Assembly: GCA_018651345.1 (NCBI GenBank)
Contig: JABIEF010000027.1
Coordinates: 1 to 57,179 of the forward strand
From: Rhodobiaceae bacterium
GTDB taxonomy: Bacteria; Pseudomonadota; Alphaproteobacteria; Rhizobiales; TMED25
Reading direction: 5' to 3'
Length of the DNA stretch: 57,179 nucleotides
In this document: piece after piece, positions 1-57,179 of the stretch
How the letters are laid out: the number at the start of each line of letters is the position of its first letter
Numbering within the stretch: the stretch's first letter is position 1
Notes under the pieces: generated by a model
What the model was told of the DNA's origin: nothing
The model's input: the letters and a program-made list of their open reading frames with translations, nothing else
Database searches by the model: none
Made by a program: the position numbers and the translations under genes

Positions 1-1370
1 ATTCAGGCAACATAATTACATTTCTTGATACACCAGGGCACGCTGCATTTACCTCAATGAGAGCTAGAGGAGCAAAGGCAACTGACATTGTCGTACTAGT
101 TGTTGCCGCAGATGATGGAGTTATGCCTCAAACAATTGAAGCTATTAACCATTCTAAAGAAGCAGGTGTTCCAATTATTGTAGCAATAAATAAGATTGAC
201 GTAGAAGGCGCTGATTCAAATAGAGTAAGGAACGAACTATTACAGCATGGTATTATTGTTGAATCAATGAGTGGAGATATTTTAGAAGTTGAGGTTTCAG
301 CTTTAAAAAAACAAAATTTAGATAAGTTACTAGATGCTATATCATTACAATCTGAATTATTAGAATTAACTGCAAATCCAAATAGAGCTGCCGATGGTAT
401 GGTTATTGAATCAACCTTAGATAGAGGAAGAGGTCCAGTTGCTACTGTTTTAGTTCAAAGAGGAAAGCTAAATATAGGTGATATCGTTGTGTTAGGTTCA
501 GAGTGGGGTAAAGTAAGGGCTTTAGCAAACGATCGGGGAGAAAGTATAAAAGAAGCTATTCCATCCATGCCTGTAGAAATATTGGGAATAAATGGAATAC
601 CAGAGGCGGGAGATAAATTTGCAGTAGTAGATAGTGAATCAAGAGCAAGAGAAATCACAGAGTATAGAAAAAGAAAATTAAAAGATAACTACGCTAGTGG
701 AATAGGAAAGCGGACAACACTTGAATATATGATGGGCCAACTTAAAGAAAAAGAACTTAAAGAATTACCCATATTACTTAAGGCCGATGCACAGGGGTCT
801 GTAGAAGCTATTGCAGCTGCTATAAATAATCTTTCAACAGATGAAGTAGCTGTAAGATTAATACACGGAGGAGTTGGTGGAATAACTGAATCAGATATTT
901 CATTAGCACTAGCCTCAAATGCAATTGTTCTATCCTTTAATGTGAGACCAAATGTGCAAGCAAAAGCTTTAGCAGATAAAGATAATATCGAAATAAGACA
1001 GTACTCCATAATATATAATCTTATTGACGATATAAAATCAGCGCTGTCTGGACTGCTAGACCCAACAATCAAAGAAACTATTGTTGGTAATGCAAAAGTA
1101 TTAGAGGTATTTTATATTTCTAAAGTTGGTAAGATTGCAGGATGTACGGTCACAGATGGTATAGTTAAAAATAAAGAAAATCTTCGATTAATTAGAGATA
1201 GTGTTGTTATTCACGAGGGACAACTATCAACTCTAAAGAGATTTACAGAGGAGGTTAAAGAGGTTCGAGTTGGCCAAGAATGCGGTATAGCGTTTAAAAA
1301 TCATCAGGATATAAAACAAGGTGATATTATAGAATGTTATGAGCTTGAAACTATTGAACGAACACTTTGA
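1..1370 (+). CDS. infB: Translation initiation factor IF-2, 3' part (5' end outside window)
   Basis: The reading frame is open from base 3 and the window opens inside the G domain. IF-2 is the GTPase that places fMet-tRNA on the 30S subunit and promotes 50S joining. The DTPGHAAF (G3) and NKID (G4) motifs are visible at the left edge, followed by domain II, the linker and the C-terminal fMet-tRNA-binding domain, ending in TGA at 1368-1370. About 455 codons are present, so the variable N-terminal region and the P-loop lie upstream of the window. The gene leads directly into rbfA, the usual infB-rbfA-truB-rpsO-pnp arrangement. The internal ATG at 57 is not a real start. Confidence 0.97.
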
Positions 1371-1396
1371 TTGATAATTTAACCCTTAGCAAAAAT

Positions 1397-1783
1397 ATGT
1401 TAGATTCAAAAAAACAACCTAAAAATAAATCATCACAACGCCAATTAAGAGTTGGCGAATTAATTAGACATGCTTTATCTGAAATGATGACAAAAAATGA
1501 AATCTACGATCAAGATCTAATGGACAAAACAATCACAATCACTGAAGTTGCAGTAACCCCTGATTTAAAAAAAGCCATTGTTTACATTATGCCACTTGGC
1601 GGATTTAAAATAGAAGAAACCATAATTGCCCTAAACAAGAATGTTAAATTTATAAGGGGTCAGGTTACAACAATGGTATCTTTAAAACACACACCTGGCA
1701 TATATTTTAAAGAAGATACATCTTTTGCTTACTCTAACCATATAAATAATTTACTAAAATCTTCTTCACAAGAAGATTTGTAA
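1397..1783 (+). CDS. rbfA: 30S ribosome-binding factor A
   Basis: RbfA binds 30S precursors, helps mature the 5' end of 16S rRNA and is needed for cold adaptation. The SQRQLRVGELIRHAL segment near the N terminus is the family signature, followed by a KH-like fold with the VTPDLKKAIVYI strand. I place the start at ATG 1397 (128 aa) because about 13 residues before SQRQLRVGE fits alphaproteobacterial homologues. A TTG at 1367 would add ten unconserved residues and overlap the infB stop. Neither start has a clear Shine-Dalgarno sequence. Confidence 0.93.
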   Translation: MLDSKKQPKNKSSQRQLRVGELIRHALSEMMTKNEIYDQDLMDKTITITEVAVTPDLKKAIVYIMPLGGFKIEETIIALNKNVKFIRGQVTTMVSLKHTPGIYFKEDTSFAYSNHINNLLKSSSQEDL

Positions 1784-1796
1784 CCAAAAACACAGC

Positions 1797-2729
1797 ATGC
1801 ATAAAACATATATAAAAAGACAATTACACGGCTGGGTTGTGGTTGACAAACCTCTAGGCTTCACATCTACTGATATTGTTAGAATTATTAAAAAAAAATT
1901 TAATGTAAAAAAGGTTGGGCACGGAGGCACGTTGGATCCGATGGCAACAGGTATCTTACCAATTGCTATTGGAGAAGCAACAAAAACTGTTTCATATCTT
2001 ATGGACTCAAAGAAAACATATACCTTTACTGTAAAATGGGGAGAAGAAACCGATACAGATGATTCAACAGGTAACATAATAAATCAAAAAATTCTTTATC
2101 CAGATCTTGTTGATGTAAAAAAAATCATACCAAGATTTATTGGAGAAATTGAACAACTCCCTCCAATCTATTCAGCAAAGAAAATCAATGGAAAAAGAGC
2201 ATATAAAATTGCAAGAGACGGAGAGATTCCAAATCTATCAACAAACAAGGTAAAAATTGAAAATATAAAAATATTAGAAAAAATATCAGAAAAAGAAATG
2301 TCTTTTGAAGTTACATGTGGTAAGGGTACCTATGTAAGGTCATTAGCCCGTGATTTTGGAAGATGTTTAGGAACATACGGTCATATAACTAAACTTAAAA
2401 GAACTGCTTACGGTCCTTTTTTTAATAAAATTATTATATCTATTGATAGACTTAATGAAATAAACCATGTTATAGATAATCTATATTTGCTTATACAACC
2501 TATTGAGACTGTGCTGGACGACATCCTGGCAGTTAAGATAAATAATCAAGAAGCAAATAAACTTAAGACAGGATTATCTATCCCCCTTAGCCCTGAATAT
2601 AATGGGAATAACAATAGGGATGCATATGCAATATTTGAAAAAAAATTAATTGCCATATGTAAAATTAATGAAAATGTCTTAAAACCAATTCGTGTTCTAA
2701 ATATAGAAGATAAAAAAACAGGAGAGTAA
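1797..2729 (+). CDS. truB: tRNA pseudouridine(55) synthase
   Basis: TruB makes pseudouridine 55 in the T-loop of nearly all tRNAs. The catalytic Asp lies in [12 protein letters not shown], about 45 residues in, after the [10 protein letters not shown] motif. [10 protein letters not shown], the [12 protein letters not shown] segment and the [13 protein letters not shown] motif follow in the expected order. The length of 310 aa is normal. The gene starts 13 bases after rbfA, and its stop is two bases before the rpsO start, with a GGAG inside its last codons that can serve rpsO. Confidence 0.97.
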
Positions 2730-2731
2730 AG

Positions 2732-3001
2732 ATGTCGATTACAAACGAAAGAAAACAAGAGCTAATAAAAGAGTATGCTGTTAATGCAAATGATACCGGA
2801 TCATCCCAGGTACAAATAGCCGTGTTAACAGAAAGAATAAAAAATCTTACAGAACATTTCAAAACACATAAAAAAGATAATCATTCTAGGAGAGGGCTAT
2901 TAAAAATGGTCAGCCAAAGAAGAAAACATCTTGATTATATTAAATTAAATAATGAAGAACGTTACCAAACCATAATTAAAGAATTAGGAATACGCCGTTA
3001 A
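2732..3001 (+). CDS. rpsO: 30S ribosomal protein S15
   Basis: S15 is a primary 16S rRNA-binding protein that nucleates assembly of the 30S platform. The 89-aa product has the usual length and motifs: [15 protein letters not shown] near the N terminus, then [20 protein letters not shown]. It abuts truB upstream, and its ribosome-binding GGAG lies inside truB. In many bacteria S15 represses its own translation through its leader; here any such site would overlap the end of truB, and I see no clear pseudoknot. Confidence 0.98.
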
Positions 3002-3057
3002 TATTAAAATAAACCATAGATGTAGAAATATAATTTTTACATAACGAAAGAGATAAA

Positions 3058-5241
3058 ATGTTTAAAACATATAGTGAAGAAATTATTTGGGGAAACCGTC
3101 CATTAAAAATTGAAACTGGTAAAGTAGCTAGACAAGCAGACGGATCTGTAATCGTAACTTATGGGCAAACAACTGTTTTAGCTACGGTTTGTGCAGATCA
3201 AAAACCAAAACCAGGTTTAGATTTCTTCCCTTTAACTGTAAACTATCAGGAAAAAGCTTATGCTGCAGGTAAAATACCAGGTGGATATTTCAAACGTGAA
3301 GGTAGACCGACAGAAAAAGAAACATTAGTGTCAAGATTAATTGATAGGCCAATCAGACCACTTTTTGTTAAAGAATTTAAAAATGAAACACAAGTTATTG
3401 CTACAGTATTATCACATGACACGGAAAATGATCCTGATATAGTAGCTATCATTGCATGTTCAGCAGCTTTAACAATATCTGGGATTCCATTTAAAGGTCC
3501 AGTTGGTGCTGCAAGAATAGGATATATAAATAACGAATATGTATTAAATCCTAAGACAGAAGAACTGTTGGAATCATCTCTTGATCTAGTTGTTGCCGGA
3601 ACAAAAAATGCTGTACTCATGATTGAGTCAGAAGCAAAGGAATTATCAGAAGATATTATGCTTGGTGGCGTTATGTTTGCTCATACTCACATGCAACCTG
3701 TAATCGAAATGATAATAAAACTTGCCCAAAAATCCGCTAAAGAAATGAGAGAAATTGAAATCTCTGATCATTCTAAATTAGATACAAAAATAGAAAAAAT
3801 AATTAAAACAGATGTTACAAAAGCATATAAAATTGCTGATAAGAAAGAAAGACAATCAACACTATCCGGTATTAAAGATAAATTAATTGCTGAGCTTAAT
3901 CCAAATGAAGAAATTAATTACGATCCAAATGATATTTCAAGTTGTTTTAAAACTGTCGAAAAAAATATTGTTCGTCAATCAATATTAAAAACATCAAAAA
4001 GGATTGATGGAAGGGGTCTTGAAGATATTAGACCTATAGTATCTGAAATTGCAGTTCTTCCAAGAACTCATGGTTCAGCATTATTTACCCGTGGTGAAAC
4101 TCAAGCAATTGCTGTCGCAACTCTGGGTACAGGACAAGACGAGCAATATGTTGACTCATTAAATGGCACATACAAACAATCTTTCATGTTGCATTATAAT
4201 TTTCCTCCATATTCTGTTGGTGAAGTTGGAAGAACTGGTTTCACAAGTAGAAGAGAAGTCGGGCATGGTAAATTAGCGTGGAGAGCAATTAATCCTGTGC
4301 TTCCGCAAAAAGAAGATTTTCCATATACCATAAGAGTCGTGTCAGAAATAACTGAGTCAAACGGATCGTCATCAATGGCAACTGTTTGTGGAACTTCGCT
4401 TGCATTGATGGATGCAGGTGTGCCAATCAAAAGTCCAGTTGCAGGAATTGCAATGGGACTTATACTTGAAGGAAAAGATTTTGCAGTCCTATCAGATATT
4501 CTTGGTGACGAAGATCATCTGGGTGATATGGACTTTAAAGTTGCTGGTACTTCTGAAGGCGTAACCACATTACAAATGGATATTAAAATATCTGGAATAA
4601 CAGAAGATATTATGAAAAAAGCTCTAGCTCAAGCAAAAAAAGGTAGAACACATATCTTAGGAGAAATGGCTAAAGCAATAACTGAATCTAGAAAAGATGT
4701 TGGAGAATTTGCACCAAGAATAGTTACCGTTAACATCCCAGTAGATAAAATTCGTGATATAATAGGGGCTGGTGGAAAAATCATCAAACAAATGGTTGAG
4801 GAAAGTGGCGCTCAAATAAGCGTTGAAGATAATGGGGTAGTTACTGTAGCTTCAGCAAATAAAGCGTCAATCGAGCTTGCTCTAGAAAAAATACATATGA
4901 TTGTTGCAGAACCAGAAGTTGGAGAGATATACGAAGGTACAGTTGTAAAAGTGGTAGATTTTGGAGCTTTTGTTAATTTCTTTGGACCAAAAGATGGATT
5001 GGTTCACATTTCACAATTAAATGACGGTCGACCTGAAACTGTTTCAGAAGTCGTTAGCGAAGGTGATAAAGTATTTGTAAAGCTTATGGGATTCGATGAT
5101 AGAGGCAAAGTAAGGCTTACAATGAAACATATTGATCAAGAGACTGGAAAACAAGCAGAAGGCCAAAATAATGATGCCGACGAACTGCCGCCAAAAAGAA
5201 ATAGACCATCTAGACCATCTTCAAGGGAAAGAAAGAAATAA
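3058..5241 (+). CDS. pnp: Polyribonucleotide nucleotidyltransferase (PNPase)
   Basis: PNPase is a phosphorolytic 3'-5' exoribonuclease that acts in mRNA turnover, usually in the degradosome. The 727-aa protein has two RNase PH domains (the second around residues 310-540), a KH domain with the [12 protein letters not shown] motif near residue 570, and an S1 domain with the [10 protein letters not shown] motif near 635. The C-terminal tail is rich in Arg, Pro and Ser and could contact partners, but this is inference. It lies 56 bases after rpsO. Its stop is 24 bases from the convergent fabI stop, with no hairpin terminator between. Confidence 0.98.
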
Positions 5242-5265
5242 ATTTCTTATATATTTAGATTATTT

Positions 5266-6120
5266 TTATTTCTCTGTTGAAGAATCATTGTAGCTAGATT
5301 CATCTTTTAACATTTCTGGTTTTGGAGTTGAAATAATATTGTATCCAGAATCAACATAATGTATTTCACCAGTAACACCTGATGAAAGATCTGATAATAA
5401 ATATATAGATGAACCGCCTAATTCATTCAGTGTTACAGTCCTTCTTAATGGTGAATGTATCTTTTGAAAATTAAATATTTCCCTTGCATCTGTTATTCCA
5501 CCACCAGCAAGAGTTCTCATAGGTCCAGCTGAGATAGCATTAACACGGATATTTAATGGACCAAAATCTGATGCAAGATACCTAACTGAAGACTCTAATG
5601 CGGCCTTAGCAACTCCCATAACATTATAATTCGGCATAACTTTATTGGAGCCAGAAAATGTAAGTGTTAACAACGAACCACCATTAATCATTAGTCTTTT
5701 TGCTTGTTTTGCAACTTCCGTAAATGAAAAACATGAAATAACCATTGTTTTAATAAAATTATCTCTAGTGGTATCTGCATAGTGCCCCTTTAATTGGCTT
5801 TTATCTGAAAATGCAATAGCGTGAACAACAAAATCAATAGTACCCCATTCTTTAGCAATTATATCAAATACATTTTCTATATCTGCTGTATTATCCACAT
5901 CACAGGGTATTAGAAGCGAAGAGCCTATAGAGCTAGAAAGAGGCTCTAATCTCTTCTTTAAAGTTTCTGATTGATAAGTAAAGGCAAGTTCTGCTCCTGC
6001 TGCGTGAAGTGACCTAGCAACACCCCATGCAATGGAATGATCATTTGCTACACCCATAATCAATCCTCTTTTACCTCTCATAAGAGATAAATCGATTGTA
6101 TTTGATATATCTTCTGTCAT
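5266..6120 (-). CDS. fabI: Enoyl-[acyl-carrier-protein] reductase (NADH), FabI type
   Basis: FabI reduces the trans-2 double bond of enoyl-ACP at the end of each fatty-acid elongation cycle. It is a short-chain dehydrogenase with the divergent nucleotide loop GVANDHSIAWG at residues 23-33 and the catalytic Y-x6-K pair Tyr165/Lys172 in YNVMGVAK. The length of 284 aa is slightly above the usual 260-275. The position matching E. coli Tyr146 is Phe155 (context LTLTFSGSNK), as in mycobacterial InhA. The gene is last in a fabA-fabB-fabI operon, two bases after fabB. Confidence 0.95.
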   Translation of the reverse strand: MTEDISNTIDLSLMRGKRGLIMGVANDHSIAWGVARSLHAAGAELAFTYQSETLKKRLEPLSSSIGSSLLIPCDVDNTADIENVFDIIAKEWGTIDFVVHAIAFSDKSQLKGHYADTTRDNFIKTMVISCFSFTEVAKQAKRLMINGGSLLTLTFSGSNKVMPNYNVMGVAKAALESSVRYLASDFGPLNIRVNAISAGPMRTLAGGGITDAREIFNFQKIHSPLRRTVTLNELGGSSIYLLSDLSSGVTGEIHYVDSGYNIISTPKPEMLKDESSYNDSSTEK

Positions 6121-6122
6121 TA

Positions 6123-7337
6123 TTAATCCAATTTTCTAAATACTAACGCTGCATTTGTACCACCAAACCCAAAAGTATTTGACATCACATGCTTTAAATT
6201 GACATTGTCATGTCTTTTACGTGCAATTGGTATATCATTGAATACTGGATCTAATTCACTAATATGAGCTGATTCACATATAAAATTATTACCCATCATT
6301 AATAATGAATAGATTGCTTCTTGCGCACCAGCTGCACCCAATGAGTGTCCTGTTAAAGATTTTGTTGCTGAAATTATTGGCAATTTATCTTTAAAAACTT
6401 CCTTAATTGCTTCAATTTCTATCACATCTCCCTGTGGAGTAGATGTTGCGTGTGGGTTAATATAATCAATAGGATCATGCACATCCTTTAACGCCTGTTT
6501 CATTGCTCTTTGAGCGCCTTCCCCAGATAACAATACCATATCATTTCCGTCTGATGTTGATCCATATCCAACAATTTCTGCATATATATTAGCACCTCTA
6601 TTTATTGCATGTTCATACTCTTCTAATATTAATATGCCCGCTCCACCCGCTATTACAAAACCATCTCTATTAACATCATACGCTCTGCTAGCTACATCAG
6701 GAGTTTCGTTATAATTAGATGACATAGCGCCCATTGCATCAAATAAAACAGACAAACTCCAATCTAATTCTTCACCACCACCTGCTATCATTATATCCTG
6801 CTTCCCCCATTGAATGAGCTCATAAGCATTTCCAATACAATTATTAGATGTAGCACAAGCAGAAGATATTGAATAATTCACACCCTTTATACCAAAATAT
6901 GTTGATAACGTTGCGGAAGCCATTGAACACATAGCTTTTGGTACCGCAAATGGACCAACATGCTTTGCACCTTTTCCCCTTGTAGCATCAGCTGCTTGAA
7001 CTATAGCTTTTGTAGAAGGCCCCCCAGTACCAACGATTAAACCGGTATTGATATTACTAATATCTTCCGTTAATAAACCAGAATCTGCAATCGCCTGTTC
7101 AGTTGCTATATAAGCCCACCCTGATCCGTCAGCTAAAAACCTTTGTTTTCTTCTATCAATAAAATCAGCTGGATTTAATTTTGGCAAACCATGTACTTGA
7201 GAGCGAAAACCAAGTTCCTTATATCCATCTGCTAAAATAATTCCTGATTTACAATTATACAAAGAAGATAAGACTTCTTCCTTATTGTTTCCAATACTTG
7301 ATACTATTCCAATTCCAGTTATAACTACACGTCTCAT
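6123..7337 (-). CDS. fabB: 3-oxoacyl-ACP synthase I (FabB)
   Basis: This condensing enzyme extends acyl-ACPs and, paired with FabA, keeps the cis double bond in the pathway. The Cys-His-His triad is visible: Cys161 in SSACATSNN, His in [11 protein letters not shown] and His in [12 protein letters not shown]. The length of 404 aa matches FabB (406 in E. coli), and Cys161 sits where E. coli has Cys163. The FabB rather than FabF assignment rests mainly on the fabA neighbour 31 bases upstream. Confidence 0.95.
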
Positions 7338-7368
7338 TTAAAGATTCCATTTTACGAAAGATTATTTA

Positions 7369-7884
7369 TTAACTATTATTCTCTTCAAAAAGCCCTACTT
7401 TGAGATTTTCAGCTGTATATATCTTTTCACCATCAGCGAACAACTCTCCATCAGCAATACCAAGTGTTAGTTTACGGGCAATAATTTTTTTTATATTAAT
7501 GACATAAGTCAATTTTTTTACTGTTGGTAAAACCATCCCTGTAAATTTTACTTCACCAACACCCAATGCTCTTCCTTTTCCAGGCCTTCCCATCCAACCA
7601 AGATAGAAACCAACCAATTGCCATAATGCATCCAGTCCTAAACAACCCGGCATAACAGGATCTCCTTGAAAGTGACATAAGAAAAACCAAGAATCCGGAT
7701 CTATATCAAATTCTGCAATAATCTGTCCTTTTGAAAATGTTCCGCTTATCTCATCAACATTGGTTATCTTATCAAACATTAACATCGGCGGCTTAGGTAA
7801 TTGTGCATTCCCAGGTCCAAATAATTCACCTCTAGCACAGGACAATAGATCTTCATATTCAAATGTTGATTTTTTTATTTCCAT
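7369..7884 (-). CDS. fabA: 3-hydroxydecanoyl-ACP dehydratase/isomerase (FabA)
   Basis: FabA dehydrates 3-hydroxydecanoyl-ACP and isomerises the trans-2 product to cis-3, the entry point of anaerobic unsaturated fatty-acid synthesis. The hot-dog fold active site is clear: His71 in [12 protein letters not shown] and Asp85 in LGLDALWQ. The length of 171 aa is normal. It is first in the fabA-fabB-fabI operon and divergent from irr across a 127-base spacer, an association common in alphaproteobacteria that may link membrane lipid synthesis to iron or heme status (inference). Confidence 0.97.
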
Positions 7885-7909
7885 AAGCTACTTACACTTT
7901 TAATAGATA

Positions 7910-7923
7910 TTAGATGCATTCTA
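7910..7923. promoter_or_regulatory. Possible Irr/ICE-like operator between fabA and irr
   Basis: The spacer between the divergent fabA and irr genes is almost pure A/T except for TTAGATGCATTCTA. This has dyad halves TAGA and TCTA around a five-base centre. From memory, the iron control element bound by Irr has TTAGAA and TTCTAA half sites, so this is an imperfect match. It lies 26 bases upstream of the fabA start and 88 bases upstream of irr. An AT-rich stretch resembling a -10 (TATAAT at 7980-7985) precedes irr. The assignment is weak. Confidence 0.25.
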
Positions 7924-8011
7924 TTTTAATATAAATTATAATATTTATATATATATTATTTACAATTTACAATTTTTTATATAATAATTATATAAAAAAA
8001 GAAGATAGTTA

Positions 8012-8446
8012 ATGAAAAAAATTTCAAAAGTACAAAATTACAATTTTGATAAAATATGTATAATGGGAATGTTACGTCGCGCTGACATAATCCCTACAAA
8101 ACAAAGAGTGGCACTTGCTAGTCTAATGTTTGATAGCGGCAAAAGACATTTTACTGCTGAAAAGATACACGAAGAAGCCATCGTTTCAGATCTTAATATT
8201 TCATTAGGTACAATATATAATACACTAAACCATTTTAATGAATGTGGTCTACTCAAAGAAGTTCGTACTAGTAATTCTAAGACATATTTTGATACTAATA
8301 CTACAGATCATCATCATTTTATTTACAAGGATACTATTACAGATATTGATAATGAGAAATTAAAATTAGTTAATGTTCCTAAGCTTCCAAAAGGTAAAAA
8401 GATTAAATCAATTAACATCACTATTGATCTAATGGATGATAATTAA
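8012..8446 (+). CDS. irr: Iron response regulator Irr (Fur family)
   Basis: Irr is the alphaproteobacterial Fur-family regulator that senses heme status and controls iron and heme genes. The 144-aa protein has a winged-helix N-terminal half (PTKQRVALASLMF, then TAEKIHEEA and SLGTIYNTLNHF) and the Irr hallmark TYFDTNTTDHHHF with three histidines at 100-102. It lacks the Cys-Pro heme regulatory motif known from Bradyrhizobium Irr; the only N-terminal Cys (16) is followed by Ile. It is divergent from fabA, and its stop overlaps the stop of the convergent SH3 gene. Confidence 0.93.
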   Translation: MKKISKVQNYNFDKICIMGMLRRADIIPTKQRVALASLMFDSGKRHFTAEKIHEEAIVSDLNISLGTIYNTLNHFNECGLLKEVRTSNSKTYFDTNTTDHHHFIYKDTITDIDNEKLKLVNVPKLPKGKKIKSINITIDLMDDN

Positions 8447-9042
8447 TCTTCCTTAATATTTATAACTTCATCAATATAAACCCCATATAACTGGTTTTGT
8501 TTTATCCAACCTTCGCTTTTTCCTATATATATATTGCACCAAGATCCTGTACATTGACTAATACTAACGACAACACCTGGTTCTAAATATTTAATAACTC
8601 TTGATGTAGTTAAAGGCTCCTTAAATAAATTCCTATAATCCTGTGGTTGATTCTTAACATCCCAAGGTGCAATCATAGCAGTGCGATTATTGGATAGTAA
8701 TGTGTTGGATACCCAACCCTCTCCACCAGTAAAATCTCTAATCTTACTCCAACCGATCTTTGTCTGCCCAATAATTTCAACTGGCAATTTATACTTATTA
8801 TAAGTCCACAACACCTGGTGATCTAATGATGGACCTTGTCTAAGGTTTGCTTTATTTTTTTTAAGACTTTTAAATACTATACTAGTATTCTCTAGATTTA
8901 TTTTTGTATTAGTTGATTGTATAGATTTATTCTCATTTAATTTTTTTAATGCATCCGGAAAAATAATAATTGCAACAGCAAATAAAAATATAAAAACCAA
9001 AAATGAAACTAAATATGTTTTATAATGCAATAGTACTCTCAT
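8443..9042 (-). CDS. Membrane-anchored bacterial SH3-domain protein
   Basis: The 199-aa protein has one N-terminal membrane segment (about residues 9-29) and then a presumably periplasmic part with one or two SH3-like units: NLRQGPSLDH...GWSKIRDF..GGEGWVSNTLL near residues 61-118, and a second repeat ending in GSWCNIYIGKSEGWIKQNQLYG. Such domains often bind peptidoglycan or wall peptides, but the function here is unknown. The family (formerly DUF1058) is common in alphaproteobacteria. It is the last gene of a minus-strand run that also includes the E1-like gene ten bases upstream. Confidence 0.8.
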   Translation of the reverse strand: MRVLLHYKTYLVSFLVFIFLFAVAIIIFPDALKKLNENKSIQSTNTKINLENTSIVFKSLKKNKANLRQGPSLDHQVLWTYNKYKLPVEIIGQTKIGWSKIRDFTGGEGWVSNTLLSNNRTAMIAPWDVKNQPQDYRNLFKEPLTTSRVIKYLEPGVVVSISQCTGSWCNIYIGKSEGWIKQNQLYGVYIDEVINIKED

Positions 9043-9052
9043 AATAAAATCT

Positions 9053-9799
9053 TTATTTCCTTCTATATTTTATTTCTTCAAATCTCATATTCAAGAGATC
9101 AACTAATAATAGCTTTCCAATTAATATATTACCCATACCAACAATTAATTTAATTGCTTCTGTTGCCATTAACGTACCAATTAATCCAGTTGTAACACCT
9201 AAAATACCCTCTTCTTTACATCCAATTTCATCAAATTGTATATTTTCTTCGGAATACAGATCTCTCAGTCTAGGATTTAGAATGAATTCTTTATTTTCTT
9301 CATAAGGAACAAACGTACTTACTTGACCTTCATATGAACGAACAGCACCCATTATATATGGTTTCTTAAGACGGTTGCATGAATCAGAAATTATAAAACG
9401 TGTTTTAAAATTATCACTCGCATCTATTACCATGTCATAATTAAAAATTATCTTATCACAATTATCTTCTTTAATTTTATAATCATAAATTTCTGTATTT
9501 ATCTCTGGGTTTAAATAATCAATATAACTTCTGGCACTGAATGCCTTATTACTACCAATAGTTTTAACACTATGAATAAACTGTCTCTGTAAATTTGATA
9601 ACTCTACTTTATCATAATCCATTATACCAATTGTTCCTATTCCAGCGGACGCTAGATATGTTAAAACGGGAGACCCAAGACCGCCTGCTCCTATTACCAA
9701 TACCTTTGATACCTTTAATTTTCTTTGCCCTGTTCCTCCAATATTATTAATCAAGATCTGCTTAGAGTATCTTTCTAATTCTGATGCAGAAAAAATCAT
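9053..9799 (-). CDS. ThiF/MoeB-family E1-like adenylyltransferase lacking zinc ligands
   Basis: This family adenylates the C-terminal glycine of a ubiquitin-like sulfur carrier (MoaD or ThiS). The 248-aa length is that of MoeB. The ATP loop GAGGLG is at 37-42, LSNLQRQFIH at 67-76, DASDNFKTR at 126-134, and the conserved reactive Cys is at 194 (GCKEEGILG). The two CxxC pairs that bind structural zinc in MoeB and ThiF are both absent: there are only three cysteines (114, 141, 194), and the protein stops at KYRRK where the second CxxC should follow. Whether it serves molybdopterin, thiamine or tRNA thiolation cannot be told from the sequence; no carrier gene is nearby. Confidence 0.85.
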   Translation of the reverse strand: MIFSASELERYSKQILINNIGGTGQRKLKVSKVLVIGAGGLGSPVLTYLASAGIGTIGIMDYDKVELSNLQRQFIHSVKTIGSNKAFSARSYIDYLNPEINTEIYDYKIKEDNCDKIIFNYDMVIDASDNFKTRFIISDSCNRLKKPYIMGAVRSYEGQVSTFVPYEENKEFILNPRLRDLYSEENIQFDEIGCKEEGILGVTTGLIGTLMATEAIKLIVGMGNILIGKLLLVDLLNMRFEEIKYRRK

Positions 9800-9824
9800 A
9801 ATAATAACCTATATAACTTTGATA

Positions 9825-10295
9825 TTATTTATTGCCGGTAGAGCCAAAGCCTTTTGCATTTCTTATTGTGAAATCTAATGATTCTACCAAAGTAAAACTA
9901 GCTCTTATGACTGGAGAAATTACTAATTGTGCAATTCTTTCTCCATGCTTTATTTCATAATTATCTGTACCATGATTAATTAATATCACCATTACTTCAC
10001 CTCTGTAATCGCTGTCAATTGTACCTGGAGAATTTAAAACTGTGACCCCATTTTTATAGGCAATGCCTGACCTTGGTCTTATTTGACCCTCAAAACCTTC
10101 TGGTATAGAAATCGCAATACCTGTTTTTATTTTTTCCCATTTTCCTGGTAGTATATTAATACTATTTATTGGTGTATTTATATTAGCTCGCAAGTCAATG
10201 CCAGCAGCCCCTTCCGTTTGATACTCTGGTATAATAAAATCTGAGTTAGTCTCTATTAATTTAATTTTAATATCTGTAATATCTTTTGAAACCAT
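9825..10295 (-). CDS. dut: dUTP diphosphatase
   Basis: Dut hydrolyses dUTP to dUMP and PPi, limiting uracil in DNA and feeding dTMP synthesis. All five motifs of the trimeric family are present in order: AAGIDLRA, PRSGIA, GTIDSDYRGEV (with the catalytic Asp), GERIAQLVI and the C-terminal GFGSTG arm. The length of 156 aa is normal. Its start codon overlaps the coaBC stop by one base (TAATG), so translation is probably coupled. Confidence 0.97.
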   Translation of the reverse strand: MVSKDITDIKIKLIETNSDFIIPEYQTEGAAGIDLRANINTPINSINILPGKWEKIKTGIAISIPEGFEGQIRPRSGIAYKNGVTVLNSPGTIDSDYRGEVMVILINHGTDNYEIKHGERIAQLVISPVIRASFTLVESLDFTIRNAKGFGSTGNK

Positions 10296-11506
10296 TATGA
10301 AATTTCTTTTATAATTCTTTTAACTAATTTTTTTGCTACTTCTATCTTAGACATTTCATTCCATTCCTCCGTACCATCTTTAGAAATAAGACCTATCTTA
10401 TTACTATCACTTCCAAATACATTATTTTCTGGAGAAACATCATTCGCTAAAATCCAATCTGCTCCTCTTAAATTGAACTTAATTTTTGCTTCTTTTATGA
10501 GATCTTTAGTCTCTGCAGCAAAACCAATAACAATTTTTGGTCTTTGTTCTTTATTTTTTGAAATAGTTTCTAAAATATTTGGATTTTCTTCTAACTCCAG
10601 CAAATTTTTTCCAGTGCCATTTTTCTTCATTTTATCTGTAGAATAATTAATAACCCTCCAGTCTCCAACAGCGGCGGCGAAAATTGCTATATCTGTTGGC
10701 ATATATTTTTTTACCATATCAAGCATTTCATTGGCTGTTTCAACATACAATAAATTAACGTCTTTTGGTTTATTCAATATAGTAGGACCAGATATCAATG
10801 TAGTTTTAACACCAACTTTTGCTAAGGCCTCAGCAATGGCATAGCCTTGTTTCCCTGAAGACCTATTGGCAATATATCTAACTGGATCTATCGGCTCGTG
10901 CGTTGGTCCAGCTGTAACTATCGCACTGAATTTAGATAAAACTTTTTCAGGAGAATAAAAGTATTTCAAATAATTTAATAAATCTATTGGTTCGGACATT
11001 CTTCCAAAACCATACTCTCCGCATGCCATCTCACCCTCATCTGGCCCCAATACTTCGACTCCAAAATCTTTTAATTTATTGATATTTATTTGTGTTGCTG
11101 GGTGATCCCACATTTTAACATTCATTGATGGTAGAATTATAATTGGTTTATTGGCCGCTAATAGAGTGGTTGATGCCAAGTCATTTGCTTGACCATTCGC
11201 CATTTTTGCAATTAAATCTGCCGTTGCTGGCGCTACAATAATAATATCAGATTTACGTGATAATTCTATGTGACTCATCTCTAATTCACCAGTCATATCA
11301 AATAAATCTGTCTTTACTTTATTCCCAGATAATTGTGATAATGACAGGCTGGTTACAAAATTCTCACCAGCTTGTGTTAATATAACATTTATATTGACCT
11401 TTTCTTCTTTCAATAAACGAACAATATTTATCGCCTTAAATGCAGCAATTCCTCCTCCAATTATTAAAAGCACATTTTTATTTTTTAATTCAGTCATATA
11501 TTTCAT
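10295..11506 (-). CDS. coaBC: Bifunctional phosphopantothenoylcysteine decarboxylase / phosphopantothenate-cysteine ligase
   Basis: CoaBC joins cysteine to 4'-phosphopantothenate (CoaB) and decarboxylates the product (CoaC), two steps of CoA synthesis. The N-terminal flavin domain has the MSHIELSR His, PSMNVKMWDHPA and the MACGEYGFGRM Cys. The C-terminal CoaB domain starts near residue 190 with TAGPTHEPIDPVRYI, then NRSSGKQG and the DKMKKNG Lys motif. The length of 403 aa is typical. ATG at 11497 is an alternative start. It lies 10 bases after ubiB and is fused by stop-start overlap to dut. The coaE and coaA genes are elsewhere in the window. Confidence 0.96.
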   Translation of the reverse strand: MKYMTELKNKNVLLIIGGGIAAFKAINIVRLLKEEKVNINVILTQAGENFVTSLSLSQLSGNKVKTDLFDMTGELEMSHIELSRKSDIIIVAPATADLIAKMANGQANDLASTTLLAANKPIIILPSMNVKMWDHPATQININKLKDFGVEVLGPDEGEMACGEYGFGRMSEPIDLLNYLKYFYSPEKVLSKFSAIVTAGPTHEPIDPVRYIANRSSGKQGYAIAEALAKVGVKTTLISGPTILNKPKDVNLLYVETANEMLDMVKKYMPTDIAIFAAAVGDWRVINYSTDKMKKNGTGKNLLELEENPNILETISKNKEQRPKIVIGFAAETKDLIKEAKIKFNLRGADWILANDVSPENNVFGSDSNKIGLISKDGTEEWNEMSKIEVAKKLVKRIIKEIS

Positions 11507-11516
11507 ATCTCAGAAT

Positions 11517-13037
11517 TTACGTTAAAATTGTTAAAACTATTAATGCGGATATTATCAATATTATATATTTATATCTTTTAAAATCTCTTTTATTTTTATT
11601 TTCAGCAGTTCTATCTAATATAGAAATAATATCAGTTGTTGTTTTCTCAGCTTTATCAATAATATTAGGTATCTGAGATATCATATTACCTAATCCCGAA
11701 ACACTATTCATAGTGTCTTTAAATTTTTCTGCTGGTGATAATGTGTTTGACATCCAATCAGATACTATTGGCTTTGATATATCCCACATATTTAAATTTG
11801 GATCTAAGCTTCTTGCCACACCTTCTGTAACAACCATAGTTTTTTGGAGTAGCAAAAGTTCAGGTCTTGTCTTCATATCGAATTGTTCGGTAATGTCAAA
11901 TAATTGAGCTAATACCCTTGCCATTGATATTTGACTGGCATTACGCCCTGTTAACGGCTCACCAATAGATCTAAGAGCTTGGCTAAATTCATCCATTCTA
12001 CTTTTATCTGAAACATAACCTGCGTCGAAATGAACCTCTGCTGTTCTTTTATAATCTCTAGTTATCAATCCCCATAGTATTTCTGCTAAAAAATTTTGTT
12101 CTTTATTACCCAGTCTTCCCATAATACCAAAATCAACCATAACTAATTTGCCATCATTATTTATAAACAAATTACCTGGATGCATATCTGCATGAAAAAA
12201 ACCGTGCCTTAATGCTTGTGTTAAAAAAGATTGAATAATAATTCTTGCAATATTTCCTAAGTCATATCCTTTATCTATTAGCGCCTGCTTGTTACCAACT
12301 GAAATACCGTCAATCCATTCTGTAGTTAATACCTTCTTAGAAGTCTTATCCCAGAAAACATTTGGTAAAATAAATTCATCTGAATCAATTAAATTATCAG
12401 TCATTTCTGATATAGCTGCAGCCTCTAATCTTAAATCCATTTCCAAATCTACAGACTTTTCAAGTGTTTCTATAGATTCTGCAAACTTTAATCGTTTTAA
12501 AGAAGAATTAAATCTTTCTAATAACCCTGAAATAAAATAAAAAACCTGAAAATCCCTGTTGAATTTATCTTCGATACCAGGCCTAAGAACTTTAACGGCT
12601 ACGTGTATTTCTTTTCCATCGTGCTCTATTTTAGCCTTATGTACTTGAGCTATTGAAGCCGCTGCAACCACATTATCAAATTCTATAAATAAATCTTTTA
12701 CTGATAATCCAAATTCATCAGATATTATTTTTTCAGCCTCTTTTCTTGCAAATGCTGGAACTTCGTCTTGTAAAATTGATAATTCCTTAGCAGCGTTTAA
12801 TCCTATTATATCAGGTCTTGTTGCTAAAAATTGACCTAGTTTAATATAACTAGGACCCAATTTGGTGAGAGTTGATGAAAAAGATTTACCTATAACATCT
12901 TTATTTTTCTTCTTATTAAAAAATAATGAAAATAAAAATGCCCCCCGACCTTTTGGGATAAACACTTCAGGTATATCACTTCCTATGAAAGTCATCATTA
13001 CCTTAGTAGAGTTAGCAAGTTGAGTAAAAAAATTCAT
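11517..13037 (-). CDS. ubiB: UbiB-type atypical kinase of ubiquinone biosynthesis
   Basis: UbiB is an ABC1/COQ8-type atypical kinase/ATPase that supports ubiquinone synthesis, probably by mobilising lipid intermediates. The family KxGQ motif is in PSYIKLGQFLATRPDI, ahead of the kinase fold with VAVKVLRPG, HADMHPGNLF and MVDFGIMG. One hydrophobic C-terminal segment (about residues 488-505) is the likely membrane anchor. The length of 506 aa is in range. It follows ubiE by 15 bases in the same operon. Confidence 0.95.
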   Translation of the reverse strand: MNFFTQLANSTKVMMTFIGSDIPEVFIPKGRGAFLFSLFFNKKKNKDVIGKSFSSTLTKLGPSYIKLGQFLATRPDIIGLNAAKELSILQDEVPAFARKEAEKIISDEFGLSVKDLFIEFDNVVAAASIAQVHKAKIEHDGKEIHVAVKVLRPGIEDKFNRDFQVFYFISGLLERFNSSLKRLKFAESIETLEKSVDLEMDLRLEAAAISEMTDNLIDSDEFILPNVFWDKTSKKVLTTEWIDGISVGNKQALIDKGYDLGNIARIIIQSFLTQALRHGFFHADMHPGNLFINNDGKLVMVDFGIMGRLGNKEQNFLAEILWGLITRDYKRTAEVHFDAGYVSDKSRMDEFSQALRSIGEPLTGRNASQISMARVLAQLFDITEQFDMKTRPELLLLQKTMVVTEGVARSLDPNLNMWDISKPIVSDWMSNTLSPAEKFKDTMNSVSGLGNMISQIPNIIDKAEKTTTDIISILDRTAENKNKRDFKRYKYIILIISALIVLTILT

Positions 13038-13052
13038 AAATTAAAACCTTAA

Positions 13053-13820
13053 TTAAAGACGCCATGCCGAGTGAAGTGTTGCAATTCCACCAGATAAATT
13101 TCTCCATTTAACATTATCAAAACCAACTCCTTCAATCATTTCACAAAAAGTTTTTTGATTTGGAAAGCGTCTTATGCTTTCTACTAGATATTGATAAGAT
13201 TCTAAATCACCTGCAATTATTCGACCAAGCTCTGGTATAACATTAAAAGAATAGTAATCATATATTTTATCTAGCAAAGGAACAGATACATCGGAAAATT
13301 CTAAGCAAATAAATCTTCCACCATACTTTAAAACCCTAAACACTTCCCTCAATGCATTTTCTATCGTAACAACATTTCTAATTCCAAAAGCAATTGTTAC
13401 CAGATCAATGCTATTCGATTTAATAGGAAGATTTTCAGCATTACCTACAGTAAAACTGATCCTTTCTGAAAAATTTTCTCTTTCAGCCTTAGCTAGTGCA
13501 AAATTAATCATTTCTGGATTAAGATCAACAATGTGACTAGAAAAATTATCAGAAAATCTATTCAATAAACGATATGCTATATCTCCAGTACCTCCAGCAA
13601 TATCAAGATGACAAAAACTATTATATGAATCGATTGGCGAAATCCAATTTACCATTGCATCTTTCCATAGCCTATGAGTTCCAATTGACATGATATCATT
13701 CATCAAATCATAGTTATCAGATACGGAGCTAAAAACATTATTAACTTTAATAGATTTCTCCTGTTTTGATATAATAACATTACCAAAGTGCGTTAAATCT
13801 TTATTTTCGTTTTTATTCAT
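13053..13820 (-). CDS. ubiE: Demethylmenaquinone/2-octaprenyl-benzoquinol C-methyltransferase
   Basis: UbiE performs the C-methylation of the quinone ring using SAM. The 255-aa protein has SAM motif I as DIAGGTGDIAYRL near residue 73, the NDIMSIGTHRLWK segment upstream, and the family motifs FGIRNV and FSDVSVPLLDKIYDYYSF. With UbiB next to it and no sign of menaquinone genes here, ubiquinone is the likely product. It is the first gene of the ubiE-ubiB-coaBC-dut run, divergent from mutM across 65 bases. Confidence 0.95.
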   Translation of the reverse strand: MNKNENKDLTHFGNVIISKQEKSIKVNNVFSSVSDNYDLMNDIMSIGTHRLWKDAMVNWISPIDSYNSFCHLDIAGGTGDIAYRLLNRFSDNFSSHIVDLNPEMINFALAKAERENFSERISFTVGNAENLPIKSNSIDLVTIAFGIRNVVTIENALREVFRVLKYGGRFICLEFSDVSVPLLDKIYDYYSFNVIPELGRIIAGDLESYQYLVESIRRFPNQKTFCEMIEGVGFDNVKWRNLSGGIATLHSAWRL

Positions 13821-13885
13821 TTTTTATTTTACTATTTTTTACTTATTTTAATTTCAATTTAAAATATAATTAACTATTATAACAC

Positions 13886-14755
13886 ATGCCTGAATTACCT
13901 GAAGTAGAAATTATTAAAAGAAGCCTGTGCAAGGCTATAGACAAACAATCTATTGTAGATGTTAAGCAAAACCGTTTGAATTTAAGGTTTCCATTTCCAT
14001 TAAATTTTATCGACAAATTAAAAGGAAGTAGCATTACTTCATTTGGCCGTAAAGCAAAATATATCCTAATCTATCTTAATAACAACTATGTTTTGATTAT
14101 ACATCTAGGAATGTCGGGAAATTTTCTAATCCAAAAAAATACACCAGATGATGATAAAAACATAAAGCATACTCATGTTGTATTTTATACATCTAATAAT
14201 TTAATAATTAAATATATAGATCCAAGAAGATTTGGGTTAATGGATATTGCTAAGGTTAGTGAAATAAATCAACACCGTCTATTAAAAAATATTGGTCCAG
14301 ATGCATTAAGCAATGGATTCAATGCAAAATATTTATTAAAAAAGATAACGAATAAAAAATGTAATATCAAAACAGCTTTATTGGATCAAAATATAGTAGG
14401 TGGAATAGGAAATATTTATGCTTCAGAAGCATTATATCATTCTAGGATCAGCCCTCATACCTCATGCTACGGAATAGTCAACTACGAAGATTCAAAAAAT
14501 AACATGAAAAGACTTGTAAAGTCAGTAAAATTTATCTTAAATAAAGCAATAGAAGCTGGTGGATCAACTATTAGCGACCATAGGCTTCCAAATGGTGATT
14601 TGGGATATTTTCAAAATGAATTTAATGTTTATAATTGTGAAAGCAAGAAATGTAACCGAAAACATTGTTCTGGAATAATTAAAAAAATAAAACAATCAGG
14701 GAGGTCAACTTTCTTCTGTGACAGTTGTCAAGAATTACAAGATCATGAAATATAA
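13886..14755 (+). CDS. mutM: Formamidopyrimidine-DNA glycosylase
   Basis: MutM removes 8-oxoguanine and formamidopyrimidines and nicks the strand. The N terminus MPELPEVE carries the catalytic Pro2 and Glu3 (after Met removal). GGIGNIYASEALYHSRI is the helix-two-turn-helix segment. The C-terminal zinc finger is CNRKHC...FFCDSC, with the first pair spaced C-x4-C instead of the E. coli C-x2-C, a spacing I recall from other alphaproteobacteria. The length of 289 aa is slightly long. Its last 11 bases overlap the likely echA start. Confidence 0.96.
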   Translation: MPELPEVEIIKRSLCKAIDKQSIVDVKQNRLNLRFPFPLNFIDKLKGSSITSFGRKAKYILIYLNNNYVLIIHLGMSGNFLIQKNTPDDDKNIKHTHVVFYTSNNLIIKYIDPRRFGLMDIAKVSEINQHRLLKNIGPDALSNGFNAKYLLKKITNKKCNIKTALLDQNIVGGIGNIYASEALYHSRISPHTSCYGIVNYEDSKNNMKRLVKSVKFILNKAIEAGGSTISDHRLPNGDLGYFQNEFNVYNCESKKCNRKHCSGIIKKIKQSGRSTFFCDSCQELQDHEI

Positions 14756-15536
14756 TACTATATTAACAGAAATTCATTCTAAAACTTGTCTAATTAAATT
14801 AAATAGACCTAGTCACATGAATGCCATCAACGAAGAGATGACAGATGAACTTTATAAGGCATTAAGAATTGCCGATGAAGATAATAGTATCAAATGTATA
14901 ATTATAACTGGTTCGGATACTATTTTCGCTGCTGGGGCCGATATTAATGAATTTGATGACAATTTAACAAGGTACAAAGAAGAAAAAATTGAATTCTTTA
15001 TTGCAAAATGGCCTTTGTATATAAACGATATAAAAAAACCAATTATTGCTGCTATTTCCGGCTATGCTCTCGGTGGTGGTTGTGAATTAGCATTATTATG
15101 CGATATTCGGATTGCATCAAATAGTGCTAAGTTTTCGCAACCAGAAATTCTACTTGGCCTAATGCCTGGCGGCGGTGCAACAAAAACATTACCTAAAATT
15201 ATTGGAAAATCATACGCCATGGAGCTATGTTTAACGGGGGAAATAATAGATGCTCAAGAGGCTTATCGCATTGGTTTAGTTAATAGTTTACACAAAAAAG
15301 AAGATCTTATAGAAGAAGCTTTAAAAATTTCTTCGAAAATATCAAAAATGTCATTAAAATCTATCCTATTAATAAAGAAATCTATTAAAGATTCTGAATA
15401 CGAAAAATCTACGTCTGATCCTGCCGAGCTTAGAAATGAAAGAGATCTATTCTATTCATTATTTGATACAGAAGATTCTATTGAAGGAATAAATGCCTTT
15501 AAGGAAAAAAGGGATCCAAATTTTTTAGATAAATAA
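14745..15536 (+). CDS. Enoyl-CoA hydratase/isomerase (crotonase) family
   Basis: A crotonase-fold protein that probably hydrates 2-enoyl-CoA in beta-oxidation. It has the GADINEF motif, an oxyanion-hole segment ALGGGCELALLCDIRIAS with one catalytic Glu, and the second Glu in QPEILLGLMPGGG, so it is likely active as a hydratase. I chose ATG 14745 (263 aa, overlapping mutM by 11 bases) over the GTG at 14718 because it gives the normal family length. An enoyl-CoA hydratase between mutM and rpsT is conserved in the alphaproteobacterial dnaA region. Confidence 0.9.
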   Translation: MKYNTILTEIHSKTCLIKLNRPSHMNAINEEMTDELYKALRIADEDNSIKCIIITGSDTIFAAGADINEFDDNLTRYKEEKIEFFIAKWPLYINDIKKPIIAAISGYALGGGCELALLCDIRIASNSAKFSQPEILLGLMPGGGATKTLPKIIGKSYAMELCLTGEIIDAQEAYRIGLVNSLHKKEDLIEEALKISSKISKMSLKSILLIKKSIKDSEYEKSTSDPAELRNERDLFYSLFDTEDSIEGINAFKEKRDPNFLDK

Positions 15537-15547
15537 TAAACATATAG

Positions 15548-15576
15548 TTGACGGATCCTTGTTCGACCATTATATG
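15548..15576 (+). promoter_or_regulatory. Sigma-70-type promoter of rpsT
   Basis: TTGACG at 15548-15553 and TATATG at 15571-15576 are separated by exactly 17 bases. The -35 matches consensus at five of six positions; the -10 matches at the first four. The predicted transcription start near 15583 leaves a leader of just under 40 bases before rpsT. It begins 12 bases after the echA stop. Confidence 0.6.
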
Positions 15577-15620
15577 TGTGTTATTCAGATATATTTAATT
15601 ATTTAAAATAAGAGTATTGC

Positions 15621-15887
15621 ATGGCAAACACTAAATCAGCTAAAAAAATGGTTCGAAAAATCGCAACTAGAACACTCGTTAATAAAATGAGAAGAAGTAA
15701 GGTTAGAACTTCAGTAAGAAAAGCAGAAGAAGCAATTGCTTCGGGTGATAAAGCTTTAGCTCAAGAAGCATTAAAAGCTGCACAGCCGGAATTAATGCGA
15801 GGAGCTCAAAAAGGTGCTTTTAACAGAAAACAAGCTGCAAGAAAAATATCCCGTTTAACTAAACGTATAATTAATATCGCTTCTTAA
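15621..15887 (+). CDS. rpsT: 30S ribosomal protein S20
   Basis: S20 is a primary 16S rRNA-binding protein of the small subunit body. The 88-aa, Lys/Ala-rich, all-helical sequence starts [12 protein letters not shown] and contains [20 protein letters not shown], as expected. It has its own promoter upstream. No GC-rich terminator follows, so it may end by another mechanism in the 577-base gap before the rhodanese gene. Confidence 0.97.
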
Positions 15888-16115
15888 ACTAATCTTATAT
15901 TAAATAATATTATTCGTTGGAGATACTATAACTCCTGTATATTATACATATTTTAATACATCAGCATATCAAACATATATTCAATAGTTTAGGGTCTTCC
16001 TTTGCTAACAAAATAATAATAACTAAATATCTAAAATTTTATCGAATCAAATATTTCTAATAAACAATTCTATTAAACAATCATAAATTTATTTAACCAA
16101 AAAAAACGATAAAAA

Positions 16116-16173
16116 ATATCTATTTTATAACAGTGACTTAGATAAAATATGTCACAGATATAAAAATAGATAT
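16116..16173. repeat. Imperfect inverted repeat upstream of the rhodanese-dnaA promoter
   Basis: The outer arms ATATCTATTTTATA (16116-16129) and TATAAAAATAGATAT (16159-16173) are complementary with one extra A. The inner arms GTGAC (16133-16137) and GTCAC (16151-16155) are perfectly complementary around a 13-base centre. The flanks between arms (ACA and AGA) do not pair. It could be an operator or a cruciform-forming sequence. It lacks the GC stem and T-run of a terminator. Confidence 0.55.
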
Positions 16174-16322
16174 AATAATTTCTAATAAAATTTATACAAA
16201 AATATTTTTTTTTTATAGTTTTAGTTATTAATAAATAGTTAATTATTAAATAGGTTTTTCTTATTATTCTTCAATCGCTTGCGTAATAATACAAAGTTTC
16301 TCTTTAAACTTTAATAAGACCA

Positions 16323-16352
16323 TATTAATAATCAGTATGCTGATTATTAATA
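16323..16352. promoter_or_regulatory. Perfect 13-bp palindrome just upstream of the dnaA-operon -35 box
   Basis: The arms TATTAATAATCAG (16323-16335) and CTGATTATTAATA (16340-16352) are exact reverse complements around the loop TATG. The centre is about 58 bases upstream of the predicted transcription start and the right arm ends eight bases before the -35 box, the usual place for an activator dimer. It could also form a hairpin in a read-through transcript from rpsT. The protein that would bind it is unknown. Confidence 0.6.
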
Positions 16353-16360
16353 AATCTACT

Positions 16361-16389
16361 TTGAAATATATATTTTTTACCGCTATAGT
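16361..16389 (+). promoter_or_regulatory. Sigma-70-type promoter of the rhodanese-dnaA unit
   Basis: TTGAAA at 16361-16366 and TATAGT at 16384-16389 each match consensus at five of six positions, with the optimal 17-base spacer. The predicted start is near 16396, inside the right arm of the outer inverted repeat, giving a leader of about 70 bases before the rhodanese gene. No other promoter is visible for dnaA, whose start lies inside the rhodanese gene. Confidence 0.65.
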
Positions 16390-16464
16390 CATCTTACGCA
16401 AGCATCTTAGTAATAATTAAAAAATATTTTTTTATTAAACATCGCAGTCTAGCAAGGCATAAAA

Positions 16465-16920
16465 ATGAATGTAAAAGTAATAAATGAAAATAATGATTAT
16501 GCTGGTGATGTTCATCCTACTGAAGCCTGGAATTATCTTATGTCTGAAAAATCTTCTCAATTAATCGACGTGAGAACAAAAGCTGAGCTAAATTTTGTTG
16601 GTATGCCAGATTTATCAACTGCTAACAAATATGTACATAATGTTGAATGGCAACACTACCCTTCCATGGAATTAAATCATAATTTTGATCTAGAACTTGA
16701 AAATATTCTCAAAGAAATAGATTTCAACTCGGATGATACATTATTTTTTATATGTCGTTCCGGAGCAAGATCAAGTAATGCTGCAAAACTAATGACAGGT
16801 GCAGGATGGGACAATTCATATAATATATCTTACGGTTTTGAAGGTGATCCTGATCCTTCTCATAAAAGAGGGCAACTAAATGGTTGGAAGTATGAGGGTT
16901 TACCATGGATACAACAATAA
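16465..16920 (+). CDS. Single-domain rhodanese-like protein
   Basis: Rhodanese domains carry sulfur as a persulfide on a loop cysteine. This 151-aa protein has the N-terminal LIDVRTKAEL motif (33-42) and the active loop CRSGARS at 97-103 with Cys97, so it is likely active as a sulfurtransferase. The acceptor is unknown. The insertion around residues 45-75 and the tail HKRGQLNGWKYEGLPW resemble a rhodanese subgroup common in proteobacteria. Its last 16 bases overlap the dnaA start, so expression of the two is probably coupled. A rhodanese between rpsT and dnaA is not part of the classical mutM-echA-rpsT-dnaA order. Confidence 0.9.
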   Translation: MNVKVINENNDYAGDVHPTEAWNYLMSEKSSQLIDVRTKAELNFVGMPDLSTANKYVHNVEWQHYPSMELNHNFDLELENILKEIDFNSDDTLFFICRSGARSSNAAKLMTGAGWDNSYNISYGFEGDPDPSHKRGQLNGWKYEGLPWIQQ

Positions 16921-18347
16921 AAAAAAATATTAGTATAGTAAATCAATGGGATAAAATATCTGTAAAATTACGTGCTCAACTTGGTGATGATTTATATAAT
17001 AGTTGGTTTACTAGAGTTGTTCCAAGTTCATATGACGCAGGCACTCTTACTCTTTCTGTCCCTACATTATTTCTAAGAAGTTGGATAAAATCTAGATATT
17101 CAGAAAAACTTTTAGACCTTTGGAAAGTTGAAAATTCAGAAATAAAAAGAATAGAACTTCGCGTAAGAGCTCATGGAGAATCAAGTAAGTCAAAATCTTT
17201 AAATAATAATCAAAATATAAACGAAGGTAATACAAAAAATAATAATGGATTGAATCCTGGTTCAAATGTTAATATAGAAGATGACTTAGATCTTATGGGC
17301 CACGGAACTCCGTTAGATAGAAGATTTACTTTTTCTAATTATGTGATTGGTAGATCTAATGCTCTTGCGCATGCTGCGGCATCAAGAGTAGCATGTCCTT
17401 CTAAAAGCGAACCTATAGAATTTAATCCACTTTACATACACGGACCAGTTGGTACTGGGAAAACCCATCTAATGAATTCAATAGCCTGGGAATCAAGGTC
17501 TAAAAGACCTGACAGAAAAGTCCTTTTCTTATCTGCAGTTAGGTTTATGAGCTCTTTTGTTGAAGCTGTTAAGGCAAGAGATACAATAACTTTTAAAAAA
17601 ATATTTGCAGATGTAGATATTCTTCTAATAGATGACATGCAATTTCTTCAAGGGAAAGCCGTCCAACAAGAATTTTGTCATATTTTTAATGCTTTCGATA
17701 CATCTAAACACCAAATAGTTATTGCCGGCGATCTTCCTCCATCAAAACTTGAAATGTTAGACGACAGAATGAAATCAAGATTATCAGGTGGTTTGGTTGC
17801 TCAAATAGGACCGACTGATTTTGATATAAGAAGAGGTATACTAGAAAAACGATTATCGCAAACTCTCAGAGGAAATCCTAGGATTGAAATATCACAAGCA
17901 GTTTTAGATTTTCTTGCAAGAAGAATTCAAAGTTCTGGAAGAGAGCTTGAGGGTGCCATGAATAGAATAATAGCTGCTCATAGTCTAAATAAAAGACCAA
18001 TAACAGTTGAAGAAGCTGCTGCTACGATTCAAGATCTAATAAGCGAAGAACAGAATAGACAAGTTATGATAGAAGATGTCTTAAGAGCTATTAGTGGACA
18101 TTTTAATGTTACTAAACAAGATTTATTATCAGCAAGAAGACATAAAACTATAGTTTATCCTAGGCAGATAGGCATGTACCTAGCAAAAATACTTACTTCT
18201 AGATCTTTACCTGAAATTGGAAGAAAGTTTGGAGGCAGAGACCATACTACCGTTTTACATGCTGTTAGAAAAATTGAACGCCTTATTAAAGAAGATGCAG
18301 CTATTCGTACTTCCATAGAATCTCTAGGAAATTCATTAAGAGAATAA
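16905..18347 (+). CDS. dnaA: Chromosomal replication initiator protein DnaA
   Basis: DnaA binds origin boxes as an ATP-bound oligomer and opens the duplex. The 480-aa protein shows domain I (about 12-85), a low-complexity Asn-rich linker (95-125), the AAA+ domain with Walker A GPVGTGKT at 180-187 and Walker B LLIDDMQF, and domain IV with the DnaA signature (GRKFGGRDHTTVLHAVRKIE) that reads DNA. The start at 16905 lies inside the rhodanese gene; no later ATG is suitable without losing domain I. There is no separate promoter, so initiation probably depends on the rhodanese transcript. Confidence 0.97.
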   Translation: MDTTIKKNISIVNQWDKISVKLRAQLGDDLYNSWFTRVVPSSYDAGTLTLSVPTLFLRSWIKSRYSEKLLDLWKVENSEIKRIELRVRAHGESSKSKSLNNNQNINEGNTKNNNGLNPGSNVNIEDDLDLMGHGTPLDRRFTFSNYVIGRSNALAHAAASRVACPSKSEPIEFNPLYIHGPVGTGKTHLMNSIAWESRSKRPDRKVLFLSAVRFMSSFVEAVKARDTITFKKIFADVDILLIDDMQFLQGKAVQQEFCHIFNAFDTSKHQIVIAGDLPPSKLEMLDDRMKSRLSGGLVAQIGPTDFDIRRGILEKRLSQTLRGNPRIEISQAVLDFLARRIQSSGRELEGAMNRIIAAHSLNKRPITVEEAAATIQDLISEEQNRQVMIEDVLRAISGHFNVTKQDLLSARRHKTIVYPRQIGMYLAKILTSRSLPEIGRKFGGRDHTTVLHAVRKIERLIKEDAAIRTSIESLGNSLRE

Positions 18348-18465
18348 TATCTACTGATCTTTTACATTTCTATTCTTATTAAATTAAACTATTAGACATT
18401 AGGATAATATTGTATTATTTTTATAATTCTATGCATCTTGCATATATCAATAATATAGGGAAAAA

Positions 18466-19596
18466 ATGGAAGTTACTATAGATAGAAATAATTTCTTAAA
18501 AGCTTTAAACCACGTACAAAACGTTGTTGAGAAACGTAATACTATTCCAATATTATCAAATATTTTAATAATTGTAGAAGGAATTGGATTGAAGCTTATC
18601 TCAACTGATCTTGATATAGAGGTTATAGAAGAGATTGAGGCAGAAATCATAAGCGGCGGGAATCTAACTGCTCCCGCACATCTACTTTTTGATATTGTTA
18701 GAAAACTTCCTGATGGGGCACAGTTACTATTAAATAAAAACGATGATGAAGAATATTTAACTTTAAAGTCTGGTAAATCAAATTTTAAATTGCAAACCCT
18801 TCCTCGAAAAGATTTTCCTGAATTAACAAGTGATGATCATACTCATAAATTTATTATGGTTGGCAATGAATTAAAAAGACTGATTGATAGAACAAGGTTC
18901 GCAATATCTTCTGAAGAAACTAGATACTACTTAAACGGTATATACTTTCATGAAGCTAAAGCTAATAATGAAGAAGATAGCATCTCAATGATGAGGGCTG
19001 TTTCAACAGATGGCCACAGGTTAGCTCAGGCCGAGTTACCATTACCAGAAGGCGCCAAAGGGATGCCGGATGTTATTATTCCTAGAAAATCAATTGCAGA
19101 AATAAAAAAACTAACCGATGAGGTGGAAGGGGATATTGAAATATTTTTATCTCCAACTAAAATTAGATTTAATTTTAACAATATCCAGCTTACATCAAAA
19201 TTAATTGATGGAAAATTTCCTGATTATAAAAGAGTAATTCCATTTCAAAATGATAAAGTAATGATAGTCGAAACTAAATTTTTTGCTGATGCCGTTGATA
19301 GAGTTTCCACAATCTCTAGCGATAGAGGGAGAGCTATTAAATTATCTATAGGCGAAAACTTATTAACTTTATCTGTTACAAGTCCAGATTCTGGAACTGC
19401 CATAGAAGAAATACCTGTCATATATAATAGTGAACCAATTGAAATAGGGTTTAATTCTAAATATTTATTAGATATAACATCTCAGCTTATAAGTGATACA
19501 ACTAAATTCTTTTTTTCAGAATCTGGAGCTCCAAGCCTAATCAGAGATCCTGCCGACGAGGCTACTTTATACGTTTTAATGCCTATGAGAGTATAA
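18466..19596 (+). CDS. dnaN: DNA polymerase III sliding clamp (beta subunit)
   Basis: The beta clamp encircles DNA and tethers polymerase III and other partners. The 376-aa sequence has three clamp repeats, begins MEVTIDRNNFLKAL, has TDGHRLAQAELPLP mid-protein and ends in the conserved YVLMPMRV. It follows dnaA by 118 bases. That gap contains a TATAAT (18422-18427) without a good -35, so dnaN may be partly co-transcribed with dnaA. Confidence 0.97.
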   Translation: MEVTIDRNNFLKALNHVQNVVEKRNTIPILSNILIIVEGIGLKLISTDLDIEVIEEIEAEIISGGNLTAPAHLLFDIVRKLPDGAQLLLNKNDDEEYLTLKSGKSNFKLQTLPRKDFPELTSDDHTHKFIMVGNELKRLIDRTRFAISSEETRYYLNGIYFHEAKANNEEDSISMMRAVSTDGHRLAQAELPLPEGAKGMPDVIIPRKSIAEIKKLTDEVEGDIEIFLSPTKIRFNFNNIQLTSKLIDGKFPDYKRVIPFQNDKVMIVETKFFADAVDRVSTISSDRGRAIKLSIGENLLTLSVTSPDSGTAIEEIPVIYNSEPIEIGFNSKYLLDITSQLISDTTKFFFSESGAPSLIRDPADEATLYVLMPMRV

Positions 19597-19612
19597 AAAA
19601 CTTATATAAGCA

Positions 19613-19640
19613 CTTGCAGGTTAAAAAATATCTATTATAT
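19613..19640 (+). promoter_or_regulatory. Possible heat-shock (RpoH) promoter of dnaK
   Basis: CTTG at 19613-19616 is followed, 17 bases later, by ATTATAT (19634-19640). This fits the loose alphaproteobacterial RpoH pattern of CTTG plus an AT-rich -10 of the CYTAT type, except for the first base of the -10. The same stretch can be read as a sigma-70 promoter (TTGCAG, 18 bases, TATAAA). It lies about 90 bases upstream of dnaK. No CIRCE element is present. Confidence 0.4.
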
Positions 19641-19728
19641 AAATCATAGGGATTATTTTTTAATTTTAAATTTTTATATATAAAATAAGTAAAATAATAT
19701 TTATTAAGCTTAAGGAAAGGGTTTTTTA

Positions 19729-21639
19729 ATGGCTAAAGTAATTGGTATAGATCTTGGCACAACTAATTCATGTGTTGCTGTTATGGAGGGCAAAGAGCCA
19801 AAAGTAATTGAGAATTCTGAAGGTGCGCGTACTACGCCATCAATGGTCGCTTTTACAGAAGATTCTGATAGAATTATTGGGCTCCCAGCTAAAAGACAAT
19901 CTGTAACAAACCCTGAAAATACACTTTATGCAGTTAAAAGACTTATGGGAAGAAAATTTAATGATCCTCTAGTAAAGAAAGATAAAGATCTAGTCTCATA
20001 CTCAATAGCAAAAGCAGACAATGGTGATGCATGGGTTGAAGCAAGATCACAAAAATATTCACCTTCTCAAATATCTGCTTTTATCCTTCAAAAAATGAAA
20101 GAGACGGCAGAATCATATCTTGGTGAGGATGTAACACAAGCGGTAATAACAGTACCTGCTTACTTCAATGATGCCCAAAGACAAGCGACAAAGGATGCTG
20201 GAAAAATAGCAGGGTTAGAGGTTTTACGCATAATCAATGAGCCTACAGCTGCCGCACTTGCGTATGGTCTTGATAAAAAAAATGGGGAAATTATTGCAGT
20301 ATATGATTTAGGCGGTGGAACATTCGATATTTCCATACTAGAAATTGGTGATGGTGTATTTGAAGTAAAATCAACAAACGGGGATACCTTCTTAGGTGGG
20401 GAAGATTTTGACCTAAGATTAGTATCTTATTTAGCAGAAGAATTTAAAAAAGATCAAGGTATTGATTTATTGAAGGATAAACTTGCTCTGCAAAGATTAA
20501 AGGAAGCTTCAGAAAAAGCAAAGATTGAATTGTCTTCAACAACACAGACTGAGATCAATTTACCTTTTATTACAGCAGATCAATCTGGACCTAAACATCT
20601 AAACATAAAACTTACTAGAGCAAAATTTGAAAATTTAGTTGCTGATTTAATTGAAAGAACAATGATTCCGTGTGAAAAGGCAATTAAAGATGCTGGTCTA
20701 AAACCAGGAGAGATTAATGAAGTGGTGCTAGTTGGTGGGATGTCAAGAATGCCAAAAGTACAAGAAATGGTTAGTACATTTTTTGGTAAAGAACCACACC
20801 GTGGTGTAAATCCTGATGAAGTGGTAGCTATTGGTGCTGCAATCCAAGCGGGGGTTTTACAAGGTGATGTAAAAGATGTTCTTTTGCTAGATGTTACTCC
20901 ACTTTCTCTTGGTATTGAAACTTTAGGTGGTGTTTTTACTCGCCTAATTGATAGAAATACAACAATTCCAACAAAAAAGAGTCAAACATTTTCTACTGCT
21001 GAAGATAGCCAAGCGGCTGTTACTATTCGAGTTTTTCAAGGCGAAAGAGAGATGGCTACCAGTAATAAATTATTAGGTAACTTTGACTTAGTTGGAATAG
21101 CGCCTGCGCCAAGAGGAATACCTCAAATAGAGGTTACTTTTGATATTGATGCAAATGGTATAGTGAATGTGAAAGCAGAAGATAAGGCAACAAATAAAGA
21201 ACAATCTATAAAAATACAAGCTTCTGGTGGTTTATCGGATGAAGATATTGAAAAGATGGTTGCAGACGCTGAAAGTCACGCTGAGGAAGATAAATTACAA
21301 CGAGAACTTATTGAAGCTAAAAACCAAGCTGAAGCACTTATTCATAGTACAGAAAAAACATTAGAAGAGTATAGTGATAAAGTATCTGAATCAGATAAAA
21401 GTGTAATTGTAGATGCTATAGACGAACTTAAAAAATCTATACTATCAGAAAATGTAGTTGAAATATCCCAAAGTACTGAAACATTAACTCAAGCTTCAAT
21501 GAAACTTGGAGAAGCTATGTACAAAGAACAACAAAATGATTCAGAGAGTACTCTTGATGAAAACAACGAATCTTTTGATGGAGATGATGTAATGGATGCT
21601 GATTTTGAAGAAATCAAAGATAATAAAGATGAAGAGTAA
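19729..21639 (+). CDS. dnaK: Chaperone protein DnaK (Hsp70)
   Basis: DnaK is the ATP-driven Hsp70 that binds exposed hydrophobic peptides and cycles with DnaJ and GrpE. The 636-aa protein starts [18 protein letters not shown] and has the ATPase signatures [14 protein letters not shown] and [12 protein letters not shown], the interdomain linker [16 protein letters not shown], a beta substrate domain and a helical lid ending in acidic [10 protein letters not shown]. An AAGGAAAGGG Shine-Dalgarno region precedes the ATG. dnaJ follows after 77 bases; grpE is not in the window. Confidence 0.98.
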
Positions 21640-21716
21640 TTTTATTTTTATTTAATCTTTTATCATTAAAATTGTTATTTATTAATATTAAAAAGTTATT
21701 AGGTATAGTTTAAATC

Positions 21717-22856
21717 ATGGCAAAACGTGACTACTATGAAACATTAGAAGTAAATAAAAGTTGTGATGATAAAAATTTAAAATCAGCTTTTAGAAAATTA
21801 GCAAAAAAATATCACCCTGATCATAATCCTGGTGACAGCGAAGCAGAGAATAAGTTTAAGGAGATCTCTGAAGCTTATGATCGTTTAAAGGATCCTGAAA
21901 GCCGAGCGGCTTACGACAGGTATGGACATTCAGCTTTTGAAAATAACAATACATCAAGAGGTGGAGCTGGATTTGATAGCAATTTTAGCTCTTCATTTTC
22001 TGATATATTTAATGATTTTTTTGGTGATGCTGGATCAAATAATCAAAATAGACAAGGAAACACAGGTAGAGGATCAGATTTACGATATAATATGGAAATT
22101 ACACTTGAAGATGCTTTCAAAGGAAAATCTGATACAATTAATGTAACAATGAGTGCTTCTTGTAACAAGTGTAGTGGCAGTGGAAGCCAAAAAGGTACAA
22201 GTCCTATTGATTGCCCTCAATGTCACGGATCTGGAAAAGTAAGAGCAAGTCAGGGTTTTTTCACGGTTGAACGCACATGTAGTTCTTGCCAAGGACAAGG
22301 TCGTATAATTGTAAATCCTTGTGAATCATGCAATGGACAGGGAAGAACACAGAAACCAAAAAAATTATCTGTAGAAATCCCAGCAGGAATCGAAGATGGC
22401 AACAGAATACGTTTATCTGGCCAAGGAGAGGCTGGAATCAGGGGGGGTTCTTCAGGAGATTTATATATATTTGTATCGCTAAAATCTCATAGTTTTTTTC
22501 AAAGAGATGGAGCTGATATTTTTTGTAATATACCAGTATCTATGCCAACTGCAGCACTTGGTGGACAAATAGAAATACCGACTGTTGATGGAGGTAAAAC
22601 TAGAGTTACTATTCCAGAAGGTTCACAAAATACAAAACAATTTAGACTTCGTGGAAAAGGTATGCCGATATTACGACAAAAAAGATTTGGTGACATGTAT
22701 CTCCAGATAACAGTTGAAACGCCGTTAAACTTATCAAAAAAACAGAAAGAGCTTCTAAAAGAATTTGAAAACCTATCAAGCAAGGAGAATAATCCTGAAA
22801 GTCATGGTTTTTTTGAAAAAATAAAGGAATTTTGGGGTGGTGTTAATAAACAATAA
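21717..22856 (+). CDS. dnaJ: Chaperone protein DnaJ
   Basis: DnaJ delivers substrates to DnaK and stimulates its ATPase. The 379-aa type I J-protein has an N-terminal J domain with the HPD motif ([10 protein letters not shown]), a Gly/Phe/Asn-rich linker (75-115), four CxxCxGxG zinc repeats ([32 protein letters not shown]) and a C-terminal substrate domain. It follows dnaK. An A/T-only hairpin lies just after its stop (22865-22882) but has no T-run. Confidence 0.98.
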
Positions 22857-22922
22857 TTTTGAAGTATGAATTTTAATTCATATATCATACTATTAAAATA
22901 TTAAATAATAACGGTAACTAAA

Positions 22923-23723
22923 ATGAAAATTATAATAGCTGGTGCTTCTGGAAGAATGGGAAGGGAGCTTATAAAAAAAGCTCTTAGTAGTGATAAGTTT
23001 ACTATAGTTGGCGCTACAGAAAATCCTGAATCAGAATATATAAATCAAGACATAGGCGAACTTGTTGGTATTAAAAATACAGGAATTAAAATTTCATCAG
23101 ATATTTTGTATTTAGTAAAAGAAGCTGATGGTATTATTGATTTTACTAATCCATCAACCTCCATCGAAAATAGTATCATAGCAGCCCAGACGAGAATAGT
23201 TCACGTAATAGGAACCACAGGGTTTACAAACGATCAACATGAAAAAGTTGCCCTTTCAGCTATGCATGCAAAAATAGTACAATCTGGAAATATGAGTTTA
23301 GGCGTTAATCTATTATCAGAACTTACTAGAAGAGCAGCGCAAACTCTAAATAAAGATTTTGATATAGAAATTATTGAAATGCATCACAAAAATAAGATAG
23401 ATGCACCGTCTGGTACGGCATTATTGCTAGGAAAGTCGGCTGCAAAGGGAAGAAAAATTGATTTTAATAAAAATGCTGTATATAACAGAAACAGTATTAC
23501 CGGAGAGAGGGAAATTAACTCAATCGGCTTTGCAACTCTTAGGGGTGGTAGTATTGTTGGTGAACATGATGTTATCTTTTCTGGAGACGGAGAGACTATT
23601 AAATTATCACATTCAGCATCTGATAGAGGTATATTTGCACAAGGAGCCTTAGCCGCAGCATTATGGGCAAGAGATAAAAAACCAGGTCTATATTCAATGA
23701 TTGATGTGTTAGACTTAAAATAA
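22923..23723 (+). CDS. dapB: 4-hydroxy-tetrahydrodipicolinate reductase
   Basis: DapB reduces HTPA with NAD(P)H in the lysine/diaminopimelate pathway that feeds peptidoglycan synthesis. The nucleotide loop GASGRMGREL starts at residue 7, GTTGF is near 97, and the substrate motif EMHHKNKIDAPSGTA contains the catalytic His and Lys. The length of 266 aa is standard. It begins a small plus-strand run with gpmA 15 bases downstream. Confidence 0.97.
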   Translation: MKIIIAGASGRMGRELIKKALSSDKFTIVGATENPESEYINQDIGELVGIKNTGIKISSDILYLVKEADGIIDFTNPSTSIENSIIAAQTRIVHVIGTTGFTNDQHEKVALSAMHAKIVQSGNMSLGVNLLSELTRRAAQTLNKDFDIEIIEMHHKNKIDAPSGTALLLGKSAAKGRKIDFNKNAVYNRNSITGEREINSIGFATLRGGSIVGEHDVIFSGDGETIKLSHSASDRGIFAQGALAAALWARDKKPGLYSMIDVLDLK

Positions 23724-23738
23724 AAAATCAGGAAAAAT

Positions 23739-24368
23739 ATGAGTAAATTAATATTATTAAGACACGGTCAAAGTGAATGGAATAAATTAAATCAGTTCAC
23801 AGGATGGAAAGATGTAAATTTATCCCAAGAAGGAATGATTGAAGCAAAGTTAGCTGCTTTTGCAATTCAAAATTTAGAATTAGATATACACTTTGGGTTT
23901 ACAAGTAATTTAATTAGAGCTCAAAAGACTCTTGAAATTATCTTAAAAATTCTAAAATTAGAGAATATAAAAGTCGAAAAAAATATTGCGTTAAATGAAA
24001 GAGATTATGGAAAATTAACCGGTCTTAACAAAGACGAGGCAAGAAAAAAATGGGGTGAGGAACAAGTAAAAATATGGAGACGTTCCTATAATGTTGCTCC
24101 AGAGGACGGAGAAAGCCTAAAAGATACTTACGAAAGAGCGGTGCCTTATTTCGAAACCAACATAGTTCCAGAATTAAAAAAAGAACACAATGTGATTATA
24201 TCAGCTCATGGCAACTCTCTAAGATCCATAATCATGAATTTAGAAGAGTTAAATGAGAAGGAAATTATTGACGTTGAAATAGCAACTGGAACTCCGATAG
24301 TATATGAACTAGATAATAATTGTAAAATAATAAAAAAAACGGAATTACTAACCAAAAGATTTTGCTAA
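23739..24368 (+). CDS. gpmA: 2,3-bisphosphoglycerate-dependent phosphoglycerate mutase, short form
   Basis: GpmA interconverts 3- and 2-phosphoglycerate through a phosphohistidine. The phosphoacceptor His is in LRHGQSEWN at residues 7-15, the acid/base Glu in LNERDYGKLTG, and the second active His in SAHGNSLR near the C terminus. The length of 209 aa is the short form seen in many alphaproteobacteria, not the 250 aa of E. coli. A GGAAA ribosome site precedes the ATG. nth starts seven bases after its stop. Confidence 0.95.
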   Translation: MSKLILLRHGQSEWNKLNQFTGWKDVNLSQEGMIEAKLAAFAIQNLELDIHFGFTSNLIRAQKTLEIILKILKLENIKVEKNIALNERDYGKLTGLNKDEARKKWGEEQVKIWRRSYNVAPEDGESLKDTYERAVPYFETNIVPELKKEHNVIISAHGNSLRSIIMNLEELNEKEIIDVEIATGTPIVYELDNNCKIIKKTELLTKRFC

Positions 24369-24375
24369 AAATAAT

Positions 24376-25020
24376 ATGTCTTTAATGAAAAATAATATCG
24401 ATAAATTTTTTCATATACTAAAAATTAATAATCCAAATCCAAAGACAGATTTGTCTTATAAAAATGATTTTACTCTCTTAATTGCTGTTTTATTATCAGC
24501 TCAATCAACTGATATTGGGGTGAATAAAGCAACAAAAGAATTATTTATAAATATTGATACGCCCGAAAAATTTATAAAATTAGGAGAAGATAATTTAATT
24601 CAATATATTAAATCAATTGGATTATACAAAACAAAAGCAAAAAATATCATAGCCTTATGTAAAATCATAATAGCTGAATATAATGGTGTAATTCCAGACA
24701 CTCTAGAAAATCTCCAAAAACTCCCCGGAGTTGGAAGAAAAACAGCAAATGTTGTATTAAATATTGTATTTAACATACCAACTATTGCTGTTGATACTCA
24801 TATTTTTAGAGTTGGTAATAGAACAAAATTTGCTATAGGAGAAACTCCACTTAAAGTTGAGCAGGCTTTTTATAAAATAGTTCCTAGTCAATATTTAATG
24901 AATGCTCATAATTGGTTAATTCTACTTGGCCGATATATCTGTAAAGCAAGAAAACCAGAATGTTGGAAATGTCCTGTAATAGATTATTGTGGGTACGATG
25001 ATAAAAATATATTAAAATAA
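24376..25020 (+). CDS. nth: Endonuclease III
   Basis: Nth is a bifunctional DNA glycosylase/AP lyase that removes oxidised pyrimidines. The helix-hairpin-helix LPGVGRKTANVV contains catalytic Lys122, Asp140 lies in VDTHIFRV, and four cysteines (189, 196, 199, 205) in C-x6-C-x2-C-x5-C spacing bind the 4Fe-4S cluster. The length is 214 aa, or 211 if the ATG at 24385 is used, equal to the E. coli enzyme. Confidence 0.96.
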   Translation: MSLMKNNIDKFFHILKINNPNPKTDLSYKNDFTLLIAVLLSAQSTDIGVNKATKELFINIDTPEKFIKLGEDNLIQYIKSIGLYKTKAKNIIALCKIIIAEYNGVIPDTLENLQKLPGVGRKTANVVLNIVFNIPTIAVDTHIFRVGNRTKFAIGETPLKVEQAFYKIVPSQYLMNAHNWLILLGRYICKARKPECWKCPVIDYCGYDDKNILK

Positions 25021-25030
25021 GGCGATTAAA

Positions 25031-26017
25031 ATGAATGTGCTTTGCATTGGGAATGCTATTGTTGATATTCTTTCAGAAGTTAATGATAAATTTTTATTGG
25101 ATAGAGGCATGGAAAAAGGTTCTATGCACATGATAACAAAAAACCAATCTGACACACTGATATCTATTCTAGAAAATAATAAAAAATCATGTGGTGGAAG
25201 TGCTAGCAACACAGCTACTGGATTATCATCTCTTGGTTGTGAAGTTTCTTTTATAGGTAAAGTCGGCAAAGATATACTTGGCAATTATTTCAAAAAAGAT
25301 CTAAATAATTATAATATTAAAAAAGAATTTATAAGTACTGATGATAGTTTAGTAACTGGCAGATCTATAATATCAATAACTCCTGATAAAGAAAGAACAA
25401 TGAATACCTATCTAGGAGCATCAAGTATGCTATCAGATAAAGATATAACTATTGATATGTTTAAAAATATAAAGGGTGTGTTTATTGAAGGCTATTTATG
25501 GTATTTAAAATCTGGAAAAAAAATAATTAATAAAATAATTAAAGAAAGCAAAAAAAATAACGGCTATGTAGCACTATCTTTATCAGACAATATTTGCGTA
25601 GATATATATCGTGAAGAAATCATGAAATTAATTAAAGAGAATTCTATCACTTACTTATTTGGGAACAAAAGTGAATTATTAGCGCTACTAGAAACCACTA
25701 ATAAAAACGTAATGCTAAACAAAAGCCTAGAATTATCTGATTATATAAATAAAATAATTATTACAGATGGGTCAAATGGCTCTTATGTAATTGAAGGTAA
25801 ATGTATAAACCATGTAAAAGCAGCTTTACATAAAGAAACAATTGATACCACTGGCGCTGGTGATTTATATGCATCAGGGTTTCTAAAAGGAATAGATATG
25901 AATTTAAACGCTAGGGAGTGCGCACATTTAGGAAATTTATGTGGATCAGAAATTGTTAAAGTTATTGGCGCAAAACCAAATAAAAATTTAATTAATTTAA
26001 TTAAGAATATTTATTAA
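25031..26017 (+). CDS. PfkB-family carbohydrate/nucleoside kinase (adenosine-kinase-like)
   Basis: A ribokinase-fold kinase with the N-terminal GGSASNTATGLSSLG motif that closes on the sugar and the C-terminal DTTGAGDLYASGFLKG motif carrying the catalytic Asp and anion hole. The length of 328 aa and overall layout resemble the adenosine-kinase-like PfkB proteins of alphaproteobacteria, but substrate choice among adenosine, ribose and other sugars cannot be read from the sequence. Its stop is two bases from that of the convergent coaA. Confidence 0.85.
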   Translation: MNVLCIGNAIVDILSEVNDKFLLDRGMEKGSMHMITKNQSDTLISILENNKKSCGGSASNTATGLSSLGCEVSFIGKVGKDILGNYFKKDLNNYNIKKEFISTDDSLVTGRSIISITPDKERTMNTYLGASSMLSDKDITIDMFKNIKGVFIEGYLWYLKSGKKIINKIIKESKKNNGYVALSLSDNICVDIYREEIMKLIKENSITYLFGNKSELLALLETTNKNVMLNKSLELSDYINKIIITDGSNGSYVIEGKCINHVKAALHKETIDTTGAGDLYASGFLKGIDMNLNARECAHLGNLCGSEIVKVIGAKPNKNLINLIKNIY

Positions 26018-26019
26018 AT

Positions 26020-26970
26020 TTATATCTTTCTTAAAAGAACTTTCTCCACACTATGATCAGAGCTTTTTTTAAGAATTAGATCAGCTCTTTGCCTAGTTGG
26101 TAAAATATTATTTCTTAAATTTTTATAGTTAATATTTTTCCAAAGATCCTCAGCAATTTTTCTTGATTCAATATCAGTATAAGATGAATATTTATGAAAA
26201 TATGATTGTTTATCAATAAACGCAGTATTTTTTAATTCTAAAAAACGATCAACATACCATCTACAAATATTATCTTCCTCTGCATCGACATATATTGAAA
26301 AATCAAAGAAATCAGATACATATGGAATTAACTCTCCTTCCTTAGGAAGAGGAGCTGGCTGCAATACATTTAAACCTTCAACTATTAGAATGTCAGGTCT
26401 ATCTACGTTTATATACTCATCGTGAACAACATCATAGATTAAATGAGAATATATAGGTGCCCTTACATTCTCCTTACCGGCTTTAATATCAGTCATAAAT
26501 TTTAATAAGTTTGGTAAATTATAACTTTCCGGAAAACCTTTTTTTTCCATTAAATTTAATTTTTGTAATTCATAGTTTGGCATTAAAAATCCATCAGTAT
26601 TAACTAAGGCAACCTTTGGGTGATTGGACCATCTAGCTAATAAAGCTTGAAGAATTCTTGCTGTTGTACTCTTTCCTACAGCAACAGATCCTCCTATACC
26701 TATTATAAATGGAACTTTATGACTATCGTTTCCCAAAAAAGATTTAGTAGCAGCAAATAAGCCCTGTGTAGCAGCTACATAAAGATTTAATAACCTAGAT
26801 AAAGGTAAATAAACTTTCTCAACCTCTGTAATTGACATTGGCTCATTTAATCCCCTTAGGTTTTCTATATCATTCTGGTTAAGTGGTAATTTTGTATCAG
26901 CTCTTAATTTTGCCCAATCTTCTTTAGCAAAAATTGTATAAGGTGAATATATATGGTCTTGTTTTGTCAT
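26020..26970 (-). CDS. coaA: Pantothenate kinase, type I
   Basis: CoaA phosphorylates pantothenate, the first and controlled step of CoA synthesis. The P-loop is [17 protein letters not shown] around residue 95; TDGFLMPN and the VEGLNVLQ segment follow, as in E. coli CoaA. The length of 316 aa equals the E. coli enzyme. It is downstream of hisE in the same orientation, an order typical of alphaproteobacteria. With coaBC and coaE, most of the CoA pathway lies in the window. Confidence 0.96.
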
Positions 26971-27008
26971 AATATAAAAAACATATAAATTATTATAAAA
27001 GTCTTATT

Positions 27009-27353
27009 TTATTTAATTTTTCTTGATTTTTTTTCTTCAATACCTGAAATACCATCTCTTTTTAACAACTCAAGAGAAATATCTTCTAAAGATAGGTCAT
27101 GCGATTCCAGCAATACCAATAAATGATATAAAAGATCTGCAGATTCCATTATTATATTTGGTATATCTTTATTTAACGATGAAATAATCAGCTCTACAGA
27201 CTCTTCACCAATTTTCCTTGAAATTAAATCTGGGTCAGACAATAATTTAGACGTGTAGGAAGTTTCAATATTAACTTTCTTTCTTTCTTTTATAATTTGA
27301 GAAAGTTTAACTATATAATCTATATTCATATTAATATTCTCTATGCTTTGCAT
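27009..27353 (-). CDS. hisE: Phosphoribosyl-ATP diphosphatase
   Basis: HisE hydrolyses phosphoribosyl-ATP to phosphoribosyl-AMP, the second step of histidine synthesis. The 114-aa protein has the MazG-like signature KIGEESVELIIS and ESADLLYHLLVLL with its metal-binding acidic residues. It is a separate gene; no hisI is fused or nearby. The start could also be the ATG at 27329. It sits 61 bases after hisF. Confidence 0.93.
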   Translation of the reverse strand: MQSIENINMNIDYIVKLSQIIKERKKVNIETSYTSKLLSDPDLISRKIGEESVELIISSLNKDIPNIIMESADLLYHLLVLLESHDLSLEDISLELLKRDGISGIEEKKSRKIK

Positions 27354-27414
27354 AAATAAAATCCTATCATCTACTTACAATATATCAAAAATTATTTTTT
27401 GTAAAAAACTCATA

Positions 27415-28188
27415 TCAATCAATCCTAATTTTAATGCCTTGGTTTCTCATATATTCTTTCGCTTCAAGTATTGTGTATTCACCAAAATGAAATATAGAAG
27501 CTGCTAAGACGGCATCAGCTTTTCCATCTATTATACCTGCCGCTAAATGTACAAGATTTCCAACCCCTCCACTGGCAATAACTGGTATTGTAACATTTGT
27601 TGACATTTCATTTGTTAAATCAACATCAAAACCTGATCTTGTTCCATCTTTGTCCATAGATGTTAACAATATCTCGCCAGCTCCATATTCGACCATTTTC
27701 TTTGCAAACTGAATAACATCAAGACCTGTTCTATTTCTCCCACCATGAGTATAAATCTCCCATCTACAATTTCCATACTTTTTGTTTTCTTTTTTAGCAT
27801 CCAGAGCTACCACGATACACTGTGAACCAAATTTATCTGCAGCTTCTTTTACGAATAAAGGGTTATTTATAGCTGCAGTATTAATTGATACCTTATCTGC
27901 ACCAGATAGTAATAACTTTCTTATGTCCTCAATAGTTCTTACACCACCTCCAACTGTGAGTGGCATAAAACATTGCTCTGCTGTTCTTGTTATTATATCA
28001 AATATAATTCCTCTATCTTCGTGAGATGCAGTAATATCCAGAAAACAAAGCTCGTCAGCGCCCTGCAAATCGTATATCTTGGCAATTTCTACAGGATCAC
28101 CGGCATCTTGTAGATCCAAAAAATTAACACCTTTTACAACTCTTCCCTTATCTACATCCAAGCAAGGAATTATTCTAGATTTTAACAC
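27415..28188 (-). CDS. hisF: Imidazole glycerol phosphate synthase, cyclase subunit
   Basis: HisF forms imidazole glycerol phosphate and AICAR from PRFAR with ammonia from HisH. The (beta/alpha)8 barrel starts [20 protein letters not shown], with the first catalytic Asp, and the second Asp lies in VVALDAKK. Phosphate motifs [10 protein letters not shown] and ASGGVG are in place. The length of 257 aa is normal. Its start overlaps the hisA stop by one base, so translation is probably coupled. Confidence 0.97.
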
Positions 28189-28928
28189 TACTTATCTTTC
28201 TTTATATTCTTAACTAAATTCAAAGCTTCTTTCGGATCTATTTTTTTATCATATAAAGCTCTTCCCATAATGGCTCCCATAAATATTTTATTTTCAGGAA
28301 GCATTAACTTGTTAATATCCTCAATAGATTTTAATCCTCCACTAACAACTACAGGTATTGAGATACTACTTGCTAGACTTCTAGACTCGTCTATATTAAG
28401 CCCTTTAAGAATACCGTCTCTATTAATATCTGTATGTATTATAGACCTTATTCCTATATCACAATATTTTTTTGCTAAATCTTCAACTCTAATATTTGTT
28501 GGTTTTTCCCATCCCTCGATAGAAATATATCCATCTCTAGAATCTAGGGCGATAGAAATAGAATTAGTGAAATTTTTCGCGGCTTCTATTACCAAATCTG
28601 GTTTATTAACTGCTACAGTTCCTAAAATGACACTATCAACACCTGCATTTAACCAAAATTCAATAGTTTTGAGGTCTCTGATTCCACCGCCTAACTGTAT
28701 TGACATTTTTGTTTTGTTAACAATTTCCAAAATTGTGTCAATATTTATCTTACTACTTGATACAGCAGCATCTAAATCAACAATATGTAACCAATCAAAA
28801 CCTAATTCTTGAAAAACAATAGCCTGGTCAGTTGGATTTCTATTATAAATCGTAGATTGATCCATCTGTCCTAGTTTAAGCCTAACACACTCATTATTTT
28901 TTATATCAATTGCTGGATAAAGTATCAT
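28188..28928 (-). CDS. hisA: ProFAR isomerase (phosphoribosylformimino-AICAR-P isomerase)
   Basis: HisA isomerises ProFAR to PRFAR. It is a barrel paralogue of HisF. The N terminus [17 protein letters not shown] places the first catalytic Asp in PAID, and the second is in [10 protein letters not shown]. The GGGIRDL and VSGGLKSI phosphate loops are visible. I chose ATG 28928 (246 aa) because homologues begin MILYPAID; a start at 28946 would overlap the end of hisH. Confidence 0.95.
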
Positions 28929-28929
28929 A

Positions 28930-29583
28930 TCAAGGTGACCATTCAATAAAGTTATTAATTAATTTTAAACCTAATTTCTGACTTTTTTCAGGATGAAATT
29001 GCATTCCTATAATATTATCTCTTGCTATCATAGAGGTTAAATTAATTTCATGGTTACTAGTGGTTATTAGGTTCTCTTCTTTTTTTAAATAAAAATTATA
29101 AGAATGAACAAAATAAGCATGTAATCCATTTTCTCCAAGATCTATATTTTTTATAATTTTATGATTATTTTCTATGTGCAAAGTATTCCAACCCATATGG
29201 GGAATTTTTAAAATTTTTGATTTTAAATTTATTAATTCAACAGAGCCTTCTATCCAACCAAAACCTTTTGTAAGGTTATTTTCTAAACCTTGGTCTGCAA
29301 GTAATTGCATACCTACACAGATGCCTAAAAATGGCCTCCCTTTATTAACAACTAGGTCATTTAATGATTGTATTAAACAATCTATTTTTTCTAATCCAGC
29401 TTTGCAATCTGCAAATGAACCCACGCCTGGAAGCACAATTCTATCACAGTCTAATAAATCATCAGAATTTTGTACTATTTCAACTTTAAAACCTTTATTG
29501 GACTTACTAGCTACCAACTCAAATGCCTTTAACACAGAATGAAGATTACCTGAACCAAAGTCGATTATACCTATTTTTTCCAT
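28930..29583 (-). CDS. hisH: Imidazole glycerol phosphate synthase, glutaminase subunit
   Basis: HisH releases ammonia from glutamine and channels it to HisF. The class I amidotransferase triad is present: Cys in FLGICVGMQLLAD, and His/Glu in GMQFHPEKSQ. The oxyanion region LPGVGSFADC is near residue 54. The length of 217 aa is normal. It lies directly upstream of hisA, with one base between its TGA and the hisA ATG, and 20 bases after the DUF2628 gene. Confidence 0.97.
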   Translation of the reverse strand: MEKIGIIDFGSGNLHSVLKAFELVASKSNKGFKVEIVQNSDDLLDCDRIVLPGVGSFADCKAGLEKIDCLIQSLNDLVVNKGRPFLGICVGMQLLADQGLENNLTKGFGWIEGSVELINLKSKILKIPHMGWNTLHIENNHKIIKNIDLGENGLHAYFVHSYNFYLKKEENLITTSNHEINLTSMIARDNIIGMQFHPEKSQKLGLKLINNFIEWSP

Positions 29584-29603
29584 ATATTATTTCTAATTTT
29601 TTA

Positions 29604-30080
29604 TTATTTGTTAAAAGGGAATAAGTTCATTATTGGGTTTGTTTGCTTTATATTATTTATATCAGGTTGATTTATTCTATCTAGTGTAATTTTTTTCTTT
29701 TCTAAATTACCAACACTATTAATAAACTTCAATTGTGCATTAAAGATATTACTTGAACTTATACTTTTAATAAAATTATAACCTCTAATTACATATAACC
29801 ATCTCTTTATTTGACTAGATTCAAATGACCATATTAGATGAAATAATATTATAATTAATGCACTAACATTAATTGGAAAATAATTATCTAACTGTACTGC
29901 CATTAATAATATTAATAAATATAAAGGAATTAGAAATAAGTTTTTATTACATAAACACCATAATATTGGTGAAAAAAAAGCTATAATTGATACCTGATCT
30001 TTTATAAAAACAATATCATCTTCTAATAATATATTATTCTCATTTAGTATTTTTTTTTGATAGACTGTATATATTTCCAT
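29604..30080 (-). CDS. DUF2628-like membrane protein in the his operon
   Basis: The 158-aa protein has a soluble N terminus (residues 1-27), two or three hydrophobic segments (about 28-60 and 68-86) and a basic, Asn-rich tail. The pattern of an aromatic N terminus, FFSPILWCLCNKN, then a helix pair and YVIRGYNF resembles the DUF2628 family, which sits between hisB and hisH in many alphaproteobacteria. Its function is unknown. The position suggests co-expression with histidine genes but no clear metabolic role. Confidence 0.7.
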   Translation of the reverse strand: MEIYTVYQKKILNENNILLEDDIVFIKDQVSIIAFFSPILWCLCNKNLFLIPLYLLILLMAVQLDNYFPINVSALIIILFHLIWSFESSQIKRWLYVIRGYNFIKSISSSNIFNAQLKFINSVGNLEKKKITLDRINQPDINNIKQTNPIMNLFPFNK

Positions 30081-30101
30081 AACAATCCTATTTTAAATTA
30101 T

Positions 30102-30704
30102 TTATAATATGCCTTTTGTTGAAGGTAATCGATCAGGTGCGCGAAGGTCGAGAGATACTGCGGTTTTTAAAACTTTAGCTAAACCCTTAAAACAAGATTC
30201 AATAACATGGTGTGCATTCAAACCATATAAATTTTCTATATGCAATGTAATACCTGCATTATGAGCAAAAGCATGAAACCATTCTTGAAATAATTCCGTA
30301 TCCATATTTCCAACTTTTGATGGTCTAAATTTTACATTCCACTTTAAGAAAGGTCTTCCAGATATATCCAAGGCAATACGAGTTAATGTTTCATCCATTG
30401 GCATTAAAACATCAGAAAATCTTACTATTCCTATTTTATTATCTAATGCTTTTTTAAAAGCTTGACCCAAAACTATACCCACATCTTCTGTTGTATGGTG
30501 CATATCAATATGCAGGTCACCATTTGCAATTATATTTATATCAAACAAACCATGTTTAGCAATTTGTTCAAGCATATGGTCTAAAAATCCAATACCCGTA
30601 TTTATATTAGCATTACCAGATCCATCTAAATTAATATCACAAGATATTTTTGTTTCAATAGTATTGCGTTCTATATGAGCAATTCTAGGTTCAATTTTTG
30701 TCAT
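30102..30704 (-). CDS. hisB: Imidazoleglycerol-phosphate dehydratase
   Basis: HisB dehydrates imidazole glycerol phosphate to imidazole acetol phosphate using a manganese centre. The metal-ligand motifs [24 protein letters not shown] and [15 protein letters not shown] are intact. The protein is the monofunctional 200-aa form without the HAD phosphatase domain of E. coli HisB. It is the first gene of the hisB-DUF2628-hisH-hisA-hisF-hisE-coaA run and is divergent from hslV across 148 bases. Confidence 0.97.
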
Positions 30705-30852
30705 TTTTTTTACTCTCAGGAAATTTCATTACTCTTGTAAACTAAAATTATTAACATAATATATTAAAAGTACTAATAAATACTCAATTATAATATACTT
30801 GATTAAGTATTTATATTAAAAATATTCTAATTAATAAACTATTGAGGAAATT

Positions 30853-31410
30853 ATGATTGATCATTCTTCTGATACCTGGCTTGGAACTACTATCCTAATG
30901 GTCAGAAAAAATAATCTTGTAGCCATTGCAGGAGATGGGCAGGTTAGCTTTGGAAATACAGTTATCAAAACTAACGCAAAGAAAGTTAGAAGATTAGGGG
31001 TTGAGGGCAATGTTATTGCTGGATTTGCTGGAGCAACAGCAGATGCTTTAACTTTATTTGATAGATTGGAGGTTAAACTTGAACAATATCCAACGCAACT
31101 AACAAGAGCTGCGGTAGAGCTAGCAAAAGATTGGAGAATGGATAAATATATGCGCAGATTAGAAGCAATGATGTTAGTTGCAGATAAAGATGTGGGTTTT
31201 GTTTTAACAGGTAATGGAGATGTTTTAGAACCAGAAAATGGAGTAATTGCTATAGGTTCTGGTGGTAATTATGCACTTGCTGCGGCAAGAGCTTTAATTG
31301 ATAGTGATTATGATGCTATTGAAATAGTAACCAAGTCTATGAAAGTTGCCTCTGAAATATGTGTTTTCACAAATTCTAGCATTACTATAGAAAGTATAGA
31401 AATCAATTAA
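30853..31410 (+). CDS. hslV: ATP-dependent protease HslVU, peptidase subunit
   Basis: HslV is the proteasome-like peptidase whose catalytic nucleophile is an N-terminal threonine. The family start is [10 protein letters not shown], with Thr12 as the likely nucleophile, followed by [12 protein letters not shown]. In E. coli this Thr directly follows the initiator Met. Here eleven residues (ending in TWLG) precede it and must be removed to make an active enzyme. Short extensions of this kind are, as I recall, usual in alphaproteobacteria. The length is 185 aa, and hslU follows after 35 bases. Confidence 0.95.
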
Positions 31411-31445
31411 ATACAAATTCATTAATTTCTTAAGAAGGAGAATAA

Positions 31446-32753
31446 ATGGCCGACTTTTCACCAAGAGAAATCGTTTCAGAATTAGATAAATATATTATTG
31501 GACAAAATGAAGCTAAACGATCCTGTGCTATTGCTTTAAGGAACCAGTGGAGAAGACAACAGCTCACTGGAACAATAAAAGATGAGGTACTGCCAAAAAA
31601 TATACTAATGATTGGGCCAACAGGTGTTGGAAAAACTGAAATATCTAGAAGATTAGCAAAATTAGCACAAGCGCCTTTTGTTAAAGTTGAAGCCACTAAA
31701 TATACTGAAGTCGGATATGTAGGAAGAGATGTAGAGCATATAATACGTGATTTAATGGAAATTGGCATTGTTATGATTCGAGAGAAAAGAAAAAAAGAAG
31801 TTGAAGCAAAAGCTCATTTAGCAGCCGAAGAAAGAGTTTTGGATGCTCTGGTTGGAGAATCATCTACAAAAGCAACACGTGAAAATTTTAGGAAAAAATT
31901 AAGATCAGGTGAGTTAGACAATAAAGAGATTAATGTTAAAATTAAAGATAACCGCAATAACACTTCTAGTTTTGAAATTCCAGGAATGCCTGGAGCACAA
32001 ATGGGGATGTTGAATCTAAATGATATGTTAGGAAAAGCTTTAGGAGATAAATTTTCAAGCAAGAAAATGACAGTTAAGAATAGTTATGAAATCTTGATTG
32101 AAGAAGAAGCCGACAAATTATTGGATGATGAAAAAATAGCACAAGAAGCAATAAAAAATGTTGAAAATCATGGAATCGTTTTTATAGATGAAATTGATAA
32201 AATATGCGCTCGTGAAGGAAGACAAGGCGCTGATATCAGTAGAGAGGGTGTGCAACGTGATTTGCTTCCTTTAATCGAGGGTACAACGGTGCCGACAAAG
32301 CATGGATCTATTAAAACTGATCATATACTCTTCATAACCTCAGGGGCTTTTCATTTGGCTAAACCATCAGATTTATTACCGGAATTACAAGGAAGATTAC
32401 CAATTAGAGTTGAGCTTACTGCATTAAGTAAAGATGATTTTGTAAAAATTTTAAAGGATACAGAAGCCAGCCTAATAAAACAATATGTTGCATTACTTGG
32501 AACAGAAAATGTCATTCTTGAATTTACTGATGATGGTATTAATGAAATTGCAAGTATAGCAGCTGAGGTTAATTCATCTGTTGAAAATATTGGGGCGAGA
32601 AGATTACATACAATAATAGAGCGGGTGTTAGATGAAGTAAGTTTTAAAGCCACGGATATGGATGGAGAAGTAGTGATAATAAATGCAGAGTATGTAGATA
32701 AACATATTGGTAATTTATCTAAAAATACAGATTTATCAAAATTCATTCTATAG
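31446..32753 (+). CDS. hslU: ATP-dependent protease HslVU, ATPase subunit
   Basis: HslU is the AAA+ unfoldase that feeds proteins to HslV. The 435-aa protein begins with [17 protein letters not shown]; Walker A GPTGVGKT is at 57-64, the substrate pore motif region [13 protein letters not shown] follows, an inserted I domain spans roughly 110-240, and Walker B is VFIDEIDKI. The C-terminal tail ends DLSKFIL, consistent with the HslV-docking tail. An AAGGAG ribosome site precedes the ATG. Confidence 0.97.
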
Positions 32754-32760
32754 AAAAATT

Positions 32761-33318
32761 TTATTTGCTTTTTAACAACACATAGTAAGCACCAGACCCA
32801 CCATGCTTCTGGTGAGAAAACCTGAAACCATTTACCATATTAAAAAAATTTTGTTCTTTTAACCAAATCGGTAGCTTGGTCTTCAGGACACCGACTGCAT
32901 TAAATTCCTTATTATTATCTATTCGACCCTTACCTGTTACTACAAGCACTAACTTTAAATGATCTTGGTATGATTTTACAATAAAATTATATAACAAATC
33001 ATACGCTTCTATTTGATTGAATCCATGTAAATCAAGAGTTGCCCCTATTTCTACATTTCCTCTTGTCATTCTTTGGTTTGTTCTTCTGTCAATACCTGTA
33101 TATTGAATATTTTGTTTTACTTTTAATTGATTAGAATGTTCGGTTATTTTCTTTAAATTTTTATTAGAATTATGACTGGATAATATATTTTTTTCATTAG
33201 GTTGAAATAGATCTTTTTTACTATCCTCATGAGGTTTTTTATTAACTTTCAAAGGCTGAATTGAGGAGGTAATTTCTTTCCATAAATTTAAATCTTCTTC
33301 TTTTAATTTTTTAACCAT
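32761..33318 (-). CDS. Smr-domain protein (MutS2-type C-terminal domain)
   Basis: The C-terminal 90 residues form an Smr domain with LDLHGFNQIEA, VTGKGR and HGGSGAYYVLL. Smr domains have nicking or RNA-cleaving activity in some proteins; the role of these stand-alone alphaproteobacterial forms is unknown. The N terminus is basic and low in complexity. I chose ATG 33318 (185 aa), which overlaps mltA by eight bases and gives the KKLKEEDLNLWKEI start of homologues; ATG 33333 is an alternative. It is downstream of mltA and its stop lies seven bases from that of hslU. Confidence 0.85.
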   Translation of the reverse strand: MVKKLKEEDLNLWKEITSSIQPLKVNKKPHEDSKKDLFQPNEKNILSSHNSNKNLKKITEHSNQLKVKQNIQYTGIDRRTNQRMTRGNVEIGATLDLHGFNQIEAYDLLYNFIVKSYQDHLKLVLVVTGKGRIDNNKEFNAVGVLKTKLPIWLKEQNFFNMVNGFRFSHQKHGGSGAYYVLLKSK

Positions 33319-34387
33319 AGAAATCAACTTCATCTTTTAATAGAAATATTATTATATTACCTTTTTCTTTCATTTTACCAGCTATTTGACCCGCGTCATA
33401 ACCAGATCCAAAAAATATATCACCTCTTATAAATCCCTTTATTGCCGATCCTGTATCTTGAGCAATCATCAACCTTTGAAATTTTTCTATACAACTTATT
33501 TTCTTTGAAGGAGTTATTGTTTCAAGCCAAATTGGTGTATTAATATCATAAATAGACAAATCAACAGCCAGTGATCTTTCAGGAGTTAATTCTATACCGG
33601 TTTGTCCAATAGCATGATAGTCATTATTTTCATTTACATGTTGTTTAAAAAAAATATACGATTTATTTTTATTTAAAATATCATTCATTTTATTTGAATT
33701 ATTTTTAAACCAATTTTTTATAGCATCCATTGATATCTCTTGTTCTTCAATAAAACCAAGAGATACTAAAACCTTACCAATCGAAGTATATGGAAATCCA
33801 TTTTTAGCTGCATAGGTAAATCTTTTAGAAGTTCCATCTGTAAATATTAATTTACCTGATCCTTGTATGTGCATAAAATACGCTTCTATAGGATCTTTTA
33901 ACCAAGCTAAAACATCAGTTTTTTCAAGAGTAAAATTATTAATCATTTCTCTCGTCGGGGGAATAATAAATTTGTTATCAATTTGTAATAAATGCGTATA
34001 TCCAGTAATCATATTACTTTTTATCTTAATATTTTCACATTTAATTAAATTTTTTGGTGGTGCGTATAATGGTATATAATATTCTTCAGATCTAGTATGT
34101 GATGCTTCTAAATATGGCTCATAATATCCAGTAAATAAACTAGTTATTTTATCGTAATCAAAAAATTTATAAGGGATATAATTTTGTTCAAAAAAATATT
34201 TTGGATTTTTTGAATTATGTATTTTATCTAATAAACTAGATATCTTTTTAGATTTAGGAGAATGTCTATACTGAAAAATTATCCCTCTTTTCAAAGCTTC
34301 ATAAGCTTCAATATGACTATCATGATCCCAACCATTAATTTCTTTAAAAGAAATTCTTTTAAAGTGTTTTTTCAAATTATGCATCAT
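33311..34387 (-). CDS. mltA: Membrane-bound lytic murein transglycosylase A-like protein
   Basis: MltA cleaves peptidoglycan glycan strands to 1,6-anhydro-muropeptides. The MltA domain is clear: FTGYYEPYLEAS near residue 86, IQGSGKLIF, and the C-terminal 3D-type segment with AQDTGSAIKG and RGDIFFGSG, which includes the likely catalytic Asp. The length is 358 aa. There is no N-terminal signal peptide or lipobox in the frame. Smr-mltA-Tim44 order is conserved in alphaproteobacteria. Confidence 0.88.
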   Translation of the reverse strand: MMHNLKKHFKRISFKEINGWDHDSHIEAYEALKRGIIFQYRHSPKSKKISSLLDKIHNSKNPKYFFEQNYIPYKFFDYDKITSLFTGYYEPYLEASHTRSEEYYIPLYAPPKNLIKCENIKIKSNMITGYTHLLQIDNKFIIPPTREMINNFTLEKTDVLAWLKDPIEAYFMHIQGSGKLIFTDGTSKRFTYAAKNGFPYTSIGKVLVSLGFIEEQEISMDAIKNWFKNNSNKMNDILNKNKSYIFFKQHVNENNDYHAIGQTGIELTPERSLAVDLSIYDINTPIWLETITPSKKISCIEKFQRLMIAQDTGSAIKGFIRGDIFFGSGYDAGQIAGKMKEKGNIIIFLLKDEVDFYG

Positions 34388-34412
34388 TATTTTATTTAAA
34401 AAATTTTTATCT

Positions 34413-35078
34413 TTAGTGGGAAGATTTTATATCTATCACTTTCCAATTAGGGTTTTTAGATTTCATATCTTTTTCAAAAATCCAGACTTCTGTTTTCTTA
34501 TATTCTTGTATTTTATCTAAATTATTTTCATTTACGACTTCGTGTTTTAACAAAGAACCAATTTCACCAACTAATTTTACTGTTATCTGTGCAATACTTG
34601 ATCTCAATTCAATAGATAAAATCTCACTAGATAATACTCTAATTAATGTATATTCTAATAATTCATTCTTACTTTTTCTTCTTTCTATTGCATCAGTAAA
34701 TGTGATTTTAACATCTTCTCTAAGTAAATTATTCAATACATTATAATCTTCTTCTGAATAAGCTATCAGAACCATTTCATATGCGATTTTTGTCCCATCA
34801 CAAAATGTATTTACACTAAAATCATTATCAAATTTTGATATTTTTGCAATTTGATCTTCTAATAATGAATTTTTTGTTATTTTATTTTCTTTTTCATTAG
34901 GAATTGGAGCTTCTAAAATTGTTTTCTCGTTATGTATATCTATGCTTTCATGTTTTTTATTATTAAAATCATATACATTAGTTCTTTTTTTTTCGTGACC
35001 CGTGCGTCGCCCTAAATTATTAAATAAAGCTATAAAAATTACTATTACAACTATCAAAAGAATTAAATTTTCAATCAT
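34413..35078 (-). CDS. Tim44/TimA-like domain protein, membrane anchored
   Basis: The protein has one N-terminal membrane helix (about residues 4-20) and a Tim44-like C-terminal domain (about 75-220) related to the mitochondrial import factor Tim44. The bacterial homologue TimA is thought to associate with the inner membrane; its role is not settled. I place the start at ATG 35078 (221 aa), just inside a GTG at 35081. It heads the Tim44-mltA-smr run and is divergent from fxsA. Proximity to secB matches the usual alphaproteobacterial order. Confidence 0.87.
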   Translation of the reverse strand: MIENLILLIVVIVIFIALFNNLGRRTGHEKKRTNVYDFNNKKHESIDIHNEKTILEAPIPNEKENKITKNSLLEDQIAKISKFDNDFSVNTFCDGTKIAYEMVLIAYSEEDYNVLNNLLREDVKITFTDAIERRKSKNELLEYTLIRVLSSEILSIELRSSIAQITVKLVGEIGSLLKHEVVNENNLDKIQEYKKTEVWIFEKDMKSKNPNWKVIDIKSSH

Positions 35079-35180
35079 CACTTATCTCTTTTTTAAAATT
35101 AAGTATATTAATTATATATCGACAATTCAGAATAATCTATAATATGCTACTATCTATAAATATTATATAAAGCTTAAAAT

Positions 35181-35621
35181 ATGAAATTGTTTATTTTTCT
35201 TACGTTAATACTATCAATTATATATTTCGAAGTAGAGTTATTTAAGACTATTAGTGACTCAATAGGTTTTTCAGTAACATTATTTCTTATAATAATAACA
35301 GGACTTCTTGGTTTTTTTTTAATAAAAAAACAATTTATTGAAATAATAACTAGTTTAAATAAAAAAAATACAAATAACCAAGAAAAATTAATAGAGATTT
35401 TAGAGGTTCTATTTCTCCCTATATCAGGTTTTTTATTATTTTTGCCTGGTTTTTTTACTGATATTATTGGTTTTATATTACTAATAAAAATCATTAGAAA
35501 ATATTTATTAGCAAAAATTATAAAAGCAAAAAAGAGAAAGCAAGATGCAAATTTTATTGATATAGACTACACAATTGTTGACGAAGATGATGAATATGAT
35601 AAAATTAAAAAATTAAAATAA
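35181..35621 (+). CDS. fxsA: FxsA family membrane protein
   Basis: FxsA is a small inner-membrane protein; E. coli FxsA affects F-plasmid exclusion of phage T7, but its normal function is unknown. The 146-aa sequence has four hydrophobic segments (roughly 2-20, 28-47, 74-98 and adjoining), the family Phe/Leu-rich pattern with the FLPGFFTDIIGFIL motif, and an acidic, Lys-rich tail. secB follows 14 bases later. Confidence 0.88.
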   Translation: MKLFIFLTLILSIIYFEVELFKTISDSIGFSVTLFLIIITGLLGFFLIKKQFIEIITSLNKKNTNNQEKLIEILEVLFLPISGFLLFLPGFFTDIIGFILLIKIIRKYLLAKIIKAKKRKQDANFIDIDYTIVDEDDEYDKIKKLK

Positions 35622-35635
35622 AATATAGAAGTAGC

Positions 35636-36079
35636 ATGGAAAAAGTTCAAAGTAGTTTTAAATGTTTAAGTCAGTATATTAAAGATTTATCTTTTGAAAA
35701 TCCCAAAACACCCAATATCCTTCCTCATCTAATAGGAAACCCAACTATCAGTGTTGGTGTTAATGTAAATGCTATATCAATTGATGATGCAAAAAATATA
35801 TTTGAAATAGAATTAACAATTAATGCACAAGCCAAAAAAAAAGATGAAATTGTTTTCATAGCAGAACTTGTTTACGCAGGAGTTATAGAGTTAGTAAACG
35901 TTGATGAAAACCAAAAGTCTTTTATTGTTCTCGTTGATGGTGCAAAAATGATTTTTCCTTTTGCAAGAAGAATTTTAGCTGATTTAGTAAGAGATGGTGG
36001 CTTTCCCCCTTTGTATATTGAACCAATAGATTTTTTAGAATTGTATAAAAATAATATTCCTAGTCATCTTAACAGCTAA
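35636..36079 (+). CDS. secB: Protein-export chaperone SecB
   Basis: SecB holds preproteins unfolded and passes them to SecA. The 147-aa sequence is within family length. It has the conserved YIKDLSFENP motif near residue 14, VNVNAISIDD, FIAELVYAG and the C-terminal GGFPPLYIEPIDF signature. The porin and lipoproteins in this window are plausible clients. Its stop is one base from that of the convergent dnaQ. Confidence 0.96.
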   Translation: MEKVQSSFKCLSQYIKDLSFENPKTPNILPHLIGNPTISVGVNVNAISIDDAKNIFEIELTINAQAKKKDEIVFIAELVYAGVIELVNVDENQKSFIVLVDGAKMIFPFARRILADLVRDGGFPPLYIEPIDFLELYKNNIPSHLNS

Positions 36080-36080
36080 A

Positions 36081-36764
36081 TTAATTATAAATATCCCAAA
36101 GCGGCTTATTATGCATTGATTTAATATATAATTTATGTTCCTGTAAATCCTTTGAACTTAACCTTTCTGGTAATTCTTTTTCTCTTTTATTTTTTATAAT
36201 ATCAATTTTTTGAATGCCTTCTTCAGTTTCTTTATCAAGCAAAAGCCCGTGCTGACGACCACCAATTAATTCCATATAAACTTCAGCAAGTAATTCACAA
36301 TCTAAACGTGCATCATGATAATCTCTTTTATTGTTATCAATACTATATCGCCTACATAAGGCATCAAGACTATTTGGTGACCCTGGGTGCTTCTCTCTTG
36401 CTAGTTGTAGGGTATCTATCACACGATTAAATTTTAATTTCTCTAATCCTATTAAAGTTAGTTCATGATTCAAAAAATTCATATCAAACTTAGCATTATG
36501 AATTAATAAAATTGAGTCCTCAATAAAAAATAAAAAATCCTCAACGATATCTCCAAAAATAGGTTTATCCGATAAGAATTGTTCTGTTAATCCGTGCACC
36601 TTGAATGCACCTTCTGGCATATCACGCTTTGGATTTATATATGTTTGATAACATTTACCGGTAGGAATATGATTAATTAATTCAACACATGCTATCTCTA
36701 CAACTTTATCTCCATTTTTTGGATCCAATCCAGTTGTTTCTGTATCGAGTACTATTTCTCTCAT
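36081..36764 (-). CDS. dnaQ: DNA polymerase III epsilon subunit (3'-5' exonuclease)
   Basis: DnaQ proofreads for polymerase III. The exonuclease motifs are intact: Exo I VLDTETTGLDP at residues 5-15, Exo II HNAKFDMNFL, and Exo III YHDARLDCELLAEVY with H-x4-D. The length of 227 aa is normal. A C-terminal segment with RLSSKDLQEHKLY fits the alpha-subunit-binding tail. It is seven bases after coaE in the dnaQ-coaE-maf-PPSR cluster. Confidence 0.96.
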   Translation of the reverse strand: MREIVLDTETTGLDPKNGDKVVEIACVELINHIPTGKCYQTYINPKRDMPEGAFKVHGLTEQFLSDKPIFGDIVEDFLFFIEDSILLIHNAKFDMNFLNHELTLIGLEKLKFNRVIDTLQLAREKHPGSPNSLDALCRRYSIDNNKRDYHDARLDCELLAEVYMELIGGRQHGLLLDKETEEGIQKIDIIKNKREKELPERLSSKDLQEHKLYIKSMHNKPLWDIYN

Positions 36765-36770
36765 AAATTC

Positions 36771-37361
36771 CTACTTTATATTACCTAGAATTGTATTATA
36801 GATATACATAACTTGTTTTTTTGTTGTCTCTATTTCTAAATTATTAATAACATAGTCTGCTTTTGCACATTTTTCTTCATCTGATATTTGTCTATTTAAA
36901 ATATTTAAAAATTTTTCTTTATTCATGTCTTTGCGTTGTAATACTCTTTTACTTTGTATTTCAAAAGGTGCTGTTATTACTATAACTACATCTATAAAAT
37001 CATGTATACCTACTTCGAATAATAAAGGTATTTCTATAAGAATTAATGGATTTTTATTTTTTATTGACTCATTGATAAAATTAATTTGCTGACTCCTGAC
37101 CAAAGGATGTATAAAACTTTCTAAAATTTCTAATTTTCTTTTATCTTTAAATACAATTTCAGCGATTCTTTTTTTACAAATGTTATCTTTCTCATACTCA
37201 GAAAAATTATCTTTTATAAACTTTAAAACTTCTGGATTTTGATTATATATCAAATTAACAGCATCATCTGAGTTGAAAACTGGTACTGACAAGTCCGCAA
37301 ATAATTTTGCAACCGTTGTCTTTCCCATACCTATAGATCCCGTTAAACCTATTACAATCAT
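36771..37361 (-). CDS. coaE: Dephospho-CoA kinase
   Basis: CoaE phosphorylates dephospho-CoA, the last step of CoA synthesis. The P-loop GLTGSIGMGKTTVAK is at residues 5-19. The FADLSVPVFNSDDAV segment and IEIPLLFE motif match the family. The length of 196 aa is normal. Its start overlaps the maf stop by four bases (ATGA). Confidence 0.95.
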   Translation of the reverse strand: MIVIGLTGSIGMGKTTVAKLFADLSVPVFNSDDAVNLIYNQNPEVLKFIKDNFSEYEKDNICKKRIAEIVFKDKRKLEILESFIHPLVRSQQINFINESIKNKNPLILIEIPLLFEVGIHDFIDVVIVITAPFEIQSKRVLQRKDMNKEKFLNILNRQISDEEKCAKADYVINNLEIETTKKQVMYIYNTILGNIK

Positions 37362-37963
37362 TTTTTAATATACCCCGCCTGCCTTAAGAACTTTAATAAT
37401 TGAAACAAAGATATCCCTTGAATTGAAAAAAAATCGCCGTCAATTTTTTTAAATAACTGAATCCCCAAACCTTCTATTTCGTAGCCTGCTACAACTTTAT
37501 TAATTTTATTTTTCATTGAAGTAACATATGATCCAATAAATTCATCCGTAAAATCTCTCATATACATCTTACTAATTTCAGTGTGTTGCCAGATTTTCCT
37601 TGAATTTAAAACACACACGTTTGAAGTAATTAAATTATGTTTTTTTCCTTTTAATTTCTTCAAATCAGTTAGAGCATTACTTGTGTCGCGTGGTTTATGA
37701 AAAATTTCATTATCACATTCTAATATTTGATCACATCCAATAATTAATTGTTCTGGGTACTTCTCTGACACTTTCATTGCTTTTTCTTCAGCAAGCGTAA
37801 GAGCAAGATCTTTAACTCGAAATTGTATATTTTCTTGATATTTTTTTTGTATTTGACGCTCATCTATCATTGAATCCACTGAATCGAAATGAAGGCCTGC
37901 ATTTTTTAAAATATTTATTCGTATAGAACTTTTTGATGCTAAAATAATTTTATGATTTATCAT
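37358..37963 (-). CDS. Maf-like nucleoside triphosphate pyrophosphatase
   Basis: Maf proteins hydrolyse non-canonical or specific NTPs to NMP and PPi. The N terminus is LASKSSIRINILKNAG, with Ser in place of Pro in the usual SPRR motif, and the GCDQIL and KPRDTSNALTDL motifs follow. I use ATG 37963 (201 aa) over GTG 37972, which overlaps PPSR more deeply. Which nucleotide it prefers cannot be told from the sequence. It sits between coaE and PPSR in the origin-left cluster. Confidence 0.9.
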   Translation of the reverse strand: MINHKIILASKSSIRINILKNAGLHFDSVDSMIDERQIQKKYQENIQFRVKDLALTLAEEKAMKVSEKYPEQLIIGCDQILECDNEIFHKPRDTSNALTDLKKLKGKKHNLITSNVCVLNSRKIWQHTEISKMYMRDFTDEFIGSYVTSMKNKINKVVAGYEIEGLGIQLFKKIDGDFFSIQGISLFQLLKFLRQAGYIKK

Positions 37964-38792
37964 TTTTTTCACTATTTCTGGATCTTTGATAGTTCATAAT
38001 TGCAGCAGCTGTTTCTTCTATAGATCTTCTAGTTACATCTATTACAGGCCAATTATTTCTTGCAAACAATCTCTTTGCAAGAATTATTTCCCTTGAAACA
38101 ACATCTTTATCAACATAAGAAGAATCACGACCAGCATTAAGAGATTCCAGTCTATTTTTTCTAATTTGTACAATTCTTTCCGGACTAGCTATTAAACCTA
38201 CAATCAACGGGTCTTTTAATTTTTCCAAATCATCTGGTAAAGGAATATCTAAAACAAAAGGTACATTAGCTGTTTTCATTCCATGATTTGCTAAATATAT
38301 ACTAGTAGGTGTTTTTGATGTTCTACTAACACCTACTAGGATTATATCGGCTTCACTTAAATTACCCGTCATTCGACCGTCATCATTAGCCATGGTATAA
38401 TTCATAGCTTCAATTCTTTTAAAATATTCTGTATCCAAAACATGTTGAGCTCCAACTTTAGGAGACCATTCTGCGTCAATATATGAATTTAATACTTCGT
38501 GTACTTTATCTAATGGAGCAACTATTGGTAAGTTTAGTTTTTTACAAATAACTTCTAGTTTTCTTCTAAGGTCAAGATTTGAAAGTGTAAAAAAAACAAT
38601 ACCTGGTTCTTTTTCTATATTTTTTATAACATTATCTAATTGTTTTATACTTCTAACTAAGGGATAAACATGTTCTATTGACTCTATATTCCTATATTGA
38701 ACAATCACAGCCTTTGAAACAACGTTCAGAGTTTCTCCCGTTGAATCGCTGACTAAATGAATATGAAAACTAGAATTTATTTTTTTTTCCAT
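37950..38792 (-). CDS. PPSR: pyruvate, phosphate dikinase / PEP synthase regulatory protein
   Basis: PPSR both phosphorylates (using ADP) and dephosphorylates a threonine of pyruvate phosphate dikinase or PEP synthase. The 280-aa DUF299 protein has HLVSDSTGETL at residues 12-22 and the P-loop GVSRTSKTPTSIYLANHG near 154. The target enzyme is not in this window. It is the leftmost gene of the leftward-reading side of the candidate origin, and its start is the left limit of the gap. Confidence 0.94.
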   Translation of the reverse strand: MEKKINSSFHIHLVSDSTGETLNVVSKAVIVQYRNIESIEHVYPLVRSIKQLDNVIKNIEKEPGIVFFTLSNLDLRRKLEVICKKLNLPIVAPLDKVHEVLNSYIDAEWSPKVGAQHVLDTEYFKRIEAMNYTMANDDGRMTGNLSEADIILVGVSRTSKTPTSIYLANHGMKTANVPFVLDIPLPDDLEKLKDPLIVGLIASPERIVQIRKNRLESLNAGRDSSYVDKDVVSREIILAKRLFARNNWPVIDVTRRSIEETAAAIMNYQRSRNSEKNDKS

Positions 38793-39174
38793 TGTTAATA
38801 ACTTTGTAATTTCATGTATAAACCGTGATATTTCATATTTTAATTAAAACTATCCTACTTCTTAGTTTTTTTTTCCACATTAGATGTCCTGTTAATATCT
38901 TTATCAACAAGGTAATTGTTGTGTATATTAATAATAATTTCACACACCTATTAACAACTTTATTAACAATAACAATAATAAATAAATATACTAATAAACT
39001 AATAAAAACATGTTATCATAAGTATAATTTATAAAATTTATTAACAATATGTATAATTATTATTAATACAAATAATTACTGCTATTATAATTTGATAAAA
39101 GTATTAATAAACAATAATAACCGTAATGCACAGAGTAACAACAACAACAATTATAATATTAATATATTACTGAA
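38793..39174. other. Candidate chromosomal replication origin (oriC)
   Basis: The gap between PPSR and hemE is where the origin lies in Caulobacter and Rickettsia. It is very A/T-rich, especially 38970-39115, suitable as an unwinding region. DnaA-box-like nonamers cluster here: TTTTCCACA 38871-38879 (full match to TTWTNCACA), and with one mismatch TTATCAACA 38901-38909, ATATACACA on the minus strand 38920-38928, TTTCACACA 38938-38946, TTATTAACA 38960-38968, 39038-39046 and on the minus strand 38793-38801, and TAATGCACA 39124-39132. Flanking genes point away on both sides and parS/parAB lie about 9-12 kb right. An (AAC)n run (39137-39150) precedes hemE. Confidence 0.65.
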
Positions 39175-40206
39175 ATGACTATACTTAATAAAGTTATATC
39201 TGGTGAAAAAATCACCCCTCCGCCTATATGGTTAATGAGACAGGCTGGTAGATATTTACCTGAATATAGGAAAGTTAGATCTGAGTCCGGTAGTTTTTTA
39301 AATCTATGTTACTCCCCTAAACTTGCTTCAGAAGTTACACTACAACCAATCGATAGATTTGATTTTGATGCTGCTATAATTTTCGCAGATATTTTGTTAA
39401 TTGTTGAAAATCTTGGCTTTAACCTTCATTTTAATGAAAAAAAAGGTCCTGTAATTGAAAATTGTTTAATTAATCAAAAACAAATTATCAAATATCAAAA
39501 AATAAAAAATTCACCTTTACTAAAAATTGGTGAAACAGTTTCTTTAACAAGAAAAAAATTAGAAAAAAATAAGTCATTAATTGGTTTTTGTGGTGCTCCA
39601 TGGACTGTTGCCACTTATATAATAAATGGTGGAACCACTACATCTTATGAAAAATGTATCCAATGGGCACATGATAACTATGAATATTTTATGGAAATGA
39701 TAAATTTATTAGTTGAAATTTCATCTGAATATTTAATTATGCAAATTGAAGCAGGTGCTGATATAATTAAAATATTTGATACTTGGTCTGGTGTTTTAAA
39801 TGAAAATGATTTTAATGATTGGGTTATTATACCCACACATAAAATTGTACAAAATATTAAAACAAAGTATCCTCATATAAAGATAATTGGATTTCCGAAG
39901 AATTGTGGTTATCTTTACGAGGATTATATTAAAAAGACATCTGTTGATGCAGTTGCTGTAGATCCCGATCTTGATATGTTATATTGTAAAAATACGCTAC
40001 AAAAATTAACTGTAATACAAGGTAATATTTCTCCCGAAGTTCTTAGAATAGGTGGAGATACGATGAAAAAAGATATTATTAAAACATTAGATACATTTGG
40101 TGATTATTCATTTATAATGGGTCTTGGTCACGGTGTTTTAAAAGATACTCCTGTAAATAATGTTCTAGAATTTGTTGATATAGTAAGAAAATATAAAAGA
40201 ATATAA
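39175..40206 (+). CDS. hemE: Uroporphyrinogen decarboxylase
   Basis: HemE decarboxylates four acetates of uroporphyrinogen III to make coproporphyrinogen III in heme synthesis. The substrate-binding motif PPIWLMRQAGRYLPEY is at residues 17-32, the FADILLIVENLG region follows, and the GFCGAPWTVATYI segment is present. The length of 343 aa is normal. Its TAA overlaps the hemJ ATG by one base, so the two heme genes are probably translated together. Confidence 0.97.
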   Translation: MTILNKVISGEKITPPPIWLMRQAGRYLPEYRKVRSESGSFLNLCYSPKLASEVTLQPIDRFDFDAAIIFADILLIVENLGFNLHFNEKKGPVIENCLINQKQIIKYQKIKNSPLLKIGETVSLTRKKLEKNKSLIGFCGAPWTVATYIINGGTTTSYEKCIQWAHDNYEYFMEMINLLVEISSEYLIMQIEAGADIIKIFDTWSGVLNENDFNDWVIIPTHKIVQNIKTKYPHIKIIGFPKNCGYLYEDYIKKTSVDAVAVDPDLDMLYCKNTLQKLTVIQGNISPEVLRIGGDTMKKDIIKTLDTFGDYSFIMGLGHGVLKDTPVNNVLEFVDIVRKYKRI

Positions 40207-40649
40207 TGTTTGATAATCCATATTTATATATAAAATCATTTCACATAATTTCAGTAATATCCTGGTTATCCGCTATGCTGTATTTACCAAGAATTTTTGT
40301 CTATCATGCGAAAGTTAAACCTGATATCGAAACTTCTGAAATTTTTAAAACCATGGAATATCGTTTAGCATATTATATTATGACCCCAGCTATGATAGCT
40401 TCCTGGTTTTTTGGGTTAATTTTAATTTTTTATTTTGATGTAATTAATTTTTCTTCGGACGTATGGTTTCACATAAAATTTTTAATGGTAATAATTTTAT
40501 CAGCCTGTCATGGTATTTTATTAAAAAAATTAAGATTGTTTAATAATAACAAAAACATAAATTCACCAAAGTATTTTAAATACTTAAATGAAATACCTAC
40601 AATACTAATGGTAATTATTGTATTGTTAGTTATTGTAAAACCTTTTTAA
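40206..40649 (+). CDS. hemJ: Protoporphyrinogen IX oxidase HemJ
   Basis: HemJ oxidises protoporphyrinogen IX to protoporphyrin IX in the membrane in bacteria without HemG or HemY. The 147-aa protein has four hydrophobic helices, a conserved His13 near the start of helix one (KSFHIISVISW), the LPRIFVYH motif and the WFHIKF segment at 87-92 with a conserved Lys. hemE-hemJ-rho order is a known alphaproteobacterial arrangement. Confidence 0.93.
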   Translation: MFDNPYLYIKSFHIISVISWLSAMLYLPRIFVYHAKVKPDIETSEIFKTMEYRLAYYIMTPAMIASWFFGLILIFYFDVINFSSDVWFHIKFLMVIILSACHGILLKKLRLFNNNKNINSPKYFKYLNEIPTILMVIIVLLVIVKPF

Positions 40650-40759
40650 AAAAATTTTAATATAAATTGTTATTTTTTAAAATATATGATACTTGTATTT
40701 TATAAATTCTTTCAAATTTCAAAAATTTCTCCAATTATACCATAAATAAACCAACAAAT

Positions 40760-42052
40760 ATGAACAAACCAACAGATATTGAAAATAACAAAGAAGTTAA
40801 ACTTCAAACGTTAAAAGATAAAAAACCAGCACAATTACTTGCCTTTGCCGAAGAGCAAAAAATTGAAAACGCAAGCACCTTACGTAAACAAGAGTTAATG
40901 TTTGCTATACTGAAAAGTTTAGCAGAAAAAAATATAACAATTATAGGTAGTGGTGTTGTCGAAGTCTTGCAAGATGGTTTTGGTTTCGTTCGATCTCCAG
41001 ATGCTAATTACTTGCCTGGTCCAGATGATATATACGTTAGCCCAAGTCAAATTCGTCGGTTTACATTAAGAACTGGAGATACTATTGAAGGGGAAATAAG
41101 AGGTCCAAAAGATGGCGAAAGATATTTTGCTCTTCTTAAGGTAAATACAATAAATTTTGAAAACCCAGAAAAGGCAAGACATAAAATAAATTTTGAAAAT
41201 TTAACTCCTTTGTATCCTGACGAACGATTAAAGATGGAAGTTGATGATCCTACTATTAAAGATCAAAGTGCTAGAATAATCGATATAGTTGCGCCTTTAG
41301 GTAAAGGACAAAGAGGCTTAATAGTTGCGCCACCCAGAACTGGTAAAACTGTTTTATTGCAAAACATAGCTCATTCAATAACAACTAACCATCCAGAGTG
41401 TTATGTCATAGTTTTATTAATAGATGAAAGACCAGAAGAAGTTACAGATATGCAACGTTCTGTTAAAGGTGAAGTTATATCCTCAACATTTGATGAGCCA
41501 GCCTCTAGGCATGTTCAGGTTGCTGAGATGGTTATAGAAAAAGCAAAAAGATTGGTTGAGCACGGCCGAGATGTAGTAATACTACTAGATTCGATAACGC
41601 GATTAGGCAGGGCATATAATACGGTTGTTCCCTCTTCCGGAAAAGTTTTAACTGGTGGTGTTGATGCTAATGCACTGCAAAGACCAAAAAGATTTTTTGG
41701 TGCTGCTCGAAATATTGAAGAAGGTGGTTCTTTGACTATCATTTCAACTGCATTAATTGATACAGGTAGTAGAATGGATGAAGTTATATTCGAGGAATTT
41801 AAAGGAACAGGCAACTCTGAAATTATATTAGATCGTAAAGTATCTGATAAACGTGTATTTCCTTCAATGGATATTCTAAGATCAGGCACTAGAAAAGAAG
41901 AATTATTAACAGACGATTCAACTCTTAAGAAAATGTTTGTTTTAAGAAGAATTTTAAATCCAATGGGCACTACAGACGCCATTGAATTTTTAATTGATAA
42001 ATTAAACAATACAAAAGACAATGACGAATTTTTCGATTCTATGAATACTTAA
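40760..42052 (+). CDS. rho: Transcription termination factor Rho
   Basis: Rho is the RNA-dependent ATPase hexamer that terminates transcription of untranslated RNA. The N-terminal RNA-binding domain (about 20-130) includes [22 protein letters not shown]. The ATPase has Walker [13 protein letters not shown] near residue 195 and [10 protein letters not shown]. The length of 430 aa has no insertion. The lack of GC-rich hairpins between convergent genes in this window suggests that Rho carries much of the termination (inference). Its stop is three bases from that of the convergent quinone reductase. Confidence 0.98.
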
Positions 42053-42055
42053 TAT

Positions 42056-43027
42056 TCAAGGCATTAATATTGTCATTCCTTTTGTGTTACGACTTGCAAT
42101 AGATTCATGAGCTTTTGCAACTTCTGACAAGTTAAATTCTTGATTTATATCAATGGTTATTTTTTTATCTATTAACATCTTAAAAAATTCACCTGATGCG
42201 TTTAGCAGTTCTTCTCTTGTTTTAACATAATCAAAAAGAGTAGGCCTTGTTACATATAATGATCCTTTTTTCATTAAATCTAATATATTAATTGGATCAA
42301 CAATACCAGAGGCGTTACCAAAACTTACCAATAGACCTCTTTTTGATAAACAATCAAGAGAGTCAGTGGCTGTTACTTTCCCAATAGAATCATATGCAAC
42401 AGGAACGCCATCGTTATTAGTTATCTCTAAAACCTTTTCCTTAAAAGACTCCTTATTATAGTTTATTACATGATCACAACCTTTTTTTTCTGCGTATATC
42501 TTTTTTTCATCGCTTCCAACAGTGCCTATTATTTTTGCACCAATCGCCTTTGCCCAGGGAACAGCAATTGAACCCACCCCACCCGCTACTGCATGAAATA
42601 ATATCGTGTGTTCTTTTTTAACTTTGAATACTTCGTTAAGCAGAAAATAAGTTGTTAGGCCTTTTAATAAACTACCCGCAGCACTAGAAAAGCTTATTTC
42701 TTCTGGTAGTTTTAAAACTAGCTGTTCTGGAACATTATTATGAGTAGCATATGCACCAAGTGGACCATTACAGTAACAGACTCTGTCTCCTATTTTTATA
42801 TTTTTAACATCCTCTCCAATAGATTCAACAATACCAGCTGCTTCAAGACCTAATCCAGATGGTAAATTGATTGGATAAGTTCCAGACCTCTGATAAATAT
42901 CGATATAATTAACTCCAATTGCTTTATGAGCAATCATCACTTCATTTTTTTTAGGATTATTAATCTCAACATCTTTCAATTTTAATGTGTCAGTGCCACC
43001 AAAATTTTCAATAATTATTTTTTTCAT
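42056..43027 (-). CDS. NADPH:quinone oxidoreductase-like zinc-independent MDR protein
   Basis: A medium-chain dehydrogenase/reductase of the quinone oxidoreductase (zeta-crystallin, QorA) group. The nucleotide loop is AVAGGVGSIAVPWAKAIG near 145-160. The N-terminal segment has GVNYIDIYQRSGTYP and PSGLGLEAAGIVESIGEDV, and zinc ligands are absent. The length of 323 aa is typical. The physiological substrate is unknown. It reads towards rho and follows the YyaL-type gene by 23 bases. Confidence 0.9.
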   Translation of the reverse strand: MKKIIIENFGGTDTLKLKDVEINNPKKNEVMIAHKAIGVNYIDIYQRSGTYPINLPSGLGLEAAGIVESIGEDVKNIKIGDRVCYCNGPLGAYATHNNVPEQLVLKLPEEISFSSAAGSLLKGLTTYFLLNEVFKVKKEHTILFHAVAGGVGSIAVPWAKAIGAKIIGTVGSDEKKIYAEKKGCDHVINYNKESFKEKVLEITNNDGVPVAYDSIGKVTATDSLDCLSKRGLLVSFGNASGIVDPINILDLMKKGSLYVTRPTLFDYVKTREELLNASGEFFKMLIDKKITIDINQEFNLSEVAKAHESIASRNTKGMTILMP

Positions 43028-43050
43028 TTTTATTCCGTTTCTATGTATTA

Positions 43051-45057
43051 TTAATTTCTTAGTATTCTTCTTTTAATTTCATTCTCTAGGCTAGTATCGT
43101 TGTCTATAGGCAATGAACAATTATTATTACATACTATAGCATACGTTTTAGCATTTTCTATGTTTATAGCAGGTACATTTTCTTCAAATATTCTTATAGT
43201 ATTAAAGGAATAGTTTGCCCAAGAATTATTTAATAACTCTCTTTTTGCATTAATAATATTAAATGTTAATGTGATATTATTTTCTAATAAATTAAAATTA
43301 TTTAAGAATGATGCATGATAAAAGGGATTTTTTGTTATATTTTCAATATTTGACTGTACTATTTTTCTAGATTTTTCTAGATAAAAGTTATCTTTTGTAA
43401 TGTAATAGAGCTTTATCATTACACGTACAATTGTAGAATTATAATTTGGTATGGCTTCGTCATTTTCTGTATATGGTCTTATGATTAAATCATTATTTTT
43501 AGATGATAAATAATAACCTCCATTTTTATGAATAAACTCATCGTTTAGTATTTTTATCCATTCTTTAGCATTTTTAAGATACTTAATTTCATTTGTTATT
43601 TCATATAAGGTGATAGCGGCATTGCACATATGACCATAGTCTGATGCAAATGCATTATAAGTAGCATCCTCTGATAAGATATGTTTAAGGTGAAAACTAT
43701 CTGACATATTCTTTGTTACTAAATCATATGTTTTTTCTGCTACTTCAAGCCAACTTTTTTCTTTAAATACCATACTTGCAATTGCTAAACTATTTATAGT
43801 TATACCATTCCAATCTACTAGGATTTTATCGTCAATTTGTGGTTTAATTCTCTTTTTTCTTACTTGTAATAATCTTTCTCTAATTTTTTTAATTTTTACT
43901 TCGGTTTCTTCTGATATTAGATTTATTTCATCTAATCTATTTAATATATTTAAACCTTCCCAGTTTCCCTTTTCACTTACATTATAAATTTCTTGAAAAA
44001 GCGTATACTCATTTCCTAATATATTCTTTAGTTCACTTGTATTCCAAACATAATACTTACCTTCAATATTTTCTGAATCTGCATCAATGCTTGAGAAGAA
44101 ACCACCATTTTTATTGTAAAGATTATTTAATAGCCAATCTATTGTTTGATATACTCTTTCTTTATAAAGATGGTTTTTGTTATATTGACATGCATACGAC
44201 AGGACTTCAATAATTTGTGAATTATCATATAACATTTTTTCAAAATGAGGTATTAGCCATTTTTGATCGACTGTATATCTTGAGAAACCACCTTCTAGGT
44301 GATCATATATTCCACCTTGGCACATATTTTTTAAAGTTAGATCAATAAAACTTAACAATTTTTTATTATTCGTTGAAATTGCATTATTTTGAATTAATTT
44401 AATAATTTCAACATTGGGAAATTTTTGTGAGCTATGCAGTCCACCATATTCATAGTCTAATTGTTTTGTAATGCTTTCGAAAGCTTTGATAAAATGATTT
44501 ATATTAAATTTATTTTCTGTATTTTGTTCTTTTTTAAATTCAAGTAATGATATATGTTCTTTGATCGCATTAGCATTACTCAGCACTTTATCTTTTTCAT
44601 CACAATAGATACGTGATATTTCTTTTAAAATAGATGGGAAGGATGGTCTGCCGTATTTTGGTACTGGAGGAAAATAAGTGCCTCCCCAAAATGGTTCACC
44701 TGTTGGAGTTAAAAACATTGTTAGGGGCCACCCTCCTTGTTCTCCAATAGAATGCAGTGCTGACATGTATATATTGTCAATATCGGGCCTTTCTTCTCTG
44801 TCAACCTTGATATTAACATAAAGATTATTCATTAGATCAGCAATTTCATGATTTTCAAATGATTCATGGGCCATAACATGGCACCAATGACATGACGAGT
44901 AACCAATTGATAATAAGATTGGAATATCATCTTTTTGTGCTATATTAAATGCTTCATCTACCCACGGAAACCAATTTACAGGATTATTGCTGTGTTGTTT
45001 TAGGTATGGACTTAGCGTATTTGTGAGATTATTTTTATTTTTAGAAAACTGATTCAT
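43051..45057 (-). CDS. YyaL/spermatogenesis-associated protein 20-like, thioredoxin-fold DUF255 protein
   Basis: The N-terminal 160 residues are the DUF255 thioredoxin-like domain with the CHWC pair (Cys56, Cys59) and the motifs MAHESFE and KVDREERPDID. The rest is an (alpha/alpha)6-type barrel with sugar-epimerase-like features: the GGIYDHLEGGFSRYTVD and WLIPHFEKMLYDN motifs and the DADSEN loop. The length of 668 aa is normal. The function of the family is unknown. The start is only 28 bases from the divergent mnmE start. Confidence 0.9.
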   Translation of the reverse strand: MNQFSKNKNNLTNTLSPYLKQHSNNPVNWFPWVDEAFNIAQKDDIPILLSIGYSSCHWCHVMAHESFENHEIADLMNNLYVNIKVDREERPDIDNIYMSALHSIGEQGGWPLTMFLTPTGEPFWGGTYFPPVPKYGRPSFPSILKEISRIYCDEKDKVLSNANAIKEHISLLEFKKEQNTENKFNINHFIKAFESITKQLDYEYGGLHSSQKFPNVEIIKLIQNNAISTNNKKLLSFIDLTLKNMCQGGIYDHLEGGFSRYTVDQKWLIPHFEKMLYDNSQIIEVLSYACQYNKNHLYKERVYQTIDWLLNNLYNKNGGFFSSIDADSENIEGKYYVWNTSELKNILGNEYTLFQEIYNVSEKGNWEGLNILNRLDEINLISEETEVKIKKIRERLLQVRKKRIKPQIDDKILVDWNGITINSLAIASMVFKEKSWLEVAEKTYDLVTKNMSDSFHLKHILSEDATYNAFASDYGHMCNAAITLYEITNEIKYLKNAKEWIKILNDEFIHKNGGYYLSSKNNDLIIRPYTENDEAIPNYNSTIVRVMIKLYYITKDNFYLEKSRKIVQSNIENITKNPFYHASFLNNFNLLENNITLTFNIINAKRELLNNSWANYSFNTIRIFEENVPAINIENAKTYAIVCNNNCSLPIDNDTSLENEIKRRILRN

Positions 45058-45085
45058 TCAGTACTTATTATCAGAGTTATTCATT

Positions 45086-46405
45086 ATGCAGAAGGAAAAT
45101 TATAATTCAACAATATACGCACTTTCTAGTGCTGAAGGTAAAGCAGGTATTTCTGTTATTAGAGTATCTGGTAATAAAGCATCGGAAGTTATAAAAAAAC
45201 TAGGTGGAACAACAAGTTATCCTAGAATTGCAAAGATTATAAAATTAATTGACCCTGATAATGGTGAAATTGTTGATAAAGCAATTTCAATTTGGTTTCC
45301 AGGGCCAAATAGCTTTACGGGAGAGGACACAGTTGAGTTATTTGTGCACGGCGGTAGAGCTGTTATTGATAAAATTTTTGATATTTTAGCAAGATTCAAT
45401 GGATTAAGCTTTGCTGAGCCCGGTGAATTTACAAAAAGATCCTTTATGAATGGAAAGCTTGATCTTACATCTGTTGAAGGACTGGCTGATTTAATTAATG
45501 CGGATACAGAATTACAGAGGAAGCAAGCGCTTTCACAGATGGAGGGGTCTCTTTTTAAATTATATGATAATTGGAGAACAATGTTAATTAAAAGTCTATC
45601 TTATATAGAAGCAAATATAGATTTCATTGAGGAAGACTTGCCTAAAAATCTTTTAGAAAAAGAAATGTTATCTGTAGGTATTATATTAGATCAGATAAAT
45701 AGGCACCTAGCAGATGGTAAAAAAGGAGAAAGACTCAGAGATGGCTATAGAGTGGTTCTAGCGGGAGCTCCTAATACGGGAAAGTCTAGTTTATTAAACT
45801 TACTATCTAATAGAGATGTTGCGATCGTTTCTTCAGAGCCAGGGACAACTAGAGATATCATTGATGTTTATTTAGATATAAATGGTTGTCCTATTATCAT
45901 AAGTGATACGGCTGGTATTAGAGATAGCGATTCTAACATTGAACAGCAGGGAATCGATAGGGCAAAAGCTAGAATAGCTGAATCAGATTTAATATTATGG
46001 TTAAAAGACTCAAGTTTAAAAGAAAATATAGCATATCCGTATAGCTCTGATAAGAATATTATAGAAGTTTCGACTAAATCTGATATAAGTATTATAGAAA
46101 GAGACGGTCTTTGTATTTCAGTGAAAGATAATTCAGGTATAGAGGAACTAATTGATTTAATTGGTATAAATGCTTTAAATGGTTGTGCAACAGAAGGTTC
46201 TTTTATTACTAGAGGAAGGCATAGGGATTCTTTAATTAAAATAAGTAATTCATTAACAAATGTTATTCATATAGATCTTGGTAGCATTGAGATAATTGCT
46301 GAAGAATTAAGAAGCGCATGTAATGCATTAGGGAAGATAACAGGTAGAGTTGATGTTGAAGATTTATTAGACGTAATATTTTCAGATTTTTGTATTGGTA
46401 AATAA
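45086..46405 (+). CDS. mnmE: tRNA modification GTPase MnmE
   Basis: With MnmG, MnmE adds the carboxymethylaminomethyl group to U34 of certain tRNAs. The N-terminal folate-binding domain has the YALSSAEGKAGISVIRVSG start; the inserted G domain has GAPNTGKSSLLN and DTAGIRD; and the protein ends in the catalytic CIGK. The length of 439 aa is slightly short, with the shortening within the G domain. mnmG follows after 47 bases. Confidence 0.97.
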   Translation: MQKENYNSTIYALSSAEGKAGISVIRVSGNKASEVIKKLGGTTSYPRIAKIIKLIDPDNGEIVDKAISIWFPGPNSFTGEDTVELFVHGGRAVIDKIFDILARFNGLSFAEPGEFTKRSFMNGKLDLTSVEGLADLINADTELQRKQALSQMEGSLFKLYDNWRTMLIKSLSYIEANIDFIEEDLPKNLLEKEMLSVGIILDQINRHLADGKKGERLRDGYRVVLAGAPNTGKSSLLNLLSNRDVAIVSSEPGTTRDIIDVYLDINGCPIIISDTAGIRDSDSNIEQQGIDRAKARIAESDLILWLKDSSLKENIAYPYSSDKNIIEVSTKSDISIIERDGLCISVKDNSGIEELIDLIGINALNGCATEGSFITRGRHRDSLIKISNSLTNVIHIDLGSIEIIAEELRSACNALGKITGRVDVEDLLDVIFSDFCIGK

Positions 46406-46452
46406 AATGAAAATAGTTATATCGATCTTATATAAGGTATTGAAATATAATA

Positions 46453-48330
46453 ATGCATAAAAATAAACAATATGATGTGATAGTGGTCGGTGGAGGTCAC
46501 GCAGGATGTGAGGCTGCAGCCGCATCTGCTAGGGTTGGTGCAGCTACATTACTGGTTACACATAAATTTGATACTATTGGAGTTATGTCTTGTAATCCAG
46601 CAATAGGAGGATTAGGCAAAAGCCATTTAGTGCGTGAAATAGATGCATTAGATGGTGTTATAGGCGTAATTGCTGATAAAGCAGCTATACAATACAGGTT
46701 GCTTAATCGTAGGAAAGGACCTGCAGTTAGGGCTCCAAGAATTCAAGCTGACAGAGATATATATAAAAAAGAAATGCAAGATAAATTAAGTCATTATAAT
46801 AATCTTGATATAATTTCTGATACCTGCGTTGACCTAATCGTTGAAAATAAAATATGTAAAGGTATAGTTATTTCCAACGGTTCTCAGATTAATTCAGTTT
46901 CTACTGTAATAACAACTGGCACTTTTCTTAATGGATTAATTCATATTGGTAAAACAAAGTATCCAGCAGGACGTGTTGGCGATTCACCAGACTTGCATCT
47001 TTCAAAAAGATTTAGAAAAATTGGTTTTGCCCTAGGTAGACTTAAAACTGGTACCCCTCCAAGAATAGATGCAAATTCAATAAATTGGAAAGAACTTGAA
47101 GAGCAAAAAGGTGATGAAGATAAAACGTTTATGTCATTTTTAAGTAATAAAACAAATCTTCGTCAGGTTTCTTGTTATATTACAAGAACTACCAAAGAAA
47201 CACATAAGATTATTCTAGATAATTTAACAGACGCACCTATATATTCTGGTCAAATAGATTCAAAGGGCCCAAGATATTGTCCTTCTATTGAAGATAAAGT
47301 TGTACGGTTTGGGGAAAGAGATGGCCACCAAATATTTTTGGAACCGGAAGGATTAAATTCAAATACAGTCTATCCAAATGGTATTTCTACATCTTTATCT
47401 GAAGAGGTACAAAGAAAAATAATCGCATCTATACCTGGATTAGAAAGTGCAATTATACAAAGACCGGGGTACGCAATTGAATATGATTATGTAGACCCAA
47501 GAGAGCTAAGTATTACTTTGGAAACCAAGAAGTTAGGAAATCTATTTCTTGCTGGTCAAATAAATGGAACAACAGGGTATGAGGAGGCAGCTGCTCAAGG
47601 CCTAGTAGCAGGGATTAATGCGGCAAACAAAGCATCTAGCAGTAGCGCATTTGTATTAGATAGGTCTGATGCATATATAGGCGTTATGATAGATGATTTG
47701 ATAACAAAAGGTGTCACAGAGCCATATAGAATGTTTACATCAAGAGCAGAATATAGGCTAACTCTCCGTTCAGATAACGCAGATCAGAGATTAACTCCTT
47801 TGGGAATTAAAATAGGATGTATTGAGAAGCATCGAAAAGATTTGTTTGATAAAAAAATGATTAACCTAGAGAATGCAAGAAATTTAGCTAAAAGTTTAAT
47901 TATAACTCCATCAAAATTAACGTCATATGGTTTAAAAATTAATCAGGATGGGGTTAAAAGAAATGTTTTAGACCTTTTAGCTTATTCAGAGATAGATATA
48001 GGGGTATTATCAAAGATATGGCCTGAATTAAATGATATTAAAAAAGATGTAGCGGAGCAATTAGAAGCAGATGCTCTCTATGCTGGTTATCTTGACAGAC
48101 AAGACGCAGATATCATGTCCTTTAAAAAAGATGAAAGTTTATTGATACCAGATAATATTAATTACAGAGATATTAATGGTTTGCCAAATGAGGCATGCGA
48201 AAAGTTAACTAAATTGAAACCTGCATCAATAGGTCAGGCTGCAAGATTAGAGGGAATAAATCCAGCTACAGTTCTCGCAATACTAGCACATTTAAAATCC
48301 AGATCTTCTCGTAAGATTAAACAAGCATGA
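46453..48330 (+). CDS. mnmG: tRNA uridine-5-carboxymethylaminomethyl modification enzyme MnmG
   Basis: MnmG is the FAD partner of MnmE in tRNA U34 modification. The FAD loop [19 protein letters not shown] is at residues 11-29, with [21 protein letters not shown] and [11 protein letters not shown] as further family motifs. A C-terminal helical domain binds MnmE. The length of 625 aa is normal. It leads into rsmG 16 bases later (mnmE-mnmG-rsmG-parA-parB). Confidence 0.98.
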
Positions 48331-48346
48331 ATTGTATATTAAATAT

Positions 48347-48970
48347 ATGAATACATGGAACAGAGACACTGTAGAAAAATATTTCAATGTTTCACGTGAA
48401 ACATTAGATAAATTTGATATATATGTTGATTTGTTACAAAAATGGCAATCTAAGGTTAATTTAATAGGACCTTCTACAACTGAAGATATTTGGGGTAGAC
48501 ATATAGCTGATTCACTTCAGTTATTGAAATTTATACCTTTGGACATCAAGAATTATATTGACTTAGGTTCTGGAGCAGGAATACCTGGATTGATATTAGC
48601 GATTTATTATGATGACCCTAGTATTAATTTTCATTTGATTGAATCTAATCATAAAAAATGTGCTTTTTTACAGACAGCGGCAACTCATTGTAACGTTCAA
48701 ATTATAATACATGAAGATAGAATTGAAAGTTTGCATATAAATAATAACTTAAAAGCTGACATTATTACTGCAAGGGCACTTGCTCCATTAAGTAAGCTAA
48801 TGGATTTGTGCTATCCTTTTGTGTGGAAAAAAACTGTTTTATTGCTACAAAAAGGAAAAGATGTAAAAAGAGAATTGACCAATTCTTCTATATATTTAAA
48901 TATGAATGTAGATATAGAGCAGAGTATAGTTGATACGGATTCCTCAATATTAATAATTAGGTCAAAATAA
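48347..48970 (+). CDS. rsmG: 16S rRNA (guanine(527)-N7)-methyltransferase RsmG
   Basis: RsmG methylates N7 of G527 of 16S rRNA with SAM; loss gives low-level streptomycin resistance in other bacteria. The SAM motif DLGSGAGIPGLILAI is near residue 65 and IGPSTTEDIWGRHIADSLQL precedes it. The start at ATG 48347 gives 207 aa; an in-frame TTG at 48332 would add five residues. The N-terminal codons for NVSRET contain a perfect parS site. Its TAA touches the parA ATG. Confidence 0.95.
   Translation: MNTWNRDTVEKYFNVSRETLDKFDIYVDLLQKWQSKVNLIGPSTTEDIWGRHIADSLQLLKFIPLDIKNYIDLGSGAGIPGLILAIYYDDPSINFHLIESNHKKCAFLQTAATHCNVQIIIHEDRIESLHINNNLKADIITARALAPLSKLMDLCYPFVWKKTVLLLQKGKDVKRELTNSSIYLNMNVDIEQSIVDTDSSILIIRSK
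48388..48403. promoter_or_regulatory. parS centromere-like site (ParB-binding)
   Basis: TGTTTCACGTGAAACA matches the universal chromosomal parS 16-mer exactly. The dyad extends two bases on each side to a 20-bp perfect palindrome (48386-48405). It lies inside the 5' coding part of rsmG and encodes NVSRET. It is 0.6 kb from parA, 1.4 kb from parB and about 9.3 kb right of the candidate origin. It is the only such site I found in the window. Confidence 0.95.
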
Positions 48971-49825
48971 ATGTTTGGTTTTATTGGTAAAAAAATAAAA
49001 AATGTTGAAAGGCCTATTGGTAAACCAAGAGTCTTAGTCTTTGCCAACCAAAAAGGTGGCGTAGGAAAAACAACGACTGCTATAAATTTAGGATGTGCAA
49101 TAACGGAAAAAGGATACAAAGTCCTAATAATAGACTTAGATCCACAGGGAAACGCATCTACTGGACTCGGTATAAATAAAGAATCAAGAGAATTTTCATC
49201 ATATGACGTACTGGTTGATCAGATGTCTATAGGAAAGGCAACAGTAAAAACTACTGTAAATGATTTATATTTAGTTCCTTCAACCTTAGATTTATTGGGT
49301 ATTGAGGCTACTTTAGCAAGTGATAAAAATAGATCATTCAAGCTTAAAGATGCAATACAAAATATGTTATTAGAAGCTACAACTACTGAAGATAATTATC
49401 ATTACATACTCATAGATTGCCCCCCTTCACTAAACTTACTGACAATTAATGCGTTAGTAGCATCAGATGCTGTCATGGTTCCACTCCAATGTGAATTTTT
49501 TGCCTTAGAAGGATTGGGCCAACTTCTTGAAACAGTAGATCACATAAGAAAAACACTTAATGAAAATTTAGTAATACACGGTATTGTTCTAACAATGTTT
49601 GATGAGAGGAATAACTTATCAGGTCAAGTTGAAAAGGATGTAAGAGAATATATGAGTGATAAGGTTTACAAGACAGTAATTCCAAGAAATGTTAGGGTAT
49701 CAGAAGCCCCTTCGTACGGTAAACCTGTATTAATATATGACCATAAATGTTCAGGATCTAAAGCTTATATAAAACTTGCGAGTGAGGTGTTAAGCAGAGA
49801 TAAAAATATGAAATATAACAATTAA
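48971..49825 (+). CDS. parA: Chromosome partitioning ATPase ParA
   Basis: ParA is the Walker-type ATPase that moves ParB-parS complexes and so segregates origins. The deviant Walker A KGGVGKTTTAINLG is near residue 33, the Walker A' DLDPQGNASTGLG follows, and DCPPSLNLLTINAL and VPLQCEFFALEGL are present. The length of 284 aa is typical, with a short N-terminal extension (MFGFIGKKIKN). It starts directly after the rsmG stop and precedes parB by 27 bases. Confidence 0.97.
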   Translation: MFGFIGKKIKNVERPIGKPRVLVFANQKGGVGKTTTAINLGCAITEKGYKVLIIDLDPQGNASTGLGINKESREFSSYDVLVDQMSIGKATVKTTVNDLYLVPSTLDLLGIEATLASDKNRSFKLKDAIQNMLLEATTTEDNYHYILIDCPPSLNLLTINALVASDAVMVPLQCEFFALEGLGQLLETVDHIRKTLNENLVIHGIVLTMFDERNNLSGQVEKDVREYMSDKVYKTVIPRNVRVSEAPSYGKPVLIYDHKCSGSKAYIKLASEVLSRDKNMKYNN

Positions 49826-49852
49826 CTGAAAAAACCTAAGAAAGTAACGCTT

Positions 49853-50785
49853 ATGATTAACGATGATAGTATTAAAAAAAGAATAAACGAAAGTGAAAAT
49901 CATTCTAATAGGTTAGGTAGGGGGTTGGCATCTTTAATTGGTGACTCATCAAAAAATATGAGCATACCTGATAAGGCAGAGGCACAGACTGCGTTAGACA
50001 TTATTCCCATAGAATATATTCAAGCAAATACACAAAATCCACGAAGAGTATTTCATGAAAGTGAATTGATCGATTTATCAAACTCTATAAAAGAAAAAGG
50101 AATTCTTCAGCCAATTATTGTAAGGGCAATTGACGGTTCTCAAAATACATATGAAGTTGTTGCTGGTGAAAGAAGGTGGCGAGCAGCACAAATAGCAAAA
50201 TTAGATCAAATTCCAGTTATTATAAAAACACTATCTGATGTTGACGCATTAGAAATTGCAATCATTGAAAATGTTCAAAGGTCTAATCTATCACCAATTG
50301 AAGAAGCAACCGGATATAAGAATTTAATAGATACTTTTTCTTACACTCAAGATGACTTAGCTAAAGTTATTGGTAAAAGCAGGAGTTATGTAGCAAATAC
50401 TCTAAGATTGATGAACTTGCCTGTAAAGGTAATTGAATATCTGTCTAATGGTGAACTAACTGCAGGTCATGCTCGTGCTTTATTGTCTACTATGAATGCT
50501 GAAATATTGGCGGATCTGATTGTAAAAAAAGGATTAAGCGTAAGACAAACAGAAAATTTAGTAAAATCATCTATAAATAATCAAACAGATAAACTAAAAG
50601 TTATTGATGTAAGTACTCATAATAAAGATGATGTAGAGATTAGAGATTTAGAAAAAAATATAACAACAGAATTAGGTTTTAATGTTAAAATTAATAATAA
50701 TTCTAATAATTCAGGTAAAGTAGTTATTAAGTATTTAGATTTAGATCAGCTAGATCTGATAAGGAAAAGGTTATTAGGAAAGTAA
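49853..50785 (+). CDS. parB: Chromosome partitioning CTPase ParB
   Basis: ParB binds parS, spreads as a CTP-dependent clamp and recruits ParA. RLGRGLASLIGD at residues 21-32 resembles the N-terminal ParA-activating motif. The NPRRVFHESEL and VAGERRWRAAQ motifs (CTP and nucleotide pocket) are followed by ENVQRSNLSPIEEA, the helix-turn-helix (TQDDLAKVIGKSRSYVANTLR) and a C-terminal dimer domain. The length of 310 aa is normal. Its stop directly abuts the convergent holA stop. Confidence 0.97.
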   Translation: MINDDSIKKRINESENHSNRLGRGLASLIGDSSKNMSIPDKAEAQTALDIIPIEYIQANTQNPRRVFHESELIDLSNSIKEKGILQPIIVRAIDGSQNTYEVVAGERRWRAAQIAKLDQIPVIIKTLSDVDALEIAIIENVQRSNLSPIEEATGYKNLIDTFSYTQDDLAKVIGKSRSYVANTLRLMNLPVKVIEYLSNGELTAGHARALLSTMNAEILADLIVKKGLSVRQTENLVKSSINNQTDKLKVIDVSTHNKDDVEIRDLEKNITTELGFNVKINNNSNNSGKVVIKYLDLDQLDLIRKRLLGK

Positions 50786-51808
50786 TTATTTATTTTTTAA
50801 AGTTGATATCTTCATAAGACCTCTTTCGATAACTATATCGGATAACGTAGGAAAATTTCTAGAATCTTCTTCTGTTTCTGAGAGTATTTTAATTGTTTTC
50901 ATGATGGAATTTTGGCTCCATTTATTTATTTGCTTGATAATGCTATCTCTTCTTTGAAAAAAAATCACTGGTTTATATTCAGATATCGCTTGAGAAACCG
51001 ATTTCTTCTCAATATTAATAATATTCAATATATGCAATAATTTGCTAGCGTGTCTTTGGGCCGATATGAGAACTTGTATTGCATTTATATTGTTTTCAAG
51101 TGACTTATTATAAAGGTTATTAATGTGTTTAATTTTTTTTTCAAAGATTATATCAATCAGTTCATCAATATTTGATTGGGATGAATCATAAATAGTTTTT
51201 TTAATGTCTGTTATATTAATTTCATTGTTTTCTCCAACTAATGTACAAAGCTTATCAATTTCATTCAAAGTACCTTGATGATCGTTTCCTAATAAACCAG
51301 TCAAGAGATCTTTGGCTTCTTTTGTAATTCGATTATTATATTGAATTAATTTTTTATCTATAATTTGAGATATTTTAAATTCAGCATTTAAATAGCAAGG
51401 GATAGTTACTGCGTGGGTGTTTTTTTCAAATGCTTTTCGCAGTGGTGAAACTGGCTTTAGTTCGTTTGTAGAGATAATTAAAATTGAATCATAAGATATC
51501 TCAAAAATATCTTTTATTAATTTTGCTGGAAGAGGATTATCAATATTAAGATAAACTACTTTTCTTGAATTATTGAAATTAATACTCAACAGCTCATCTG
51601 CTAAGGATTCAGGTCTATCTTGTATGGTTCTGTCGTCTAGCTTAGAAACTAAAAAAGGATCGTTAGGGTCGTTTGTATATTTTGATAATGTAATTTTTGA
51701 TCTTTCAAGAATTAACCCTCTGTCTGATCCATATATGAGAATAGCTTTAACGCTCTGATCAGGATTATTTAAAAAAACTTCTATTTGCTGATTTTTTAGT
51801 GCTACCAA
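50786..51808 (-). CDS. holA: DNA polymerase III delta subunit
   Basis: HolA is the clamp-loader wrench that opens the beta clamp. The 340-aa sequence has the N-terminal IYGSDRGLILERS segment, the three-domain layout of the family, and a C-terminal helical collar domain with ISAQRHASKLL. Sequence similarity in this family is low, so position helps: holA next to lptE and leuS is a conserved order. Confidence 0.9.
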   Translation of the reverse strand: MVALKNQQIEVFLNNPDQSVKAILIYGSDRGLILERSKITLSKYTNDPNDPFLVSKLDDRTIQDRPESLADELLSINFNNSRKVVYLNIDNPLPAKLIKDIFEISYDSILIISTNELKPVSPLRKAFEKNTHAVTIPCYLNAEFKISQIIDKKLIQYNNRITKEAKDLLTGLLGNDHQGTLNEIDKLCTLVGENNEINITDIKKTIYDSSQSNIDELIDIIFEKKIKHINNLYNKSLENNINAIQVLISAQRHASKLLHILNIINIEKKSVSQAISEYKPVIFFQRRDSIIKQINKWSQNSIMKTIKILSETEEDSRNFPTLSDIVIERGLMKISTLKNK

Positions 51809-51828
51809 AGAATTACCCTTTATATTTT

Positions 51829-52335
51829 TTATTTAATAAAATGTAGGTTTATTTGGTTACTAATTTTTTTTGCAATCTCTTTTGCAATGATATTATTTGT
51901 TTTTATTTCTGATCTCGAGTTATTAAATTCTGATTGCCAATTGGCGTAACTATTACTAACTATAATTTTATTAGAATATAATAGTTCTCTATACTCTCCA
52001 ACTTTAAATATTTGATAATCTACTGTAATTGTAATTTGTGAATGATTTGCTTTACCTTTAGAATTTAATAATAAATCTTTTTTATCCAAGGTTGTCTGAA
52101 AATTTAAATGCAGGGCACTATTTATGTTATTAACATCACTGGAAATAAATTCAATTAACTCATTTCTAATAATTTGATTTATTCTTTTATCAGCTGCAGG
52201 TATATATATTTCTTTTAGTATAGTATTATTACTGATTTGATTATGATCACTGTACAATGGTTTAAAAGAACATCCAGAGGAGAAAAGAAACACTAGAACT
52301 AACATGATATGTGTATTTTTATTAGACAACAACAT
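51829..52335 (-). CDS. lptE: LPS-assembly lipoprotein LptE
   Basis: LptE plugs the LptD barrel that inserts lipopolysaccharide in the outer membrane. The N-terminal signal ends in a lipobox-like LFSSGC (Cys22), then FKPLYSD as in LptE proteins. The 168-aa length fits. LptE sequences are poorly conserved, so the lipobox and the leuS-lptE-holA context carry the call. Its start overlaps the leuS stop by 14 bases. Confidence 0.85.
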
Positions 52336-54928
52336 TTAAAATCTTCCCTGGTACGTAGATAACCTTTTTAATTGTGTTATCGTTAATTGCTCTAATAACA
52401 TTCTCTACATTAAATGCTTTTTGTTCAACTTCTTTTTGTTCGGCATCAATTGATATTTCTATTTCGCCTCTTTTTTTACCATTGATTTGTACAATAATTA
52501 CTGAAGTTTCATTAATTATAAGCTTTTTTTCATATGTTGGCCATGGTTGTTCTGCAAGAAGGTTGGTATGACCAAGGTGATTCCAACATGATTCTGCTAA
52601 ATGTGGAGCCATTGGTCCAAAAAGCTTGCAATATGCTTCTAGACTTTCTCTTAGTGCCCATGCCATGCTTGTATCAATATTTTTTGGTTTATCTGTAATA
52701 ATTGTTGTAAGAGAATTACTTAGTTCATAAATATATGCCACGGCTCTGTTAAATCTTAAATTATCCAGAGCCTCAGTTATTTCTGATATTATTTTATGTG
52801 TGACCTTTCTAATTTTCATTGCCTCATCAGTAAAATTTAATGGTATTCCTTCTTCTTTTTTACACACATATTTTTCGCCTTCATAAATTATTTTCCAAGC
52901 TTTTTGAATAAATTTATTAGCAGCCTCTACTCCGTTATCTGTCCATTGTATATCTCTTTCGGGCGGGGTATCTGATAGAATAAACCATCTAGCAGTATCA
53001 GCTCCATACATGGACACTATTGCATTTGGGTCAATAATATTTTTTTTAGATTTTGACATTGATTCAATAGGCCCAATGATAATCTCTTCTCCTGTATCAA
53101 TATGTGTTGCTGTATTGTTTTCAATTTTAACTTCTTCAGGGAATAGCCATTCGCCTTTCGTATTTTTATATGTTTCATGGGTTACCATGCCTTGAGTAAA
53201 TAATCCGTCAAAGGGTTCGTCTATTTTTACGTGACCAGTTATTTTCATACTTCTCATAAAAAATCGTGAATATAATAAATGTAAAATTGCGTGCTCAACT
53301 CCACCAATGTATTGGTCTACAGGGAGCCAATAATCGACAGCTTTTGAGTCTAATACTTCCTCAGAGTGAGGAGAACAAAATCTAGCATAATACCAAGATG
53401 AATCGACAAATGTATCAAATGTATCAGTCTCTCGTTCTGCAGGGCTATTGCATTTTGGACAACTGACATGTTTCCAGGTAGGATGTCTGTCCAGCGGATT
53501 TCCAGGGACATCAAAACTTACATCTTCTGGTAAAGTAACAGGTAGTTTATTCCTTGGCACCTCAACAACGCCACATTTTTTACAATGTATAATGGGAATT
53601 GGGCAACCCCAATATCTTTGTCTTGAAATTCCCCAGTCTCTAAGCCTAAAAGTAATAGTTTTTTCACCCTGTGCTTGTCCGTTTATTTTTATTTTTTCGA
53701 GTGTGTCTGCAGCTAAATTTTTTGCATCTGCAATACTTAAATTATTAAGAAAATCAGAATTTATCATTGTTCCATCGCCGGTAAAAGCTTCATTGATAAT
53801 CTTATAACTCTTTGAATCCTGATTTGATGGCAACACCACAGGTATAACTTCTAATTGATATTTATTAGCAAAATCAAGATCTCTTTGATCATGAGCTGGG
53901 CAACCAAATATGGCACCAGTTCCATACTCCATTAGAACAAAGTTTGCTATATACACATCCAACTCTTTATTTTTAATAAATGGATGGTTAACTGTAATGC
54001 CAGTTTTAAAACCAATTTTTTCAGCCTTAGCAATATTAGCAAGCGTGGTGCCCTGTTTTTGGCATGTGTTTATAAATTTTTTTATTTCTAAGTTTTCTTT
54101 AGATAACACGTTTGCTATTGGGTGGTCAGGTGATATAGCGCAAAAACTAGCTCCAAATAAGGTATCAGGTCTGGTAGTAAATACCTCGAGGGTTTTGTCA
54201 ATAATGTTTTGTGTTTTGTGTTTTATTTCAAAATGTAATTTAACACCGGTTGATTTTCCGATCCAACGATCTTGCATTATCTTTACTTTATCAGGCCATC
54301 TTTTTAGATCGTCTAATTTTAATAATAGATCATCAGCAAATTTAGTAATATTAAAAAACCATTGTGTTAATTCCTTGGTTTCAACGAGAGCTCCAGATCT
54401 CCACCCTAAACCATCTATAACTTGTTCATTTGCAAGCACAGTTTTGTCTACGGGATCCCAGTTGACTTTAGAATTTTTTCTGACTACCAAATCTTTTTTT
54501 AAAAAATCAAGAAAAAGCTTTTGTTCGTGGACATAATATTTAGGATCACAAGTTGCTATTTCTCGTTCCCAATCTATTGATAGGCCAAGTAATTTTAGTT
54601 GACTACGCATATTGTTAATATTTTCGTAAGTCCATATTGCTGGATGAGTATTTCTTTGCATTGCTGCATTTTCTGCAGGCATCCCAAATGCATCCCATCC
54701 CATTGGGTGCAATACATTAAATCCTGAAGCTCTTTTATATCGAGCTATTACATCTCCCATAGTGTAGTTTCTTACATGTCCCATATGAATTTTACCAGAG
54801 GGATAAGGAAACATCTCTAAAACATAATATTTTGACTTATTAGTATTTTCTTCTGATTTAAAAATACCTTTTTCTACCCATTTCTTTTGCCAAATGGGTT
54901 CTACTTCTTGGGCATTATACCGTTCCAT
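52322..54928 (-). CDS. leuS: Leucine-tRNA ligase
   Basis: LeuS charges tRNA-Leu. The class I motifs are intact: HIGH-type HMGH in [13 protein letters not shown] near residue 45, and KMSKS-type MSKSKKN near 640. The CP1 editing domain (about 230-420) includes [10 protein letters not shown], and a zinc knuckle with [12 protein letters not shown] and [11 protein letters not shown] is near 460-515. The length of 868 aa is normal. It is upstream of lptE and downstream of DUF3576. Confidence 0.98.
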
Positions 54929-54953
54929 TTAATAAGCCCATATTTTAATGTTT

Positions 54954-55499
54954 TTAATTAACACGACTTTGTCTCATTATACGCGCAGAAGTTAGAATTT
55001 GATTTTCAAGTTTTTGTGCTGTGTCTTTATTTACACTTGTATTGACCCATTCACCGTTTTCTTTTATTTGGCGAAATATACTTACTTTTACAGCATCAGC
55101 ACGCAATCGTGTATCCAGGATGTATACTGTTATTTTAAATCTTTCATTTTGATTGCTTGGATCAATATACCATTCTGTTGTAATAATACCCCCAAAAGGA
55201 TCTGCGTTATCTAATGGCATAAATGATATCGTATCTAACGTTGCTCTCCACAGGAGGGCGTTAACACCTATCTTTGCACCAGCATCATCGTTACTTTCAC
55301 CACCAAAGAGTTTAAAGGTATCTTGTACTTTTCCTTGTACTTTGCCTTTATTCTTGTTTTCTTCTAGTCTTTTTTTCGAAGCTTCGGCGTCCATCCAATT
55401 TGGCATAGTTGATGAGCAAGAGCTTAAAGGTAATGATAGAAGAACCATAACTAAAATTGGTGCAATGATATTTAGGAAGTAATTTTTTACATAAATCAT
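54954..55499 (-). CDS. DUF3576 lipoprotein
   Basis: The 181-aa protein has an N-terminal signal (hydrophobic 9-26) ending in a lipobox, LPLSSC, with Cys28 as the lipidation site. The mature part has the DUF3576 motifs VNALLWRATLDTISFMPL, DPFGGIITTEWY and RADAVKVSIFRQ. DUF3576 genes sit upstream of leuS-lptE-holA in alphaproteobacteria. The function is unknown; the neighbouring lptE suggests an envelope role (inference). Confidence 0.88.
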   Translation of the reverse strand: MIYVKNYFLNIIAPILVMVLLSLPLSSCSSTMPNWMDAEASKKRLEENKNKGKVQGKVQDTFKLFGGESNDDAGAKIGVNALLWRATLDTISFMPLDNADPFGGIITTEWYIDPSNQNERFKITVYILDTRLRADAVKVSIFRQIKENGEWVNTSVNKDTAQKLENQILTSARIMRQSRVN

Positions 55500-55809
55500 A
55501 TTTAAACTTACTTAACATAAAAAAACATAATATAATGTTTTAGTATTAAAATACTTAAAAGTACAAATATAAATTTTATTTTGTACTTAAAAAAGATAGC
55601 AATAAAGCTTTTATTAACAAAAAGTTAACAAATGTGTTAAAATAGCCACACAATGTACAATAATTTATTTATTGCCATTAAAATGTTGACTAAAGAACTG
55701 TTAGACTTATTCTTAACACAGTAAATTTATTTAATTGTAACAAAAGTATAATATTAAATAAATATAAATATAACAAATTCTTAATTTGAATAATTGACAA
55801 GGAAATAAA
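55500..55809. other. 310-base non-coding leader between DUF3576 and the porin
   Basis: No gene is visible. The left part holds three short inverted repeats: AAAACAT/ATGTTTT (55522-55541), AGTATT/AATACT (55542-55555) and AAGTACAAA/TTTGTACTT (55559-55588). It also has TTAA-N7-TTAA (55614-55628) followed by TTAACA-AATG-TGTTAA (55625-55640). The right part holds candidate promoters and a long A/T-rich leader ending in GACAAGGAAATAAA before the porin ATG. Confidence 0.5.
55686..55752 (+). promoter_or_regulatory. Candidate promoters of the porin gene
   Basis: TTGACT (55686-55691) with TATTCT (55708-55713) at 16-base spacing is one candidate, giving a leader of about 90 bases. A perfect TATAAT at 55747-55752 has no good -35 box but would give a leader of about 50 bases. 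The sequence does not decide between them. Confidence 0.4.
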
Positions 55810-57111
55810 ATGAATAAAAAGATTACAGGAACCGCAATGGTATTGATGGGTACTTTATACTCTGGTTTAGCAATTGCAGCCGATGCCCCAGCTGCCTCAG
55901 GTTCTCCGATTACTCTATCAGTTGGTGGTGAAGCTAAAATGCAAACTATCTTCGGTGGTGGCATTTGTGCTGCTATAGCAACTGCTGCTGACACTATGAG
56001 CAGAGAGTTAACTACAACATCATCTGGTACTATCACAACTTCTTTGGTAGCAATTGGTTTTGCTGCTGGTTCAACAATTGGTGATGTGACAACTATGACT
56101 TTTACTGCTGACCCTTGTGGCGGCAATAAAATCAAGTCACCTACAACTACTGTTGATAGAGAAATTACATTTGGTGCATCAGGTACATTAGCAAACGGTC
56201 TATCTGTTTCTTTTGATGACAAAATGGAACTTCATGGTGGAGAAACAGGAAACTCTAAAGAATTTGAACTTAAATTCGGTGGTGCTTTCGGTGAAATCCT
56301 AGTTAGAAACAGTGGCGATAGTCCTGTTAAAGACATGATGGCTGGTACAACAGGTGCTAATCCTGATGTAGTTGGTTCAACAGTAAATGGTGGCCATAAA
56401 CGTGGAACATCAGGTTTTGGTGACATCAACTTCACTTACTATGCTCCTTCAATGGGCGGTTTAGATCTTGCAATTGGTTATGCTCCTAGTTCAGCAGCTC
56501 CAGATGGTACAGCAGGTCTATATCTAGATGATGCTGCTTTCAAAGACACATTCTCAATCGGCGCTAGCTATTCAATGGCTGTAGGCGATATGACTGTTGC
56601 TTTAGGCGGTGGTTTTGAAAATGCTGACAGAACAACATCTGATTGTACTTCTTTAGCAACAGATCTAGCAGCAGCAGATGCCGCAACAACATCAGCAGCT
56701 TTGATTGATGCGTTGTATGAAACTGGTGCATGTGGTGATGAAGCAAATACAGCTATCGGTGCAGATATAACAATGGGTGACATTACATTGTCAGCTGGTT
56801 ATTCTAACATGGATACAGACGGTGCTGATCAAAATACATTGTCAGCTGGTCTTGAAACTTCTGTAGGTGACTTCACTTATACTGTTGGTTATACTCAAGA
56901 AACTAATACAGCACTGCGTAAGCAACAAGGTGGTGGCAAAGTTGAAGATGTAAGCAGAGCTATGAGTTTAGCAGCAGCTACTGCACTAGGCGACGGCGTT
57001 GATCTTGAAGTGAACTTCTCATCTTCAGAATATGACGAATATGCTCAAGAATTGGGTGCCGGAACAGTAACAGCTTGGAGAACAGCTGTTGTTATAACAG
57101 TTGGATTCTAA
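55810..57111 (+). CDS. Outer-membrane porin, 16-18-strand type
   Basis: A Gly/Ala/Thr-rich porin-like protein of 433 aa with a signal peptide (residues 1-23, cleaved after AIA), then SGSPITLSVGGEAKM typical of the first strand. Alternating beta-strand patterns run to the end, and the terminal VITVGF has the C-terminal Phe of outer-membrane barrels. Four cysteines (53, 103, 279, 308) lie in regions that read as extracellular loops, so two disulfides are possible. Codon use is richer in G/C than neighbours, as in a highly expressed gene. It is monocistronic with its own leader and terminator. Substrate unknown. Confidence 0.87.
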   Translation: MNKKITGTAMVLMGTLYSGLAIAADAPAASGSPITLSVGGEAKMQTIFGGGICAAIATAADTMSRELTTTSSGTITTSLVAIGFAAGSTIGDVTTMTFTADPCGGNKIKSPTTTVDREITFGASGTLANGLSVSFDDKMELHGGETGNSKEFELKFGGAFGEILVRNSGDSPVKDMMAGTTGANPDVVGSTVNGGHKRGTSGFGDINFTYYAPSMGGLDLAIGYAPSSAAPDGTAGLYLDDAAFKDTFSIGASYSMAVGDMTVALGGGFENADRTTSDCTSLATDLAAADAATTSAALIDALYETGACGDEANTAIGADITMGDITLSAGYSNMDTDGADQNTLSAGLETSVGDFTYTVGYTQETNTALRKQQGGGKVEDVSRAMSLAAATALGDGVDLEVNFSSSEYDEYAQELGAGTVTAWRTAVVITVGF

Positions 57112-57140
57112 TTTAGAAGCTTAATTGTTTAAAGAATAGA

Positions 57141-57169
57141 AAGGGGTGGCTTAGGCTACCCCTTTTTTT
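57141..57169 (+). terminator. Rho-independent terminator of the porin gene
   Basis: GGGGTGGC (57143-57150) and GCTACCCC (57155-57162) pair fully with one G-U around the loop TTAG, extended by two A-T pairs, and are followed by a T-run to 57169. It lies 30 bases after the porin stop. It is the only clear GC-rich hairpin terminator I found in the window. Confidence 0.9.
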
Positions 57170-57179
57170 ATATAAGAAT

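Follow-up and report, generated by a model that had tools for sequence, protein, structure and literature searches.

A very probable chromosomal parS within the start of rsmG and its likely imprint on an alphaproteobacterial methyltransferase

The window, the whole stretch of alphaproteobacterial DNA that we analysed (57,179 nt), carries the gene order dnaQ-coaE-maf-ppsR, hemE ... rho ... mnmE-mnmG-rsmG-parA-parB, holA. The mnmE-to-parB run lies on the plus strand and opens with mnmE (trmE; 45086–46405), followed by mnmG (gidA; 46453–48330) and by rsmG (gidB; 48347–48970), which encodes the 16S rRNA G527 N7-methyltransferase (TIGR00138, 142.9 bits against a cut-off of 99.5; PF02527). Its last two members are parA (48971–49825), encoding a Soj-type ATPase (PF13614 AAA_31, E = 2.3e-61), and parB (49853–50785), whose product has all three ParB domains (PF02195, PF17762 and PF23552). 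In ParABS systems, ParB binds parS, loads, spreads and is moved by ParA. An unstranded gap of 18% GC with TTATNAACA-type boxes (38793–39174), between the divergent ppsR homologue and hemE, is situated about 9.2 kb from the parS described below. Together with the gene order this gap looks like an alphaproteobacterial origin region, and synteny with other alphaproteobacteria makes it the probable oriC. With oriC so placed, the parS occupies the origin-proximal, parAB-adjacent location expected of a chromosomal site. It lies 0.6 kb from parA, and the first-pass annotation was right to place the site, parA and parB within 2.4 kb.

The feature itself is an unstranded palindrome, AATGTTTCACGTGAAACATT (48386–48405), which had been described as a perfect 20-bp palindrome with the universal parS at its core, encoding NVSRET of RsmG; direct inspection bears out each part of this description. 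The 20 bp equal their own reverse complement, the inner 16 bp, TGTTTCACGTGAAACA (48388–48403; 14-bp core at 48389–48402), match the consensus with 0 mismatches, and, with the rsmG start at ATG 48347, the palindrome is in frame and codes for N14 V15 S16 R17 E18 T19. Residues V15–T19 come from the parS core, 15 bases of parS doubling as rsmG codons 15–19. A parS can be read as VSRET in frame 0 or as FHVK in frame +1, and its third frame contains a stop. The next pair outward from the 20 bp is a mismatched C/A. We attach no significance to the 2+2 outer bases that separate the 20-bp palindrome from the 16-bp site: among rsmG genes with the exact site pairing falls off quickly, the first, second and third outer pairs being complementary in 56/63, 36/63 and 21/63 genomes, respectively.

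Within the window the 16-mer is the sole match at 0–2 mismatches (shuffle control, 0.22 matches at ≤3 mismatches). A 3-mismatch match at 38085 lies inside the coding sequence of the ppsR homologue and was rejected as a parS. The genome-wide scan that the first-pass annotation had proposed likewise returned this site as the sole exact copy, with zero copies at one mismatch (1.53 Mb, 79 contigs, 98.8% complete), in an assembly whose draft state means that a second site could have been missed. Two 2-mismatch copies are both on another contig (G000:C31:75230-75245 and 76558-76573; L002 and L003), one inside rpoD and the other inside a peptidase-like gene. We rejected them as parS; the pair is probably due to chance, although the spacing of just 1.3 kb is odd.

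The search near home covered 24 relatives together with the window's own genome, and 24 of these 25 carry the 14-mer; 12 of the 13 genus and family relatives searched have exactly one exact copy. Wherever the position was read (9/9 relatives, plus the window's own genome), that single copy lies at the same rsmG codons. In the alignment of these ten genes the site codons are invariant at 5/5 positions, as compared with 6/51 other codons for invariant residues, Met and Trp being left out of the comparison. This bears on the idea that the site is a decayed or non-functional parS kept by chance, a reading suggested by the fact that function is deduced here from sequence. Ten family members show no change in the site, while their synonymous positions elsewhere have diverged, and both ParA and ParB are intact; we consider decay exceedingly improbable.

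Conservation extends over the bacterial class. The 14-mer GTTTCACGTGAAAC is present in 242/289 alphaproteobacterial genomes, and a reversed-string control in 1/289. In an alignment of rsmG N termini, which the first-pass annotation had also suggested, 63 of the 121 alphaproteobacterial genes sampled have the exact 14-mer at the column of the window's site, always in the VSRET frame, with a variant of one or two mismatches at that column in 9 further genes. The sample comprises 120 class genes drawn from the best-scoring rsmG genes plus the window's own, and its genomes are related, so that these counts are not independent trials. A pattern made of the 14-mer plus the rsmG Trp codon that comes after it matched at least 118 stretches in named genomes; among the matches listed, titles are alphaproteobacterial (Bartonella, Brucella, Mesorhizobium, Rhodobacter, Magnetospirillum, SAR116 and others) or uninformative.

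We then asked which of the two molecules is under selection, the first-pass annotation having left it open whether the centromere restricts the protein sequence or the protein sequence maintains the site. VSRET might be conserved for RsmG function, with the palindrome as a by-product of coding: the motif is located where the part of the RsmG N terminus alignable with solved RsmG structures begins, and its residues are identical in every rsmG gene with the exact site. The codons argue otherwise. All five parS codons are used in 55/65 VSRET-bearing genes, against 0.16 expected from each gene's codon usage, and they are used whatever the genomic GC. In genomes with GC ≥0.55, the wobble bases are fixed to codons that are rare there, Ser being TCA in 27/28 cases at the site and in 13/317 elsewhere in rsmG. 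Among the 121 rsmG genes we found no VSRET lacking parS-like DNA at the column, and in the 49 genes that lack the site the residues at this position are unrelated to VSRET. Moreover, the protein follows the DNA when the latter drifts: GTTCCACGTGGAAC gives VPRGT (in G101 and also in G317, of another family), GTTTCATGTGAAAC gives VSCET and GTTTCACATGAAAC gives VSHET. The same VSRET and the same DNA also arise at other, non-homologous positions of RsmG. Conservation of VSRET for the enzyme's own sake is, on this evidence, highly improbable. Synonymous positions held beyond codon usage, and a protein that tracks DNA variants, are what selection at the DNA level predicts. Because of the codon choice, the lack of VSRET without parS-like DNA and the tracking of drift, the sequences support a direction of DNA over protein, in which the site would be kept for its own sake and would have shaped the residues of the enzyme; the question is largely settled for the DNA.

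Many rsmG genes contain extra exact parS copies elsewhere. The commonest is at alignment column 345, about 280 bp past the first, and others occur at columns 260, 283, 366 and 400–406. Of the additional in-gene copies that lie downstream of the first, a single one reads FHVK and the rest VSRET, a bias that is due in part to the stop in the third frame. The column-345 copy reads FLxxVSRET, within the methyltransferase domain, in several families (for example L061, L047, L014, L041, L078 and L113). A second parS, 1.9–2.1 kb upstream of the rsmG site and at the start of mnmG, is present in many relatives as well (L131–L248). The window's family is without it, and a search near the mnmG start of the window found no second parS, the best 14-mer there having 5 mismatches. 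In many relatives this copy overlaps the mnmG translation start in one of two ways: either the parS contains a GTG, with AGGAG spaced ahead of that codon, or an ATG immediately preceding the parS gives MFHVKH-YDVIVIGG.

A chromosomal parS is expected to be accompanied by a cognate ParB with parS-specific helix-turn-helix residues, and the window encodes one. Its ParB aligns to Caulobacter ParB (6t1f, E = 5e-63), and the DNA-contact residues Q162, G170, K171, S172, R173, N178, G201 and R204 (Caulobacter numbering) are all conserved. The residues that set ParB/Noc specificity are R173, T179, A184 and G201 (PMC7383237). The window ParB resembles a parS-specific ParB in R173, T179 and G201 and has Asn at residue 184, a position reported to tolerate any residue (PMC7383237). 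In published structures residue 201 faces base 6 of parS, and G201 has been described as absolutely conserved among extant ParB orthologs (PMC7383237). Our comparison set agrees: residue 201 is Gly in 90/90 and residue 204 is Arg in 90/90 ParBs with both positions readable, drawn from named alphaproteobacteria with a canonical rsmG parS, plus the window and G266.

One genus, that of G109, differs from this description in having Ala201 together with an altered parS base 6. Ala201 was found in 9/9 of its ParBs that were read (L269, L273–L275, L277–L279, L281 and L283). Across ten members the rsmG site varies solely at bases 6, 8 and 9 of 14, and the upstream second site of the same genomes solely at bases 6–9; the two copies are identical in 6/10. 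The versions of bases 6–9 seen in this genus are GCGC, TCGA, CCGA and TCAA. As judged from these alignments, the Ala201 lineage ties the rsmG palindrome to ParB through what is one evolutionary event, and the G109 genus is, on the same comparison, a natural drift of centromere specificity. ParB changes accompanying other variants are single cases (R204K in G101, G170D in G074 and a loop-adjacent change in G317) and could be coincidence.

Taken together, these observations make it very probable that this alphaproteobacterium has its chromosomal parS in the palindrome, most likely with no other strong site. The parB gene, 1.5 kb downstream, would supply the ParB dimer that binds the palindrome through its helix-turn-helix, a step that we infer from homology and co-variation. 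Bound ParB would then load as a CTP clamp and spread across the mnmG-rsmG-parAB region, and ParA would move the ParB complex, such that the origin region segregates first. A different role is conceivable for a site within the gene directly upstream of parA and on the same strand, namely that of a mainly regulatory operator, at which ParB inside mnmE-mnmG-rsmG-parAB represses parAB or rsmG; in Pseudomonas, ParB acts from the intergenic parS3 and parS4 to repress the neighbouring genes (PMC7022226). The sequence, however, matches bona fide parS rather than a divergent operator. Since neither the genome nor the family offers another exact parS, the site must also be the centromere if ParABS works. 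We consider a mainly regulatory function unlikely. Damping of downstream parAB transcription is a possible side role for ParB at what we take to be a centromere.

The arrangement can be set beside two characterized alphaproteobacterial systems. Caulobacter crescentus likewise has a ParABS system with parS about 8 kb from ori, but five or more strong sites fall within 5 kb there, whereas the window's family has a single exact one; the Caulobacter parS sites are stated to lie in essential or costly genes, and the main text does not mention rsmG or gidB (PMC5815017). In Hyphomonas neptunium, parAB is preceded by two parS that match the consensus perfectly and lie about 7 kb from hemE, as against one in the window's family, and the Hyphomonas ParB binds parS in vitro by gel shift; the accessible text does not discuss whether these sites lie in rsmG or at mnmG (PMC6650430). 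A further paper that matched searches for parS with gidA and gidB does not name gidB in the accessible part of its main text (PMC6315104). We found no literature joining RsmG with ParB and parS, a weak absence in a search mostly without subscription papers. Intragenic parS are already known; the class-wide footprint in RsmG and the Ala201 lineage are the parts that a specialist may not know.

On balance we think it likely that, in Alphaproteobacteria, a centromere has shaped an rRNA methyltransferase sequence: in rsmG, parS recurs in frame at several distinct places, almost always read as VSRET, the residues or codons of the enzyme would shift with ParB specificity, and the Ala201 genus would represent base-6 drift in both copies together. 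The rsmG coding sequence could then record how the centromere has evolved, being easy to align and giving a readout of parS over a bacterial class. VSRET, a footprint conserved together with the site, should not be taken for an enzyme motif. Variants of the site flag lineages with a possible natural change in ParB specificity, of which the Ala201 genus is the clearest and offers a direct test of co-evolution between a partition protein and its centromere.

The alphaproteobacterial genome G195 (L293–L295) contains 79 exact parS 14-mers in short clusters across many contigs, and these clusters also include variants such as GTTTCACGAGAAAC and GTTTCGCGCGAAAC. Six other genomes (G181, G172, G004, G249, G218 and G272) carry 10–18 parS copies each.
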